A DNA stretch of 64,000 bases, taken from positions 1-64,000 of the forward strand of contig JAPZUA010000006.1 of NCBI GenBank assembly GCA_027532905.1, written 5' to 3'. Below are positions 1 through 64,000 of the stretch, one piece after another. The stretch comes from Magnetospirillum sp. Its GTDB lineage: Bacteria > Pseudomonadota > Alphaproteobacteria > CACIAM-22H2. Numbering within the stretch: the first letter of the stretch is position 1; each line of letters begins with the position of its first letter. The position numbers and the translations under genes were made by a program. The notes below the pieces were generated by a model. It saw only the letters and a program-made list of their open reading frames with translations. It did not search any database and was not told the origin of the DNA.

Positions 1-139
1 AATGGTGATGCCGGGCGACAACGTGTCGATGGAAGTGACGCTGATTGCGCCCATCGCCATGGACGAAGGCCTGCGCTTCGCGATCCGCGAAGGCGGCCGC
101 ACCGTCGGTGCCGGCGTCGTCGCTTCGATCATCAAGTAA
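1..139 (+). CDS. tuf: Elongation factor Tu, C-terminal end (partial)
   Basis: This is the last 45 codons of EF-Tu, cut by the window edge; whole codons begin at base 2 and the TAA ends at 139. The visible peptide opens [12 protein letters not shown] and closes with [12 protein letters not shown], the highly conserved end of domain 3, which contacts aminoacyl-tRNA. EF-Tu is the GTPase that delivers aminoacyl-tRNA to the ribosome. Its position just before rpsJ is the usual alphaproteobacterial str-S10 junction (fusA-tuf-rpsJ), so rpsL, rpsG and fusA probably lie just outside. Confidence 0.97.
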
Positions 140-155
140 GACAAAGACGCTTAGG

Positions 156-190
156 TCCGCGCGGTTCCGATCTTCGGATCCGCGCGGTTC
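156..190 (+). repeat. 12-bp direct repeat in the tuf-rpsJ spacer
   Basis: The 70-nt tuf-rpsJ spacer has two identical copies of TCCGCGCGGTTC at 156-167 and 179-190. They are separated by 11 nt that can fold as a small hairpin (CCGA..TCGG). The core CCGCGCGG is itself palindromic, so several hairpins are possible in the mRNA. No T-run follows, so it does not look like a terminator. It may be a structured leader or processing site for the S10 operon (inference). Confidence 0.5.
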
Positions 191-209
191 TTCGCGACAG
201 GAAAACAAA

Positions 210-518
210 ATGGTCAGTCAAAGCATTCGCATCCGGCTGAAGGCGTTCGACCATCGCGTCCTCGATCAATCGACGGGCGAGATTGTCAGCACCGCCAAGC
301 GCACGGGCGCCCAGGTTCGCGGGCCGATCCCGCTGCCGACGCGCATCGAGCGCTTCACGGTCAACCGCAGCCCGCATATCGACAAGGAAAGCCGCGAGCA
401 GTTCGAAATCCGGACGCATCGTCGCCTCCTCGACATCGTCGACCCCACGCCGCAAACGGTGGACGCGCTGATGAAGCTCGACCTCGCCGCCGGCGTGGAC
501 GTCGAGATCAAGCTTTAA
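210..518 (+). CDS. rpsJ: 30S ribosomal protein S10
   Basis: S10, 102 aa, is in the head of the small subunit; in E. coli it also partners NusB in antitermination. The peptide contains [14 protein letters not shown] near the N-terminus and the conserved GPIPLPT loop. The ATG at 210 is chosen because it gives the family length and N-terminus; upstream codons open in this frame belong to the spacer. It is the first gene of the S10 cluster and ends 16 nt before rplC. Confidence 0.98.
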
Positions 519-534
519 GCCCGGGAACACGAAC

Positions 535-1227
535 ATGACGACGCGCACAGGCGTTATCGCTCGCAAGGTCGGAATGACCCGCCTCTTCACCGAAGAGGGC
601 AGCCACGTCCCCGTGACGGTGCTGAAGGTCGATCAGTGCCAGGTCGTGGCCGTGCGCACGGCTGAGAAGGACGGCTACACCGCCCTGCAGCTCGGCGTCG
701 GCAAGGCCAAGGTCAAGAATGTCGGCAAGCCGCTGCGCGGCCACTTCGCCAAGGCGAAGATCGAGCCCAAGCGCAAGCTCGCCGAATTCCGCGTGCCGGC
801 CGACAAGCTGCTCGAAGTGGGTGCTGAAATCGGCGCCGACCATTTCGTCGCGGGCCAGTTCGTCGACGTGGCCGGTTCCACGACCGGCAAGGGCTTCCAG
901 GGCGTCATGAAGCGCTGGAACTTCGCCGGTCTCGAAGCCTCGCACGGCGTGTCGGTCAGCCACCGTAGCCACGGTTCGACCGGTCAGCGCCAGGATCCCG
1001 GCCGCACGTTCAAGGGCAAGAAGATGGCCGGCCACATGGGGACCGCGCGCATCACCACGCAGAACCTCAAGGTCGTCGCCACCGACGCCGACAAGGGTCT
1101 GATCATGGTGCGCGGCTCGGTTCCCGGCCAGGCCGGTTCGTTCGTGTTTGTCAGCGACGCAGTCAAGCGCAAGCTGCCGAAGGAAGCGCCGCAACCGGCG
1201 GGCCTTCGTAAAGCGGCTGCGGCCTGA
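535..1227 (+). CDS. rplC: 50S ribosomal protein L3
   Basis: L3, 230 aa, is an early-assembly large-subunit protein that reaches toward the peptidyl-transferase centre. It opens with the typical [13 protein letters not shown] and contains the conserved [19 protein letters not shown] stretch, whose Gln is the usual PrmB methylation target. The protein is about 20 residues longer than in E. coli, with an Ala/Lys-rich tail (KAAAA) common in alphaproteobacteria. rplD follows 18 nt later. Confidence 0.98.
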
Positions 1228-1245
1228 AGGTAAGGAACGTTTCCG

Positions 1246-1866
1246 ATGAAGATCGCAGTCAAAACCCTCGACAACGGCCAAGCCGGCGAAATCGACCTCG
1301 CCGACGACGTGTTCGGCCTGCCGTCGCGGCCCGACATTCTGGCCCGCATGGTGCGCTACCAGCTCGCCAAGCGCCGCGCCGGCACGCACGACACCAAGGA
1401 AATCGGCGAAGTCTCGGGCAGCGGCAAGCGCCCGTGGGCGCAGAAGGGCTCGGGGCGCGCGCGCCAGGGCTCCAAGCGCTCGCCGCAATGGCGCCACGGC
1501 GCCATCATCTTCGGGCCGACGCCGCGCAGCCATGCGCACGACCTGCCCAAGAAGGTCCGTGCATTGGCGCTGAAGTCGGCGCTGTCGGCCAAGCAGGCCG
1601 AAGGCAAGCTCATCGTGCTCGACACGGTGAAGCTGTCTGCGCCGAAGACCAAGGAGCTCGCCGCGCGCTTCAAGAAGATGGGCATCGCTTCGGCGCTGTT
1701 CGTCGATGGTGCGGCACTCGACGAAAACTTCGCCAAGGCCGCGCGCAACATTCCGCACATCGACGTGCTGCCGCAGCAGGGTGCGAACGTGTACGACATT
1801 CTTCGCCGCGACACGCTCGTGCTCACGCGCGACGCCGTCGCCGCTTTGCAGGAGCGCCTGAAGTGA
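1246..1866 (+). CDS. rplD: 50S ribosomal protein L4
   Basis: L4, 206 aa, binds 23S rRNA early in assembly and lines the peptide exit tunnel through its extended loop. That loop is recognised by [19 protein letters not shown] around residues 65-85. In E. coli L4 represses its own S10 operon by binding the mRNA leader; whether the leader here responds is not known. Its TGA stop overlaps the GTG start of rplW, so the two are probably translationally coupled. Confidence 0.98.
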
Positions 1867-2180
1867 GCAAGGCCAAGGCAACAGTCTATCCGAAGGAAAC
1901 GCTGTACGGCGTGATCCTCGCCCCCGTGATCACCGAAAAGGCGACGCGCGGGTCCGAATTCAACCAGGTGACTTTCAAGGTTCGCGACGACGCGTCCAAG
2001 CCGCTGATCAAGGCCGCGGTCGAGACGCTGTTTTCGGTCAAGGTCAAGGCCGTCAACACGCTCGTCGTCAAGGGCAAGACCAAGCGCTTCAAGGGCATTC
2101 CCGGGAAGCGCTCGGACTGGAAGAAAGCCGTCGTGACGCTGGCCGCCGGCCAGACGATCGACGTCACCGCGAGCCTCTGA
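1863..2180 (+). CDS. rplW: 50S ribosomal protein L23
   Basis: L23, 105 aa, sits at the mouth of the exit tunnel and is the docking site for trigger factor and SRP. Recognised by [15 protein letters not shown] near the N-terminus and [14 protein letters not shown] in the rRNA-binding half. The GTG at 1863 overlaps the rplD stop (GTGA) and gives the family length. Open codons further upstream in this frame are the shadow of rplD. rplB follows 13 nt later. Confidence 0.97.
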
Positions 2181-2193
2181 CGGAGATCGGGAC

Positions 2194-3021
2194 ATGGCTC
2201 TCAAACATTTCAAACCCAAGACCCCCGGCCTGCGCCAGCTCGTGCTGGTCGACCGTACCGGTCTGTGGAAGGGCGAACCGCACAAGCCGCTGGTCGAAGG
2301 TTCGGCCAAGACGGGCGGGCGCAACAATCTCGGCCGCATCACCACGCGCCATCACGGCGGCGGTGCGCGCAAGAAGTATCGCATCGTCGACTTCAAGCGC
2401 AAAAAGCACGACATGGAAGCGACCGTGGACCGGATCGAATACGATCCGAACCGCACCGCCTACATCGCGCTCGTGACCTACACCGACGGCGAGAAGGCCT
2501 ACATCCTGGCGCCACAGCGTCTTGCCGCTGGCGACAAGGTCGTCTCGGGCGAGAAGGCCGACATCAAGCCGGGCAATGCGCTGCCGCTGCGCGCCATTCC
2601 GGTCGGCACGGTCGTGCACAATGTCGAGCTCAAGAGTGGTCGCGGCGGCCAGATGGCACGTTCGGCCGGCACGTATGTGCAGCTCGTGGGCAAGGACGCA
2701 GGCTACGCCATTCTGCGTCTGTCGTCGGGTGAACTGCGCAAGGTCTCGGCCGAGTGCTGGGCCTCGATCGGTGCGGTTTCGAACCCGGACCAGCAGAACG
2801 TCAAGATCGGCAAGGCCGGTCGCTCGCGCTGGATGGGCATCCGCCCGACCGTGCGCGGCACCGCCATGAACCCGATCGACCACCCGCACGGCGGCGGCGA
2901 AGGCCGCACCAAAGGCGGGCGTCACCCGGTTACCCCGTGGGGTCAGCCGACCAAGGGTTACAAGACCCGCCACAACAAGTCGACGGACAAGATGATCGTC
3001 CGTCGTCGCAACGCCAAGTAA
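2194..3021 (+). CDS. rplB: 50S ribosomal protein L2
   Basis: L2, 275 aa, is one of the most conserved ribosomal proteins. It is needed for subunit association and peptidyl-transferase activity. The protein starts [15 protein letters not shown] and carries [19 protein letters not shown] near the C-terminus; the His in HPHGGGEG is the functionally important histidine. Full length. It is preceded by a GGAG Shine-Dalgarno (near 2182) and followed by rpsS after 11 nt. Confidence 0.99.
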
Positions 3022-3032
3022 CGGAGGCCTTC

Positions 3033-3323
3033 GTGGCTCGCGCTGTTTGGAAGGGTCCCTTCGTCGACGGGTACCTGCTTAAGAAGGCGGAAAAGTCCCG
3101 CGCGTCGGGGCGCAACGAGATCATCAAGATCTGGGCGCGCCGTTCGACCGTTCTTCCGCAATTCGTCGGTCTGACGTTCGGCGTCTATAACGGGCACAAG
3201 TTCCTGCCCGTTCTGGTCACCGAAAACATGGTCGGCCACAAATTCGGCGAATTCTCGCCCACGCGCACCTTCTCGGGCCATACGGCCACGGGCGGCGGCG
3301 ACAAGTCGGCCGAGAGGAAGTGA
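3033..3323 (+). CDS. rpsS: 30S ribosomal protein S19
   Basis: S19, 96 aa, is in the small-subunit head and forms a complex with S13 near the A-site tRNA. It shows the conserved [15 protein letters not shown] start and the PTRTFSGHT end. A GTG start at 3033 is chosen, preceded by ACGGAGG at 3021-3027; it gives the family N-terminus (ARAVWKGPF). The frame is open upstream only as a shadow of rplB. The stop is one base before the rplV start. Confidence 0.97.
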
Positions 3324-3324
3324 C

Positions 3325-3744
3325 ATGAGCAAGCCCGCCCATCCGCGCCCCTTGAAGGACAACGAAGCGCGCGCGATCCTGCGCTCGGTGCGCATTTCGC
3401 CGCAGAAGCTCAATCTTGTCGCCGAGACGATCCGCGGCAAGACGGCGTCGGCAGCGTTGGCCGAGCTCACCTTCTCCAAGCGCCGCATCGCGGTGCAGGT
3501 CAAGAAGGTGCTGCAGTCGGCGATCGCGAACGCCGAAAACAACCACCAGCTCGACGTCGATCGCCTGATCGTCGCCGAAGCCCATGTCGGCAAGTCGTTC
3601 CAGCTGCGCCGGTTCCACGCGCGCGGCCGCGGCAAGTCGGCGTCCGTCGTGAAGCCGTTCAGCCATCTGACGGTCGTCGTGCGCGAGCGCGACGACAAGA
3701 AGAAGGCCGATGCAGGCAAAAACGGCGCGGCCAAAGCGGCCTGA
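3325..3744 (+). CDS. rplV: 50S ribosomal protein L22
   Basis: L22, 139 aa, contacts all 23S rRNA domains; its beta hairpin lines the exit tunnel next to L4 and is a known site of macrolide resistance. Seen here: [18 protein letters not shown] and the hairpin region around [10 protein letters not shown]. The N-terminus has about a dozen extra residues and the C-terminus is Lys/Ala-rich ([15 protein letters not shown]), as in other alphaproteobacteria. rpsC starts 10 nt downstream after a GAGGAG site. Confidence 0.97.
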
Positions 3745-3754
3745 GGAGCAAACG

Positions 3755-4432
3755 ATGGGTCAGAAAATCAATCCGATCGGCTTGCGTGTGGGCATCAACC
3801 GCACGTGGGATTCGCGCTGGTTCGCGGACGCGGCCTATGCCCGCCTGCTGCACGAAGATCTGCGTCTGCGCGTTTGGCTGCAGGAAAAGCTCCTGCAGGC
3901 CGGCCTGAGCCGCGTCGTCATCGAGCGTCCGGCCAAGAAGGCGCGCATCACGCTGCATACGGCGCGTCCGGGCGTGGTCATCGGCAAGAAGGGTGCGGAC
4001 ATCGAAAAGCTGCGCTCGGAAGTGGCGAAGCTCACGAAGGCCGAAGTCAGCCTCAACATCGTCGAAATCCGCAAGCCCGAGATCGACGCCAAGCTGATCG
4101 CCGAGAACATCGCCCAGCAGCTTGAGCGCCGCGTGGCGTTCCGCCGTGCGATGAAGCGCTCGGTGCAGTCGGCGATGCGTCTGGGCGCTCTCGGCATCCG
4201 GATCAACTGCTCGGGCCGTCTGGGCGGGGCGGAAATCGCGCGCATCGAGTGGTATCGCGAAGGTCGCGTGCCGCTGCACACGCTGCGCGCCGACATCGAT
4301 TTCGGCACGGCCACGGCCAAGACCAACTACGGCACCTGCGGCGTCAAAGTGTGGGTGTTCAAGGGCGAGATCCTGGCGCACGACCCGATGGCGCAAGACA
4401 AGCGCGCCATGGAACAGCAGCCGGCCCGCTAA
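3755..4432 (+). CDS. rpsC: 30S ribosomal protein S3
   Basis: S3, 225 aa, forms part of the mRNA entry channel and its helicase activity. It begins [16 protein letters not shown] and has the KH-domain signature [17 protein letters not shown] around residue 70. The S3 C-terminal domain ([18 protein letters not shown]) is intact. The ATG at 3755 is preferred over an in-frame ATG 15 codons upstream because of the conserved MGQK start and the GAGGAG site just before it. Confidence 0.98.
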
Positions 4433-4456
4433 GCTTACAAAGACGGATCAAACAAC

Positions 4457-4876
4457 ATGCTTTCCCCAAAGCGCACCAAGTACCGCAAGGCGCACAAAGG
4501 CCGCATCCACGGCAACGCCAAGGGCGGCTTCACGCTGAACTTCGGCGCCTACGGCCTCAAGGCGCTGGAACCCCAGCGCGTCACGGCCCGCCAGATCGAA
4601 GCGGCCCGCCGCACGATCACGCGCCATCTGAAGCGCGCCGGCCGCGTGTGGATCCGTGTTTTCCCGGACGTGCCGGTGTCGAAGAAGCCCGCCGAAGTGC
4701 GCATGGGCTCTGGCAAGGGCAGCCCGGAATTCTGGGTGGTGCGCGTCAATCCGGGCCGCATCCTGTTCGAGATCGACGGCGTGCCGAAGGCGATCGCTTC
4801 CGAAGCGTTCGAACTGGCTGCCGCCAAGCTGCCGATCAAGACGCGCATGGTGGTGCGTCTGGGCGAAGAGGGCTAA
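4457..4876 (+). CDS. rplP: 50S ribosomal protein L16
   Basis: L16, 139 aa, organises the A-site side of the large subunit and contacts tRNA. The peptide begins [16 protein letters not shown] and contains [16 protein letters not shown] and [13 protein letters not shown], all family hallmarks. Full length. rpmC begins 5 nt after its stop, so the two are almost certainly co-translated. Confidence 0.98.
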
Positions 4877-4881
4877 CGACC

Positions 4882-5094
4882 ATGACCAAGGTTGCCGACA
4901 TCCGCGGGAAGACCGACGACCAGCTGAAGGATCAGCTCGTCGACCTGCGCAAGGAACAGTTCAATCTGCGTTTCCAGAAGGCCTCCGGCCAGCTCGAGAA
5001 CGTCGCGCGTGTGCGCGCCGTGCGCCGCGACATCGCGCGCATCGAGACGGTTGTGGGCGAACGTCGGCGCAAGCCGGCATCCGCCAAAGCCTGA
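4882..5094 (+). CDS. rpmC: 50S ribosomal protein L29
   Basis: L29, 70 aa, is a small helical protein near the exit tunnel, next to L23. Recognised by [20 protein letters not shown] followed by [15 protein letters not shown]. The ATG at 4882 lies 5 nt after the rplP stop; longer in-frame extensions are shadow sequence of rplP. It belongs to the usual L16-L29-S17 trio. Confidence 0.97.
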
Positions 5095-5114
5095 GCCCCG
5101 GAGGATAACCGAAA

Positions 5115-5357
5115 ATGCCCCGCCGCATCCTGCAAGGTACCGTCACCAGCGACGCCATGGACAAGACCATCACGGTCAAGGTCGAGCGCCGCATGATGCA
5201 CCCTGTCTACAAGAAGTTCATCGTGCGCTCGAAGAAGTACCTTGCGCACGACGAAACGAACCGCGCCAAAGAGGGCGACAACGTCAAGATCCGCGAATGC
5301 CGGCCGATTTCCAAGCGCAAGCGCTGGGAAATCGTGACCGAAGACGCGGCATCCTGA
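5115..5357 (+). CDS. rpsQ: 30S ribosomal protein S17
   Basis: S17, 80 aa, is a primary 16S rRNA-binding OB-fold protein. The sequence [21 protein letters not shown] and the later [20 protein letters not shown] are diagnostic. A GGAGGAT site lies about 12 nt before the ATG. Full length for the family. rplN follows after a 23-nt spacer with its own GGAGG. Confidence 0.98.
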
Positions 5358-5380
5358 ACAGCGCCCGGAGGATTTGAACA

Positions 5381-5749
5381 ATGATCCAGATGCGCACAAA
5401 TCTGGAAGTCGCGGACAACTCTGGCGCACGTCGCGTCCAGTGCATCAAGGTCCTCGGCGGTTCCATGCGCAAGACCGCGACGATCGGCGATGTCATCGTC
5501 GTGTCGATCAAGGAAGCCATCCCGCGCGGCCGCGTGAAGAAGGGCGACGTGCACAAGGCGGTGATCGTGCGGACCTCGAAAGAGATCCGCCGCGCCGACG
5601 GCTCGTCCGTCCGCTTCGACCGCAACGCGGCCGTGCTGATCAACAAAGAAGGCGAGCCCATCGGGACCCGCATCTTCGGACCCGTCACGCGCGAACTGCG
5701 CGGCAAGGGCTACATGAAGATCATCTCGCTGGCACCGGAGGTGCTGTAA
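5381..5749 (+). CDS. rplN: 50S ribosomal protein L14
   Basis: L14, 122 aa, lies at the subunit interface, where it forms bridges with 16S rRNA and binds the silencing factor RsfS. Recognised by [21 protein letters not shown] at the start and [17 protein letters not shown] near the end. The length is exactly that of most bacteria. Its TAA shares the last A with the ATG of rplX (TAATG), indicating translational coupling. Confidence 0.98.
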
Positions 5750-6069
5750 TGGCCGTGAAGCTGAAGGTCCGGAAAGACGACGAAGTCGTCGTCATCACGG
5801 GCCGCGACAAGGGCAAGTCGGGCAAGATCATCCGCGTGATCCCGGACGAAATGCGTGTGGTCGTGCAGGGCGTGAACATGGTCAAGCGCCATACGCGTCC
5901 CACGCAGGGCAAGGCCGGCGGCATCGTGGAAAAGGAAGCTCCGATCCACGTGTCGAACGTCGCCCACATGGACCCCAAGGACCGCAAGCCGACCAAGGTC
6001 GGCTACAAAACCGTCGACGGCGCCAAGCTCCGCTTTGCGCGCAAGTCCGGCGAAACCATCGATCGGTGA
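5749..6069 (+). CDS. rplX: 50S ribosomal protein L24
   Basis: L24, 106 aa, is an assembly-initiator protein of the large subunit with a KOW motif ([18 protein letters not shown] at about residues 11-28). The ATG at 5749 shares one base with the rplN stop. Upstream open codons in this frame are a shadow of rplN. Its TGA overlaps a GTG start for rplE. Confidence 0.97.
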
Positions 6070-6617
6070 GCGATATGGCAACGCGTCTGCAAGACAACTA
6101 CGACAAGACGATCAAGCCGGCCCTAATGCAGCAATTCGGGTACAAGAGCCCGATGCAGGTGCCCAAGCTCGAAAAGATCGTCGTCAACATGGGCGTGGGC
6201 GAAGCGGCCCACGACGCCAAGAAGCTCGAGGCGGCCGTGGCCGAGCTCGCCGCGATCACGGGCCAGAAGCCCATCGTGATCAAGGCGCGCAAGGCGATCG
6301 CGAACTTCAAGCTGCGCCGCGGCCTGCCGATCGGCGCCAAGGTGACGCTGCGGGGCGCCCGCATGTACGAATTCCTCGACCGTCTGGTGACGATCGCCTT
6401 GCCGCGCGTGCGCGACTTCCGCGGCCTGTCGCCCAAGTCGTTCGACGGGCGCGGCAACTACTCGCTCGGCATCAAAGAGCAGATCGTGTTCCCCGAGATC
6501 AACTACGACCGCATCGACCAGGTGCGCGGCATGGACATCATCATCGTAACGACGGCGAAGACGAACGACGAAGCCAAGGCGCTTCTGAAGTCGTTCGACA
6601 TGCCGTTCTACAACTGA
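6066..6617 (+). CDS. rplE: 50S ribosomal protein L5
   Basis: L5, 183 aa from this start, binds 5S rRNA together with L18 and L25 and touches P-site tRNA. It shows [19 protein letters not shown] and [20 protein letters not shown]. Two starts are possible: the GTG at 6066, which overlaps the rplX stop, and an ATG at 6075 giving 180 aa, closer to the E. coli length. The overlap start was kept, but the ATG is equally plausible because neither has a strong ribosome site. Confidence 0.95.
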
Positions 6618-6634
6618 CGAGGGCTGAGAGCCAC

Positions 6635-6940
6635 ATGGCCAAGAAGAGTTCCGTCGAGAAGAACAAGCGCCGCGAGCGCATGGCGAAGCAGTTCGCCGGC
6701 AAGCGCGCGCGCCTGAAGGCGACCGCGATCGACGAGTCGCTGTCGCCGGAGGAGCGCTTCGAAGCGCGCCTCAAACTCGCCGAATTGCCGCGCAATTCGG
6801 CCCCCACCCGCGTGCGTCTGCGCTGCGAACTCACGGGCCGCTCGCGCGGGAACTACCGCAAATTCAAGCTCTGCCGCATCAAGCTGCGCGAATTGGCCTC
6901 GATCGGCCAGATCCCCGGCATGGTCAAGGCGAGCTGGTAA
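6635..6940 (+). CDS. rpsN: 30S ribosomal protein S14 (zinc-free form)
   Basis: S14, 101 aa, is in the small-subunit head. It begins [20 protein letters not shown] and ends [19 protein letters not shown]. The CxxC pairs of the short zinc-binding S14 paralogue are absent, so this is the long Zn-independent form typical of proteobacteria. The ATG at 6635 matches the family start; further open codons upstream are shadows of rplE. Confidence 0.98.
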
Positions 6941-6962
6941 GGCATAAGGAAGGATTACGGAC

Positions 6963-7361
6963 ATGGCGATGAGCGATCCCCTCGGCGATATGCTTTCGCG
7001 CATCCGCAACGCACAGACGCAGCGCCGGACGGCAGTCGACGTCCCGGCTTCGAAGCTGCGCAAGAGCGTGCTGGATGTGCTGGAGCGCGAAGGCTACATT
7101 CGCGGCTACGCGGTCGTCGACCGCAAGCTGGCGACGCCCGAACTTTCGGTCGAGCTGAAGTACCACGAAGGCGAACCGGTCATCAAAGAGATCGCGCGCG
7201 TCTCCAAGCCAGGCCGTCGCGTCTACGCGAAGATCCGCGATCTGCCGAAATTCTACGGCGGTCTCGGCATTTCGATCCTGTCGACGCCGCGCGGCGTCAT
7301 GTCGGACAGCGAGGCTCGCGCCAACAATGTCGGCGGCGAAGTCCTCTGCACCGTATTCTGA
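6963..7361 (+). CDS. rpsH: 30S ribosomal protein S8
   Basis: S8, 132 aa, is a central-domain 16S rRNA binder; in E. coli it is the autogenous repressor of the spc operon, acting at the rplE start. Recognised by [14 protein letters not shown] and the C-terminal [17 protein letters not shown]. An AAGGA site precedes the ATG at 6963. An alternative ATG two codons later would also fit. Confidence 0.98.
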
Positions 7362-7380
7362 TCGGAAGGCAGGAAACATC

Positions 7381-7917
7381 ATGTCGCGTATCGGCAAAAA
7401 TCCGGTGACTGTGCCTCAGGGCGTCACCGTCGAAGTCAAAGGCCAAGAGGTCGTGGTTGCGGGCAAGACCGGGCGTCGTTCGCTCGTGCTCCATCGCGAG
7501 ATCTCGGCCGCGGTCAAGGACGGCAAGGTCGTGTTCGTGCCGCGCAGCCAGTCGAAGCTGGCGCGTTCGGCGTGGGGCACCTCGCGCGCCCTCGTGGCCA
7601 ACATGGTCAAGGGTGCCCAGGTCGGTTTCGAGCGCAATCTCGAGATCAACGGCGTCGGTTTCCGCGCCGACGTCCAGGGCAAGAACCTTATGCTCAAGAT
7701 CGGGTTCAGCCACGAAATCGCCTTCCCGATCCCGGAAGGTATTGCGATCAAGGTCGGCGAAAAGAACGTGGCGCTCAGCGTCACGGGCGCCGACCGCCAG
7801 CAGGTCGGCCAAGTCGCCGCCGAAATCCGCCAACTGCGTCGCCCCGAGCCCTACAAGGGCAAGGGCATCAAGTACGCCGACGAGACGATCCGTCGCAAAG
7901 AAGGCAAGAAGAAGTAA
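7381..7917 (+). CDS. rplF: 50S ribosomal protein L6
   Basis: L6, 178 aa, lies near the factor-binding site and the sarcin-ricin loop and is made of two related domains. It starts MSRIGKNPVTVPQGV and carries the signature RRPEPYKGKGIKYADE near the C-terminus. The start at 7381 gives the conserved N-terminus; an upstream in-frame ATG at 7327 lies inside rpsH and is rejected. rplR follows after 12 nt. Confidence 0.98.
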   Translation: MSRIGKNPVTVPQGVTVEVKGQEVVVAGKTGRRSLVLHREISAAVKDGKVVFVPRSQSKLARSAWGTSRALVANMVKGAQVGFERNLEINGVGFRADVQGKNLMLKIGFSHEIAFPIPEGIAIKVGEKNVALSVTGADRQQVGQVAAEIRQLRRPEPYKGKGIKYADETIRRKEGKKK

Positions 7918-7929
7918 GGAACCGCACCC

Positions 7930-8292
7930 ATGGACAAGGCAAAGCTCTTGCACGACCGCCGCACGGCGCGGGTGCGGCATTCGCTCCGCGCCAAGGCGGC
8001 GGGTCGCGTGCGTCTCTCGGTGTTCCGCTCGTCGAAGCACATCTATGCGCAAGTCATCGACGATGCGACGGGCATCACGATGGCGGCCGCTTCGAGCGTG
8101 GACAAGGAACTGAAGGGTGCCCTCAAAGGCGGCGCCGACATCGACGCGGCCAAGGCCGTGGGCGTGTTGGTGGCCAAGCGCGCCATCGCCAAGGGCATCA
8201 AGGAAGTCGCCTTCGATCGCGGCGGCTATCGCTATCACGGTCGCATTCGTGCGCTGGCTGACGCCGCGCGCGAAGGCGGTCTGTCGTTCTGA
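7930..8292 (+). CDS. rplR: 50S ribosomal protein L18
   Basis: L18, 120 aa, delivers 5S rRNA to the large subunit with L5. The N-terminal [26 protein letters not shown] and C-terminal [20 protein letters not shown] are typical. Full length. It sits between rplF and rpsE, as in almost all bacteria, with a GGA-rich site before the start. Confidence 0.98.
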
Positions 8293-8316
8293 TTTCGAAT
8301 TCGAGGAAGGGTTTCC

Positions 8317-8910
8317 ATGGCACGCAAGGGTGGTGAAGGCGAACGCGGTCCCGGCCGCGGCCGTCGCGACGGTCAGGGCGATCGCCCGCGCGATCGCGAC
8401 GAAGCCGAACTCGTCGAAAAGCTCGTCGCCATCAATCGCGTCGCGAAGGTGGTGAAGGGCGGCAAGCGCTTCGGCTTTGCCGCGATCGTCGTCGTCGGCG
8501 ACGGCAAGGGCAAAGTCGGCTACGGCACGGGCAAGGCCCGCGAAGTGCCGGAAGCGATCCGCAAGGCGACCGAATACGCCAAGCGCGCCATGCAGCGCGT
8601 GCCGCTGCGCGAAGGGCGCACGCTGCACCACGATGTGCGCGGCCATTTCGGTGCCGGCCATGTCGTGCTGCGCTCGGCCGAGCCGGGTACCGGCATCATC
8701 GCCGGCGGCCCGATGCGCGCCATTTTCGAAAGCCTCGGGATCCAGGACATCGTCGCCAAGTCGACGGGCACGTCCAACCCGCACAACATGATCAAGGCCA
8801 CGTTCGACGCCTTCACGCGCATGGCGAGCCCGCGCAACGTCGCGGCCAAGCGCGGCAAGAAGATTGCGGACATCGTCGGCCGTCGCGAAACCGACGCGGC
8901 CGCGGCCTGA
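8317..8910 (+). CDS. rpsE: 30S ribosomal protein S5
   Basis: S5, 197 aa, is involved in translational fidelity and the mRNA entry helicase. Recognised by [20 protein letters not shown] and by the second-domain motif [18 protein letters not shown] basic, glycine-rich N-terminal extension (about 27 residues rich in G, R and D) precedes the double-stranded RNA-binding fold, as in other alphaproteobacteria. The AGGAAGG site is 5 nt upstream of the ATG. Confidence 0.98.
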
Positions 8911-8930
8911 TCCGGTCCAGGAGAGAAACC

Positions 8931-9116
8931 ATGTCCGCCAAGAAGACCGTCACGGTAAAGCAGATCGCCAGCGTCCTCGGCCGCGGTCCCGGCCAGAAGG
9001 AAACGCTGGTCGGTCTCGGCCTCAAGCGGATCGGTGCGGTGCGCACGCTCGAGGACACGCCCTCGGTGCGCGGCATGATCCGCAAAGTGCAGCATTTGGT
9101 GCAGGTCCAGGGCTGA
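8931..9116 (+). CDS. rpmD: 50S ribosomal protein L30
   Basis: L30, 61 aa, is a small single-domain large-subunit protein. Seen motifs: [12 protein letters not shown] and the conserved [21 protein letters not shown] core shortened here to [21 protein letters not shown] lies 7 nt before the ATG. Full length. A 54-nt spacer separates it from rplO. Confidence 0.97.
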
Positions 9117-9170
9117 GAGTAGAATCTCTCGGCTGACGGCCACGCCCCTTTCGATCGATTGGAACGTCCC

Positions 9171-9734
9171 ATGAAGCTCAACGAAATTCGCGACAACAAG
9201 GGTGCCCGCAAGGGCCGCAAGATTCTCGGCCGCGGCATCGGCTCGGGTCTCGGCAAGACGTCGGGTCGCGGCGGCAAGGGCCAGACCGCACGCTCGGGCG
9301 TGGCGCTGAACGGCTTCGAAGGCGGCCAGACGCCGATCTATCGCCGTCTGCCCAAGCGCGGCTTCAACAACATTTTCCGGCTCGACTACCAGGAAATCAA
9401 CCTGGGCAAGCTGCAGTGGGCGATCGACGAGAAGCGCATTGATGCCTCGAAGCCGATCGACGCCAAGACGCTGGTCGCGGCCGGCATCCTGCGCCGCGAG
9501 TTCGACGGTCTGCGGGTCCTCGGCGACGGCGGCGACGATTTCAAGGCCAAGGTACAGCTGATTGCGCACGGCGCCACGAAGAGTGCGATCGCCGCGGTCG
9601 AAAAGGCCGGCGGCAAGATCGAAATCGTCGAGACCAAGCGCGAAAAGGTCGAGGCGGACAAGGCCAAGAAGCGCGAACGCCAGGCCAAGCGCAAGGCCAA
9701 GGAAGCCAAAAAAGGCGGCGGCAAGGCGGCTTGA
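9171..9734 (+). CDS. rplO: 50S ribosomal protein L15
   Basis: L15, 187 aa, is a late-assembly protein that penetrates the large subunit. It begins [17 protein letters not shown] and contains the glycine-rich segment [19 protein letters not shown] that binds 23S rRNA. The C-terminus carries a long Lys/Ala/Glu extension (residues 155-187) that is longer than in E. coli. The ATG at 9171 is chosen for the conserved start; a TTG four codons upstream is rejected. Confidence 0.97.
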
Positions 9735-9814
9735 TTCGCCCGTCGTTGCGTCCCTAAATCGGCAGGGTCCGGGCAGGGCTTGCGGCAAACGGATCGGAAA
9801 GAGGCGTTGGGCGG

Positions 9815-11158
9815 ATGGCATCGGCGGCGGAACAGCTCGCGCAGTCCCTGAACTGGGGCGCGTTTTCGAAGGCGACGGAACTCAAGAACCGTCTGTGGTT
9901 CACGCTGGGCGCGCTCATCGTCTACCGGATCGGGACCTACATCCCGCTGCCCGGCATCGATCCGGGCATCTTGCGCGAAATCTTCGAGAGCCAACGCGGC
10001 GGCATCCTGGGCATGTTCGACATGTTCTCGGGCGGCGCGCTCGGCCGCATGACGCTGTTCGCGCTCAACATCATGCCCTACATCACGGCGTCGATCATCG
10101 TGCAGCTGATGACGGCCGTGTCCCCGCAACTCGAAGCCCTCAAGAAAGAGGGCGAGGCGGGCCGCAAGACGCTGAACCAGTACACCCGCTATCTCACGCT
10201 GTTCCTCGCCTTGTTCCAGTCCTTCGGCATCGCGGTCGGGCTCGAGGGCATGCGCGGGTCGGTTGCGGGTGCGGTCATCGATCCGGGCTGGGGCTTCCGC
10301 TTCACCTGCGTGGTCACGCTTACGGGCGGCACCATGTTTCTGATGTGGCTCGGCGAACAGATCACGCAGCGCGGCGTGGGCAACGGCATTTCGCTGATCA
10401 TCTTCGCGGGCATCATCGCGAACCTGCCGAGCGCTTTGGGCGCGACGCTCGAAATGGGCCGCACGGGCGCCATTTCGACCTTCATCATCCTCGTGCTGCT
10501 GATCATGGCGGTGCTGGTCGTCATGGCGATCGTGTTCGTCGAGCGCGCCCAGCGCCGCATCGTCGTGCAGTACCCGAAGCGCCAGGTCGGCAACAAGATG
10601 TTCGGCGGCGAATCCTCGCACCTGCCGCTGAAGCTCAACACCTCGGGCGTGATCCCGCCGATCTTCGCCTCGTCGCTGCTGCTGCTGCCGCTGACCTTCG
10701 CCAATTTCAACCAGACCAACGACATTCCGTGGCTGACCTGGCTCACGACCAACCTCGCGCACGGCCAGCCGCTCTACATCGCCCTCTACGTGGCGCTGAT
10801 CGTGTTCTTCGCCTTCTTCTACACGGCCGTGGTCTTCAATCCGGTCGAGACGGCGGACAATCTCAAGAAACACGGCGGCTTCGTGCCCGGCATCCGGCCC
10901 GGCAAGAATACGGCCGACTATCTCGATTTCGTGCTCACGCGCTTGACCGTCATCGGGGCTGCATATCTGGCGGTGATCTGCGTGCTGCCTGAGATCCTCA
11001 TCAGCCAGTATTCGGTGCCGTTCTATTTCGGCGGCACGTCGCTGCTGATCGTCGTTTCGGTCACGATGGACACGGTGGCGCAGGTGCATTCGCATCTTCT
11101 CGCCCATCAGTACGAAGGCCTGATCAAAAAATCCAAGCTGCGCGGGACGCGGCGCTAA
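9815..11158 (+). CDS. secY: Preprotein translocase subunit SecY
   Basis: SecY, 447 aa, forms the protein-conducting channel of the Sec translocon in the inner membrane, with SecE and SecG. Ten hydrophobic segments are readable, the first around residues 30-46 (WFTLGALIVYRIGTYIPLP). The family signatures GGALGRMTLFALNIMPYI and GMWLGEQIT-like MWLGEQITQRGVGNG are present. It lies between rplO and adk, the usual spc-operon end. The N-terminal plug region includes GGILGMFDMFSGGALG. Confidence 0.98.
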   Translation: MASAAEQLAQSLNWGAFSKATELKNRLWFTLGALIVYRIGTYIPLPGIDPGILREIFESQRGGILGMFDMFSGGALGRMTLFALNIMPYITASIIVQLMTAVSPQLEALKKEGEAGRKTLNQYTRYLTLFLALFQSFGIAVGLEGMRGSVAGAVIDPGWGFRFTCVVTLTGGTMFLMWLGEQITQRGVGNGISLIIFAGIIANLPSALGATLEMGRTGAISTFIILVLLIMAVLVVMAIVFVERAQRRIVVQYPKRQVGNKMFGGESSHLPLKLNTSGVIPPIFASSLLLLPLTFANFNQTNDIPWLTWLTTNLAHGQPLYIALYVALIVFFAFFYTAVVFNPVETADNLKKHGGFVPGIRPGKNTADYLDFVLTRLTVIGAAYLAVICVLPEILISQYSVPFYFGGTSLLIVVSVTMDTVAQVHSHLLAHQYEGLIKKSKLRGTRR

Positions 11159-11183
11159 AAACGGAAATCGGGAGTCGACGCCT

Positions 11184-11846
11184 ATGAACATCGTGCTGTT
11201 GGGCCCGCCGGGTGCCGGCAAGGGAACGCAAGCCAAGCGCATCGAAAAGGCGCTCGGCATCGTGCAGCTCTCCACGGGCGACATGCTGCGCGCGGCCGTG
11301 GCCGCAGGCACGGAAGTGGGCCGCAAGGCCAAGGCCGTCATGGAAGCGGGCAAGCTCGTGTCCGACGACATCCTGATCGGCATGATCGCCGAACGCATCG
11401 GCGAACCCGACTGCAAAAACGGTTTCATTCTCGACGGTTTTCCGCGCACGGTCGCACAAGCCGAAGCGCTCGACACGATGCTGAAGGCGCGCGGCTACAA
11501 GCTCGATCATTGCATCGAAATGCGGGTTGACGATGCCGCTCTCGTGGCGCGCATCTCGGGCCGCTACAGCTGCAAGAATTGCGGGGCCGTCTACCACGAC
11601 GAAACGCGCCCGACGCGCGTCGCGGGCACTTGCGACTCGTGCGGCTCGAAGGATCTCGTGCGCCGCCCTGACGACAAGGCCGAAACGGTGGCCGCACGCC
11701 TCAAGGCGTATCACGAGCAGACCGCACCCATCATCCCCTACTACCGCGAACACGGCGCTTTGCGCTCGGTCGACGGCATGGCGGACATGGATGCGGTAAC
11801 GGGCGAACTTTCGAAGCTGTTGGGCAAGCAGATTGCGGCGGTTTGA
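11184..11846 (+). CDS. adk: Adenylate kinase with zinc-type lid
   Basis: Adk, 220 aa, interconverts ATP + AMP and 2 ADP in the cytoplasm. The P-loop GPPGAGKGT is at residues 7-15 and the AMP-binding motif DGFPRTVAQAE follows around residue 84. The lid domain has four cysteines, C130, C133, C150 and C153 (two CxxC pairs), the zinc-binding form known from Gram-positive and some proteobacterial enzymes and absent in E. coli. It follows secY by 25 nt. A promoter for the next operon lies just downstream. Confidence 0.98.
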   Translation: MNIVLLGPPGAGKGTQAKRIEKALGIVQLSTGDMLRAAVAAGTEVGRKAKAVMEAGKLVSDDILIGMIAERIGEPDCKNGFILDGFPRTVAQAEALDTMLKARGYKLDHCIEMRVDDAALVARISGRYSCKNCGAVYHDETRPTRVAGTCDSCGSKDLVRRPDDKAETVAARLKAYHEQTAPIIPYYREHGALRSVDGMADMDAVTGELSKLLGKQIAAV

Positions 11847-11886
11847 GGGGGTATCAGGCGACGTCAAGATTCTTTTACGAGCGCGG

Positions 11887-11914
11887 TTGACTCGAGGGCG
11901 CGGGTGCATATAAT
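11887..11914 (+). promoter_or_regulatory. Strong sigma-70-type promoter of the rpsM operon
   Basis: A TTGACT -35 element at 11887-11892 and a perfect TATAAT -10 at 11909-11914 are separated by 16 nt. They lie 40 nt after adk and about 230 nt before rpsM. Such a match is rare in DNA of this GC content. It should start a transcript with a long untranslated leader carrying rpsM-rpsK-rpoA-rplQ. Spacing and sequence are seen; activity is inferred. Confidence 0.75.
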
Positions 11915-12031
11915 GCGCGCCTCTCGGTGGTCGGTGGGCCAGGTCGGGACGCATTGGTATTGCCAAGCGTCGCCTTCTGGAGCTCGCAAAAAACTGGGTT
12001 AAGTGACTGGGACGAAAAAGGAATTCAAGCA

Positions 12032-12084
12032 TTCGGGCCGCCAGCCCCGAACCCCGGACGGGTGGGGGTGTGGGCGGCCTCGAA
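12032..12084 (+). promoter_or_regulatory. Possible structured mRNA leader of rpsM
   Basis: The 298-nt adk-rpsM spacer holds the promoter at 11887-11914 and, further down, an inverted repeat. GGCCGCC at 12036-12042 pairs with GGCGGCC at 12073-12079, and the flanking TTCG and CGAA bases nearly pair too. The enclosed 30 nt are C- and G-rich. No T-run follows, so it is not an intrinsic terminator. In E. coli the alpha operon leader binds S4; here rpsD is not in the cluster, so the ligand, if any, is unknown. Confidence 0.35.
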
Positions 12085-12144
12085 CCGACGAAAACGAGTA
12101 TGCGGCGTCCGCCGCAGCCAAAACAGAGACGAAGGAGAGCCGAC

Positions 12145-12525
12145 GTGGCGCGTATTGCTGGCGTCAACATTCCCACGGGCAAGCGCGTAGTCATCGCGCT
12201 GCGCTACATTTTCGGTGTCGGTCCGGCTTTGGCCGTCGACATCTGCAAAAAAGTGGGAATCCCCGATGCGAAACGGGTCAATCAGCTCTCCGACGAGGAA
12301 GTGCTGAAGATCCGCGAATGCATCGACCGCGAATTCCGCGTCGAGGGCGACCTCCGCCGCGAAATCGCGATGAACATCAAGCGCATGATGGATATGGGTG
12401 CGTATCGCGGCCTGCGCCATCGCAAGGGCCTGCCGGTGCGCGGCCAGCGTACGCACACGAACGCGCGTACCCGCAAGGGCAAGGCGCGTCCGATCGCTGG
12501 CAAGAAGGTCGCCGCGCGCAAGTAA
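12145..12525 (+). CDS. rpsM: 30S ribosomal protein S13
   Basis: S13, 126 aa, in the small-subunit head, contacts P-site tRNA and bridges to the large subunit. It starts with [18 protein letters not shown] after a GTG codon and has [21 protein letters not shown] in the C-terminal half. The GTG at 12145 is preceded by GAAGGAGA and gives the family start; codons upstream in the same frame are leader. No rpmJ (L36) gene is found between secY and rpsM. Confidence 0.97.
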
Positions 12526-12577
12526 CCGCTTGCGCCAAGTAGCCTGAAGCACTCCGAGACATTCGAGGACACCAACG

Positions 12578-12982
12578 ATGGCCGACAAAAAAGCAGCAGC
12601 CGCAGCAGGGCGTCCGCGCCGCCGCGAGCGCAAGAACATCATTTCGGGCGTGGCGCACGTGAACGCCTCGTTCAACAACACGATGATCACGATCACCGAC
12701 GCGCAGGGCAATACGATCTCGTGGTCCTCGTCGGGCACGCAAGGCTTCAAGGGCAGCCGCAAGTCGACGCCCTACGCCGCCCAGATGGCTGCCGAAGACG
12801 CGGGCAAGAAGGCCATGGAACACGGCATGCGCACGATCGAAGTGGAAGTGAAGGGTCCGGGTGCGGGCCGCGAGTCGGCTTTGCGCGCGCTGCAGGCCGT
12901 CGGCTTCCAGATCACGTCGATCCGCGACGTGACGCCGATCCCGCACAACGGCTGCCGTCCGCCCAAGCGTCGGCGCGTCTAA
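12578..12982 (+). CDS. rpsK: 30S ribosomal protein S11
   Basis: S11, 134 aa, is on the platform of the small subunit, near the E site. It shows [19 protein letters not shown] and the C-terminal [18 protein letters not shown], the strongly conserved end of the protein. Full length. It lies 52 nt after rpsM. rpsD, which follows rpsK in E. coli, is absent, as in other alphaproteobacteria. Confidence 0.98.
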
Positions 12983-13057
12983 GCCTGCGGTGATCCAGAC
13001 CGGTTGCGGGCCTTCCCGCCTCCGGTTGCAACGGCAAAAGACGAAATTATGCGGGAT

Positions 13058-13097
13058 CGGGGCCGGCGCTCTTCGGCGCCCTTGCCCCCCGGCCCCG
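13058..13097 (+). promoter_or_regulatory. GC-rich nested hairpin in the rpsK-rpoA spacer
   Basis: The 131-nt spacer between rpsK and rpoA contains CGGGGCCGG (13058-13066) and its reverse complement CCGGCCCCG (13089-13097). Inside lies a second stem, GGCGC (13065-13069) with GCGCC (13076-13080) around a TCTTCG loop. The structure ends 16 nt before the rpoA GTG, and no U-run follows. It may control rpoA expression or mRNA processing where rpsD is missing; the function is inferred. Confidence 0.4.
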
Positions 13098-13113
13098 CAA
13101 GACCGCCCGAAAG

Positions 13114-14139
13114 GTGATCCACGTGCTGCAGAAGAACTGGAAAGAACTGATCAAGCCCCAGAAGCTCGACATCGAGCCCGGCGACGACGCCAAGCGCGAA
13201 GCGACCGTGGTGGCGGAACCGCTGGAGCGCGGTTTCGGCCTCACGCTCGGCAACGCGCTGCGCCGCGTGCTGCTCTCGTCGCTGCAGGGTGCCGCGATCA
13301 CGACGATCAAGATCGAAGGCGTGCTGCACGAGTTCTCGTCGATTCCGGGCGTGCGCGAAGACGTGACCGACGTGGTGCTGAACATCAAGGCGATCGCCTT
13401 GCGCATGCACGGCGACGGCCCCAAGCGCATCGTGCTGAAGGCGACCGGCCCCGGCGAAGTGCGCGCAGGCCAGATCGAAACCGGCCACGACATCGAGGTC
13501 ATGAACCCCGACCACGTGATCTGCACGCTCGACGACGGCGCCAAGCTCATGATGGAAATGACCGTCGAGAGCGGCAAGGGCTACGTTCCGGGTGCCACGT
13601 CGCGCCCGGCCGACGCGCCCATCGGCATCATTCCGGTCGATGCGCTCTTCAGCCCCGTGCGCAAGGTCTCGTACAAGATCGAGAACACGCGCGTCGGCCA
13701 GGTCACCGACTACGACAAGCTGTCGATGCGCATCGAAACCAACGGCGCCATCACGCCGGAAGACGCCGTGGCCTTGGCCGCGCGCATCCTCCAGGACCAG
13801 CTGCAGCTCTTCATCAATTTTGAAGAGCCGAACGCGGAGCGCGTCGAAGAGAAGGTCGGCGATCTGCCGTTCAACAAGAACCTGCTCTTGAAGGTGGACG
13901 AGCTCGAACTGTCGGTTCGCTCGGCCAACTGCCTCAAGAACGACAACATCATCTATATCGGCGACCTCGTCCAGAAGTCGGAAGCCGAGATGCTGCGCAC
14001 GCCGAATTTCGGCCGCAAGTCGCTCAACGAGATCAAGGAAGTGCTGTCGCAAATGGGTCTGCATCTGGGCATGCAGATCGTCGGCTGGCCGCCCGAGAAC
14101 ATCGAAGAGCTCGCCAAGAAACTCGAAGAGCCGTATTGA
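13114..14139 (+). CDS. rpoA: RNA polymerase alpha subunit
   Basis: RpoA, 341 aa, nucleates assembly of RNA polymerase and its C-terminal domain contacts UP elements and activators. The N-terminal domain is seen from [10 protein letters not shown] through [20 protein letters not shown]; the C-terminal domain around residues 265-325 contains [18 protein letters not shown]. Start choice: GTG at 13114 (MIHVLQKNW) or GTG at 13123 (MLQKNW). Most homologues begin nearer QKNW, so the second is possible. Confidence 0.97.
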
Positions 14140-14168
14140 GCGGCTGTTCGCCGAAGGAGTAGAGAGTC

Positions 14169-14609
14169 ATGCGTCACGGAGTAGCCGGCCGTAAGATGGG
14201 CCGCACCTCGCCGCACCGCCAAGCAACGCTCGCCAACATGGCGGTGTCGCTGATCGTGCACGAGCAGATCAAGACCACGGTTTCCAAGGCCAAGGAACTG
14301 CGCCCTTACGTCGACCAGCTGATCACGCTGGGCAAGAAGGGCGGCCTTGCCAATCGGCGCCGTGCCTTGTCGATGCTGCAGGATACGATCGTGGCGCAGA
14401 AGCTGTTCGGGCCTCTGGCCGAGCGCTACAAGACGCGCGCCGGCGGCTATACGCGCGTTCTGCGCGCGGGCATGCGCCACGGCGATGCGGCGTCGCTTGC
14501 AGTGATCGAACTCGTGGATCGCGATCCGGAAGCCAAGGGCAAGGCCGACAAGGCTCGCGTGGCCGCCGAGCGCGAAGCCAACGAAAAGGCCGAAGCCGCG
14601 AACGCGTAA
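14169..14609 (+). CDS. rplQ: 50S ribosomal protein L17
   Basis: L17, 146 aa, is a large-subunit protein near the exit tunnel. It starts [19 protein letters not shown] and has the conserved [16 protein letters not shown]. The last 25 residues are an Ala/Glu/Lys tail, longer than in E. coli. It is the last gene of the ribosomal cluster and an intrinsic terminator follows 35 nt after its stop. Confidence 0.98.
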
Positions 14610-14644
14610 GCGTTCTAGCGCCAACGCTTTAGGGACCAGCACAG

Positions 14645-14677
14645 ACGGCGCCGAGAAATCGGCGCCGTTTTTGTTTT
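14645..14677 (+). terminator. Rho-independent terminator after rplQ
   Basis: A perfect 10-bp stem ACGGCGCCGA (14645-14654) and TCGGCGCCGT (14659-14668) closes on a stable GAAA tetraloop. TTTTTGTTTT follows. It is the strongest terminator in the window and closes the ribosomal operon. Confidence 0.93.
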
Positions 14678-14767
14678 GGCGCTGCTTCCGTGGGATCTCC
14701 GAAAACCCAGTTGTATTTGCGTAAATAACTCGCGCAAAACTGCTTGTGCGGCCATTTTGTTCTTGAT

Positions 14768-15259
14768 ATGTTTCAATCTATGGACGAGATCAAACGAACC
14801 GATGGTGTGCCGATCATGCGGCGGCTGGGCTTGCCGCCGCGCGAACGGCGCCCACGCAACTGGTGGAAAATCGCGGTCTGGATGATCGCGTTTTTCTGGC
14901 TCTGGTCGAATCTGCGCTTCACCTACGAGATCGTCGAAATCGACGACGGCTCGGCGCCAAGTTTCGGGCCGTATGCTGAGTCGCGCTTCATCGACGGTCG
15001 TGCGGCAGCGGTTCGGGTGCGCGCCCCCTTGTCGGGCGAGAAGTTCCCCGCTGCAATTGTATTGGAACCGGTCAAATCTTGGAAATGGTCGGTCGAGTAT
15101 TACGTCGTGCCGCGGCCGCAGCTTGGCCTCGACGCCCAGCGCATCCAGCTTTTCGCCGGCCACGCCTCTTTCGGCCGACGATGCGTCGTTATCCTGCGCT
15201 GGAAGTCAGGAATCGCAAATCTAGACGGCTGCGTGCCATACGCGCCTCAAACGGGCTAA
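14768..15259 (+). CDS. Hypothetical single-pass membrane protein
   Basis: The product, 163 aa from the ATG at 14768, is not recognised. A hydrophobic segment at about residues 34-50 ([17 protein letters not shown]) follows a basic stretch ([10 protein letters not shown]). This suggests a short cytoplasmic N-terminus, one membrane helix and a roughly 110-residue domain outside. That domain has beta-rich runs and a late cysteine pair. A second ATG four codons later is also possible. The 158-nt region before it is AT-richer than its surroundings. Next gene, 40 nt downstream, is DUF6973-like; the two may form a small accessory unit. Confidence 0.6.
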
Positions 15260-15298
15260 GCCGTTGCAAAACCTCAAACTAAGAAAAGAGAACAAAAG

Positions 15299-16033
15299 AT
15301 GAAAACATCGTCATATTCAACCGAAGCCTCGACTTGGGCCGAACAAGAAACCAAGTCGTCGCGACTTCCGGGAACGCACAACGGTCCCGGCGATGCGTTT
15401 CGCCACATTATTTGGATTGCGGAAGAAGCCCGCACGCGGGGTTCGCTGCCCGCCTGGGCAATGGGCGAGGCCAACGAGATTAAGGGGAATTATCGGGCAG
15501 TCGACGAGAAAGATCGCCAAAAACCGGACGAAGCAACGATGGGTCGTTCGAACAACAACGAGATCGCGCTGCGCATTGCGCGTGCGGCGAAAAGTCGCGA
15601 GGATGTCGTGCGGTTGGCAAAGGCGGAGATTGCGGCTTCCTTCGAACATGGCGGAAGCGGCGCAAACGGGACCGCACGCTATCTTCCAAAGGAACGGTGG
15701 GGCGATATTGAAGGCCATGGTCCGCGCGACAATTGGCCGCCCGCCTGGAAAGACGACGCGGCTTTGCGCGTCGAGCGTCTGCTGACCTTGCCGGTCGAGG
15801 ATTGGACCGAAGACGATGTGCGTGCGGTGCAGGCGTCGCGGCGCTATTGGCAGAGCGGCAATCCGCGCCAGGCCGAAGCGTTCGAGAAGGTGAAAAGCTG
15901 GTTCGAATCGTCCGAAGCGCGCCGCCGCAACCAGCTGCGCACGTCGCATGGCCCCGTCACCGTCGATCCGTACACGCGCGGCGACGGCACCAAGGTTGAC
16001 GGCCATACGCGCAGCGCGCCCGTGCACCGCTGA
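15299..16033 (+). CDS. DUF6973-like protein
   Basis: A soluble 244-aa protein with no signal peptide. Residues 29-90 resemble the DUF6973 pattern: GPGDAFRHIIW (H36), then an A/E-rich helix with MGEANE (E57, E60), then TMGRSNNNEIALRI (N85-N87). In the family these His, Glu and Asn residues are spaced like a metal or catalytic site, and the domain is often found in large secreted or toxin-like proteins; its activity is unknown. The C-terminus carries YTRGDGTKVDGHTRSAP, a short tail recurring in alphaproteobacterial proteins (from memory). An AAGAGAA site precedes the ATG. Confidence 0.6.
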   Translation: MKTSSYSTEASTWAEQETKSSRLPGTHNGPGDAFRHIIWIAEEARTRGSLPAWAMGEANEIKGNYRAVDEKDRQKPDEATMGRSNNNEIALRIARAAKSREDVVRLAKAEIAASFEHGGSGANGTARYLPKERWGDIEGHGPRDNWPPAWKDDAALRVERLLTLPVEDWTEDDVRAVQASRRYWQSGNPRQAEAFEKVKSWFESSEARRRNQLRTSHGPVTVDPYTRGDGTKVDGHTRSAPVHR

Positions 16034-16049
16034 TGCGGATCGCAGCCGA

Positions 16050-16367
16050 TCAGGCGACGGTTTCGGGCGTTGCGACCGGGTCGGCGTCGAGCTTGAGCGC
16101 GAGGCGCGCCGCATCCGTGCGCACAACGAGGAAATCGACGGACTCGGCCGCACTCGGGTTGCGCTCCTGGTGCGGCACATGCGGCACGAAATAGGCGAAG
16201 TCGCCGGGGGCGAGCGACACCGCGCCGATCCACACATTGCCGGCACCGCCGCCGCTGAACTGTGCCGCAGTCGCCCGGCCAATGCCGCCGGGGTCGCGCA
16301 TTTCGCGCGCAACCGCAGCACCGCGCACGATCCGCACGCCATCCCGCCAATCGGTCGTTTTGTCCAT
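16050..16367 (-). CDS. Cupin-like protein, probably internally deleted
   Basis: The product is 105 aa and resembles small RmlC-like cupins of about 150 aa. Its start (DGVRIVRG, then WIGAVSLAP) and end (GDFAYFVPHVPHQERNP, then VVRTD) match such cupins. The middle is missing: the sequence passes directly from SLAP to GDF near residue 54. The beta-strands with the HxH and Glu metal ligands, about 40 residues, are absent. The reading frame is kept and a good GGGAGGCGGG ribosome site precedes the ATG at 16367. It is either a decaying gene or a divergent cupin without metal. Confidence 0.6.
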   Translation of the reverse strand: MDKTTDWRDGVRIVRGAAVAREMRDPGGIGRATAAQFSGGGAGNVWIGAVSLAPGDFAYFVPHVPHQERNPSAAESVDFLVVRTDAARLALKLDADPVATPETVA

Positions 16368-16386
16368 TCCCGCCTCCCGCCGCGCG

Positions 16387-16426
16387 TGGCGCCAGCCTTG
16401 CGAAGAAACTTTATTGGAGCCATGCG
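16387..16426 (+). repeat. 40-bp module, copy 1
   Basis: This 40-bp stretch from TGGCGCCAGCCTTGCGAAG to ATGCG matches 33 of 40 positions of a second copy at 17177-17216. It contains the palindrome TGGCGCCA and the near-palindrome CCTTGCGAAG. It lies just upstream of the cupin gene on the minus strand. On that strand a -10-like TAAAGT falls at the place where copy 2 has TATAGT, so it may be a duplicated promoter or operator. Confidence 0.6.
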
Positions 16427-16453
16427 CATTGTGGACGGAAACGTCGCTTGCGT

Positions 16454-17161
16454 TTATTGCCCGACCGACGTGATTCGGAATTTCGGCAACACGAAGATCA
16501 AGAAGTCTTGTTCGCGCGCTGCTGCATGGCACTCGGCGCAAAAGCGTACGCGGGCATTGTCGCGGCCGCCGGTTTCGCCCACCAATGCGCCATTGGGCTC
16601 GTAGGCGGCGAACCGCCAATCGTTGATTCCGGGCTCGTAGCCCACGCCCATTTTTTCCATGATGTAGGTTCGGTGGGGGCGCACGCGCCCGTCGGTCTCG
16701 ACGCGGAAGGAACGTTTGATCACCATGGCGCCTTGCGGCATGCGCGGGCCTTCCTCGTAGCGCGCGTAAGACGCGGCCGCTTGCGGATTGGCGTATACCC
16801 GCAGGAACGTGCCGTGTTCGGAGGCTTTATAGCTGGTCGACATTGGCGCCCATGCGCGCACGCGGCGTATCGCTGCATCGCCCACGGCAGCGAACGACCG
16901 ATCGAGGGCCGCAGCCATGCACGCGGCCGTATGTTCGATCTCCGCCAGGGTCAAACTCGAGGGCGGTGCGCCGAGGCCTCCGACAGCCTCGCGCGCCGCA
17001 GGCTGCGCAGCCAAACGTGCGACGCGGCATGCGTCCACATAGTTCTGCGCGAGCGCCGGCGACGCGATCATCGAGAGCAGCAGCGTTGCAAGGAGAAAGG
17101 GCACGCTGCAGGATTCGCTCTCTGTTGAAGGAAGGTTACGGTATCGCCCCTGGTTAAACAT
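16454..17161 (-). CDS. Exported cytochrome P460-like haem protein
   Basis: The protein is 235 aa from the ATG at 17161. A hydrophobic segment ending ASPALAQ at about residue 38 is a signal peptide with a plausible AxA cleavage. The mature part ends in a domain with RYEEGPRMPQGAMVIKRSF, then CAECH at residues 208-212, a c-type haem motif placed as in cytochrome P460 proteins. These are periplasmic; some oxidise hydroxylamine, others have unknown substrates. A shorter GTG start at 17104 would place the signal sequence at the very N-terminus and is possible. Confidence 0.65.
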   Translation of the reverse strand: MFNQGRYRNLPSTESESCSVPFLLATLLLSMIASPALAQNYVDACRVARLAAQPAAREAVGGLGAPPSSLTLAEIEHTAACMAAALDRSFAAVGDAAIRRVRAWAPMSTSYKASEHGTFLRVYANPQAAASYARYEEGPRMPQGAMVIKRSFRVETDGRVRPHRTYIMEKMGVGYEPGINDWRFAAYEPNGALVGETGGRDNARVRFCAECHAAAREQDFLIFVLPKFRITSVGQ

Positions 17162-17176
17162 CGGCATGGCTTGGCT

Positions 17177-17216
17177 TGGCGCCAACCTTGCGAAGGAACT
17201 ATACTGACGCTATGCG
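17177..17216 (+). repeat. 40-bp module, copy 2 (divergent promoter region)
   Basis: Second copy of the 40-bp module at 16387-16426. It has a perfect TTGGCGCCAA palindrome (17176-17185) and CCTTGCGAAGG (17187-17197). It lies between the divergent P460-like gene and the DegP-like gene and runs into the ATG of the latter. A -10-like TATACT (17200-17205) faces the protease, and TATAGT on the other strand faces the P460 gene. A shared regulator for both genes and the cupin is a reasonable guess. Confidence 0.6.
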
Positions 17217-18597
17217 ATTTTTGTCTTTCCTTCTGGTTCTTCTGCTGGCAGCCCCCGTCGCCGCCCAAACCCGCGTGGTGCCGGAGTCGCGCGCGCAGGT
17301 GCAGCTGTCTTTCGCCCCCGTGGTCAAGCGCGCGGCTCCTGCCGTCGTCAACGTCACCACAAGGCGCGTGCAGCGCGCGATCCCGTCGCCGCTTGCCAAC
17401 GACCCCACCTTCCAGCGCTTTTTCGGCAACCAGTTTCCGGGTATCGGCGAGCGCGTGCAGAACTCGCTGGGCTCGGGCGTCATCGTCGACGCATCGGGCC
17501 TCATCGTCACGAATTTCCACGTGATCCGCGGCGCCGAAGAAATCGTCGTGAGCCTGGCCGATCGCCGCGAATTCGAAGCAAGCCTCGTGCGCGGCGACGA
17601 GCGCACGGATCTTGCCATCCTGCGCATCGATGCCGGGGCCGAGCCCTTGCCCACGCTCGAGCTCAAGGATTCGGACGACCTTGAAGTGGGCGACATCGTG
17701 CTCGCGATCGGCAACCCGTTCGGCGTGGGCCAGACAGTCACGCAAGGGATCGTCTCGGCCGTCGCGCGCACGATGGCGGGCATTGCCGATTTCCGCTTTT
17801 TCATCCAGACCGACGCCGCGATCAATCCCGGCAATTCGGGCGGCGCTTTGGTCACGCTCGACGGCAAGCTCATCGGCATCAACACCGCAATCTTCTCGCG
17901 CGACGGCGGGTCGAACGGCGTTGGTTTCGCCGTACCCGCCAACATGGTGCAGACGGTCGTGGCTTCGGTCGCCTCGGGCGGGCGGCTCGTGCGCGCGTGG
18001 CTGGGTGCTTCGGGCCAGACCGTCACGAGCGAGCTTGCCCCCGGCTTGGGATTGAGCCGCCCGGTCGGGGTCGCCATCACCGATGTGTTTCCGGGCGGAC
18101 CTGCTGATCGCGCGGGCTTGCGGCGCGGCGACGTGGTGCTGCGCGTGGAAGGGCGCGAGGTCAACGACAACGATGCCCTGCGCTTCCGCATCGCGACACA
18201 GCCCATCGGCCAGAGTGTGCGCCTCGCCGTGTGGCGGGGCGGGCGCGAAAACATCGTGACGGCGTCACTCACAGCCCCGGTCGAAAATCCGCCGCGCGAC
18301 GTGACACCCATGCGCGGCCAGCATCCGTTTTCGGGTGCCACGCTTGCCAATCTGTCGCCCGCGTTCGTCGACGAGCTCGGCCTCGATCTGCCGGCGCGCG
18401 GCGTGATCGTGACCGAGGTGCGGCGCGGCAGCCCGGCGGCACAGCTGCGCCTGCAGCCGGGCGATCTCGTGCTGCGCATCAACGACCGCGCCATCGCCAC
18501 GGTCGAAGACGCGCGCCGTGCGGTGCAATTGCCGCTGCCGTGGCGCCTGCAGGTGAGCCGCGGCGGGCGTGTGCTGAACACGACCGTCGGCGGATGA
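17212..18597 (+). CDS. DegP/HtrA-family periplasmic serine protease
   Basis: A 461-aa periplasmic protease/chaperone that degrades misfolded envelope proteins. A signal peptide ends AAPVAAQ around residue 20. The trypsin-like domain has the triad H103 (IVTNFHVI), D133 (RTDLAIL) and S209 (NPGNSGGAL). Two PDZ domains follow (about 265-350 and 375-455). The longer loop LA of true DegP is not evident, so it could equally be called DegQ or DegS-like, although the signal peptide argues against a membrane anchor. Its TGA overlaps the rarA ATG. Confidence 0.9.
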   Translation: MRFLSFLLVLLLAAPVAAQTRVVPESRAQVQLSFAPVVKRAAPAVVNVTTRRVQRAIPSPLANDPTFQRFFGNQFPGIGERVQNSLGSGVIVDASGLIVTNFHVIRGAEEIVVSLADRREFEASLVRGDERTDLAILRIDAGAEPLPTLELKDSDDLEVGDIVLAIGNPFGVGQTVTQGIVSAVARTMAGIADFRFFIQTDAAINPGNSGGALVTLDGKLIGINTAIFSRDGGSNGVGFAVPANMVQTVVASVASGGRLVRAWLGASGQTVTSELAPGLGLSRPVGVAITDVFPGGPADRAGLRRGDVVLRVEGREVNDNDALRFRIATQPIGQSVRLAVWRGGRENIVTASLTAPVENPPRDVTPMRGQHPFSGATLANLSPAFVDELGLDLPARGVIVTEVRRGSPAAQLRLQPGDLVLRINDRAIATVEDARRAVQLPLPWRLQVSRGGRVLNTTVGG

Positions 18598-19910
18598 CGC
18601 CGCCGAAATCAACAGCGGGCGGCCTCTTCGCAAGTGCGAATTCCGACCGCCCCTTGGCCGAGCGTTTGCGCCCCGCGACATTGGCCGACGTGGTGGGCCA
18701 GGACCATCTGCTGGCGGGCGAGGGGCCATTGGCGCGCATGCTCGCCAACCGCAAGCTTGCCTCGATCGTATTGTGGGGCCCGCCGGGCTGCGGCAAGACC
18801 ACGATCGCGCGGCTGCTCGCAAGTGCGGTCGGGCTCGAATTCGTCGCCCTCTCGGCGGTGTTTTCCGGTGTGGCCGATCTGCGCAAGGCGTTTGCCGAGG
18901 CGGTCGAGCGCCGCCAGATGGGCAAATCGACGCTGCTGTTCGTCGACGAGATCCACCGCTTCAATCGCGGTCAGCAAGACGGTTTTTTGCCCTATGTCGA
19001 AGACGGCACAGTCACCCTTGTGGGGGCCACGACTGAAAACCCGTCTTTCGAAGTCAACGCCGCCTTGCTGTCGCGCTGCCAAGTGCTGGTGCTGAAGCGG
19101 CTCGACGATGCCACGCTCGAAACGTTGCTGGGCAAAGCCGAAGCTGCCGAAGGGCGAAAGCTGCCGCTGACCGACGATGCGCGCGGTGCGCTCATCGCGA
19201 TGGCCGACGGCGACGGGCGCTATCTCTACAATCTTGTCGAACAGGTGTTCCAGCATCGCGGCAGCCCCTTCGATACGGCGGCACTTGCCAACGCCGTGCA
19301 GCGCCGCGCGCCCCTTTACGACAAGGCGCAGGAAGGCCATTACAATCTCATCTCGGCCTTGCACAAATCGATGCGCGGCTCGGACGTCGACGCGGCCCTC
19401 TATTGGCTCGCGCGCATGCTCGCGGGCGGCGAAGGCCCGCTTTATATCGTGCGCCGCCTCGTGCGTTTTGCGGTCGAGGATATCGGCTTGGCCGACCCGC
19501 AAGCGCTGGTGCAGGCTTTGGCGGCCAAAGACGCCTACGACTTCCTGGGCTCGCCCGAGGGCGAATTGGCGATCATGCAGGCGGTCGCGTATCTGGCTTG
19601 TGCGCCCAAATCCAACGCCGTCTATGTGGCCTCGAGCGGGGCCAATGCGGCGGCCAAGCGCACCGGCTCGCTGATGCCGCCCATGCATATTCTCAATGCG
19701 CCGACCGCTTTGATGAAAGAGCTTGGCTACGGCAAGGATTACGCCTACGACCACGATGCGCCAGACGGCTTTTCGGGCCAGAATTACTTTCCCGACAAGA
19801 TGGCGCGCGAGATTTTCTACGATCCGCCGGATCGCGGGTTCGAACGCGAGATCCGCAAACGGCTGGACTATTGGGCCAAACTGCGCGCCCGGCGCACGAG
19901 GGACGAATGA
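18594..19910 (+). CDS. rarA: Replication-associated recombination ATPase RarA
   Basis: RarA (MgsA), 438 aa, is an AAA+ clamp-loader-like ATPase acting at stalled replication forks. Walker A GPPGCGKTT is at residues 62-70 and Walker B LLFVDEIHRF has D117 and E118; the sensor-1 GATTENPSFEV follows. The C-terminal tetramerisation part is complete (HKSMRGSDVDAALYW, ending in GFEREIRKRL). The ATG overlaps the protease stop, and its own stop overlaps the next ATG. degP-rarA-pseudouridine synthase is a recurrent alphaproteobacterial arrangement. Confidence 0.96.
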   Translation: MTPPKSTAGGLFASANSDRPLAERLRPATLADVVGQDHLLAGEGPLARMLANRKLASIVLWGPPGCGKTTIARLLASAVGLEFVALSAVFSGVADLRKAFAEAVERRQMGKSTLLFVDEIHRFNRGQQDGFLPYVEDGTVTLVGATTENPSFEVNAALLSRCQVLVLKRLDDATLETLLGKAEAAEGRKLPLTDDARGALIAMADGDGRYLYNLVEQVFQHRGSPFDTAALANAVQRRAPLYDKAQEGHYNLISALHKSMRGSDVDAALYWLARMLAGGEGPLYIVRRLVRFAVEDIGLADPQALVQALAAKDAYDFLGSPEGELAIMQAVAYLACAPKSNAVYVASSGANAAAKRTGSLMPPMHILNAPTALMKELGYGKDYAYDHDAPDGFSGQNYFPDKMAREIFYDPPDRGFEREIRKRLDYWAKLRARRTRDE

Positions 19911-20914
19911 GCGGCGTCATCACCATTGCGATCAAAGCCGACGACGCCGACCAGCGGCTCGACCGCTGGCTCAAGCGGCGTTTCCCGGGGCTTGCCCAGG
20001 GGCGCATCGAAAAGCTGCTGCGCACGGGCCAGATCCGCGTCGACGGCAAGCGCGCAAAGTCGAACCAGCGCCTGCTGCCGGACCAAGACGTGCGCCTGCC
20101 GCCGAACATCGCGATGCCGCCGCCCGACGAGCCCGACGAAGTCACGGCCGTGCGCGCACCCCGCAGCGTCTCGAAAGCGGATGCCGAGCTCATCCAATCG
20201 TGCGTGATCTACAAAGACGACGACGTGATCGTGCTGAACAAGCCGCCGGGTCTTGCCGTGCAGGGCGGGACCGGCACCGAGCGCCATATCGACGGCATGC
20301 TCGATGCGTTGCAGTTCGAACAAGAAGGCCGGCCCAAGCTCGTGCACCGGCTCGACCGCGATACGTCTGGCGTGCTCGTGCTCGCACGCGGGGCGCGCAA
20401 CGCGCAGCTGCTCGGCGACGCGTTCCGCCATCGCAATGCGCGCAAGATCTATTGGGCGCTCGTCGTGGGCGCACCCAAACCGTCGCAAGGCAAGATCGAT
20501 CTGGCCTTGGCCAAAGAAGCAGGTCCTGGCGGCTACGAGCGCGTGGCGGCCGACGAAGAGGACGGCAAGCGTGCGGTCACGCTGTTTGCGACCGCCGAAG
20601 CGGCAGGCGACAAGGCGGCGTGGCTCGTGCTGTGGCCGCGCACGGGCCGCACGCATCAATTGCGCGTGCATTGCGCCGATGCGCTCAAAACGCCGATCGT
20701 CGGCGACGGCAAATATGGCGGCCCCGCTGCGCGCCTGCCCGGCGACGGCGTGTCGGGCAAGCTGCATCTGCATGCGCGCTCGATCGAGATTCCGCACCCG
20801 TCGGGCAGCGGGCTTTTGAAGGTCAAAGCGCCGCTACCGACGCACATGGCCAAGACCTGGGAGTTTTTCGGCTTCGATGCCGATGCGCGGATCGATCCGT
20901 TCCCCCGTGACTGA
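19907..20914 (+). CDS. RluA-family 23S rRNA pseudouridine synthase
   Basis: The 335-aa enzyme isomerises uridine to pseudouridine in rRNA, probably an RluC-type enzyme. An S4-like RNA-binding domain occupies residues 15-65 (RLDRWLKRRFPG). The catalytic motif HRLDRDTSG is at 148-155, with D150 as nucleophile. The C-terminal RTHQLRVH motif is present. The ATG at 19907 overlaps the rarA stop. The exact target uridines cannot be told from sequence. Confidence 0.9.
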   Translation: MSGVITIAIKADDADQRLDRWLKRRFPGLAQGRIEKLLRTGQIRVDGKRAKSNQRLLPDQDVRLPPNIAMPPPDEPDEVTAVRAPRSVSKADAELIQSCVIYKDDDVIVLNKPPGLAVQGGTGTERHIDGMLDALQFEQEGRPKLVHRLDRDTSGVLVLARGARNAQLLGDAFRHRNARKIYWALVVGAPKPSQGKIDLALAKEAGPGGYERVAADEEDGKRAVTLFATAEAAGDKAAWLVLWPRTGRTHQLRVHCADALKTPIVGDGKYGGPAARLPGDGVSGKLHLHARSIEIPHPSGSGLLKVKAPLPTHMAKTWEFFGFDADARIDPFPRD

Positions 20915-20920
20915 CAGGCC

Positions 20921-20967
20921 GGGCAGGGGGCTTGGCGCGCCGGTCGGAAACCGGCAAACTCCTGCCC
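20921..20967 (+). promoter_or_regulatory. Nested hairpin directly before the HAD gene start
   Basis: GGGCAGG (20921-20927) pairs with CCTGCCC (20961-20967), immediately before the ATG at 20969. Inside lies a hairpin CCGGT (20940-20944) with ACCGG (20950-20954). The 54-nt spacer has no obvious Shine-Dalgarno. The structure may limit translation of the phosphatase gene or shield a site; this is inferred. Confidence 0.35.
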
Positions 20968-20968
20968 C

Positions 20969-21664
20969 ATGACCGAAACGCTTTCCCCCCGCCTCGCGAT
21001 TTTTGATTTCGACGGCACGCTCGTCGACAGCCAGCACGCGATCCAGGCCTGCATGCAAAGTGCGTTCGACGCTCTCGGCCTTGCGGCCCCCACGCTTGCG
21101 CAGACGCATCGCGTGATCGGCTTGCCGCTCGAGCGCTGCATGGCGCTGCTCGCCCCCGACCAACGCGCCGCCGTGCATCTCGACCTCACGGAGGCCTACA
21201 AGCGCGCCTTCTTCGAGCTGCGCACCGAGGGCGGCATGGTCGAGCCGATGTTTCCGGGCGCCCTCGATGCGCTCGACGCGCTGGAGGCCGAAGGCTGGCA
21301 GCTCGGCATTGCGACCGGCAAGGCGCGCCGCGGCCTCGATGCCGTACTCGCCGCCCACGGGCTCGGCAACCGCTTTTCCACGCTCCAGACGGCCGACCGC
21401 GCGCCCGGCAAGCCCGATCCCACGATGCTGCATTGGGCGCTCGAAGAAACCGGCGTTGATCGCAAAAACGCCGTCATGATCGGCGATACGAGTTTCGACA
21501 TGGCGATGGCGAAGGCGGCCGGCATTCCGGCGATCGGCGTCGTCTGGGGCTATCATGCGGCGGACGAGCTGACGGCGGCCGGTGCCGACAGGCTTGCCGC
21601 ACACTACGGCGAAGTGCCCGACTTGATTCGGGAACTCTGGGGGAATGCACAATGCGTATCTTGA
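20969..21664 (+). CDS. HAD-superfamily phosphatase (Gph-like)
   Basis: A 231-aa HAD hydrolase. Motif I FDFDGTLVDS has the nucleophile Asp at residue 13 and general acid Asp at 15; motif II is GIATGKARRG; motif III/IV is KPDPTMLHWAL and MIGDTSFDMAMAKAAG. It most resembles phosphoglycolate phosphatase/beta-phosphoglucomutase types, but the substrate is uncertain. Its end overlaps the next gene by 13 nt in another frame. Confidence 0.85.
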   Translation: MTETLSPRLAIFDFDGTLVDSQHAIQACMQSAFDALGLAAPTLAQTHRVIGLPLERCMALLAPDQRAAVHLDLTEAYKRAFFELRTEGGMVEPMFPGALDALDALEAEGWQLGIATGKARRGLDAVLAAHGLGNRFSTLQTADRAPGKPDPTMLHWALEETGVDRKNAVMIGDTSFDMAMAKAAGIPAIGVVWGYHAADELTAAGADRLAAHYGEVPDLIRELWGNAQCVS

Positions 21665-24039
21665 AATGGGTTGCCATCGGCCTCGTTGGCCTCGTGGTCG
21701 TCGTCGTCGCGGGCGTGTTCATCGTCGCGTCGTCGATCGATCCCAACCAGTACAAGCCGCAGATCGTTGAGGCCGCCAAGAAGGCGACCGGCCGCGATTT
21801 GGCCCTCAAAGGCGACATCAAGCTTGCGATCGGCTTCAGCCCGAGCTTCGGCATCGCCGACGTGACCTTTTCCAATGCGCCCTGGGGCTCGCGGCCCGAG
21901 ATGGTCAAGGTCGGCCGCTTCGAAGTGCAGGTGGCCTTGCTGCCGCTGCTTTCGAAGCAGATTGAAATCACGCGCCTTGTTTTGGCCGACACCGACATTC
22001 TGCTCGAGACCGACGCCGCCGGGCGCGGCAATTGGGAATTCGAGACGGCGGCACCCGCACCGGCCCAGCCCAATCAGTCGCAAGCAGCCCAGAGCGGCGG
22101 GGCGGGTGCCCCGCTCCCGGTGGTGCGCGCGGTCGAACTGCGCAATGCGCGCTTCGCCTACCGCGACGGCAAGACGCGCGAAACCCAAGAGATCAAGCTC
22201 GAGCGCATTCTCGTGAATGCCGACGGCGCGGCCGATCCGCTGCGCCTCGACATTGCCGGTGCGGTCAACGTTCCGGCGCTCGCGGGCGAACAGAAATTCA
22301 CGCTGAAAGGCCAGGTCGGTTCGGTCGAGCGCGCATTGCAAACCGTCGGGCGCCCCTATCCCGTCGATCTCGCTTTTGCGGTCGGCGACAATGTGCTGAC
22401 CGGCAAGATTGCGGGCGGCATCATGGTCCCCACCAAGGGCCAGGGTTATACGTTCGACCTCATCGCCGAAATCCCCGAGGTGCAGAAACTCGCCGCCCTC
22501 GCCAAGCAGGAAATCCCGGCACTCGGGCCTTTGAAGCTCACGCTCAAGATCGCCGACAGCGGCCCCAGCAACCGTTTGAGCCTGCCCGAAATCAAGGTCG
22601 AATTCGGCAAGGCCGACACGATCAAGCTCGACGTGGCGGGTGCGTTCCTCGATCCGCTCGAACAGCGCGGCCTCAACGTCGCCGTGCGCGCCGTCTCGAC
22701 CGACATGGCCGCCCCGTTCCGGGCCGCGCGCATGGAACCGGCCGTGGCAGGCCCGCTCGATCTGCAGTTGCAACTGCGCGACACGGCCGCCGCCCGCTAC
22801 CAGCTTTCCAACCTCAAGCTCGCGGCAGGCCCGCAGAACGCGGTCGATCTTTCGGGCGAGGCCACACTTGCCAATCCGCCCGGCGGCAAGCCCTCGGTGC
22901 AGGCCAATCTGCGCTCGACCTCGGTCGATCTCGTGAAGCTGTTCCCGCCCAAGCCCGCAACCGCACAGCCCGCAAGGCCTGCGGCGGCACCTTCGGCCGC
23001 CACGCCCAGCGACGGGCGCGTGATCCCGAACGAGAAGGTGCCGTTCGAATTGCTGAACAGTGCGAACGCCGATCTGCGCTACGCGGCCGACAGCATCGTC
23101 ACGCAAGGGGCGACGCTGCGCAGCCTCAATCTGCAGCTCGTCGTCAATAACGGCCAGCTTACTCTGCGGCCTTTGACCTTCGAGATGGACGGCGGGAAAT
23201 TTGCGATCGAGACCACGGCCAACGCCGCGCAGAAGGGCTTCACGCAGAAGGTCGAGATGCGCAATCTCGATGTCGGCCGCGTGCTCACCGAGCGCAAGCT
23301 CAACGATTGGTTCAAGGGTGGGCTTACCGCGTTCGATCTCAATCTGCGCGGCCAGGGCGAGACCGCGCGCGGGCTTGCTGCAACGCTGCAGGGCGATGTG
23401 TTCCTGAACATGGGGCCGGGCGAGCTTGGCCAGGCCGCCACGCGCGTGATCGGCGATTGGCTCGGCAAGGTCGCCCCGCCGTTGGCGGCCCTCAATATCG
23501 GCACGTCGGTGCGTTGCGGCATCCACAAGATCGACTTCCAGAACGGGGTGGGCACCTACAAAGCCGGCCTCATCGATACGGGCATCATGTCGGCGCGCAC
23601 CTCGGGCTCGTTCGATCTGCGCAGCGAGCAGCTCAATCTCAATCAGGTTGCAGGCCCGGTCGCCGTGTTCATTCGCGGCACCTTCGCCAACTCGAGCGTC
23701 GTCCCCGATCCGGCCGGTACGGCACAAGCGCTGCTGTCGGGCGGGGCAGGGGCGGTCACGGGCATTGTCGGCGGTGCCGGCAACATCGTCGGCGGGGCAG
23801 GTGCTATCGTCGGCGGTCTGCTTGGCGGCGGCCAGCGCCAGGCGGCACCGGCGCAAGCGGCCCCGGGCGCCTCGAATGCCTGCGCCCAGGCGCTTGCGGC
23901 CGCAACGGGCCGCCCGGCACCGGCACAACCGGCGTCCGCACCCGCCGCCCAACCGGCCCCGGCGCAAGCGGCCCCGGCACCCGCTCCCTCGGGCGGCATC
24001 CAGGTGCCCGGCATCGGCCGCCTGCCGTTCGGCCGTTGA
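21652..24039 (+). CDS. AsmA-family envelope protein
   Basis: A 795-aa protein with an N-terminal membrane anchor (residues 7-29, rich in V and A). The AsmA-type domain starts with IDPNQYKPQIVEAAKKATGR and FGIADVTFSNAPWGSRPEMV. A second conserved AsmA region lies at about 560-700. AsmA-like proteins span the periplasm and are thought to move phospholipids or help outer-membrane assembly. The last 80 residues are a low-complexity Ala/Pro/Gln tail. It starts inside the end of the HAD gene and its stop overlaps the ATP12 TTG. Confidence 0.88.
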   Translation: MRILKWVAIGLVGLVVVVVAGVFIVASSIDPNQYKPQIVEAAKKATGRDLALKGDIKLAIGFSPSFGIADVTFSNAPWGSRPEMVKVGRFEVQVALLPLLSKQIEITRLVLADTDILLETDAAGRGNWEFETAAPAPAQPNQSQAAQSGGAGAPLPVVRAVELRNARFAYRDGKTRETQEIKLERILVNADGAADPLRLDIAGAVNVPALAGEQKFTLKGQVGSVERALQTVGRPYPVDLAFAVGDNVLTGKIAGGIMVPTKGQGYTFDLIAEIPEVQKLAALAKQEIPALGPLKLTLKIADSGPSNRLSLPEIKVEFGKADTIKLDVAGAFLDPLEQRGLNVAVRAVSTDMAAPFRAARMEPAVAGPLDLQLQLRDTAAARYQLSNLKLAAGPQNAVDLSGEATLANPPGGKPSVQANLRSTSVDLVKLFPPKPATAQPARPAAAPSAATPSDGRVIPNEKVPFELLNSANADLRYAADSIVTQGATLRSLNLQLVVNNGQLTLRPLTFEMDGGKFAIETTANAAQKGFTQKVEMRNLDVGRVLTERKLNDWFKGGLTAFDLNLRGQGETARGLAATLQGDVFLNMGPGELGQAATRVIGDWLGKVAPPLAALNIGTSVRCGIHKIDFQNGVGTYKAGLIDTGIMSARTSGSFDLRSEQLNLNQVAGPVAVFIRGTFANSSVVPDPAGTAQALLSGGAGAVTGIVGGAGNIVGGAGAIVGGLLGGGQRQAAPAQAAPGASNACAQALAAATGRPAPAQPASAPAAQPAPAQAAPAPAPSGGIQVPGIGRLPFGR

Positions 24040-24761
24040 GCACGTCGCCGACGAAAGACGCCTACGCCATCCCCAGCGTCGTGGCGCTGGGCGATGCGTA
24101 TGGCGTGGCACTCGACGGCACGCCTGTGCGCACGCCTGCGGGGGCTGCGATCGCCGTGCACACGCAAGCGTTCGCCCAAGCGCTCGCCGACGAATGGCAA
24201 GGCGTGGTGCCGAAGGGCAAATTCACGAAGATCGATTTTGCGCGCGTTCCCCTCACGCGCATCGTGGGTACGGCGATCGATCGCATCGGCCCGCAGCGCG
24301 ATGCGATCATCGAAGCGCTTCTCGGCTTCGCCGAAACCGATCTTGTCTGCTACCGCGTCGAGCAGCCGCGCGATTTGGCCGCCCGCCAGATCGCGCATTG
24401 GCAACCGCTGCTCGATTGGCTGGCGCACCGCTACGACGCGCGGCTTGAAACGCATCTCGCCGTCGTCGGGCCGCCGCAACCGGAGGCGAGCCTCAAGGCG
24501 TTGCGCAAAGCGCTCGCAGCCGCAAGCGATCTCGAACTCGCGGGTCTCGGCGTTGCGGTCGACGCGGCGGGCTCGCTCGCGATCGGGTTGGCGCTTGCGC
24601 AAGCCCGCATCGATGCCGCCCAGGCTTTTGCCGCCGCCGAGCTCGATGCCGCCTACCAGGCCGAGCGCTGGGGCGAAGACCCGGTCTTGACCGCAAAACA
24701 TGCTGCAATTCGCGACGATCTTGCTGTTTGCGAAAGGTTTTTCGCGCTGGCGCGCGGCTGA
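24036..24761 (+). CDS. ATP12-family F1-ATPase assembly chaperone
   Basis: The 241-aa protein belongs to the ATP12 family, which in mitochondria binds the F1 alpha subunit during assembly; alphaproteobacteria keep a homologue. Seen hallmarks: LDGTPVRTPAG, LADEWQ, and DLVCYRVEQPRDLAARQ, then AYQAERWGEDP near the end. The start is inferred to be TTG at 24036, overlapping the AsmA TGA (TTGA), because no ATG or GTG lies near the conserved N-terminus. Full length. Confidence 0.9.
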   Translation: MSTSPTKDAYAIPSVVALGDAYGVALDGTPVRTPAGAAIAVHTQAFAQALADEWQGVVPKGKFTKIDFARVPLTRIVGTAIDRIGPQRDAIIEALLGFAETDLVCYRVEQPRDLAARQIAHWQPLLDWLAHRYDARLETHLAVVGPPQPEASLKALRKALAAASDLELAGLGVAVDAAGSLAIGLALAQARIDAAQAFAAAELDAAYQAERWGEDPVLTAKHAAIRDDLAVCERFFALARG

Positions 24762-24766
24762 TCGGT

Positions 24767-24794
24767 TTGCTACTCCCTAGGGCCGCAGCATAAA
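24767..24794 (+). promoter_or_regulatory. Candidate promoter of the pcc operon
   Basis: TTGCTA at 24767-24772 and CATAAA at 24789-24794 are 16 nt apart, with 28 nt to the pccB ATG. Each matches four of six consensus bases. This is the only promoter-like pair in the 61-nt spacer, but it is weak. Confidence 0.35.
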
Positions 24795-24822
24795 TCCGTC
24801 ATCGAAGGGACATGTCCGGCCC

Positions 24823-26355
24823 ATGCAGGAAATCCTGAACGAACTCGAAGCCCGCCGCCAAAGTGCGCGGTCCGGCGGTGGGGCCAAGCGGGTGGCGGCC
24901 CAGCATGCCAAGGGCAAGCTCACGGCGCGCGAGCGGCTCGAATTGCTGCTCGACGAAGGCTCGTTCGAAGAGTGGGACATGTTCGTCGAACATCGCTCGG
25001 TCGAGTTCGGCATGGACGAGCAGAAAGTCCCCGGCGACGGCGTGGTCACGGGATGGGGCACCATCAACGGGCGCCTCGTGTTCGTGTATTCGCAGGATTT
25101 CACCGTGTTCGGCGGTTCGCTTTCGGAAGCGCATGCCGAGAAGATCTGCAAGATCATGGACCAGGCGATGAAAGTGGGTGCCCCCGTGATCGGCCTCAAC
25201 GATTCGGGCGGTGCGCGCATCCAAGAAGGGGTCGCGAGCCTTGCGGGCTACGCCGAAGTGTTCCAGCGCAACGTGTTGGCTTCCGGCGTGGTGCCGCAGA
25301 TCTCGCTCGTGATGGGGCCTTGTGCGGGCGGGGCTGTCTATTCGCCCGCCATGACCGATTTCATCTTCATGGTCAAAGACAGCTCCTACATGTTCGTGAC
25401 CGGGCCCGACGTCGTCAAAACCGTCACGCACGAGATCGTGTCGGCCGAGGATCTCGGCGGGGCCGCCACGCACACGCAGAAATCCGGCGTGGCAGACCTT
25501 GCTTTCGACAACGACGTCGAAGCACTGCTCCAGACGCGCCGCTTTTTCGATTTCCTGCCTGCGAGCAACAAGACGGGTGCGCCGCAGCGCCCCACGCACG
25601 ACGCGGCCGACCGGCTCGAGCCCTCGCTCGACACGCTGATCCCCGATAATCCCAACAAGCCCTACGACATGCACGAGGCGATCTTGAAGATCGTCGACGA
25701 CGGCGATTTCTTCGAGATCCAGCCCGACAACGCCAAGAACATCATCGTCGGCTTCGGGCGCATCGAAGGGGCCACGGTCGGGTTCGTTGCCAACCAGCCG
25801 ATGGTGCTGGCGGGCTGCCTCGACATTGCGGCCTCGATCAAGGCCGCGCGCTTCGTGCGCTTCTGCGATTGTTTCGGCATTCCGCTGGTCACCCTCGTGG
25901 ACGTGCCGGGCTTCATGCCGGGAACGGCGCAGGAATACGGCGGCATCATCAAACACGGCGCCAAGCTGCTCTACGCCTATGCCGAAGCGACCGTGCCGAA
26001 GGTGACCCTCATCACGCGCAAAGCCTACGGCGGTGCCTACGACGTGATGGCGTCCAAGCATTTGCGCGGCGATTTGAACTATGCGTGGCCGGCCGCGGAA
26101 ATCGCCGTGATGGGCCCGAAGGGGGCCGTCGAGATCATCTTCCGCGCCGACATGGGCGACCCCGCCAAGATCGAAGCGCGCACGAACGAATATCGCCGTC
26201 GCTTCGCGAACCCGTTCGTCGCCGCCTCGCGCGGCTTCATCGACGACGTGATCTCGCCCGCTTCCACGCGCCCGCGCCTGGCGCGCGCCTTGGCGATGCT
26301 GCGCACGAAGAAGCTCGAAAATCCGTGGAAGAAACACGGGAACATTCCGCTGTGA
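24823..26355 (+). CDS. pccB: Propionyl-CoA carboxylase beta subunit
   Basis: The 510-aa carboxyltransferase moves CO2 from biotin to propionyl-CoA to make methylmalonyl-CoA. Two crotonase-like halves are visible: the first holds [17 protein letters not shown] and [12 protein letters not shown]; the second holds [25 protein letters not shown] and [10 protein letters not shown]. Its closest similarity is to PccB rather than the methylcrotonyl subunit encoded at 40 kb. It stands apart from pccA by two small membrane genes, and its stop overlaps the first of them (GTGA). Confidence 0.96.
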
Positions 26356-26552
26356 AAGACCCGCGCGCCGAACGGTTGAAGCGGTTTCGGCTGCACGCTC
26401 TCGTGTTCACGAGCATCCTGTTCGTGGCGATCGGCGTGAATGCGATCGCGTCGCCGGGTTATCCGTGGTGGATGTGGCTGGGCTTCGTGTGGGCGTTGCC
26501 GCTGGCCCTGCATTGGGCCTATGCGCACGAAATCATCGGCGGGCGGCGCTGA
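26352..26552 (+). CDS. Small 2TM-domain protein A
   Basis: A 66-aa protein with two hydrophobic helices (about 16-33 and 37-56) separated by a short turn, SPGYPWW. This fits the 2TM domain of unknown function. The GTG at 26352 overlaps the pccB stop. Its sequence resembles the next gene: both have a helix, a PG..WW turn, then [12 protein letters not shown] or WGVPLALHTAYA, so the two arose by tandem duplication. They may anchor or modulate the carboxylase, but nothing shows this directly. Confidence 0.7.
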
Positions 26553-26734
26553 TGCGGCGGGCGTTGCAGATCCATTTCGGCGTGGCGTTTGCGGTCGTGA
26601 CCTTGCTCGCCTTGGTCAATCTCTTGTTTGTGCCCGGTTTCCATTGGTGGGCGCTCGTGGCGGTCGGGTGGGGCGTGCCGCTCGCGTTGCACACCGCCTA
26701 CGCGATGGGTTTGTTCGGATCGAAGGACGGTTGA
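26552..26734 (+). CDS. Small 2TM-domain protein B
   Basis: A 60-aa paralogue of the preceding 2TM protein. Helices lie at about 9-28 and 33-52 with the turn VPGFHWW between them, then GVPLALHTAYAMGLFG. The ATG at 26552 overlaps the preceding TGA by one base. It ends 2 nt before pccA, so all four genes are likely translated from one mRNA. The function is unknown. Confidence 0.7.
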   Translation: MRRALQIHFGVAFAVVTLLALVNLLFVPGFHWWALVAVGWGVPLALHTAYAMGLFGSKDG

Positions 26735-26736
26735 TC

Positions 26737-28764
<2,028 letters not shown>

Positions 28765-28769
28765 CGGCG

Positions 28770-29117
28770 ATGGACGCCAAGCGCGCCGACTGGTTCGCGC
28801 GTGCTTTGGCCGCCAATGCGCCGCCGCAGGCCGCCAAACTGCCGCTGCATTGGGCGCAGGCGCGCGACGAGCTCGAGCGCGCCTATGTCGCGGGGGCTGC
28901 GGCCGCAAGCGTGGTGCTGGCGTTTGCGCTGGCCGAAGCAGCCCAGCGCCATGGCGGCGAAAGCGAGAGCCCCGAATTCGATCTGTTGCGCGAGCGGCGC
29001 AACCGTGTCGCCCATCTCGACGGCAAGGACTATCCCGATGCGGCAACGCTCGAGGATTGGGCGCAAGCGGCCGTGCGCACCGCTCTGCGCCTAGCCTATG
29101 GGGCGGCCTGGCGCTAA
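28770..29117 (+). CDS. HEPN-like small protein
   Basis: A 115-aa helical protein not matched to a named family. Residues 73-82 read LLRERRNRVAH, with R77-N78 followed by H82: an Rx4H motif with a polar residue after Arg, as in HEPN domains. HEPN proteins are often RNases or nucleotidyl-transferase partners in toxin-antitoxin or defence systems, but many housekeeping ones exist. No nucleotidyltransferase partner is adjacent; its neighbours are pccA and acylphosphatase. The ATG lies 6 nt after pccA, so it is probably expressed with that operon. Confidence 0.55.
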   Translation: MDAKRADWFARALAANAPPQAAKLPLHWAQARDELERAYVAGAAAASVVLAFALAEAAQRHGGESESPEFDLLRERRNRVAHLDGKDYPDAATLEDWAQAAVRTALRLAYGAAWR

Positions 29118-29126
29118 AATAGCGCA

Positions 29127-29423
29127 ATGACGCAAAGCAGCCGCATCGCCAAACATGTGCTGGTTTCGGGCCGCGTCCAAGGCGTGTGGTTTCGCGGCTG
29201 GACGATCGAAAATGCACAAGCGCGCGGCCTCGTCGGGTGGGTGCGCAACCGTCCCGACGGCACGGTCGAAGCCGTGTTCGCAGGTCCCGCCGACCGCGTC
29301 GACGACATGATCGTGGCCTGCCATACGGGCCCTGCTTCCGCGCGCGTCGCGGCCGTCGCCCAGAGCGATACGCGCGACGAAGGCTGGCGCGATTTCGCGC
29401 AACGCCTCACTGGCGAAGATTAG
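29127..29423 (+). CDS. acyP: Acylphosphatase
   Basis: A 98-aa acylphosphatase that hydrolyses acyl-phosphates such as acetyl phosphate. The signature [12 protein letters not shown] is at 15-26, with the catalytic Arg in GVWFRG, and [15 protein letters not shown] (catalytic Asn) follows. Its TAG shares bases with the lipB TAA on the other strand (29420-29423), so the two genes converge and overlap at their stops. Confidence 0.95.
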
Positions 29424-30094
29424 GCGCCGAAGGTTTCGAAGAAAGCGGCTTCGAGCGCCATGTCGACTTCCGGCATCGACACGAGCTGGCCGAGGTCGGC
29501 CAACGACGTGACCCCGTAGCTCGGGGCCGCGATGCCGCACGGCACGATGCCCGCGAAATGCGACAGGTCGCAATCGACGTTCAGCGAAATGCCGTGGAAA
29601 CTCACCCAGCGTTTTACGCGCACGCCGAGTGCCCCGATTTTGTCCTCGCGCCTGAAGCCGCGCCCGTCGGGGCCGCGATCGACCCAGATGCCGATCCGGC
29701 CCTCGCGACGCTCGCCCTTCACGTTGAAGCGCGCGAGCGTTGCGATGATCCATTGTTCGAGATGTTCGACATAGGCGCGCACGTCGCTGCCGCGCGGCTT
29801 CAAATCGAGCATCACATAGGCCACGCGCTGGCCGGGCCCGTGATACGTGTATTGGCCGCCGCGCCCGGCCTCGAAAACCGGGAAACGGTCGGGTGCGACG
29901 AGGTCGGCGGGCTTGGCGGACGTGCCGGCCGTATAAAGCGGCGGGTGCTCGACCAGCCAGACGAGTTCGGGTGCCCCTTCGTCGCGGATGGCGGCTGCGC
30001 GCGCTTCCATGGTCGCAAGGGCTTGCGCATAGTCGGTCAGGCCCTCGGCCACCCGCCATTCGAGACCGTCCAAAGGTCTGTTTTTCCAGCTCAT
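29420..30094 (-). CDS. lipB: Lipoyl(octanoyl) transferase
   Basis: LipB, 224 aa, transfers octanoyl groups from ACP to lipoyl domains, the first step of lipoate assembly on 2-oxoacid dehydrogenases. It has [13 protein letters not shown], the [13 protein letters not shown] substrate loop, K152 in [11 protein letters not shown] and the catalytic C186 in IVPCGI. The ATG at 30094 matches the family start; open codons further upstream run into the tRNA gene. Its stop overlaps that of acyP. Confidence 0.96.
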
Positions 30095-30202
30095 TAAGGG
30101 GCTCCGGCGGGGAAACTTGCATAAGCCCCGCCGATTTGGTATCGCCTGCGTCCCGTTCCTTTGCAAGCCCTTGTCCAGGGCCTTGCGGGGGAGAATAAAA
30201 GT

Positions 30203-30288
30203 GCGGCCGTGGCGGAACGGTAGACGCGCCAGCTTGAGGTGCTGGTGGCCGAAAGGTCGTGGAAGTTCGAGTCTTCTCGGCCGCACCA
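30203..30288 (+). tRNA. tRNA-Leu (anticodon GAG)
   Basis: An 86-nt class II tRNA. The acceptor stem GCGGCCG (30203-30209) pairs with CGGCCGC (30278-30284), then discriminator A and an encoded CCA (30286-30288). The D arm is GCG...CGC and the anticodon stem CCAGC/GCTGG encloses loop TTGAGGT, so the anticodon is GAG at 30236-30238, reading CUC and CUU. A long variable arm GGCCGAAAGGTC confirms Leu class. It lies 36 nt before the malic enzyme start. Confidence 0.96.
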
Positions 30289-30324
30289 TTTCTCCTCTTT
30301 GAACATGAAGGCGAGCCCTGCGCG

Positions 30325-32604
30325 ATGGCCGACGATAAGCTGCGCGAAGCAGCGCTCGAATATCACCGGCTGCCCACGCCCGGCAAACTCGCGATCGTCG
30401 CGACCAAGCCGCTCGCCAACCAGCACGATCTCGCCCTTGCCTATTCGCCGGGTGTTGCCGCCGCGTGCGAAGCGATCGTGGCCGACCCCGCCGAGGCCGC
30501 GACCGTCACCAGCCGCGCCAATCTTGTGGCCGTGATCACGAACGGGACCGCCGTGCTGGGTTTGGGTGCGATCGGCCCGCTGGCTTCCAAGCCCGTCATG
30601 GAAGGCAAGGCGGTGCTGTTCAAGAAGTTTGCGGGCATCGACGTGTTCGATCTCGAGATCGACGAGCGCGATCCCGACAAATTCGTCGAGATCGTCGCCG
30701 CGCTCGAGCCCACTTTCGGCGGCATCAATCTCGAAGACATCAAAGCGCCGGAGTGCTTCGAGATCGAAGCCAAGCTGCGCCAGCGCCTCAACATCCCGGT
30801 CTTCCACGACGACCAGCACGGGACCGCCATCATCGTCGGGGCCGCAATCCTCAATGGCCTGCGCGTGGTCGGCAAACCCATCGACAAGATCAAACTCGTC
30901 ACGTCGGGGGCGGGCGCTGCCGCCATCGCGTGCCTCGATCTGCTCGTCGATTTGGGCGTGCCGACCGAAAACATCTGGGTCACCGACATTGCGGGCGTGG
31001 TCTACAAAGGCCGCGTCGAGCAGATGGATCCGCGCAAGGCGCGTTACGCGCGCGACACCAATGCGCGCACGCTCGACGACGTGATCGGCGATGCCGACGT
31101 GTTTTTGGGGCTGTCCGCACCGCGCGTGCTGAAGCCCGCGATGGTCGCGAAGATGGGCAAGGCACCGCTCATCTTGGCGCTTGCGAACCCCACACCCGAA
31201 ATCCTGCCCGAAGAAGTGAAGGCCGTACGGCCCGACGCGATCGTGGCGACGGGCCGTTCGGACTATCCCAACCAGGTCAACAATGTCCTGTGTTTCCCCT
31301 TCATCTTCCGGGGGGCGCTCGACGTGGGTGCGCGCACGATCAACGAGGCGATGAAGGTCGCCGCCGTGCGCGCCATCGCCGATCTTGCCATGCAGGAACC
31401 GTCCGACATCGTCGTGGCGGCCTATGGCGGCGAGCCGCCGGCTTTCGGGCGCGACAATCTGATCCCCAAGCCCTTCGATCCGCGCCTCATCACCGAGATC
31501 GCACCGGCGGTGGCGCGTGCCGCCATGGAATCGGGCGTGGCGACGCGCCCCATCAAGGATTTCGACGCCTACCACGACCAGCTGTCGCAGTTCGTCTATC
31601 GCTCGGGCTTCGTGATGAAGCCGATCTTCGAGCGCGCGCGCGCGGCCAAGCAGCGCATCGTGTTCGCCGACGGCGAGGACGAGCGCGTGCTGCGCGCAGC
31701 CCAGACGCTGATCGACGAAGAATTGTGCCAGCCCATCCTGGTCGGGCGGCGCGAGACGATCCGCAAGCGGCTCGAAAAGCTCGGGCTTCGCATTGAGATC
31801 GACCGCGATTTCAAACTGCTCAATCCCGAAGACGTGCCGAACTACGCGCGCGACTGGCAGCTTTACCACCAGATCATGGGCCGCCAAGGCATCACCCCCG
31901 ACGCCGCGCGCACCATGGTGCGCACGCGCAACACGGTGCTTGCGGCCTTGGCCGTGCGCCAGGGCGACGCCGACGGCATGATCTGCGGTCTGATTGGCCG
32001 CTACACGCGCGCACTCCAGGACATCGTCGATATCCTCGGTCTCGAAGCGGGCACGGAAGTGCCGGCCGCGCTGTCGGCCCTTGTGCATCCGCGCGGCACG
32101 GTCTTCATGTGCGACACGCACGTGACGAACGATCCCACGCCCAACCAGATTGCCGACATGACCGTGCGCGCGGCCGATGTCGTCAAGCTGTTCGGCATCA
32201 AGCCCAAGGCGGCGTTGCTCTCGCATTCCAATTTCGGCTCGAGCGGCTCCAAGAGTGCGCGCAAAATGCGCCTCGCCCTCGAGCGCATCCAGGCGTCGGC
32301 GCCCTATCTCGAGGTCGATGGCGAAATGACCGCCGAGGCGGCCTTGAGTCCGCAGATCCGGAGCCAGAGCGTGATGGAAACGCGCCTCGAGGGGGCGGCC
32401 AATCTCCTGGTCATGCCCACGCTCGATGCCGCCAACATCGCCTTTTCGCTGATGAAGGAATTGGGCGGGGCGCAGAAGGTGGGGCCGATCCTGCTCGGCA
32501 TCGCACACGCCGCCCACGTGCTCGACAACTCGGCCACGGTGCGCGGCATCGTCAATTTGGCCGCCTTCTGCGTCGTCGACGCCCAGGCAAGACACCAGCG
32601 CTGA
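30325..32604 (+). CDS. maeB: NADP-type malic enzyme with phosphotransacetylase-like domain
   Basis: The 759-aa enzyme decarboxylates malate to pyruvate. The malic domain (about 1-425) has [25 protein letters not shown] and the NAD(P)-binding [13 protein letters not shown]. The C-terminal third (430-759) is the phosphotransacetylase-like domain usual in proteobacterial MaeB, which senses acetyl-CoA and does not catalyse acetyl transfer. The ATG at 30325 is chosen because the upstream frame enters the tRNA-Leu. Cofactor preference is by family, not shown. Confidence 0.94.
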
Positions 32605-32649
32605 ATGAAAATTTATAGGTCCGCCAGAGCCTTAGCTCTTTCTATGTCC

Positions 32650-32670
32650 TGCGAATGAGAATGATTCGCA
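32650..32670 (+). promoter_or_regulatory. Fur-box-like dyad
   Basis: TGCGAAT (32650-32656) and ATTCGCA (32664-32670) form a perfect 7-bp inverted repeat around GAGAATG. The whole reads like a Fur or related iron-regulator site (GAATGAGAATGATTCGCATT). It lies 58 nt upstream of the ATG of the next gene, in a 123-nt spacer that is AT-richer than its surroundings. Iron control of the downstream pair is inferred. Confidence 0.6.
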
Positions 32671-32727
32671 TTTATAAGCTAACCGCGCTAAAGTGCCTTC
32701 GTCGCATTCAAGCAAGGGGGCAGTGCA

Positions 32728-33252
32728 ATGGCGAAAGCCGCGCATTTGGGAGCGTTCGAGGATCTGGCAGCGTTGTCGGCGCAAACCGATCCGGGCATCG
32801 ACACGGCCGAATTGGCGCCGGGCGCTTGGCTGGCGCTGTGGGGCCTGCGCTATTGTGCAGCGTTGCTGCAAGCGCAAGTACCCGCCGACAACCGTTTCTT
32901 CGACGCGTTCGCCGCCAACCGCGTGTTGACGGCGGCGCGCGCACTCGATGCGCTGGTTGTGGTTCTGGGTGCTGCCGCCTTGCGCCCGCTCGACGTGCGC
33001 TGCCCTGCCTGCCCGAATCTGTCGGCCGACGAAGCCGTTCTGCTCGAAGCCTGCGCCGACGGGATGCATTTCGGTGCTGCGGCCGCACGACGCCATACCG
33101 CCGAGTTCCTGCCGCCGGCAGCGTCGCGCATCGCCGCACATTTCGCGGCGGCGGCAGGAAGCGCCCTTGCTGCGGCGAATCTCGGCTGGCGCAATCCCAC
33201 GCAAGCCGCCTATGGCTGGACGCGCCTTTCGCTCGCAGGCGGTCTCAATTGA
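32728..33252 (+). CDS. Hypothetical protein, possibly iron-regulated
   Basis: A 174-aa, Ala-rich, largely helical soluble protein that is not recognised. It has four cysteines: C43 alone, RCPACPNL at 91-98 (two Cys, CxxC) and C110. AGGGGG lies about 8 nt before the ATG. The Fur-like dyad is 58 nt upstream, and the stop overlaps the TTG of the next gene. No transmembrane helix is clear. It could be an enzyme or a partner of the following protein. Confidence 0.6.
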   Translation: MAKAAHLGAFEDLAALSAQTDPGIDTAELAPGAWLALWGLRYCAALLQAQVPADNRFFDAFAANRVLTAARALDALVVVLGAAALRPLDVRCPACPNLSADEAVLLEACADGMHFGAAAARRHTAEFLPPAASRIAAHFAAAAGSALAAANLGWRNPTQAAYGWTRLSLAGGLN

Positions 33253-33671
33253 GCGCCGTCGAGCCGGTCTTCGCCGACCTGCACCGCCCGTCGGTGCCGG
33301 GTGCCGCTTGTGCGGCGTGGCTCCTGTGGTCGCTGCGCCGCCTCGACGGCGACCCCGGCGGCGACTGGGACGTGCAGGCCTTCTGGCAGCACATGCACGG
33401 CGAGGCGGGCTCGTTCGAGATCGTCTCGGCGCTTGCGCGTCTTCTGTCGGTGCTGCGGATTGCGGCACGTCGTCGCCTGCAATTGGGCGGCGACGATGCG
33501 GCGGCACCCACCGCGCACGAAGCCTCGCTGCTGGCGGCGTTGCGCGCTGTCGAGGGCGGCGACGCACCACGCTGCGAAGCGCATTTGCTGTGGCTGGCGC
33601 GCGGGCCCGCACGCGCCGATCTGCGCGCGGCCCTCGATGCCGTCGCGGCGTCGCTCCAGCATGGCACCTGA
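33249..33671 (+). CDS. Hypothetical protein coupled to the preceding gene
   Basis: A 140-aa Ala/Leu-rich helical protein without a recognised domain. The TTG start at 33249 overlaps the TGA of the previous gene (TTGA), which argues for translational coupling. Readable features: VPGAACAAWLLWSLRRLDG near the N-terminus and a DDAAAPTAHEASLLAALRAVEGGD segment shortened here to AHEASLLAAL. It ends 4 nt from a convergent DUF3303 gene. Both this and its partner could form an iron-controlled two-gene unit. Confidence 0.55.
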   Translation: MSAVEPVFADLHRPSVPGAACAAWLLWSLRRLDGDPGGDWDVQAFWQHMHGEAGSFEIVSALARLLSVLRIAARRRLQLGGDDAAAPTAHEASLLAALRAVEGGDAPRCEAHLLWLARGPARADLRAALDAVAASLQHGT

Positions 33672-33675
33672 AGCG

Positions 33676-33981
33676 TCAGCGCTTTTTGCGCTTCTTCTTT
33701 GCGTCGGCGAGGAACGGGGCGACCGTTTGGCGCGTGGCGATGCTCGGCACCACGGGCACGATCTCGAACGATACGCCCGAGCCGCGCCACGACAGCACCC
33801 ATTGCTGAAGCAGCGTGGCGTCGTCGCATTCCATCAGCTGGAAGCAGCGGTCGAAATTCGGCTCGACCCAGCTTGAATGGTAGGTGAGCCCCGGCGGCAG
33901 GCGCCGGCCTGCCGCTTCGACCCGGGCATAGACCGGGAGCGGATCCTGGTCTTTGAAGCGTTCGACGACCATGAACAGCAT
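33676..33981 (-). CDS. DUF3303 family protein
   Basis: A 101-aa protein whose sequence fits DUF3303: MLFMVVERFKDQDPLPVYAR at the start, then LPPGLTYHSSWVEPNFDRCFQL and the WSGSGVSFEIVPV-like WRGSGVSFEIVPVV. The function of the family is unknown; a dimeric alpha/beta barrel fold is likely. A Lys/Arg tail (KKKRKKR) ends the protein. The ATG at 33981 gives the family start; a Met three codons later is an alternative. Confidence 0.8.
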   Translation of the reverse strand: MLFMVVERFKDQDPLPVYARVEAAGRRLPPGLTYHSSWVEPNFDRCFQLMECDDATLLQQWVLSWRGSGVSFEIVPVVPSIATRQTVAPFLADAKKKRKKR

Positions 33982-34042
33982 GGCAGGGCTCCTTATCTGG
34001 CGCGTGACAAAAGCGGGCAGGGCCTGTATCGACGCCGCCAGC

Positions 34043-34954
34043 ATGGCCATTTCCGGAATTTTCGCAAGTCGGCGTTTTGCGTGGGCGCTGTTCTTTCTGG
34101 TCCCCGCCTTTTTTGCCTCGAACATGCTGGTTGCGCGCTGGAATGCGGGCGCCATTCCGCCGGTGGCGCTTGCTTTCTGGCGCTGGAGTTTCACGTTTGC
34201 GCTGCTGCTGCCGTTCGCGGCGACCGCCCTGTGGCGCGGCCGCGACGAAATCAAACGCCAATGGCCGAGCTATCTGTGGCTGGGTTTCCTCGGCATGGGC
34301 GTGTGCGGCGCACCTGTGTATCTCGCAGGTGTCACGACCACGGCCACCAATATCGGCCTCATCTACGCAGCCTCGCCGGTCGTGATCGTGCTGCTCGCCT
34401 GGGGCCGGCATGGCGATGCCGTGTCGTGGCGCCAGGCGGCGGGCATTGCCGTATGCCTGTGCGGCACATTGTGGATCGTTGCGCGCGGCGATCTCGGCAA
34501 TTTCGTGCGCCTGCAATTCGTCGCGGGCGATCTTCTGATCGTGCTCGCGATGCTGGCCTGGTCGGTCTATTCGGTGGCGCTTAAACACACGCCGACCGGG
34601 TTCGACGCAACCGCGCGCTTGGCCGCGATCGTCGCGGGCGGTGTTGCCGTCAACCTGCCTTTCTATGTGGCCGAAACGTTTTACGTGGCCGCCCCGACGT
34701 TCGATGCAAAAACCTTGGCGACGTTTATGTTCGTGGCTCTCGTGCCTGGTATTGGCTCGTATCTGTGCTATTCGGTCATCATCGCAAGGCTCGGCCCGTC
34801 GCGCGCGAGCCTCGTCATGTATTTGATCCCGCTCTACGGGGCGGGCCTCGCCTGGGCGCTGCTCGGCGAACAGCTGGCCGACTTTCACCTCGTCGGGCTC
34901 GGGCTGATGCTGCCGGGCCTGTGGCTCGGCACGGCCCGCCCGCAGCAGCGCTAG
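34043..34954 (+). CDS. EamA/DMT-superfamily transporter
   Basis: A 303-aa inner-membrane protein with about ten hydrophobic helices in two EamA repeats (first half ending near residue 145, second starting near 155). Features: FFLVPAFFASNMLVARW, PPVALAFWRW and, in the second half, VPGIGSYLCYSVI and LIPLYGAGLAW. DMT proteins export amino acids or other metabolites; the substrate is unknown. The start is uncertain: ATG at 34043 avoids overlap with DUF3303, but one at 33980 is possible. Its TAG overlaps the TetR stop. Confidence 0.85.
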   Translation: MAISGIFASRRFAWALFFLVPAFFASNMLVARWNAGAIPPVALAFWRWSFTFALLLPFAATALWRGRDEIKRQWPSYLWLGFLGMGVCGAPVYLAGVTTTATNIGLIYAASPVVIVLLAWGRHGDAVSWRQAAGIAVCLCGTLWIVARGDLGNFVRLQFVAGDLLIVLAMLAWSVYSVALKHTPTGFDATARLAAIVAGGVAVNLPFYVAETFYVAAPTFDAKTLATFMFVALVPGIGSYLCYSVIIARLGPSRASLVMYLIPLYGAGLAWALLGEQLADFHLVGLGLMLPGLWLGTARPQQR

Positions 34955-35532
34955 TCGGCGACGATTTTGGCGGCGGCCCGCTTTGCGGCGGCCAGGCGTT
35001 TGCCCCCGCCCATCAGGCTTTGGCCGAACAGGAACGCGTAGAACAGCAGCGCGCGCGCATCGGCCTCGGCTGGCGTTTTGCCGAGCTTTGCGAACAACGC
35101 GCCGACCTTCGCAAGCCTTGCGGCATCCACGCGGGCGACCGCGCGCTTTGCGGCAGCGTGGCCCGGTGCAAGGCCACGGATTGCAAGCTCGACGGCAAGC
35201 CCCTTGCGATTGGGCGTGCGCGCATAGATGTCGAGCAGGGCCAGCAAGGCTTTGCGTGCAGCACCTTCGCTGCCGTAGTCGCGCGTCTGTTCCGCGATGG
35301 CAGCGATGCGGCCCGCTGCCCAGCGCTCCAGCAAGGCTACGACCAAAGCTTCGCGATCTTTGAAATGCCAGTAGAAACTGCCCTTGGTCACGCCGAGCGT
35401 GGCGGCCAACCGTTCGACGCGCACGCCCCCAATACCTTCGGCCGCCAGCGCTTCGAAGGCGGCGGCGACCCAAGCGGCGGAATCGAGACGCTTGGCGCCG
35501 GCCGGGGCGCGCGTTGACAGGGGAGATGCCAT
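34951..35532 (-). CDS. TetR-family repressor (probable regulator of the leucine operon)
   Basis: A 193-aa repressor. The N-terminal helix-turn-helix includes [17 protein letters not shown] at about residues 42-58; the C-terminal ligand domain is less conserved. It is divergent from the thioesterase and leucine/isovalerate operon, and a perfect 20-bp palindrome starts one base from its ATG. It most likely represses itself and the operon, with an acyl-CoA ligand plausible by analogy (inferred). This differs from the MerR-type LiuR regulator known in many proteobacteria. Confidence 0.88.
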
Positions 35533-35552
35533 ACCATACGCTAGCGTATGGT
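35533..35552 (+). promoter_or_regulatory. Perfect 20-bp TetR operator palindrome
   Basis: ACCATACGCT (35533-35542) is followed directly by its reverse complement AGCGTATGGT (35543-35552). The palindrome begins one base before the TetR ATG and ends 25 nt before the thioesterase ATG. Its length and place are typical of TetR-family operators that control both divergent promoters. Confidence 0.85.
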
Positions 35553-35577
35553 GATCCTCGCCAGCAAGAGGCCTTCG

Positions 35578-36033
35578 ATGGAACACGCACCTGCCGACCC
35601 GAATTGGGAAGCAAAGGTCAGAAACAGTTTCGCGCGCCAGGGGGCCATGGCGACGATCGGCGCACGCCTTTCGCACGTTGCCCCCGGCGAAGTGGACATC
35701 GAGATCGACCGCACGCCCGCCGTGCAGCAGCAGCACGGCTATGTGCATGGCGGCGTGGTCGGCATGATCGCGGATTCGGCCGGCGGCTATGCCGGGTTTT
35801 CGATGATGCCGGCCGGGGCCACCGTGCTCACGGTCGAATACAAAATGAATCTGATGAATCCGGCCGACGGCGCGCGTATCGTGGCGCGCGGGCGCGTGGT
35901 CAAGCCCGGGCGCACGCTCGTGGTCTGCCAGGTCGACGTCTTTTCGATCAAAGAAGGGCGCGAGCGCCATTGCGCCCTGATGACGCAAACGCTGCTCACG
36001 GTCGCCGGCAAGAGCGACGATTTACAGGTTTGA
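35578..36033 (+). CDS. PaaI-type hotdog thioesterase
   Basis: A 151-aa hotdog-fold protein. The segment [20 protein letters not shown] (residues 50-70) holds the PaaI-type active-site helix. It probably hydrolyses acyl-CoA intermediates of the operon. The ATG at 35578 follows AAGAGG; an ATG at 35548 within the operator palindrome is rejected. It is the first gene after the TetR operator. Confidence 0.88.
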
Positions 36034-36047
36034 AGGGGAGAGAAACG

Positions 36048-37220
36048 ATGGCTGGAAACGCGCCCGCTCCGTTCGATTTCGATCTGGGTCCCGATATCGA
36101 CGCGCTGCGCGAGCAAGTGGCGCGTTTTGCCGCCGACGAGATCGCGCCCCGCGCGGCCGCGATCGACGCGACCAACGAATTCCCGATGGATCTGTGGCGC
36201 AAATTCGGCGATCTGGGCCTGCTCGGTATTACGGTCGGCGAAGAATATGGCGGGGCCGGCATGGGCTATCTCGCCCATTGCGTGGCGGTCGAGGAATTGA
36301 GCCGCGCTTCGGCGTCGGTCGGCCTGTCCTACGGGGCGCATTCCAATCTTTGCGTGAACCAGATCGCGCGCAACGGCAATGCGGCCCAGAAGGCCAAGTA
36401 TCTGCCCAAGCTCATTTCGGGCGAGCATGTGGGTGCTTTGGCGATGTCGGAGCCGGGGGCGGGCTCGGACGTGGTCGGCATGAAACTGCGCGCCGACAAA
36501 AAGGGCGACCGGTTTGTGCTGAACGGCAACAAAATGTGGATCACAAACGGGCCGGATGCCGACACGCTTGTGGTCTACGCAAAGACCGATATGGCGGCAG
36601 GCCCGCGCGGCATTTCGGCCTTCTTGATCGAAAAGGGCATGAAGGGTTTTTCGACCGCTCAGAAGCTCGACAAGCTCGGCATGCGCGGCTCGAACACGTG
36701 CGAGCTTGTGTTCCAGGATTGCGAAGTGCCGGAAGAAAACCTGCTGGGTGCGGTCGGCAAAGGCGTGAATGTTTTGATGAGCGGGCTCGATTACGAGCGC
36801 GCCGTGCTGGCCGCCGGCCCCTGCGGCATCATGCAGGCCGCCCTCGACGTGGTGCTGCCCTATGTGCATGCGCGCAAGCAGTTCGGCCAGGCGATCGGCG
36901 AGTTCCAGCTCGTGCAGGGCAAGCTTGCCGACATGTACACGACGACGAATGCGTGCAAGAGCTATGTCTACATGGTGGCCAAAGCTTGCGACCGCGGCCG
37001 CACAACGCGCAAGGATGCGGCAGGGGCGATCCTCTATGCGGCCGAGAAGGCCACGCAAGTGGCCCTCGACGCAATCCAGCTTTTGGGCGGCAACGGCTAC
37101 ATCAATGACTATCCCACGGGCCGCCTGCTGCGCGATGCCAAGCTCTACGAAATCGGTGCGGGTACGTCGGAAATAAGGCGCTGGCTGATCGGCCGCGAGC
37201 TGTTTGCCGAAAACGCCTGA
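36048..37220 (+). CDS. ivd: Isovaleryl-CoA dehydrogenase
   Basis: The 390-aa flavoenzyme oxidises isovaleryl-CoA to 3-methylcrotonyl-CoA, step three of leucine breakdown. The base is E250 in the helix [10 protein letters not shown], as in isovaleryl-CoA dehydrogenases; the usual position just before GT in other acyl-CoA dehydrogenases is Ala here (YEIGAGTSE). FAD-binding motifs [11 protein letters not shown] and [11 protein letters not shown] are present. AAGGGGAG lies before the ATG. It is followed by the rest of the pathway. Confidence 0.96.
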
Positions 37221-37262
37221 AATTGGGGTAAAGTCGGCTGAACCAGGAGGCGCTGAAAAACG

Positions 37263-37652
37263 ATGGCCAAACGCAAACTGATTTCGTCGGGCTCGAGCTT
37301 CGAAAAGCTCGCAGGTTATTCGCGCGCCGTCGTGGACGGAAAATGGGTGTTCGTCTCGGGCACCACGGGTTTCGACTACGCCAAAATGGCGATCGCCCCC
37401 GGCATCGTGGCGCAGACCGAACAATGTTTCGCGAACATCAAAGCCGCCCTGGCGCAAGCGGGCACCACGCTCGCCTCGGTCGTGCGCGTGCGTATCTATC
37501 TGGCCTCGGCCGCCGACTTCAAAGCGGTGGCCCCCATCGTCGGCCGGCATTTTGCGAAGGTGCGGCCTGCCAACACGACGCTCGTGACGGGCTTCGTGGA
37601 TCCGCGCATGAAGATCGAAATCGAAGTCACCGCGAAAAAACAGGGGAAGTAG
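37263..37652 (+). CDS. Rid-family (YjgF/YER057c) protein
   Basis: A 129-aa Rid protein, probably trimeric. Conserved parts: GSSFEKLAGYSRAVV, WVFVSGTTGFD, VVRVRIYLASAADF and RPANTTLVTGFVDPRMKIEIEV. The Arg in VVRVRIYL is near the site where RidA hydrolyses enamine/imine intermediates, but this subgroup (with a C-terminal KIEIEV and no canonical RidA core) may not have that activity. AGGAGGCG precedes the ATG; it belongs to the operon. Confidence 0.88.
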   Translation: MAKRKLISSGSSFEKLAGYSRAVVDGKWVFVSGTTGFDYAKMAIAPGIVAQTEQCFANIKAALAQAGTTLASVVRVRIYLASAADFKAVAPIVGRHFAKVRPANTTLVTGFVDPRMKIEIEVTAKKQGK

Positions 37653-37653
37653 C

Positions 37654-38328
37654 ATGCCGACGATCGCAATCGCGGGGGCCTCGCGCGGGATCGGGCTTGA
37701 ATTGATCCGGCAGTTTGCGGCCGGCGGTTGGCGCGCCATCGGCACGTCGCGCGAGATGGCCAAAGGCTCGGCGATTTCGGCGGCCGGCGGCGAAGTCTAT
37801 CTGTGCGACGTCACGGATGCGGCGTCGGTGGCCCGCTTGGGCAAGGGGCTCGCCAAGGAATCGCTCGACATTCTCGTTTGCAATGCCGGCATCTACGGGC
37901 CGCGCGACTGGAATCTCGGCAATACCGACTATGCGGCGTGGGCCGAAGTGATGCAGACGAATTTGTTCGCCCCCTTGCGCGCCATCGAAGCGCTGGTCGA
38001 GCCGGTGGCGCGCTCGAACATGCGCACGATCGCGTTGATGTCTTCGCGCATGGGCTCGATCGCCGATGCGGGCGGCAACAACGTGATCTACCGCACGTCG
38101 AAAGCGGCCTTGAACGCGCTCGGCAAGAATCTTGCGATCATGCTGGCCCCGCGCGGCATCAACGTCGTGTCGCTGCATCCGGGCTGGGTGCGCACCGACA
38201 TGGGTGGGCCCTCGGCGGCGATCTCGGTCGAGGAGTCGGCTGCGGGCCTCAAGAAGGTGCTGACGGGTATCGGCCCCGGCGATACGGGCAAATTCTTCAA
38301 TTACGACGGCAGCGAGATCGCCTGGTAG
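37654..38328 (+). CDS. Short-chain dehydrogenase/reductase
   Basis: A 224-aa SDR with Rossmann motif GASRGIG at residues 8-14, NAG at 77-79, and the active-site S130, Y146 and K150 (YRTSK). The substrate is not clear; related genes are found in acyl-CoA catabolic operons and may reduce aldehyde or keto intermediates. It starts 1 nt after the Rid gene stop and ends 11 nt before the next acyl-CoA dehydrogenase. Confidence 0.9.
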   Translation: MPTIAIAGASRGIGLELIRQFAAGGWRAIGTSREMAKGSAISAAGGEVYLCDVTDAASVARLGKGLAKESLDILVCNAGIYGPRDWNLGNTDYAAWAEVMQTNLFAPLRAIEALVEPVARSNMRTIALMSSRMGSIADAGGNNVIYRTSKAALNALGKNLAIMLAPRGINVVSLHPGWVRTDMGGPSAAISVEESAAGLKKVLTGIGPGDTGKFFNYDGSEIAW

Positions 38329-38339
38329 GGAGGCGGCCC

Positions 38340-39479
38340 ATGCAGCTCAGCGAAACCCAAACCATGGTGCGGGACGCCGCACGCAGCTTCGCGCAAGAGC
38401 GGCTGTGGCCGACCGCAGCCGCGCGCGAGAAGGAAAAACTCTTTCCTAAAGATCTCGTGCGCGAGATGGGCGATCTCGGCTTCATGGGCATGCTGGTGCC
38501 CGACGAATACGGCGGGGCCGAGGCCGACCATGTCGCCTATGCGCTGGCGCTTGAAGAAATCGCGGCGGGCGACGGGGCCGTGTCGACCGTGATGAGCGTG
38601 CACAATTCGGTCGGCTGCATGCCGATCCTCAAATTCGGCACGGCGTGGCAGAAAGAAACGTTCCTGAAGCCTTTGGCGGCGGGCAAGATGCTTGCGGCCT
38701 TCGCGCTGACGGAGCCGCAGGCGGGCTCGGACGCATCGGCCATCAAAACGCGCGCGCGACGCGACGGCAATCATTGGGTGCTCGACGGCGCCAAGCAATT
38801 CATCACGTCGGGTGCGACCGCCGACGTCGCGATCGTGTTCGCGGTCACCGATCCAGCGGCAGGAAAAAAGGGCCTCAGTGCCTTTCTGGTGCCGACCGAC
38901 AATCCGGGCTGGAAGGTTGCACGGCTCGAGGAAAAGCTCGGCCAGAAATGTTCGGACACGGCCCAGATCGTGCTCGAAAACGCGCGCCTGACGCCCGATC
39001 TGATGCTGGGCGAAGAGGGGGCGGGCTATCGCATTGCACTCGCCAACCTCGAAGGCGGGCGCATCGGCATCGCGGCACAGTCCGTCGGCATGGCGCGCTC
39101 GGCCTATGCGGCGGCTTTGGCCTATGCGATGGAGCGCGAAAGCTTCGGGCAGAAGATTTTCGAGCATCAGGCCGTGCAGTTTCGCCTGGCCGACATGGCG
39201 ACCGAGATCGAAGCGGCCCGCCTGCTCACGCTTTCGGCCGCCGAATTGCGCGACCGCGGCCAGCCGTGCCTCAAAGAGGCGGCGATGGCCAAACTCTTTG
39301 CGTCCGAAATGGCCGAGCGTGTGTGCTCGGCAGCACTCCAGACCTTCGGCGGCTACGGCTATCTCGCCGATTTTCCGGTCGAGCGCATCTGGCGCGACGT
39401 GCGCGTGTGCCAGATCTACGAAGGCACGAGCGACATCCAGCGCCTCGTGATCGCGCGCGCTTTGAAGGCGGGGAACTGA
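38340..39479 (+). CDS. Acyl-CoA dehydrogenase (short-chain/butyryl type)
   Basis: The 379-aa flavoenzyme has the catalytic base E361 in YEGTSDIQRL, the position of butyryl-type dehydrogenases. FAFALTEPQAGSDAS and the arginine motif DFPVERIWRD are present. It differs from the Ivd at 36048, so it may take a second branched or short-chain substrate such as isobutyryl or 2-methylbutyryl-CoA. GGGAGG precedes the ATG. It is the third oxidoreductase of the operon. Confidence 0.92.
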   Translation: MQLSETQTMVRDAARSFAQERLWPTAAAREKEKLFPKDLVREMGDLGFMGMLVPDEYGGAEADHVAYALALEEIAAGDGAVSTVMSVHNSVGCMPILKFGTAWQKETFLKPLAAGKMLAAFALTEPQAGSDASAIKTRARRDGNHWVLDGAKQFITSGATADVAIVFAVTDPAAGKKGLSAFLVPTDNPGWKVARLEEKLGQKCSDTAQIVLENARLTPDLMLGEEGAGYRIALANLEGGRIGIAAQSVGMARSAYAAALAYAMERESFGQKIFEHQAVQFRLADMATEIEAARLLTLSAAELRDRGQPCLKEAAMAKLFASEMAERVCSAALQTFGGYGYLADFPVERIWRDVRVCQIYEGTSDIQRLVIARALKAGN

Positions 39480-39481
39480 CG

Positions 39482-40084
39482 ATGGCCCAGCCGATCGAGT
39501 TCTATTTCGACTTCTCGAGCCCCTACAGCTATTTCGCGTCCGTAAGGCTCGACGATCTCGCCGGCCATTACGGCCGCGTCGTGCGCTGGAAGCCGATCCT
39601 CTTGGGGGTTGCCTTCAAGGTTTCCGGCATGCAGCCGCTGCTCGAAATCCCGCTCAAGAGCGAATATGCGCGCCGCGACATCGCGCGCTTTGCGCGTCTG
39701 CTCGATCTGCGCTTCCGCCTGCCCGAGAAGTTTCCGTTCGCGGCCGTCGCCGCCTCGCGCGCCTTCTATTGGCTCGATGCGCAGGACAGCGCGCTCGCCA
39801 AGCGCTTCGCCAAGGCGATCTTCCGCCAGATCTACGGCGCTGGCGCGGACGTGAGCGACGTCGACTTTGTGTGCGATCTCGCCAGCGGCATGGGTGTTGC
39901 GCGCGACGAGCTCAAGGCCGCCCTCGGCTCGGCCGAGCTCAAGGACAAGTTGCGCGCCGAGGTCGATGCGGCCGTCGTCAAGGGGGTGTTCGGCGCACCC
40001 TACATCGTCGTGGACGGCGAACCCTTCTGGGGAGCCGACCGTCTGGCGCAGATCGAAGAATGGCTTGTGACGGGCGGCTGGTAG
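39482..40084 (+). CDS. 2-hydroxychromene-2-carboxylate isomerase-like (kappa-GST/DsbA fold)
   Basis: A 200-aa thioredoxin-fold protein of the DsbA/kappa-GST group. The start [14 protein letters not shown] replaces the CxxC of DsbA with serine-containing SSPY, and the end [21 protein letters not shown] is the family signature. Members isomerise hydroxychromene-carboxylate with glutathione, but in acyl-CoA operons their role is unknown. Starts 2 nt after the preceding stop. A paralogue is at 50184. Confidence 0.88.
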
Positions 40085-40085
40085 C

Positions 40086-41693
40086 ATGGCGATCCTTTCG
40101 ACCAACATCGACCGCCGTTCCGACGGCTACAAAGCCAACGAAGCGGCAATGCGCGCAAACGTGGACGAGCTGCGCGCGGCATGCGACGCGGTGCGCGACG
40201 GTGGCGGCCCTGCCGCACGCGCCAAACACACGGCGCGCGGCAAATTGCTGCCGCGCGAGCGCATCCGCACGCTGCTCGATCCCGGTTCGCCGTTCCTCGA
40301 ACTCTCGCAGCTCGCCGCCCACGGCATGTATGGCGGCGACGTTGCGGCCGGCGGAATTGTCACCGGCATCGGCCGCGTGTCGGGCCGCGAATGCGTGGTC
40401 GTGTGCAACGACGCCACGGTCAAAGGCGGCACCTATTTTCCGATCACGGTGAAAAAGCATCTGCGTGCGCAGGAAATCGCGCGCGAGAACCGCTTGCCCT
40501 GCATCTATTTGGTCGACTCAGGCGGCGCCAATCTGCCCAACCAAGACGAGGTGTTTCCCGACCGCGAGCATTTCGGGCGCATCTTCTACAACCAGGCGAC
40601 CATGTCGGCGATGGGCATTGCGCAGATCGCCGTGGTGATGGGCAGTTGCACAGCCGGTGGCGCTTACGTGCCCGCAATGTCCGACGAGTCGATCATCGTG
40701 CGCAACCAGGGCACCATCTTTCTGGGCGGTCCGCCGCTCGTGAAGGCCGCGACCGGCGAGATCGTGTCGGCCGAAGATCTCGGCGGGGCAGAGGTGCATG
40801 CGCGCATCTCGGGCGTGGTCGACCATGCGGCGCAGAACGACGCGCATGCCCTGGGCTTGGCACGCCGCATCGTCGGCAATTTGGGGGCCGCGAAATCGAC
40901 ATGGCGCGGGCTCGTGCCGCCTGTCGATCCGCTCTACGACCCAGCCGAACTTTACGGCGCCGTGCCGAGCGATCTGCGCCAGCCCTACGACGTACGCGAG
41001 GCGATCGCGCGCATCGTGGACGGCTCCGAATTCGACGAGTTCAAGGCGCTCTACGGCACCACGCTCGTGTGCGGCTTTGCGCATATCTGGGGCTATCCGG
41101 TTGGCATTGTCGCCAACAACGGCATTCTGTTCTCCGAAAGCGCGCTGAAAGGCGCGCACTTCGTCGAGCTGTGCTGCCAGCGCGGGATTCCGCTCGTGTT
41201 CTTGCAGAACATCGCGGGCTTCATGGTGGGGCGCAAATACGAGGCGGGCGGTATTGCGCGCGACGGTGCGAAGCTCGTCACGGCGGTTGCGTGCGCGGCC
41301 GTGCCGAAATTCACGGTCGTCGTCGGCGGCTCGTTCGGGGCCGGCAATTACGGTATGTGCGGGCGCGCCTTTGGACCGCGCTTTTTGTGGATGTGGCCCA
41401 ATGCGCGCATCTCGGTGATGGGCGGCGAGCAGGCGGCCTCGGTGCTGGCGACCGTCAAGCGCGACAATCTCGATGCGGCCGGCCAAAGCTGGACGGCCGA
41501 ACAGGAAGAAGCCTTCAAGGCGCCGATCCGCAGCCAGTACGAGACCCAAGGCCATCCGTTCTACGCCTCGGCGCGGCTGTGGGACGACGGCGTGATCGAT
41601 CCCGCCCAGACGCGCAACGTGCTGGGCTTGGGTCTTGCCGCCGCCGCCAACGCGCCGATTGCCGAAACGCGCTTCGGCGTGTTCCGGATGTAG
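40086..41693 (+). CDS. mccB: Methylcrotonoyl-CoA carboxylase, carboxyltransferase subunit
   Basis: The 535-aa beta subunit (also called liuB) carboxylates 3-methylcrotonyl-CoA. It has [36 protein letters not shown] and the C-terminal half [21 protein letters not shown] and [15 protein letters not shown]. These resemble MccB rather than PccB. It lies between the isomerase-like gene and the hydratase, one base from each, and pairs with mccA at 43467. Confidence 0.96.
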
Positions 41694-41701
41694 GCGCCAA
41701 G

Positions 41702-42502
41702 ATGTCAGCCGGATTCGAAACCGAGATCGACGCGCGCGGCGTGGCCTTTTTGTGGCTCGCCCGCCCTGAATTGCACAACGCGTTCGACGATGCGCTGATC
41801 GCGGCACTCACGGCCGAGATCGTGCGGCTCGGAGCGTTGCCGTCGGTGCGCGCGATCGTGCTCGGCGGGCGCGGCAAAAGTTTTTCGGCCGGCGCCGATC
41901 TCAACTGGATGAAGCGTATGGCCGAATACGGCGAGGCGCAGAACCGCGCCGACGCAACCGCGTTGGCCGACCTCATGCGCACGCTCGACCGCTGTCCCAA
42001 GCCCACCCTCGCGCGCGTGCATGGCGCTGCCTTCGGCGGCGGCGTCGGGCTTGTGGCGTGCTGCGACATCGCGATCGCCGCCCACGGTGCGCAGTTCTGT
42101 CTTTCCGAGGCGCGGCTCGGGCTGATCCCGGCGGTGATCTCGCCTTATGTGGTGCGCGCGATGACGGCGCGTGCGGCCCGCCGCTATTTCCTGACGGCCG
42201 AGACTTTCACGGCCGCCGAAGCGCTCGGCCTCGGCCTCGTGCACCGCGTAGTCGCGGCCGACACGCTCGATGCGGGCATCGAAGCCATGTTGCTGCTGCT
42301 GCTCGCCGCCGGCCCTGCCGCCCAAGCCGAATGCAAGACGCTGATCGCCGCCGTTTCCGACATGCCGATCGACGATGCGATGGTGGCCGACACGGCGGCG
42401 CGCATCGCGCGCATCCGCGTGTCGCCCGAGGGGCGGGCCGGCATTGCGGCGTTCCTTGACAAGCGCAAACCCGATTGGTCGGCGAGCGGGGGCGGCACAT
42501 GA
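41702..42502 (+). CDS. liuC: Enoyl-CoA hydratase, probable methylglutaconyl-CoA hydratase
   Basis: A 266-aa crotonase-fold enzyme. Motifs: RPELHNAFDDALIAAL, GKSFSAGADLNWMK, and HGAAFGGGVGLVACCDIAIA, the oxyanion hole region. In this operon it most likely hydrates 3-methylglutaconyl-CoA to HMG-CoA, the step between mccAB and HMG-CoA lyase. Its TGA overlaps the ATG of the potassium channel gene. Confidence 0.9.
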   Translation: MSAGFETEIDARGVAFLWLARPELHNAFDDALIAALTAEIVRLGALPSVRAIVLGGRGKSFSAGADLNWMKRMAEYGEAQNRADATALADLMRTLDRCPKPTLARVHGAAFGGGVGLVACCDIAIAAHGAQFCLSEARLGLIPAVISPYVVRAMTARAARRYFLTAETFTAAEALGLGLVHRVVAADTLDAGIEAMLLLLLAAGPAAQAECKTLIAAVSDMPIDDAMVADTAARIARIRVSPEGRAGIAAFLDKRKPDWSASGGGT

Positions 42503-43466
42503 AACTACCGCGCCGCAATTTCGCCGTCGGCATCGGGGCGACTGGCGGGCTCCTGCTGCTGATTGCGGCGGCGACTGCAAGCGACGTCGGCCTGTCGCTT
42601 GCCGCCACGATGCTGGGCTCGGCCGTCGCGGCGGTCGCGTTTTTCAATCTGATGTTTCCGGGCTCGCTGTTTTTCTCGCTCGCACTCGCCAATTCGATCG
42701 CGGTCTACATGTCGATCTTTCTGTTCCTTACGGAATCGAATTTCGCGGGCGTGTCGGCGGGCGCCCAGCATGCCGGGCTGTTGCTGCCGCTTGCGGGCTT
42801 CATGCTCGGCGCTTACCTGCGCCGCGAGGCGATCCGCGAAATCGTGACCGAACGCCGCCCGGCCACACCCGGCGACATGGGTACGGCCGCGATGTGGCTG
42901 CTGCCTGTGATCGGCGTTGCGGCCGTCACGTTCGGGGTACCCGCTTTCGCGCCCTCGGCCGTCGCCATCGACATCGCGTTTGTGGGCGCAATGGCGGCGG
43001 TTGCCGTCCTCGTGCTCGCGACCGCCCAGCAGGTCGCGATCTTCCTGCTCGATGCAGGCCAATTGTTCGAAGAGTTTTTCCAGCGCATCGAGCGGCTGGT
43101 GCTGCCGGTCTATGCGTTCCTTACATTCTATTCGTTGATCGTGGTCGCCTTCGCCGCGATCTACAAAATTGTCGATACGGCCGTGCCGGGGCCGCATTTC
43201 CGCATGCTCGGCGAAGACCGCGCGGTGAGTTTCGCCGACGCGTTCTATTTTTCGGTCGTGACCCTCTCCACCGTCGGCTACGGCGATATTCTGCCGGTGA
43301 GCCAGGCCGTGCGGCTCATCGCGGTCGTCGAAGTCGGGTTTGGCGTCACCTTGCTGCTCGTCGGCCTCTCGGAGATCATGAGCTATTCGCGCGAAGTGCA
43401 GGCGCGGCGCCGAACCGACGGGCGCACCGATGGGCGCACCGATGGGCGCGACAAGGAAGACGGAAA

Positions 43467-43470
<4 letters not shown>
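42499..43470 (+). CDS. Ion channel protein with K+ selectivity filter
   Basis: A 323-aa membrane protein with about six to eight hydrophobic segments. The last two flank the pore loop at residues 250-266 with TVGYGD (258-263), the potassium selectivity filter. No voltage-sensor arginine helix, RCK or cyclic-nucleotide domain is seen. The tail ends in three near-identical RTDG units. It overlaps liuC at its start and mccA at its end (both ATGA), so it is firmly embedded in the leucine operon. Its role there is unknown. Confidence 0.85.
43414..43449 (+). repeat. Three tandem 12-bp repeats at the end of the channel gene
   Basis: Three units, ACCGACGGGCGC, ACCGATGGGCGC and ACCGATGGGCGC, at 43414-43425, 43426-43437 and 43438-43449, encode TDGR three times. 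The last two units are identical, so slippage can change the number of TDGR copies without breaking the frame. Confidence 0.9.
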
Positions 43471-45443
<1,973 letters not shown>

Positions 45444-45453
45444 GCCCGACGCC

Positions 45454-46362
45454 ATGAAGTTACCCGCCGCCGTGCGCATCGTCGAAGTCGGCCCGCGCGA
45501 CGGGCTGCAGAACGAAGCCGCGACTATCGCCGTCGCGACGAAGGTCGAACTCATCGAGCGCTTGGCCGAGGCGGGTTTGCGCGCAGTCGAGGCGGGCAGC
45601 TTCGTGTCGCCCAAATGGGTGCCGCAAATGGCCGACACCGACAAGGTGATGGCAGCCATCAAGCGTGCCCCCGGCGTTTCGTACCCCGTGCTTGTGCCGA
45701 ACATGAAAGGCTTTGAAGCGGCCGTCGCCGCCAAGGTCGACGAAATTGCGATCTTCGCGGCTGCGTCCGAAAGCTTTTCCCAGCGCAACATCAATTGCTC
45801 GATCGCCGAAAGCCTCGTGCGTTTTGCCCCGGTCGCGGAAGCTGCCAAAGCGGCGGGCATTCGCGTGCGCGGCTATGTGAGCTGCGTGCTCGACTGCCCC
45901 TACGAAGGGCCGGTCGCAGCCGGTTCGGTGGCGGCGGTCGCGCGGGGTTTGCACAAGCTCGGCTGCTACGAAATTTCGCTTGGCGACACGATCGGCACCG
46001 GCACGCCGGGGCGGGCCCAAGCACTGATCGAGATCGTTTCCGATCACGTGCCGCGCCAAGCCTTGGCCGTGCATTTCCACGACACGTATGGCCAGGCCTT
46101 GGCGAATATATATGCGAGCCTCGAGCGCGGCATTGCGACCGTGGACAGCTCGGTCGCCGGCCTCGGCGGCTGCCCCTATGCCAAGGGGGCCACCGGCAAC
46201 GTCGCCACCGAAGACGTGTGCTACATGCTGGCCGGGCTCGGCATCGAAACGGGCGTGGATCTCGAAAAACTCGCGGCGGCCGGGCGCTTTGCCTGTGCAG
46301 CCCTGGGCCGGGCACCGGCGGGCCGCACCGCCCAGGCCCTGGCGGCCAAAAGGGCCCCCTAG
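45454..46362 (+). CDS. mvaB: Hydroxymethylglutaryl-CoA lyase
   Basis: HMG-CoA lyase, 302 aa, splits HMG-CoA into acetyl-CoA and acetoacetate, the last step of leucine breakdown. It has EVGPRDGLQNE at the barrel start, HFHDTYGQALAN with the metal His, and GLGGCPYAKGATGNVATED with the active-site Cys. The ATG at 45454 gives the family start; more upstream codons lie inside mccA. It ends the catabolic operon. Confidence 0.96.
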   Translation: MKLPAAVRIVEVGPRDGLQNEAATIAVATKVELIERLAEAGLRAVEAGSFVSPKWVPQMADTDKVMAAIKRAPGVSYPVLVPNMKGFEAAVAAKVDEIAIFAAASESFSQRNINCSIAESLVRFAPVAEAAKAAGIRVRGYVSCVLDCPYEGPVAAGSVAAVARGLHKLGCYEISLGDTIGTGTPGRAQALIEIVSDHVPRQALAVHFHDTYGQALANIYASLERGIATVDSSVAGLGGCPYAKGATGNVATEDVCYMLAGLGIETGVDLEKLAAAGRFACAALGRAPAGRTAQALAAKRAP

Positions 46363-46406
46363 GGGCTTGCCCGGGCCGGGGGTGCGGGCTTACTGTCTCG
46401 CCCGCA

Positions 46407-46895
46407 ATGCCGTACGAGCTCTCCAAAGTGCGCGTCCTGGTGCTTGAGGACAACGGACATATGCGCAAATTGCTGCGCAGCATGCTGTTGGCCGTCGGCT
46501 GTGGCGAAGTATTGGACATGGCCGACGCGGCCCAGGCCTACATCAAGATCAAGCAAACGCCGGTCGATTTTGCGGTTGTCGATTGGGAGATCTACCCGGT
46601 CTCGGGCCTCGAATTCGTTCGCAAAATCCGCACCGAGCGCGATTCGCCGAACCAGTTTCTGCCCATCATTATGGTCACGGGCCATACCGAGCGCGAGCGC
46701 GTGACGAAGGCGCGCGATCTCGGGATCACCGAATTCTTGGCGAAACCGATCAGCGCCCAGTCGCTTTCCCAGCGCATCGAGGAATTGGTCGATCGGCCGC
46801 GGCCCTATATTCGCACCACGTCTTATTTCGGCCCTTGCCGACGGCGCAAGCGCGGGGGCATCTTTATCGGCACCGAACGGCGCCAGCCGGTCTGA
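46407..46895 (+). CDS. Stand-alone receiver protein (CheY-like)
   Basis: A 162-aa response regulator with a receiver domain (1-125) and no DNA-binding domain. Acidic pair E14 and D15, phospho-acceptor D59, T91 and K113 are all present. The tail YFGPCRRRKRGG...GTERRQP resembles the FGPDRRR..GPERR tail of orphan alphaproteobacterial receivers, with Cys in place of Asp. It is 30 nt from an Hpt protein gene and may form a phosphorelay with it; no kinase is nearby. Confidence 0.85.
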   Translation: MPYELSKVRVLVLEDNGHMRKLLRSMLLAVGCGEVLDMADAAQAYIKIKQTPVDFAVVDWEIYPVSGLEFVRKIRTERDSPNQFLPIIMVTGHTERERVTKARDLGITEFLAKPISAQSLSQRIEELVDRPRPYIRTTSYFGPCRRRKRGGIFIGTERRQPV

Positions 46896-46925
46896 CGCCC
46901 CACAAAGAAGAAGACGGAAACGCGT

Positions 46926-47414
46926 ATGAGCGACCCAGCCGCCGGCCGGAAATTCCAGGTCATCAATCCGCCCAATCTGCTCAAATCGAAAGTCGGCTCG
47001 GGCGGTTTTGCGCTGGGCGCGGTCGACAAAGCGGCCAAGGTCATCGAGGGTTTGCGCGGCGAGTTCGAGGAAATCGCCAAGGTCGAAGTCGTCAAGCTCG
47101 TGGCGGCGGCGGCGGCCTTGATGGCCCAGCCCAACGACCTTGCCAAGCGCGACGAGGTCTACAAGATTGCGCACGAGCTGCGCGGGCAGGGCGGCTCCTA
47201 CGGCTATCCGCTGGTCACGCGCTTCGGCGACCAATTGTGCCGCTATCTCGATGCGGCCGCGGGCCTCGACGCCAAGAGCCTCGTCATCGTGAAGGCGACC
47301 GCCGACGCGATCGCGGTCGTGATCAATTCCAAAGTCGCGGGCGACGGCGGCGACACGGGCCGCGCGCTCGTGGCCATGCTCGACAAAGTGCTGGCGCAGG
47401 TCAAAGGCGAATAA
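46926..47414 (+). CDS. Hpt-domain phosphotransfer protein
   Basis: A 162-aa protein with an Hpt domain near residues 65-125. AHELRGQGGSYGYPLV places the phosphorylated histidine at H83. The N-terminal 60 residues hold a short basic and coiled part. The neighbouring receiver lacks an output domain, so the pair may relay phosphate to another regulator. Its TAA shares a base with the next gene's ATG. Confidence 0.8.
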   Translation: MSDPAAGRKFQVINPPNLLKSKVGSGGFALGAVDKAAKVIEGLRGEFEEIAKVEVVKLVAAAAALMAQPNDLAKRDEVYKIAHELRGQGGSYGYPLVTRFGDQLCRYLDAAAGLDAKSLVIVKATADAIAVVINSKVAGDGGDTGRALVAMLDKVLAQVKGE

Positions 47415-47854
47415 TGGCGCTGCATATCGTGAAGCTGTGCGTCGGCGTCGAATCCGTCGAGGATTTGGCGGCGTGGCAGAAGAAGCGCCTGAAGGACCAG
47501 AAGGCGCGCGGCCTGAAGCCCCAGCTCAAACACGTCACGCGCAACACGCCCAAGCGTGGGCCCGAGATCGCGGGCGAAGGCTCGCTCTATTGGGTTATCA
47601 AGGGCACGGTCCGCTGCCGCCAGAAGATCGTGGGATTCGCGAGCCGCAAGGACCGCGAAGGCAAACCGGCCTGCGAAATCCTGCTCGATTCCAAGCTCGT
47701 GCGCACGGCGCCCAAGCCCATGCGCGCCTTCCAGGGCTGGCGCTATTTCGAAGCGTCGAGCGCGCCTGCCGATCTCGACGCCAAGACGGCCGAAGCACAG
47801 GCCAAATTGCCGTCGGCGATGGCCGACGAATTGCGCAGCCTGGGCCTGCTTTAA
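47414..47854 (+). CDS. DUF1489 family protein
   Basis: A 146-aa protein of DUF1489, an alphaproteobacterial family of unknown function. It shows MALHIVKLCVGVESVEDL, KHVTRNTPKRGPEI and GSLYWVIKGTVRCRQ, then the DGWRY-like FQGWRYFE. It is expressed with the Hpt gene (overlap TAATG). Its stop overlaps the glycosyltransferase stop on the other strand (TTAA). Confidence 0.9.
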   Translation: MALHIVKLCVGVESVEDLAAWQKKRLKDQKARGLKPQLKHVTRNTPKRGPEIAGEGSLYWVIKGTVRCRQKIVGFASRKDREGKPACEILLDSKLVRTAPKPMRAFQGWRYFEASSAPADLDAKTAEAQAKLPSAMADELRSLGLL

Positions 47855-50187
47855 GCCGACCCGAATTTCGCCGCCCACACCGCGTCGAGTGCGGCGAGGA
47901 ACGATCCTACGTAGGCTTGCATGTCGAAGCAGCTCGAAGCCGCAAGGGCGGGGCGCAAACCTTGCCATAGATCTTCGAGGCGCTGCGGATCGCGCGCGAG
48001 GGCAACGGCCGTCGCCACATAGGCGTCTTGCGTGGCCGCGACGAGATCCATGCGGTCGATCGCGGCGAGGATGCTCACGCCCACGCGGCCGATGGCGCGG
48101 TCGGCCGCGAGGGTCACGACCGGAACGCCCATCCACAAGGCTTCGAAACTCGTCACACCGCCCGACCACGGGAACGGGTCGAGGGCGATGTCGATCTCGC
48201 CGTAGGATTCGACGAGGGCGCGGCGGGGCAAAGCGGGGGCGAGGAGCAGTCGTTCGGCCGCAATGCCGAGGGCGGCGAAGCGCCGTTCGAGTTCGGCGGC
48301 CACCTCCGGGAAACCGTATTGGCGTCCGCACAGGCGCAAGGTCGATCCCGGCGTTTGGTGCAGGATCGCCGCCCACGCTTCGAGCGTGACGGGGGAGAGT
48401 TTGGCGGCATTGCTGTAGCTGCCGAAGCGGATCGCGCGGCCCGCGGGCGACGGGCGCCTCGGCACGGGCAGATCGTCGAACGGGTGCGCGAACGGCATGC
48501 AGCTGCCTGCCATGCGCACGACGCGTTCGGTGAAGCCGGGTGCGATCTCGGGCGGCGTCAGATGTTCGTCGGCGATCACAAAATCGATCTCGCGCAACGC
48601 CGTCGTGGCGGGATAGCCGAGCCAGCTTCCCTGCAACGGGGCGGCGCGTGCCGCGAACACGCCAAGCCGGTTGTTGGGCGTGTAGCCCGCAAGATCGAGC
48701 AGAATGTCGATGCCGTCGTCGCGGATGTGCCGCACGAGGGCCGCATCGTCGAGCGTTTCCACGCGCCGCCAGCCGGTCGATGCGGCGCGCAAGCGGGCCG
48801 AGATCGCATCGTCGCGCGAACCGTTTGCGTAGCAGAACGCCGCCACGCGCTGCGGGTCGAACGCTTCGATCACGGGCAGCAGATAATGCCCGACCGGATG
48901 GCCGTGCAGATCGCCGGACACCACACCCAAGCGCAGCGTCTTGCCGCGCTGGGGCGGCAATGGATGCGGCACGGGCGCGCGTTTTTCGATCGCGGCGGCA
49001 GCGATGGAAGCACAGCGCAGCCGTTCTTTGGCATCGGCTTTGGCGCTGTATTGCGACACGAAGGCGAGGCTCTGGGCGAGATTGGCATCGCCCGGCCGCT
49101 CGGCCAACGCGGCTTCGAGTTCGCGCATCGCGGCTTCCGACTCTGCGCGTTCGTAGAGAATGTTCGACAGGCCCTGGCGTGCGGACGGGCGCAGGCGCTC
49201 GACGTCCAAGAGGCTTTCGAACAGGCGTTGAGCACTGCCAAGTTCGCCGATCTCCCAAAGTGCTGCACCGAGGGTGAGGCGCAGATCGGGATCGTTCGGA
49301 TAAAGAGCGAGGCCGCTGCGAGCGGCGGCGGCAGCGCCTGCAGGATCCGTGAGGCGCAGCCGCACACTCGCATGGCTTTGCCAAGCGCCGAGCGATGGGG
49401 CCGCCACGGCAACGGCACGGGCAAGAAACGCGCTCGCCTCGGCCAAGCGCCGCGCGTCGGCCAGCAGATTGCCGAGATTGAGCAAGGCGGGCGCGAAGGC
49501 GGGGGCGCGCGCAATTGCGTCGCGATAGGCGGTTTCCGCCCCTGCAAAATCGCCGCTTTTGGCAAGGGCGAGTGCGTGGTTGTAGGCAAGTTCGGCGTTC
49601 TCGGGGGCAAGCTTGCGCGCGGCGGCGAATTTTTGGGCCGCCAGCGCTGGATTGCGGCCTTTGCGCAGCAGCGACAGGCCGAGCCCCAGCCACAGCCGCG
49701 TTGCATCGGGCATGCGCGCGAGGCCGTCCTCGAGCAATGCTTGGGCGGCGGCCGCATCGCCCGCATCGTCGAGAACAGCGGCGAGCTTCTCGCGCGTGTC
49801 GGCATCTGCGGGCTGCAGCGCCAAGGCTTTCGCGTAGCTGGCTTGCGCGTTCGCCAAATCGCCCAGGCGGTGGCGCATCAGCCCTTCGGCCGCCCAAGCT
49901 TGCGCCCAGCCGGGCCGCGATGCCGCCGCTGCGGCAAACGCTGCAGCGGCTTCATTCGTATTGCCGAGGGCGGCGTGCGCGTGGCCGCGCAGGAAGGCAA
50001 GCTCGGCATCGTCGCTGCTCGTATCGAGGGCGGCGAGCGCTTCGCCCGCCCGCCCGTGCTCAAGCAGCAATGCCGCCAGCAGGCGGCGCGTGGCATTGTC
50101 GGCCGGATCGCGCGCGAGGCCTTCGCGCGCAAGTTTTTCGGCCGTCGCAAAATCGCGGGCAGCGAGGGCTGCGCGCAATTCGCTCAC
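47851..50187 (-). CDS. TPR-GT41 (SPINDLY/OGT-like) glycosyltransferase
   Basis: A 778-aa protein with about 10-12 TPR units in residues 1-385, then a GT41-like catalytic region. The latter has GVVSGDLHGHPVGHY (with the conserved His), DLAGYTPNNRLGVF, GYPATTALREIDF and the sugar-nucleotide loop DPFPWSGGVTSFEALWMGVPV. Bacterial GT41 enzymes are often protein O-glycosyltransferases, for example of flagellins or adhesins. A GTG at 50187 overlaps the isomerase-like stop. It is the last gene of a minus-strand operon. Confidence 0.88.
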   Translation of the reverse strand: MSELRAALAARDFATAEKLAREGLARDPADNATRRLLAALLLEHGRAGEALAALDTSSDDAELAFLRGHAHAALGNTNEAAAAFAAAAASRPGWAQAWAAEGLMRHRLGDLANAQASYAKALALQPADADTREKLAAVLDDAGDAAAAQALLEDGLARMPDATRLWLGLGLSLLRKGRNPALAAQKFAAARKLAPENAELAYNHALALAKSGDFAGAETAYRDAIARAPAFAPALLNLGNLLADARRLAEASAFLARAVAVAAPSLGAWQSHASVRLRLTDPAGAAAAARSGLALYPNDPDLRLTLGAALWEIGELGSAQRLFESLLDVERLRPSARQGLSNILYERAESEAAMRELEAALAERPGDANLAQSLAFVSQYSAKADAKERLRCASIAAAAIEKRAPVPHPLPPQRGKTLRLGVVSGDLHGHPVGHYLLPVIEAFDPQRVAAFCYANGSRDDAISARLRAASTGWRRVETLDDAALVRHIRDDGIDILLDLAGYTPNNRLGVFAARAAPLQGSWLGYPATTALREIDFVIADEHLTPPEIAPGFTERVVRMAGSCMPFAHPFDDLPVPRRPSPAGRAIRFGSYSNAAKLSPVTLEAWAAILHQTPGSTLRLCGRQYGFPEVAAELERRFAALGIAAERLLLAPALPRRALVESYGEIDIALDPFPWSGGVTSFEALWMGVPVVTLAADRAIGRVGVSILAAIDRMDLVAATQDAYVATAVALARDPQRLEDLWQGLRPALAASSCFDMQAYVGSFLAALDAVWAAKFGSA

Positions 50188-50783
50188 GGGGCCGCCAATG
50201 CGCGCTCGAGGAAGTCGAGCCGGTCTTGGCCCCAGAACAGCTCGTCCTTGTAGACATAGGTGGGGGCCCCGAACACGCCCGCCGCGATCGCTTCGTCGGT
50301 GTAGGTATCGTACGCGGCCTTGGTCGCGTCGGTCTGTGCGGTGTCCCACAGCAGCTTGGCATTGCGGCCATGCTCGGCGGCGATCGCCTGCAAGGTGGTG
50401 GCGTCGGAAATGTCGCGCTCTTCCTCCCACACGGCTTTGCCGATGAAGCCTGCGAGCGCCATGGCGTTGAGCTCCTTGAGGTCGGCCGCAATGATGAGGC
50501 GGGCGGCAGCTTGCGTCGGCACGCCCGAGAATTTGGGCGTGAGGTTCAGCGGGATGCCGAGAAATTCCCGCCAACGCTTGAGTTCCATCATGCGATAGGC
50601 GAGGCGTTGCTTGGGCCGCTGCGCCACCGGCAAGCCGCCGGAAGCCGCGAAGATGCGCGCGAAGTCGGCGGGTTTGACGTTGATATGCGCGCCCGCGCGT
50701 TTGGCGATCGCGACCAAGCGCTCGTGGCCCAAATAGGCCCACGGGCTGTTTGGCGAAAAGTAATAGTCGATGGTTTTTGTCAT
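50184..50783 (-). CDS. 2-hydroxychromene-2-carboxylate isomerase-like protein
   Basis: A 199-aa kappa-GST/DsbA-fold protein like the one at 39482. It begins IDYYFSPNSPWAYLGHERL, with Ser-Pro-Trp at the active-site position, and ends GVFGAPTYVYKDELFWGQDRL. It overlaps the acyl-CoA synthetase stop (ATGA) and the glycosyltransferase start (GTGA). Its partners suggest aromatic or fatty acid substrates, but this cannot be fixed. Confidence 0.88.
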   Translation of the reverse strand: MTKTIDYYFSPNSPWAYLGHERLVAIAKRAGAHINVKPADFARIFAASGGLPVAQRPKQRLAYRMMELKRWREFLGIPLNLTPKFSGVPTQAAARLIIAADLKELNAMALAGFIGKAVWEEERDISDATTLQAIAAEHGRNAKLLWDTAQTDATKAAYDTYTDEAIAAGVFGAPTYVYKDELFWGQDRLDFLERALAAP

Positions 50784-52450
50784 GGCGGCGTCTCCCGGTG
50801 TTTGGGTGCTTGTTGTTTTTCGATTTCGCGCTGGCGCAATTCGCGGCGCATGATTTTGCCGGTCGCGGTCAGCGGCAGTTCGGCGACGAACTCGATCGCG
50901 CGCGGATATTCGTGCGCTGCCAAGCGGTCGCGCACTTGGTTCTGCAGCGCCTTCGCCAACGCCGCGTCGCCCGTATGGCCGGGTTTCAGCACCACAAACG
51001 CCTTGATGCTTTCGGTGCGGATCGGGTCCGGCACGCCGATGGCGGCCGCCATCGCCACGGAAGGATGGCGCAAGAGGCATTCCTCGATGCCGACCGGCCC
51101 AATCCGGTAGCCGGCCGACGTGATCACGTCGTCGCCGCGTCCCACGTAGCTGAAATAGCCCTCGGCATCTTGGGCGCCGCGGTCGCCGGTCTTGAGCCAG
51201 TCGCCGACGAATTTTTCGGCCGTGGCCGCAGGGTTGTTCCAATAGCCCAGGAACATGACCGGGTCGGGTCGGGCCACCGCGATTTCGCCGACTTCGCCCG
51301 GCGGCAGTTCCTGGCCCGCATCGTCGATGATGGCTACGCGATGGCCGGGCACGGCCCGGCCCATGGTGCCTTGCTTGGGTGCAAACAGCGAAGCGCAGTT
51401 CGACACCACGAGATTGCACTCGGTCTGGCCATAGAATTCGTTGATCGTGACGCCGAATACATCGCGGCCCCAGGCGAGCAATTCGTCGCCGAGCGATTCA
51501 CCGCCCGAGCCGATCGAGCGCAGCGCGACACCCTCGTGCCGCTTGATGCCGCTCTGGCGCATGAGCTTGAGCGCGGTCGGCGGGAAAAACACGTTGCGCA
51601 CCTTGTGGCGCGCCATCAGATCGAGCGCCTTGTCGGGCTCGAATTTGCGCATGCGGTGGGCGAGCACCGGCACACCATGATGCAGCGACGGCAGCAGCAC
51701 GTCGAACAGGCCGCCGATCCAGGCCCAGTCGGCGGGCGTCCAGAACAGGTCGCCTTCTTGCGGGAACATGTCCTGCGGCATCTCCACGCCCGGTAGGTGC
51801 CCGAGCAGCACGCGATGCGCATGCAAGGCACCCTTGGGGCTGCCGGTGGTGCCCGAGGTGTAGATGATCACGGCCGGATCGTCGGCTTGCGTATCAACCG
51901 GCGTGAATGCGTCCGCCGCGCGCGCCACGAGGTTTGCGTAGGCTTGCGTGCCGGCGGGTGCATCGCCCGCCGCAACGATGTGGCGCAAGGCGGGCAGGCG
52001 GTCGCGGATCGCCAGCAGTTTTCCGATCTGGGCCCCATCCGCGATCACGCACGCCGCCCCGCAATCGCCGAGCCGATAGGCGAGCGCGTCTTCGCCGAAC
52101 AGCGAGAACAGGGGTACGGCGATGAAACCCGCCTTGTAGCAGGCGATGTGCGCCGTCGCCGTTTCGGGCGACTGCGCCATCAGGATGCCGACGCGGTCGC
52201 CGCGTTCGAGCCCAAGGCCAATGAGCGCATTGGCAAGCCGGTTGCTGGCCGCGCGCAAGGCGGCAAAATCGAGCGTTTCGATCCGGCCGTTTTCGTCTTC
52301 GAAGATCAGGGCCGGGGCGTTGGGCGTTGCCGCCGCATGGCGGTCGCACACGTCGACGCCGATATTGAAACGCGGCGGAATTCGCCACGCAAACCGCCGC
52401 ACGAGATCGTCGTAGCTTGCTGCCCCGTCGCTGGCAGTGCGCGGCAGCAT
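50780..52450 (-). CDS. AMP-dependent acyl-CoA synthetase
   Basis: A 556-aa adenylate-forming enzyme of the acyl-CoA synthetase type. Motifs: YTSGTTGSPKGAL (phosphate loop) at about 190-202, INEFYGQTECNLVVSN, DRGAQDAEGYFSYVGRGDD and the C-terminal TATGKIMRREL, whose lysine is catalytic. The acid substrate is unknown; medium-chain or aromatic acids are plausible. The ATG at 52450 overlaps the pentapeptide gene stop. The open frame extends upstream only as a shadow of that gene. Confidence 0.92.
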   Translation of the reverse strand: MLPRTASDGAASYDDLVRRFAWRIPPRFNIGVDVCDRHAAATPNAPALIFEDENGRIETLDFAALRAASNRLANALIGLGLERGDRVGILMAQSPETATAHIACYKAGFIAVPLFSLFGEDALAYRLGDCGAACVIADGAQIGKLLAIRDRLPALRHIVAAGDAPAGTQAYANLVARAADAFTPVDTQADDPAVIIYTSGTTGSPKGALHAHRVLLGHLPGVEMPQDMFPQEGDLFWTPADWAWIGGLFDVLLPSLHHGVPVLAHRMRKFEPDKALDLMARHKVRNVFFPPTALKLMRQSGIKRHEGVALRSIGSGGESLGDELLAWGRDVFGVTINEFYGQTECNLVVSNCASLFAPKQGTMGRAVPGHRVAIIDDAGQELPPGEVGEIAVARPDPVMFLGYWNNPAATAEKFVGDWLKTGDRGAQDAEGYFSYVGRGDDVITSAGYRIGPVGIEECLLRHPSVAMAAAIGVPDPIRTESIKAFVVLKPGHTGDAALAKALQNQVRDRLAAHEYPRAIEFVAELPLTATGKIMRRELRQREIEKQQAPKHRETPP

Positions 52451-53709
52451 CAGCGGCGGGCGGCGGCGAGATCGGCGTTCGCGAGGAAAGCACCTGCGGT
52501 GTTGGAGCCGCGCAGATCGGCCCCGGCGAAGCTCGCCCCGCGCAGGTCGGCCGCGCGCAGGTCGGCGCCCACGAGCGAGGCTTTGGCAAAGCTCGTGGCC
52601 GTGCGCTTGCCGGCGGGCGTGCCGTCGGCCCGGCGCATATCCATCGGCCGGGCGACGACGCCGACGAGCAAGGCGCCCTCGAGGCGGGCGCCCGTGAACA
52701 GCGCCCCCGACAAATCGGCGTCCGAAAAGTCGCAGCGCTCGCCGCGCACCGAAACAAGGCTTGCCAGCCGCAAGGTCGCGGCCACGAAACGCGCGCGGCT
52801 CAAGATCGCGCCGTCGAAGCGGGCGCCCGAAAGCTCGCAGCCGCCGAAATCCACGCCGGTCAGGTCGCGGCCGCCGAAATCGGCGCGCACGCCCTCGCGC
52901 CCGCCGGATTCGGCCCAGATTTTGTGCGCGGCCACAGCGCCTTTGATTTCGGCGGGCAGATTCTGGCCCGGCGGCGGATCGGCGTAGATGGTGCCGTCGA
53001 GTTTGGCGCCGGCCATCTGCACGTTGTTCATCTCGACGCCGCGCAGATCGACGCCCGACAGATCGGCGTTCTTGAACGAAGCGCCGAACAGGCGCGCGCC
53101 CGCAAGCTGGGCACCCTTGAGCTTGGCGTTGTCGAATTTGGCCCCCGCTAGATCGGCGCCGCGCAGATTGGCCGAGAACATCGTCGCCCCGCCCAGCGAA
53201 GCCCCCTTCAGCGACGCGTTTTCGAAGGAGGCGAAGGAGAGGTTGCTGTCGGTCAGGCGCGCGTTTTCGAGATCGGCCGATTCGAAGCTCGCGGCGACCT
53301 CTTTGGCGTCGGGATTGAGGGTCGCCCATTCGACGATCTGGCCCGGGCGCAGATCGGCGTTGGACAGATTGCAGCCGCGCATTTTGGCGTGGATGAAGCT
53401 TGCCGCGCGCAGATCGGCCTTGGAGAAATTCGCGCGCGTGAGGTCGCAGCCGGAAAAATCCGCACCGAAAAGATCGCACATCGAGAAATCGCAGTCGGCA
53501 AGCCGGCTCTCGGCGAAGATGCTGCCCGTGAAGATGCCGGACGCGAGAGTGGCGCCTTCGATGTTCGAGCCGCGGAAATTCTCCTTGCGCGAATCCGCAC
53601 GCTGTCCGCCCGGACGGCCGAACAGAAACGCGCCGTGTCGGTCGGCGACGAATTTGAGCCGATGCCCCGAGGGCGGCAGCGTATCTTCGATGTCGGAATC
53701 GTTGGCCAT
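52450..53709 (-). CDS. Pentapeptide-repeat protein
   Basis: A 419-aa protein with several runs of A(D/N)Lxx-type pentapeptides (for example LRGADLAGAKFDNAKL and ASLVGADLRAADLRGA), forming right-handed quadrilateral beta-helices. They are separated by a linker at about 270-305. An N-terminal 50 residues are not repeats. Such proteins include gyrase-protecting Qnr-like DNA mimics, but no special mimic is seen here. It starts a four-gene operon with overlaps. The ATG at 53709 faces the mipZ gene. Confidence 0.9.
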   Translation of the reverse strand: MANDSDIEDTLPPSGHRLKFVADRHGAFLFGRPGGQRADSRKENFRGSNIEGATLASGIFTGSIFAESRLADCDFSMCDLFGADFSGCDLTRANFSKADLRAASFIHAKMRGCNLSNADLRPGQIVEWATLNPDAKEVAASFESADLENARLTDSNLSFASFENASLKGASLGGATMFSANLRGADLAGAKFDNAKLKGAQLAGARLFGASFKNADLSGVDLRGVEMNNVQMAGAKLDGTIYADPPPGQNLPAEIKGAVAAHKIWAESGGREGVRADFGGRDLTGVDFGGCELSGARFDGAILSRARFVAATLRLASLVSVRGERCDFSDADLSGALFTGARLEGALLVGVVARPMDMRRADGTPAGKRTATSFAKASLVGADLRAADLRGASFAGADLRGSNTAGAFLANADLAAARR

Positions 53710-53727
53710 AGCAGAACGCAAGATTAA

Positions 53728-53744
53728 ACCGCCTCGAACGCGGT
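53728..53744 (+). promoter_or_regulatory. Short inverted repeat between divergent pentapeptide and mipZ genes
   Basis: The 46-nt divergent spacer has ACCGC (53728-53732) and GCGGT (53740-53744) around CTCGAAC. It could be an operator for either gene. TAGACT (53744-53749) next to it is a weak -10 for mipZ. Confidence 0.3.
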
Positions 53745-53755
53745 AGACTAGAGTT

Positions 53756-54682
53756 ATGACGGCCGATTCGGGGATTCTCACAGAAAATTTTCCGGCGACG
53801 GCGGCGCCCGTCCCGGCACCGCGCGCGCGTATTCTGGTTTTGGGCAACGAAAAGGGCGGTTCTGGCAAATCGACGGTGGCGATGCACCTCACGGTGGGGC
53901 TGCTGCGCGCGGGCTTGCGCGTCGGCACGATCGACGTCGATTCCCGCCAGGCCACGCTCACGCGCTATCTCGAAAACCGCAACCAGTCGATGGAGCGGCT
54001 CAAACTGCCGCTGCCGATGTCCGAGCATCGGCTCGTGCCGCGCTCGGCGCAGCTCGGCGAGGCCGGCATTGCCGACGAGACCGCGCGTCTCGAAGCCGCG
54101 ATCGCGGAACTTTCGGCCACCTGCCAGACCATCGTAATCGACACGCCCGGCTCCGACCAGACGATGAGCCGTGTGGCGCACTCCTACGCCGATACGCTGA
54201 TCACGCCGATGAACGACAGTTTCGTCGATCTCGATCTGCTCGCGAAGGTCGAGCCGATGACGTTGCGCGTGATCTGCCCCTCGGCCTACAGCGCGATGGT
54301 GTGGGAGCAAAAGAAAATCCGCGCCAAGCGCAACGGCGAGAGCATCGACTGGCTCGTGCTGCGCAATCGGCTGGCGGGTGTGGATGCGCGCAACAAGCGC
54401 AACATGGCCCAAACGCTCGACACGCTCGCCCGCCGCTTCGGCTTCCGCCAAGCGCCGGGCCTCGGCGACCGCGTGATTTTCCGCGAGCTTTTCCTGTCTG
54501 GCCTCACGCTGCTCGATCTGCGCGAACGCGGCATCCAGACGCCGCTCACGATGTCGCACATCGCCGGCCGCCAGGAAATCCGCAGCCTCATCGAAGCGAT
54601 CGGCCTGCATGCCCCGCCGGGGCCCATCCCGGTGCCGACCTCCGTACCCGCACCCGCACCCGTGTTGGCACGTAGCGCATAG
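53756..54682 (+). CDS. mipZ: Cell-division plane ATPase MipZ
   Basis: MipZ, 308 aa, is a ParA-like ATPase that forms polar gradients with ParB and blocks FtsZ away from midcell in alphaproteobacteria. The deviant Walker A KGGSGKST is at 33-40; DTPGSDQTMSRVAHSYADTLITPMNDSFVD and the late PGLGDRVIFRELFLSGLT and SHIAGRQEIRSL match MipZ. The N-terminal 22 residues and Pro/Ala C-terminal tail are extras. Confidence 0.94.
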   Translation: MTADSGILTENFPATAAPVPAPRARILVLGNEKGGSGKSTVAMHLTVGLLRAGLRVGTIDVDSRQATLTRYLENRNQSMERLKLPLPMSEHRLVPRSAQLGEAGIADETARLEAAIAELSATCQTIVIDTPGSDQTMSRVAHSYADTLITPMNDSFVDLDLLAKVEPMTLRVICPSAYSAMVWEQKKIRAKRNGESIDWLVLRNRLAGVDARNKRNMAQTLDTLARRFGFRQAPGLGDRVIFRELFLSGLTLLDLRERGIQTPLTMSHIAGRQEIRSLIEAIGLHAPPGPIPVPTSVPAPAPVLARSA

Positions 54683-54732
54683 CGATTGGGCGCCTAGCAA
54701 TTGGCCGCCATTCTCCCTATCTCTTGTGTCGC

Positions 54733-55443
54733 ATGAGCGGCAAAAACCTTCCTTCGACCGGCGGCAGCAAACAGGTGGCAGCGTTTTTGGCGCGCGCCCA
54801 GTCGCTTGCCCCCGTCGGCACGGCCAAAACCGCGCCCAAAGGCCGCCTTGTCTACGCGATGGACGCCACCGCGAGCCGCGAGCCGATGTGGGAGCGCGCC
54901 GCCAAGATCCAGGGCGAGATGTTCCTCGCCGCGCGCGATCTGGGCGGGCTTGCCGTGCAGCTTGTGCATTACGGCGGCCTTACGACGTTCGAAGCCTCGC
55001 CCTGGGCCGACAATGCGGCCGATCTGGTGGCGCGCATGGGAGCCGTGCGTTGCCAAGCGGGCGAAACGCAGATCGCCAACGTGCTGCGCCATGCCCTTGC
55101 CGAAACCAAGCGGCGCAAGGTGGGCGCTCTCGTGTTCGTGGGCGACGCGGTCGAGGAAAGTGCCGATCTGCTGGCGGGTCTTGCGGGCCAACTCGCCCTC
55201 GCAGGCCTGCCCGTGTTCGTGTTCCACGAGGGCGGGGATCCGGCCGCGCGCCGCACGCTCGAGACCATCGCGCGCCTCACGCGCGGGGCCTATTGCCCGT
55301 TCGACGCGAACGCGCCCGACGCGCTCAAGAATCTTCTGGCCGCCGCCGCCGCCTATGCCGCGGGCGGCAGGCCCGCACTCGCCGATCTTTCCAAGCGCAG
55401 CAGCGGGGCCGCCGCCCAAACGCTGCTCGCCCAGCTCAAATAG
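54733..55443 (+). CDS. VWA-like domain protein
   Basis: A 236-aa soluble protein resembling von Willebrand A domains. The first strand ends in DATAS (D44-S48), a MIDAS-like metal site in place of DxSxS; VGALVFVGDAVEES and VFVFHEGGDPAARRTLETIA follow. The function is unknown. An ATG at 54733 is used; a TTG three codons upstream is possible. Its neighbours are MipZ and a membrane J-domain protein, 15 nt downstream. Confidence 0.75.
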   Translation: MSGKNLPSTGGSKQVAAFLARAQSLAPVGTAKTAPKGRLVYAMDATASREPMWERAAKIQGEMFLAARDLGGLAVQLVHYGGLTTFEASPWADNAADLVARMGAVRCQAGETQIANVLRHALAETKRRKVGALVFVGDAVEESADLLAGLAGQLALAGLPVFVFHEGGDPAARRTLETIARLTRGAYCPFDANAPDALKNLLAAAAAYAAGGRPALADLSKRSSGAAAQTLLAQLK

Positions 55444-55458
55444 CGGGCGGGTGCGGCG

Positions 55459-56172
55459 ATGGGCCTTTTTTATCTCCTGATCGGCTGCGGCGTTGCGTTT
55501 CTGCTGTGGCTGCTCTTGCGCACGCTGGCCGACGCCCCGCCCAAAAAGATCATTGCCGGTGCGAAGATCGCAGGGGCAGGCGTGGGCATTCTGGGCGCCT
55601 TGTTCCTGCTCGTGACCGGGCGCCTGTGGTCGGTGCTCGCCCTCGGCTCGGCGTTTGCCCCGGCACTTATGCGCTTCTTCAAAAGCTGGCAGATCGGCCA
55701 GGGGGGTACGGCGCAAACCGAGACCGACGATTCAAGCGTCGAGACGCGGCTTCTGCGCATGACGCTCGACCACGCGACGGGGGCGATGGACGGGCTCGTG
55801 CGCGAAGGCAAGATGCGCGGGCGCAAACTCTCCGAACTCGGGCTCGATGCGTTGCTCGACCTTCTCGCCGAAGCCCGCCTCGACGATCCGGACAGTGCGC
55901 CGCTGCTCGAAGCCTTTCTCGACCGTGCGGCCCCCGACTGGCGCAGCCACGGCGGGGCGGCCTCGGGCGAAGCACCGCCCGCGTCGCCTGCGCGCGGCGG
56001 GATGACGCGCAGCGAGGCCGCCCGCCTGTTGGGTGTCGCCGAAGATGCCGACGCGGCGACGATCAAAGCCGCCCATCGCCGCTTGATGATGAAGGTGCAT
56101 CCCGACCATGGCGGTACGGACGAACTCGCCGCCCGCCTCAACGACGCCAAACGCGTGCTGCTCGGCGATTGA
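55459..56172 (+). CDS. Membrane J-domain (DnaJ-like) protein
   Basis: A 237-aa protein with two N-terminal hydrophobic helices (about 3-20 and 34-53), a helical middle part and a C-terminal J domain (about 183-237) with the HPD motif at 214-216 (KVHPDHGG). The J domain would stimulate a Hsp70 near the membrane. Alphaproteobacterial homologues are related to mitochondrial TIM14/Pam18-like proteins. The gene follows the VWA gene closely and converges with a secreted protein gene. Confidence 0.88.
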   Translation: MGLFYLLIGCGVAFLLWLLLRTLADAPPKKIIAGAKIAGAGVGILGALFLLVTGRLWSVLALGSAFAPALMRFFKSWQIGQGGTAQTETDDSSVETRLLRMTLDHATGAMDGLVREGKMRGRKLSELGLDALLDLLAEARLDDPDSAPLLEAFLDRAAPDWRSHGGAASGEAPPASPARGGMTRSEAARLLGVAEDADAATIKAAHRRLMMKVHPDHGGTDELAARLNDAKRVLLGD

Positions 56173-56187
56173 GGCGAGGGCCGTCGC

Positions 56188-56790
56188 CTAGCGTTTGACG
56201 ACCGGCGGCTCGAGCAGGGCGGTCGGGCGCTTGTCGGGCGTGCACATGTCGTTGTCGCGCGGGCGCACGCCGAACCACAGGCGGTTGCCGTCGAGTGCCA
56301 CGAGATCGTGGTCTTCGCCGCATTGCGCCACGGGCTTCCAATTGCCGCAGCCGGTCAGCGAAATGTCGGTCTCGACATTGAGCTTGAGCCCGCACGCAGC
56401 CAAGCCCATCGCCGCCACGATGGCTGGATCGTCGGTCAGCAGCGTGACAAATTTCTGTGCCTCCCCGAACACGCCATGGAAGCCGCCGGGCACGCTCGCG
56501 ACGGGCCCTGCGATGCGGTACGGCCCGAGCGTGCGGAAGCGGAAGGTCTTTTTCTCCATGTTCGGGTCGAGCGCATGGGTGAAGTTCAATTCCCAGCGAC
56601 CGTTCTCGAACACAAAATGCCGCGTGCCCCAGCTGCCGTACCAGGATTCGGGTGCGGCACTTGTATAGACGCCGGAAAGCGTCTCGAGCGCGTGCTGCGT
56701 GCCGCGCGGCGTTTGCGCAGCAGCAGTGCCCATCGCCGCGAACGAGACGATCGCCGCCAAAGCCGCTGTGGTCGCGAATTTCATGGTCAT
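56188..56790 (-). CDS. Secreted protein of unknown function
   Basis: A 200-aa exported protein; the signal peptide ends GTAAAQ at about residue 26. The mature part has LSGVYTSAAPESWYGSWGTRHFVFENG and the late DHDLVALDGNRLWFGVRPRDNDMC. Four cysteines (AACGLK, GCGNW, AQCGED, DMCTP) could form two disulfides in the periplasm. No family is recognised. The start could be ATG 56790 or 56784. Confidence 0.75.
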   Translation of the reverse strand: MTMKFATTAALAAIVSFAAMGTAAAQTPRGTQHALETLSGVYTSAAPESWYGSWGTRHFVFENGRWELNFTHALDPNMEKKTFRFRTLGPYRIAGPVASVPGGFHGVFGEAQKFVTLLTDDPAIVAAMGLAACGLKLNVETDISLTGCGNWKPVAQCGEDHDLVALDGNRLWFGVRPRDNDMCTPDKRPTALLEPPVVKR

Positions 56791-56892
56791 GATTGCATAT
56801 CCCCCTTGTGGCGAAACGGCCCGATTGCCCGTTTGCGAAGGGAAGACGCGCGACGTTGGTTGTTTTCGACAGGCGGTGCGATTTTTTGTCGT

Positions 56893-57909
56893 CTAAGGCA
56901 CCACCGGCCGCTGCGGCGGCAAGGGGAGGCCGCGTGCTGCCATTTGAGTGCGCAACCGGTCGGGATAGTCGGTGATGATGCCGTCGACGCCGAGTGCGAG
57001 CATCGCGTCCATGTCGGCGGGTGTGTTCACGGTCCACGGGATCACGGCGAGGCCGAGGGTTTTGGCTTCGGCCATCGCCTCGGCCGAGAGGTTGCGGAAA
57101 AACGGCGACCAGATTTTGCCGCCGGCCGCGGCCACTAAGCGCGGCGTGGAATTGCCGTGGTTGGCGGCATCGAGCCCAGTCCAGGGCGACACGCCGCGCC
57201 CTTTGCCGACCGTATCGCTGCCGCTGCCGTCCGCGCGTTCGAAGGTGAGATGGACGCGCGCGATCTCAGGCGCTGTGCGCGCGACATGCGCGAGCGTGCG
57301 CCAATCGAAGCTTTGGATCGTCGTGCGCGAGGCGAGCCCCAAGCGGCGAATTTCGTCGATCAGCGTCTGCGCGAAGGTCTCCGGCGGCAAAGTTTCGTCG
57401 GCGGCGAGCGGCGAGATTTTGGTTTCGATATTGAAGCGCATATCGGCAGCGTTCGCGCGGGCCGCCAGTGCTGCTACCTCGGCGAGTGTTGGCATGCGTG
57501 CGCCGGGCTTGGGCGATTGCGTGGCGAACTGCCGCGCATAGTCCGTACCCGGCTTAATGGCGCCCAAATCGAAGCGCTGCAAGGCGGCGAGCGGCAAGTC
57601 GCGCAAGCGCGGGGCGGGGGTTGCAAGCCAAGCGCCGTCGGCGTCTTTCGTGATGTCCGGATTGAGGCGGCGGTCATGCGCCACGACGACCGCCCCGTCG
57701 GCCGAAATGCCGACATCGAATTCGAGCGTGGAAACGCCGATGCCAAGGGCGGTTGCAAAAGCCGGCAGCGTGTTTTCGGGGGCGAGGCCGCGCGCGCCGC
57801 GATGGCCCTGCAGGTCGAAGGCGGCAGTGGGGCCTGCGATCAGTAAGGCGGCGGCGACCGCCATCAAAGCGATAGTCGAAACACGGCGACGGCAGGGCAA
57901 TGGCGGCAT
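56893..57909 (-). CDS. glpQ: Glycerophosphodiester phosphodiesterase (exported)
   Basis: A 338-aa GDPD enzyme that cleaves glycerophosphodiesters. The signal peptide ends GPTAAF at about residue 31. The catalytic start LQGHRGARGLAPENT (His and Arg), EFDVGISADGAVVVAHD (metal ligands) and the second half IPWTVNTPADMDAMLALGVDGIITDYPD are present, so it is full length. It lies divergent to the galU region; its promoter must be in the AT-rich spacer after 57910. Confidence 0.93.
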   Translation of the reverse strand: MPPLPCRRRVSTIALMAVAAALLIAGPTAAFDLQGHRGARGLAPENTLPAFATALGIGVSTLEFDVGISADGAVVVAHDRRLNPDITKDADGAWLATPAPRLRDLPLAALQRFDLGAIKPGTDYARQFATQSPKPGARMPTLAEVAALAARANAADMRFNIETKISPLAADETLPPETFAQTLIDEIRRLGLASRTTIQSFDWRTLAHVARTAPEIARVHLTFERADGSGSDTVGKGRGVSPWTGLDAANHGNSTPRLVAAAGGKIWSPFFRNLSAEAMAEAKTLGLAVIPWTVNTPADMDAMLALGVDGIITDYPDRLRTQMAARGLPLPPQRPVVP

Positions 57910-57988
57910 CGGTACATTCCGGGGGTCTGGGTTCGATCGGCGCCCACGGATTCTACACGGTCGCAGTGACGCTTTTTCTTCGGGGTAT

Positions 57989-58017
57989 TTGTTCTATATA
58001 TGTTAATAATCTTATAT
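57989..58017 (+). promoter_or_regulatory. Candidate promoter toward galU
   Basis: TTGTTC (57989-57994) and TTATAT (58012-58017) with a 17-nt spacer lie in an AT-rich island (about 57970-58035). The expected start near 58024 is 29 nt before a strong AAAGGAGG at 58053-58060. The same island offers -10-like sequences toward glpQ. The stretch 57910-58356 has no independent recognised gene. Confidence 0.5.
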
Positions 58018-58065
58018 AGCTTAAATTTCTGATTTCGGGTAGTCTCTCCGCGAAAGGAGGCTCTC

Positions 58066-58356
58066 ATGGTACCGGTCTTGCGCAACCTCGATTTTTTACT
58101 GCGAGTTTGGGGTGAAACAACGCTAAATCAGAGGCTTAGACTCGAAAACGTCGCGCCTATGTCGCGTCCACGTCGCGTGGGCGCTGCGCCGATGTCGCGT
58201 CCATGTCGCGCAGATGTCGCACGGCCGCGTTTTGGGTGCCGCAGGGTCAACTTGCGGGGCGGGCGTGGCTATGGCATTAGCGCCACGGGCATGAAGGCGT
58301 GGGCTTGCGCGTTCTCTGCCGCAACCCCTCTGGCACTGTTTCAGGAATCACGTTTC
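58066..58356 (+). other. In-frame 97-codon extension upstream of galU
   Basis: An ATG at 58066 has an excellent AAAGGAGG site 5 nt before it. The frame is open for 97 codons and continues into galU. The predicted peptide MVPVLRNLDFLLRVWGET... is basic and resembles no known GalU N-terminus. It contains two 11-residue units starting MSRP, translated from the 11-bp array. It could be an unusual extension, a leader read through to galU, or chance. Confidence 0.4.
58150..58226 (+). repeat. Seven-unit 11-bp tandem array (GTCGCG) before galU
   Basis: GTCGCG occurs at 58150, 58161, 58172, 58194 and 58205, with GTCGCA at 58216 and a degenerate GCTGCG at 58183. The spacing is exactly 11 bp throughout, with CC(A/T)-like bases between. 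One unit equals about one helical turn, which would place repeated sites on one face of DNA. Confidence 0.8.
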
Positions 58357-59226
58357 ATGATGCGCCGCGTTCGCAAAGCGATCTTTCCCGTGGGCGGTCT
58401 TGGCACGCGGTTTCTGCCCGCGACCAAGGCGATGCCCAAAGAGATGCTGCCCGTCGTCGACACGCCGCTGATCCAGTATGCGGTCGAAGAAGCGCGGGCC
58501 GCCGGCATTGAGGAATTCATCTTCGTCACCGGGCGCGGCAAGACCACGATCGAAGACCATTTCGACCATTCCTACGAACTCGAACATACGCTCGAAGCGC
58601 GCGGCAAAACCGCCGAACTCGAAGCGCTGCGCGCCTGGCTGCCGCCGGCCGGCGACGTTGCCTACACGCGCCAGCAAGTGCCGCTGGGTTTGGGCCATGC
58701 GGTGTGGTGTGCCCGCGATCTCGTCGGCGACGAGCCGTTTGCCGTTTTGCTCGCCGACGATTTGATCTTGGCCAAGACGCCTGCACTCAAGCAAATGTGC
58801 GATATCTATCCCGAAGTGCGCGGCAACATGGTTGCGGTGATGGACGTGCCGAAGGCGCATACGCAGCGCTACGGCATTCTGTCGCCCGGCCGCGACGACG
58901 GGCGGCTCGTGCAGGTGCGCGGCCTCGTCGAAAAGCCGAAGGCCGAAGAAGCGCCGTCCACGCTCGCCGTGATCGGCCGCTACATTCTCGAGCCCGCCGT
59001 GTTTGCCCATCTCGACAAGAAGTCCAAAGGGGCAGGCGGCGAAATCCAACTCACGGATTCGCTGGTGCCCATGATCGGCACGAGCCCGTTCCACGGCTAT
59101 CGCTTCGAAGGCCAGCGCTTCGATTGCGGCGACAAAATCGGCTTTTTCGAAGCCCAGATCGCGTTTGCGCTGGCGCGCGCCGATCTGGGGCCGGCGGCGC
59201 AAGCCGTCATCAAGCGCTACACTTAA
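58357..59226 (+). CDS. galU: UTP-glucose-1-phosphate uridylyltransferase
   Basis: GalU, 289 aa from this start, makes UDP-glucose for exopolysaccharide and envelope sugars. It has AIFPVGGLGTRFLPATKAMPKEML at its N-terminus (shown here as GGLGTRFLPATKAMP), QVPLGLGHAVWCA and VEKPKAEEAPS. The ATG at 58357 fits family length; AGGAA lies 10 nt upstream. A longer start at 58066 adds 97 residues. ugd follows 12 nt later. Confidence 0.95.
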   Translation: MMRRVRKAIFPVGGLGTRFLPATKAMPKEMLPVVDTPLIQYAVEEARAAGIEEFIFVTGRGKTTIEDHFDHSYELEHTLEARGKTAELEALRAWLPPAGDVAYTRQQVPLGLGHAVWCARDLVGDEPFAVLLADDLILAKTPALKQMCDIYPEVRGNMVAVMDVPKAHTQRYGILSPGRDDGRLVQVRGLVEKPKAEEAPSTLAVIGRYILEPAVFAHLDKKSKGAGGEIQLTDSLVPMIGTSPFHGYRFEGQRFDCGDKIGFFEAQIAFALARADLGPAAQAVIKRYT

Positions 59227-59238
59227 AGGGAATCGAAC

Positions 59239-60573
59239 ATGCGCATCGTCATGGTGGGAACGGGCTATGTCGGCCTGGTGACCGGAGCCTGCTTCTCGGA
59301 ATTCGGCGTCGACGTGGTTTGCGTCGACAAGGACGAAGGCAAGATCGCGCGCCTCAAGGCCGGCGGCATTCCGATCTTCGAGCCGGGCTTGGACAAGCTC
59401 GTCGAATCGAACGTGAAGGCCGGTCGCCTGTCCTTCACGACCGATCTCAAAGCCGCCGTCCCCGGAGCCGATGCTGTGTTCATCGCGGTCGGCACGCCGT
59501 CGCGCCGCGGCGACGGCCATGCCGATCTCTCTTACGTTTACGCCGCCGCCGAAGAGATCGGCCGCGCATTGACCGGCTATGCCGTGGTCGTGACAAAGTC
59601 GACAGTACCCGTGGGTACGGGTCGCGAAGTCGCCCGCCGCATCAAGGCCGTGCGGCCCGATGCGCAGTTCGACGTCGCCTCGAACCCGGAGTTCCTGCGC
59701 GAAGGGGCCGCGATCGGCGACTTCATGCGGCCCGACCGCGTGGTTATTGGGGCCGAAAGCGAGCGCGCGCGCGACGTGATGCGCCAGCTCTATCGCCCGC
59801 TTTATCTGATCGAAACGCCGATCGTGTTCACGGCCCTCGAGACGTCCGAGCTCATCAAATACGCCGCCAACACGTTCCTTGCGGCCAAGATCACGTTCAT
59901 CAACGAGATCGCCGATCTGTGCGAAAAAGTGGGTGCGGACGTGCACGACGTCGCCAAGGGCATCGGCCTCGACGGGCGCATCGGCAAGAAGTTCCTGCAT
60001 CCCGGTCCCGGCTACGGCGGCTCGTGTTTCCCCAAGGACACGCTGGCCTTGGTGAAGACGGCTCAGGATTACGGCTCGCCGCTGCGCATCATCGAAACGG
60101 TCGTCGACATCAACGACAAGCGCAAGAAGCGCATGGCCGAAAAGGTCGTCGCTGCCTGCGGCGGTTCGGTCAAAGGCAAGACGGTGGCCGTGCTCGGCCT
60201 CACCTTCAAGCCCAACACCGACGATATGCGCGACAGCCCGTCGCTCGACATTCTGCCCGCCTTGCAGGCCGCCGGTGCCCGCGTGGTCGCCTACGATCCT
60301 GAAGGCATGCATGAGGCCAAGCACATGCTGCCCGGCGTCGAGCTTGCGAAGGACGCCTATGCCGCGATGGAAGGGGCCGACTGCCTCGTCATCGTGACCG
60401 AGTGGAACCAGTTCCGCTCGCTGCAGCTCGATCGCGTCAAGAAGCTGCTGAAATCGCCGATCGTCGTCGATCTGCGCAATGTCTATTCGCCGGCCGACAT
60501 GAAGGCGGCGGGCTTCGTCTACCATTCGGTCGGGCGCCCCGCGGCGGCCGTCGGTTCCGGAGCCGAGGAATGA
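59239..60573 (+). CDS. ugd: UDP-glucose 6-dehydrogenase
   Basis: Ugd, 444 aa, oxidises UDP-glucose to UDP-glucuronate. The Rossmann motif [10 protein letters not shown] is at 7-16; the catalytic Cys is C263 in [10 protein letters not shown]; the central [11 protein letters not shown] and C-terminal [15 protein letters not shown] are typical. It uses the product of galU, so the two work in one pathway toward acidic polysaccharide. The TGA overlaps the next ATG. Confidence 0.97.
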
Positions 60574-61970
60574 GTTTCCGCCACACCTTCGAAGCCACCA
60601 TCCTGCGCGAATACGACGTGCGCGGCATTGTCGGCAAAACGCTGCATGTGGCGGATGCCTACGCGCTTGGGCGCGGCTTTGGGTCGGCGATCGCAAGCAG
60701 CGGCGGCAGCCGTGTGGCGCTTGGGTGGGACGGGCGTCTGTCGTCGCCCGAAATGATGGCGCAAACGGCCAAGGGTTTGGCCGATAGCGGGCTCGAGGTG
60801 TTGCGCACCGGCCTTGGGCCCACGCCGCAGCTTTATTTCGCCGTGCGCGAAAACCATCTCGACGGCGGCGTGATGATCACGGGCTCGCACAATCCGGCCG
60901 ACTACAACGGCTTCAAGATGATGCGCGCCAAGGCCTCGTTCTGGGGCCCGGAGATCCAGGCCATGGGACGTGCCGTTGCGGCCGGCGACTTGGTTTCGGG
61001 CAAGGGAAGCGTTGGCGATCTTGCCGTGCAGGCGGCTTACGTGGACCGGCTGCTGCGCGATTTCCCGAAGGCGGGCAAGAAGCTCACGATCGTGTGGGAT
61101 GCCGGCAACGGCTCGATGGGCGAGGTTCTTGTTGCCGTCGCCAAGCGGCTGCCGGGTCGCCATATTTTGCTCAACGAAAACATCGACGGCACGTTTCCTG
61201 CCCACCATCCCGATCCGACGGTCGCCAAGAACCTCGTCCAGCTGCAGAACGCCGTGATGGCCGAGAAGGCCGATCTTGGCATTGCCTTCGACGGCGACGG
61301 CGACCGCATCGGCGTTGTGGACGGGCAGGGCCGCATTCTGTGGGGCGACCAGCTCGTCGCCGTGTTGGCGTCGGAGATCCTTTCTCGACTTCCGGGTTCG
61401 ACGATCATCGCGGACGTCAAGGCAAGCCAGGTCCTGTTCGACGAGATCGCGCGCATGGGCGGTGTGCCTTTGATGTGGAAGACCGGCCACTCGATCATCA
61501 AGACGAAGATGACGGAAACGGGCGCACCCTTGGCCGGCGAAATGTCGGGCCATATCTTTTTCGCCGACGGCTGGTACGGGTTCGACGATGCGATGTACGC
61601 GGCCCTGCGGCTGCTCGCGATCCTCGTCGGCGGGGAAGCCTCGCTCGCCGATTTCCGCGACCGCATGCCGAACGTCGTCAACACGCCGGAGTTGCGTTTT
61701 CCTTGCGCCGACACGCGAAAGCGCGGCGTGGTCGATGAGGTCAAAGCGCGGCTTGCCGCATCGGGCGCCAAGGTCAGCGATGTCGACGGCGTTCGCGTGA
61801 CCACGGCCGACGGCTGGTGGCTGTTGCGCGCCTCCAACACGCAGGACGTGCTGGTCGCCCGCTGCGAGGCCAAGGATGCGGCCGGTCTGGCGCGCCTCCA
61901 GGCGGCCCTCGAAGCGCAGCTTGCGGCCTCGGGCATCGCTTTGCCCGACGACGCGGCTTCCGGCCACTAG
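60570..61970 (+). CDS. Phosphomannomutase/phosphoglucomutase
   Basis: The 466-aa alpha-D-phosphohexomutase resembles AlgC/ManB types. The active-site phosphoserine is S106 in [12 protein letters not shown]; metal loop DGDGDR; sugar-binding GEMSGH and the C-terminal [10 protein letters not shown] phosphate loop. It supplies glucose-1-P to galU or mannose-1-P. The ATG at 60570 overlaps the ugd stop (ATGA), giving a galU-ugd-pgm operon. Confidence 0.92.
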
Positions 61971-61987
61971 ATCGGGTGCGGGTCGCG

Positions 61988-62410
61988 ATGCGTTACTTCT
62001 TCTACGGCACGCTGATCGACCCCGACATTCGCCGCCATGTGATGGGCGATCTTGCGCCCGCCGCGGTCGAGCCCGCCCGGCTTGAGGGCTGGCGACGGTT
62101 CGCGCTCAAAGGTGCCAGTTTTCCGATCGCGCGGCCCGATCGCACGGCGTCGATCGACGGCGTACTGGCCCGTGGCCTCGACAAAGCGGCCGGCCGCTTG
62201 CTCGACATCTACGAAGGTCCCGGCTACGGCCGAAGGATTGTTTCGGCGATCGACGCAAACGGCAAAGCCCGGGAAGCCGTTTTGTTCGTCGAGGACGGTT
62301 CGGTGGAATTCGTCGTCGCCCCGCAGCCCTGGGACTACGAAGCCTGGGTCCGGCGGCACAAAAAAAACTTCATGGCCGAGCTCAAGACCCAGCCCTGGGC
62401 GCCGCGTTAA
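61988..62410 (+). CDS. Gamma-glutamylcyclotransferase-like protein
   Basis: A 140-aa protein of the GGCT/AIG2-like fold: RYFFYGTLIDP at the start (YGTL substrate loop) and LDIYEGPGYGRRIV in the middle, then WDYEAWVRRHK. Members cyclise gamma-glutamyl amines; the real substrate is unknown. It follows the mutase by 17 nt. Its TAA overlaps the carboxypeptidase stop on the other strand. Confidence 0.85.
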   Translation: MRYFFYGTLIDPDIRRHVMGDLAPAAVEPARLEGWRRFALKGASFPIARPDRTASIDGVLARGLDKAAGRLLDIYEGPGYGRRIVSAIDANGKAREAVLFVEDGSVEFVVAPQPWDYEAWVRRHKKNFMAELKTQPWAPR

Positions 62411-63693
62411 CCGGCGTTGGCGACCGACGCACCGCTTTGGCGGCGCTCGGCGGACGGGCCCACGATCATGCAATCCATGTCTTTGGCGTCGAGCGCCCGG
62501 CAGGCAGCGCGCGCTTGGGCTTGCGTGAGGCCGGTGAGGCGGGCGCGATGGGCAGCGGCATTGCGCGCCGCCGAGGCAGGCCCGAGGATTTGGATCTCGG
62601 CCTTCGCCACATGCTGGGCGGCGATGCGGCTGGCGTCTTCGGCGGCCTTGCGCGCGGCGACGCGTTGGTTGAAGGCGCCGACCTGGATGGCCCATTCGCC
62701 TTGCGCCGGGGCGGCGTCGGTGCGCTGCTGGCTCGAGGCGGGCTTTTCGCTTTTGACGGCGGCGGGCTTGGCCGGCGCGGCGGCAGCGGGCTTCGGTTTG
62801 GCGGCGTTGGCCGTCTGGTTGCGGGCCGTCTGATTGCGCGCGGCCGCAGGGGCGGTCGGCGCTTGGGCGACCGCGATATTGGGCGCCCGGCGCTCGAAAC
62901 CGGCATCGAGCAGCTTGCCCATATACTGGTCGCGCTCGCTGGGGTTCGGGCCGCCGATCACGGCACCGACGATGCGCCGACCGTCGCGCATGGCCGAGGC
63001 GACGAGGTTGAAGCCCGACGCGCGGATGAAGCCGGTCTTGATGCCGTCGGCCCCTTCGTACCAGCGCATGAGCCGGTTGTGATTCGCGAACTGGCGGCCT
63101 TCGTAGCTGAATTCCGTGGTCGAGAAATAATGGTAGTGGTGCGGATACTGGCGGATCAACTCGCGCCCGAGGGTCGCCATGTCGCGCGCCGTGGTGATTT
63201 GCTGGTCGTGCGGCAGGCCCGAGGCGTTCATGAACACGGTGGCACTCATGCCAAGCTGGCGCGCACGGCGCGTCATCATCTCGGCAAAGCGGGGCTCGGT
63301 GCCGCCCAGACCTTCGGCGGCGACGACGGCCGCGTCGTTGGCCGAGCGCGTGACGAGGCCGAGGATCACGTCCCGCACGCGAACACGGTCGCCTTCTTCC
63401 AGCCCCAATTTGGTCGGAGACTGTCCGGCAGCAAAGGCGGTCACGTTCCAGCGTTGGTCCAGCGTGATCTTCTTTTGGTCAAGGGCCTCGAAGATCAAAA
63501 ACAGCGTCATCATCTTGGTCAGCGACGCGGGATGGCGACGTTCGTCGGCCCCCTGTTCGCTGAGCACACGGCCGGTCTCGAAATCGACGACGATCGAAGC
63601 GTAACGTGCCTGCGCCGGCATCGACAAAGCGGCCATGCCGACAACGGCCAAGGTCGCGAAAGCAAGCCGGAGAAAGCGATCGGAGATGCGCAT
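62407..63693 (-). CDS. D-alanyl-D-alanine carboxypeptidase with SPOR domain
   Basis: A 428-aa periplasmic penicillin-binding protein (DacA/PBP5 type). Signal peptide to about residue 29; active site S57-x-x-K60 (SLTK), S117-A-N119 and K219-T-G. The PBP5 C-terminal domain is replaced by an Ala/Pro-rich linker (290-345) and a SPOR domain (about 345-420) that binds denuded peptidoglycan at the septum. It trims pentapeptides and probably acts at division sites. Confidence 0.93.
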   Translation of the reverse strand: MRISDRFLRLAFATLAVVGMAALSMPAQARYASIVVDFETGRVLSEQGADERRHPASLTKMMTLFLIFEALDQKKITLDQRWNVTAFAAGQSPTKLGLEEGDRVRVRDVILGLVTRSANDAAVVAAEGLGGTEPRFAEMMTRRARQLGMSATVFMNASGLPHDQQITTARDMATLGRELIRQYPHHYHYFSTTEFSYEGRQFANHNRLMRWYEGADGIKTGFIRASGFNLVASAMRDGRRIVGAVIGGPNPSERDQYMGKLLDAGFERRAPNIAVAQAPTAPAAARNQTARNQTANAAKPKPAAAAPAKPAAVKSEKPASSQQRTDAAPAQGEWAIQVGAFNQRVAARKAAEDASRIAAQHVAKAEIQILGPASAARNAAAHRARLTGLTQAQARAACRALDAKDMDCMIVGPSAERRQSGASVANAG

Positions 63694-63834
63694 CGTCGAG
63701 GCAGCCTTTGCTGTGTCTTGTTGCAGAATATTTCAGCGACTCGACATTACCTGTGCCTCGCAATAGTGTCACCATATATTCGTGATTCCAGGCAATTGCG
63801 ACCGACTCTAGAAATGCCCACGAGGACGACAACG

Positions 63835-64000
63835 ATGCAGGCCAAAGCTTTGTTCGCACTCGCCGCCATCTTGGCGACGGCCGCCTGCAGCAATGTCGAG
63901 CAGGCGCGCACGCCGGTCGTGGGGCGTCTGTCGTGGTTTGCGCTGCTCGAAGGCCGCGACATTCGCGAAGCCTGCGTCGCCGGGGCGCCCGCGCGCTATC
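63835..64000 (+). CDS. Lipoprotein, N-terminal part (partial)
   Basis: Only 55 codons are in the window. The start MQAKALFALAAILATAACS has a lipobox TAAC, so Cys18 would be lipidated. A GAGGA site is about 10 nt before the ATG; an in-frame ATG at 63814 is an alternative. The later WFALLEGRDIREACVAGAPARY gives no family. It continues beyond the window. Confidence 0.7.
   Translation, partial: MQAKALFALAAILATAACSNVEQARTPVVGRLSWFALLEGRDIREACVAGAPARY

Follow-up and report, generated by a model that had tools for sequence, protein, structure and literature searches.

The window analysed here (64,000 nucleotides of Magnetospirillum sp., positions 1 to 64,000 of contig JAPZUA010000006.1) carries an array of seven 11-bp units upstream of galU. 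This array is one of 13 of its family in the genome, and related arrays are kept beside the same genes in congeners. Computation gave the array family, its phasing, its conservation, the anatomy of its leaders, its co-occurrence with a helix-turn-helix (HTH) protein, P0001, and the behaviour of repeat words in other genomes. With moderate confidence, we interpret the arrays as cooperative P0001 sites, mostly placed where a small non-coding transcription unit ends; there they would act as a polar roadblock or terminator. The parts of the galU locus are the following:

57989 to 58019, forward strand: promoter-like TTGTTC-N18-TATATAG, from sequence reading a candidate promoter of the small unit that ends in the galU array.
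58052 to 58068, forward strand: GAAAGGAGG plus ATG, a Shine-Dalgarno-like leader in place of the hairpin-boxA leader of most other units.
58126 to 58138, forward strand: AATCAGAGGCTTA motif, 11 bp before the galU array, conserved before arrays at a helix-phased distance.
58144 to 58149, forward strand: A-tract GAAAAC, directly 5' of the first unit; an A-tract is kept there before most arrays.
58150 to 58226, forward strand: class A array, seven 11-bp units with consensus GTCGCG-YCYAT, predicted to be cooperative DNA sites of P0001.
58247 to 58285, forward strand: galU-proximal conserved block (CAACTTGCGGGGCGGGCGTGGCTATGGCATTAGCGCC region), 3' of the array, probably galU's own promoter (candidate).
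58357 to 59226, forward strand: galU, UTP-glucose-1-phosphate uridylyltransferase (TIGR01099 above cutoff).

The seven-unit array that an earlier note had described before galU was borne out by reading of the sequence and by Tandem Repeats Finder, which independently reported positions 58150-58220 with a period of 11, 6.5 copies and a score of 51. The units start at 58150 (GTCGCGCCTAT), 58161 (GTCGCGTCCAC), 58172 (GTCGCGTGGGC), 58183 (GCTGCGCCGAT), 58194 (GTCGCGTCCAT), 58205 (GTCGCGCAGAT) and 58216 (GTCGCACGGCC); as read from the sequence, the spacing is exactly 11 bp throughout and the fourth unit is degenerate. The same note had placed the array between a candidate promoter and galU. A promoter-like stretch does exist upstream (57989 to 58019), part of which is conserved by eye in three of four genomes, but the probable promoter of galU itself sits 3' of the array. 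An open frame of 386 codons (58066-59226) with a Shine-Dalgarno-like start runs in frame across the array into galU. This read-through is probably a coincidence. In one congener (L251), the leader frame, as read, ends before the array.

Across the 4.26 Mb of the genome, the pattern GTCGCG-N5-GTCGCG matched 40 times and a reversed control pattern 3 times; most of the 40 matches belong to 13 arrays. These counts, together with the 13 arrays recovered by a family model, show that the galU array is not a product of chance. The model used sequence only, covered the array and 24 nt upstream, and was built from the 13 arrays including that of galU. In this genome it matched 13 arrays; three congeners gave 14, 14, and 19. 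Of the seven other congeners, five gave no match and two a single weak one (E about 4e-4 and 6e-4). The 62 matches were reduced to 58 arrays by dropping G003:C188 (at a contig end), G004:C7:75060, and the weak matches of G005 and G009. The search for further GTCGCG arrays with 11-bp spacing that the earlier note had proposed was positive, with 13 arrays here, and congeners keep arrays beside the same genes. When loci were matched through the proteins that flank them, orthologues of 12 arrays turned up in each of the three array-rich congeners; the thirteenth, the adenylate-cyclase-like array, has them in two.

Array length is narrowly distributed: among the 58 arrays, one has 5 units, 21 have 6, 28 have 7, seven have 8 and one has 9 (6 or 7 in 49). 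Over 392 units the core letters are nearly invariant (G1 in 372, G4 in 384, C5 in 390), and gaps between units measure 11 bp in 250 cases, 22 bp in 28, 33 bp in 4 and 9 bp in 1. At L029 and L260 the array start was placed too early, by one or two units. An A stands at position -4 in 53 of the 58 arrays as anchored, the galU array being anchored one unit early in this count. These data bear on the earlier suggestion that the repeat changes in length and thereby switches expression, that is, a hypervariable repeat giving phase-variable galU expression. The array is indeed a tandem repeat, but its units are imperfect, which makes slippage unlikely, and the near-identical units and variable copy number of phase-variable tandem repeats were not found in these arrays. 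Only 5 to 9 units were counted over 58 arrays in four genomes, the galU arrays stay at 6 or 7 units across the four species (the window array counted as 7), and the promoter-like block of galU lies downstream of the array. We therefore set aside length change as an expression switch and consider phase variation of galU extremely unlikely.

The arrays occupy a characteristic position. The next gene is convergent in 46 of the 58; the distance between its stop and the array is then -5 to 100 bp, with a median of 29 bp. This is a lower count, as the gene caller missed a convergent gene at the L275 array, and the distances are approximate since genes were called with a home-made codon-score caller. 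Neighbours of the arrays include rpoD, an rpoH-type sigma factor, a PhoR-like kinase, PhaZ, a HIT protein, leuA, and galU; gene names beyond these are readings of the sequence. At galU and leuA the next gene reads in the same direction as the array. Close to that gene lies a strongly conserved, promoter-like block, and the array stands 113-236 bp 5' of the start codon, upstream of that block. This arrangement would suit ordinary operators, with P0001 as a classical repressor or activator of neighbouring promoters including those of galU and leuA, but a convergent next gene whose 3' end faces the array, the case in 46 of 58, argues against it, and we regard this explanation as unlikely. The galU array lies, probably, upstream of galU's own candidate promoter, as judged from the conserved block. 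This block was seen in the four array-bearing genomes, and a related one occurs in G005, G009, and G010 with no array there; G006 likewise has no array before galU. In other congeners, then, galU does without an array. The link to exopolysaccharide precursors drawn earlier is not supported, as 12 of the 13 arrays adjoin other genes and the promoter-like block of galU is kept in array-less genomes.

Most arrays are preceded by a leader of ribosomal RNA type. The boxA sequence GTGCTGTTTGACAnnGTGAATA, searched on the array's own strand only, lies 5' of 41 of the 58 arrays by strict match and 47 by relaxed match. The genome's own 16S-23S spacer (L295) carries GCTGTTTGACATGGTGAA, an rRNA-type boxA that is also found before class A arrays and before a second set of elements (class B), and the 16S leader of a congener contains the same boxA type. 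The galU unit itself lacks an rRNA-type boxA. Across the genome there are 26 boxA sites against 0 for the reversed control; by reading, 8 precede class A arrays, 1 belongs to rRNA, and 17 precede class B elements. A stem-loop of varied sequence tends to end immediately 5' of boxA. In 112 elements, many of them orthologues, the mean hairpin score was 16.2 against 12.1 (sd 3.0) after shuffling, and 21% of the individual hairpins exceeded the 95th percentile. Two groups have no boxA, namely the galU group with its Shine-Dalgarno-like leader and a group in which the HTH gene itself takes the leader's place. Of the four members of a third group, three carry a leader that has diverged.

The class B elements occupy 17 loci of this genome (within L280-L304, e.g., L296 from 1501) and share the boxA leader. 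Their words are mostly GTCGCC or GTAACC at about 10-nt spacing. For these elements 68 boxA sites were read and 65 used after removal of rRNA leaders and duplicates, two of the 65 coming from G003. Where the next gene is convergent, the last word lies a median of 4.5 nt from its stop, and at most 40 nt in 40 of 46 cases. In 12 of the 65 elements the words form inverted pairs.

Between leader and array lies the motif TCAAnnGCTTR. Its distance to the array, obtained for 54 arrays, was 11 bp in 32, 12 in two, 21 in ten, 22, 31, and 32 in one each, 33 in three and 42 in two; the remaining values of -1 and 0 arise because the array start was set early. Distances at 11, 21-22, 31-33, and 42 bp fit phasing by the DNA helix. 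Phase concentration has a broad peak, with 0.96 at 10.5-10.75 bp flanked by 0.93 at 10 bp and 0.94 at 11 bp; these are descriptive values taken without a null model. Part of the phasing may come from gain and loss of units, but the distance of 21 bp is not a multiple of 11. The idea that the one-turn spacing reflects stacked sites for a regulator was thus strengthened as a prediction, both by these distances and by an HTH protein that co-occurs with the arrays and whose own gene carries one.

This protein, P0001, has 178 aa with HTH_7 and HTH_23 matches above cutoff, and an array starts 24 nt past its stop. Orthologues (68-100% identity) are present in four of four class A-rich genomes of the genus and in none of seven others, a contrast from a single clade whose members are not independent. 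A second, more distant HTH gene occurs in the same four genomes and in G006, G007, and G008. These seven are all the genomes of the genus that are rich in boxA units, and the stop of this gene is followed by an array in none of them. In this genome it is L419 (G000:C1, around 704959-705267), directly 5' of an S-methyl-5'-thioadenosine phosphorylase-like gene. By protein search neither HTH gene was found in G001, G005, G009, or G010. G001 and G005 each have one boxA match, which lies in an rRNA spacer, and in G001 a profile search added a weak HTH match (6e-5). Searched against PDB profiles, P0001 had 8vd6_A as its best match (E 2.4e-8, no single stretch passing), followed by a resolvase-type protein at 0.0076, and we take these matches as general HTH likeness. 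A terminase small subunit was considered for P0001 and rejected, as its PHROG match (E 0.016) falls below a safe threshold and no NCBIfam match exceeded the cutoff. The pairing of P0001 with the class A arrays is well supported, and P0001 is likely to be a sequence-specific DNA-binding protein. The association also bears on whether the arrays are a selfish, MITE-like dispersed repeat devoid of host function. They are multi-copy, intergenic, and mostly near gene ends, as such a repeat would be, but the set is tied to one protein and its copies keep orthologous positions and a similar architecture across four species, so we give this origin very little probability.

Beyond the genus, HTH profile matches were found in 13 of 387 Alphaproteobacteria. 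We scored 37 HTH loci, 11 from the genus and 26 of 33 from elsewhere, leaving out L457 (G001). In 12 of the 37 genes an array of 10- or 11-bp period lies at most 220 bp past the stop and scores above all 229 control gene ends, the weakest (L427) marginally, with 32 against a control maximum of 31. P0001 and its orthologues make up four of the 12; the other 25 genes have no post-stop array above all controls. The post-stop words vary between HTH genes, even among paralogues of one genome. When such words were used as queries, CATAGG, already known from one dispersed G109 element, gave 72 matches in about ten G109 arrays (source included) and 0 in G201, G278, G403, G136, and G000, the genome studied here. 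ACGAACC gave 60 matches in about eight G403 arrays (source included), 48 in the congener G201, and 0 in G109, G278, G136, and G000. Reversed controls of both words all gave 0.

Leaders were sought in these genomes as well. Six of seven dispersed G109 arrays have a boxA-like stretch under a loose pattern, and in five a TCA..TTA motif, similar to TCAAnnGCTTR, stands at exactly -32; among the G403 and G201 arrays that were read, none had an evident boxA in front. Nine genomes with HTH matches had no match to the boxA pattern (G067, G111, G176, G225, G256, G278, G357, G384, and G403), perhaps as a consequence of the narrow pattern, and the single match in G201 lies inside apparent coding DNA. Conversely, in G013, G136, G221, and G377 the boxA pattern matched at several sites, with other words, and no HTH-family match was obtained. 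The boxA-led words are ATGAACCCCATGCACCCATC in G136 (L395-L403), GCAGACCCGACGCAGACAGAATC in G377 (L404-L408), and GTATCTCAACCTATC in G013 (L409-L410), and the boxA-led units of G136 often have an inverted repeat between two word copies.

Binding by P0001, its cooperativity, transcription of the units, the roadblock, and any role of the RNA are what we infer from this pattern. In the mechanism we propose, each array would be a run of phased operator half-sites for P0001, which is encoded elsewhere in the genome and would bind cooperatively with one subunit per helical turn, and the TCAAnnGCTTR motif would anchor the protein one or more turns upstream. Each array would form the 3' end of a short unit made of promoter, usually a hairpin and boxA leader, spacer, motif, and array, with a Shine-Dalgarno-like leader at galU and the HTH gene itself in one group as putative variants. 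P0001 seated on the array would be a polar roadblock halting RNA polymerase and so shielding the 3' end or promoter of the next gene; at the HTH gene, the array would act on that gene's own transcript. A polar roadblock or terminator is suggested because the arrays end the presumed units, in one orientation, just before the 3' end or promoter of another gene. Polymerase modified at boxA is poorly stopped by Rho, which would explain a special stop signal at these units. The same property counts against the roadblock reading, as a boxA leader should make polymerase harder to stop.

The sense orientation of the arrays relative to boxA means that recognition could take place in RNA. Transcribed GUCGCG words would then be the target of the HTH protein, or of some other protein that binds RNA, with the unit serving as a sponge or decoy RNA. 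Arrays 3' of boxA on the same strand (47 of 58) and hairpins ending just before boxA agree with recognition in RNA, but the constant 11-bp spacing and the multi-turn motif distances fit a double helix, class B words stand as inverted pairs in 12 of 65 elements, and HTH folds usually bind DNA. Nor do the arrays show much RNA structure beyond unit order: against unit-order shuffles the mean z was -0.37 forward and -0.26 reverse (58 arrays), and against dinucleotide shuffles -0.84 and -0.56 (13 arrays, averaged by hand), all weak. On this evidence an RNA-level system is improbable. Alternatively, a pyrimidine-C step every 11 nt might make the array a loading site for Rho that terminates the boxA unit, and a YC step is present in 360 of 392 units on the sense strand against 213 of 392 on the other. 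Yet the arrays are not the C-rich, G-poor stretches expected of such sites (G outnumbers C in them, C/G 0.82), their most constant letters are G1, G4, and C5 and not YC, and the words change between lineages along with the HTH protein, all of which make Rho loading highly unlikely.

Further searches placed the arrays in no catalogued family. In Rfam, positions 57900-58400 of the window had no match up to E 1, and 10 array loci and 18 boxA loci returned only rRNA, tRNA, and two sub-threshold matches. A CRISPR array was considered and rejected on the 11-bp period and the restricted 5-nt linkers; the 10 array loci gave one sub-threshold CRISPR-repeat match. The array had no match in a phage collection, and among plasmids three short matches were noted, from Azospirillum (L035, L036) and Bradyrhizobium (L037), which are TGTCGCG arrays of about 11-bp spacing with no annotated feature beneath. 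When genome contigs and viral contigs (44 viral stretches) were scanned with the GTCGCG pattern, a minority of the matches listed belonged to the same family and the rest look like other GTCGCG repeats. GTCGCG repeats at 11-bp spacing in Sphingomonas (L074, L075, L110), Rubrivivax (L085), and Paraburkholderia (L109) may be unrelated or analogous. One peptide pattern for relatives of the HTH protein returned 16 stretches of viral contigs, none of which was confirmed. We did not find such arrays or units described in the literature covered, most subscription journals being outside its scope.

Several known systems share parts of this arrangement. In ParR-parC of plasmid R1 and in plasmid iterons, arrays are bound by the product of a neighbouring gene. 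Shared features are direct repeats with a period close to one DNA turn and an array adjoining the gene of its presumed binder, whereas class A arrays are scattered along the chromosome at the ends of genes, the majority after a leader. With the small subunit of phage terminases P0001 has the HTH domain in common (the weak phrog_4102 match), but class A arrays lie on a bacterial chromosome. Eukaryotic Pol I roadblock terminators are arrays of TTF-I or Reb1 sites. They resemble our proposal in its logic, a protein on sites that end an rRNA-like unit, although the proteins are unrelated and the roadblock action here is a proposed one. Pausing of Pol I at a roadblock protein has been described (PMC12366685). 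The elements boxB, boxA, and boxC are those of rRNA antitermination (PMC10250234). The leaders studied here carry a boxA of the type present in this genome's 16S-23S spacer, preceded by a hairpin, but they head more than 20 short non-rRNA units, many of which end in arrays of putative protein sites. Finally, the TAACTGA direct repeats of Beggiatoaceae, which lie mostly just 5' of start codons, are likewise short, abundant, and intergenic, but the abstract of that report mentions neither a boxA leader nor helical phase nor an HTH gene that co-occurs (PMC4679880). The components are of known kinds, and we could assign their combination to no known system.

As a more tentative proposal, the arrays may represent an undescribed genome-wide system, in which a fast-evolving HTH family would provide a sequence-specific polar terminator or insulator. 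Many members would have a 10-11-bp word of their own, present as an array right behind their gene and also scattered over the genome where rRNA-like, boxA-led non-coding units end. If this is true, some Alphaproteobacteria would carry tens of rRNA-like non-coding units per genome, many ending in arrays for a dedicated protein, and protein and word would change together between lineages. Such a system would be a protein-based way to end or insulate transcription and would explain many unannotated intergenic stretches, and its matched protein-word pairs would offer a natural series for the evolution of HTH specificity.
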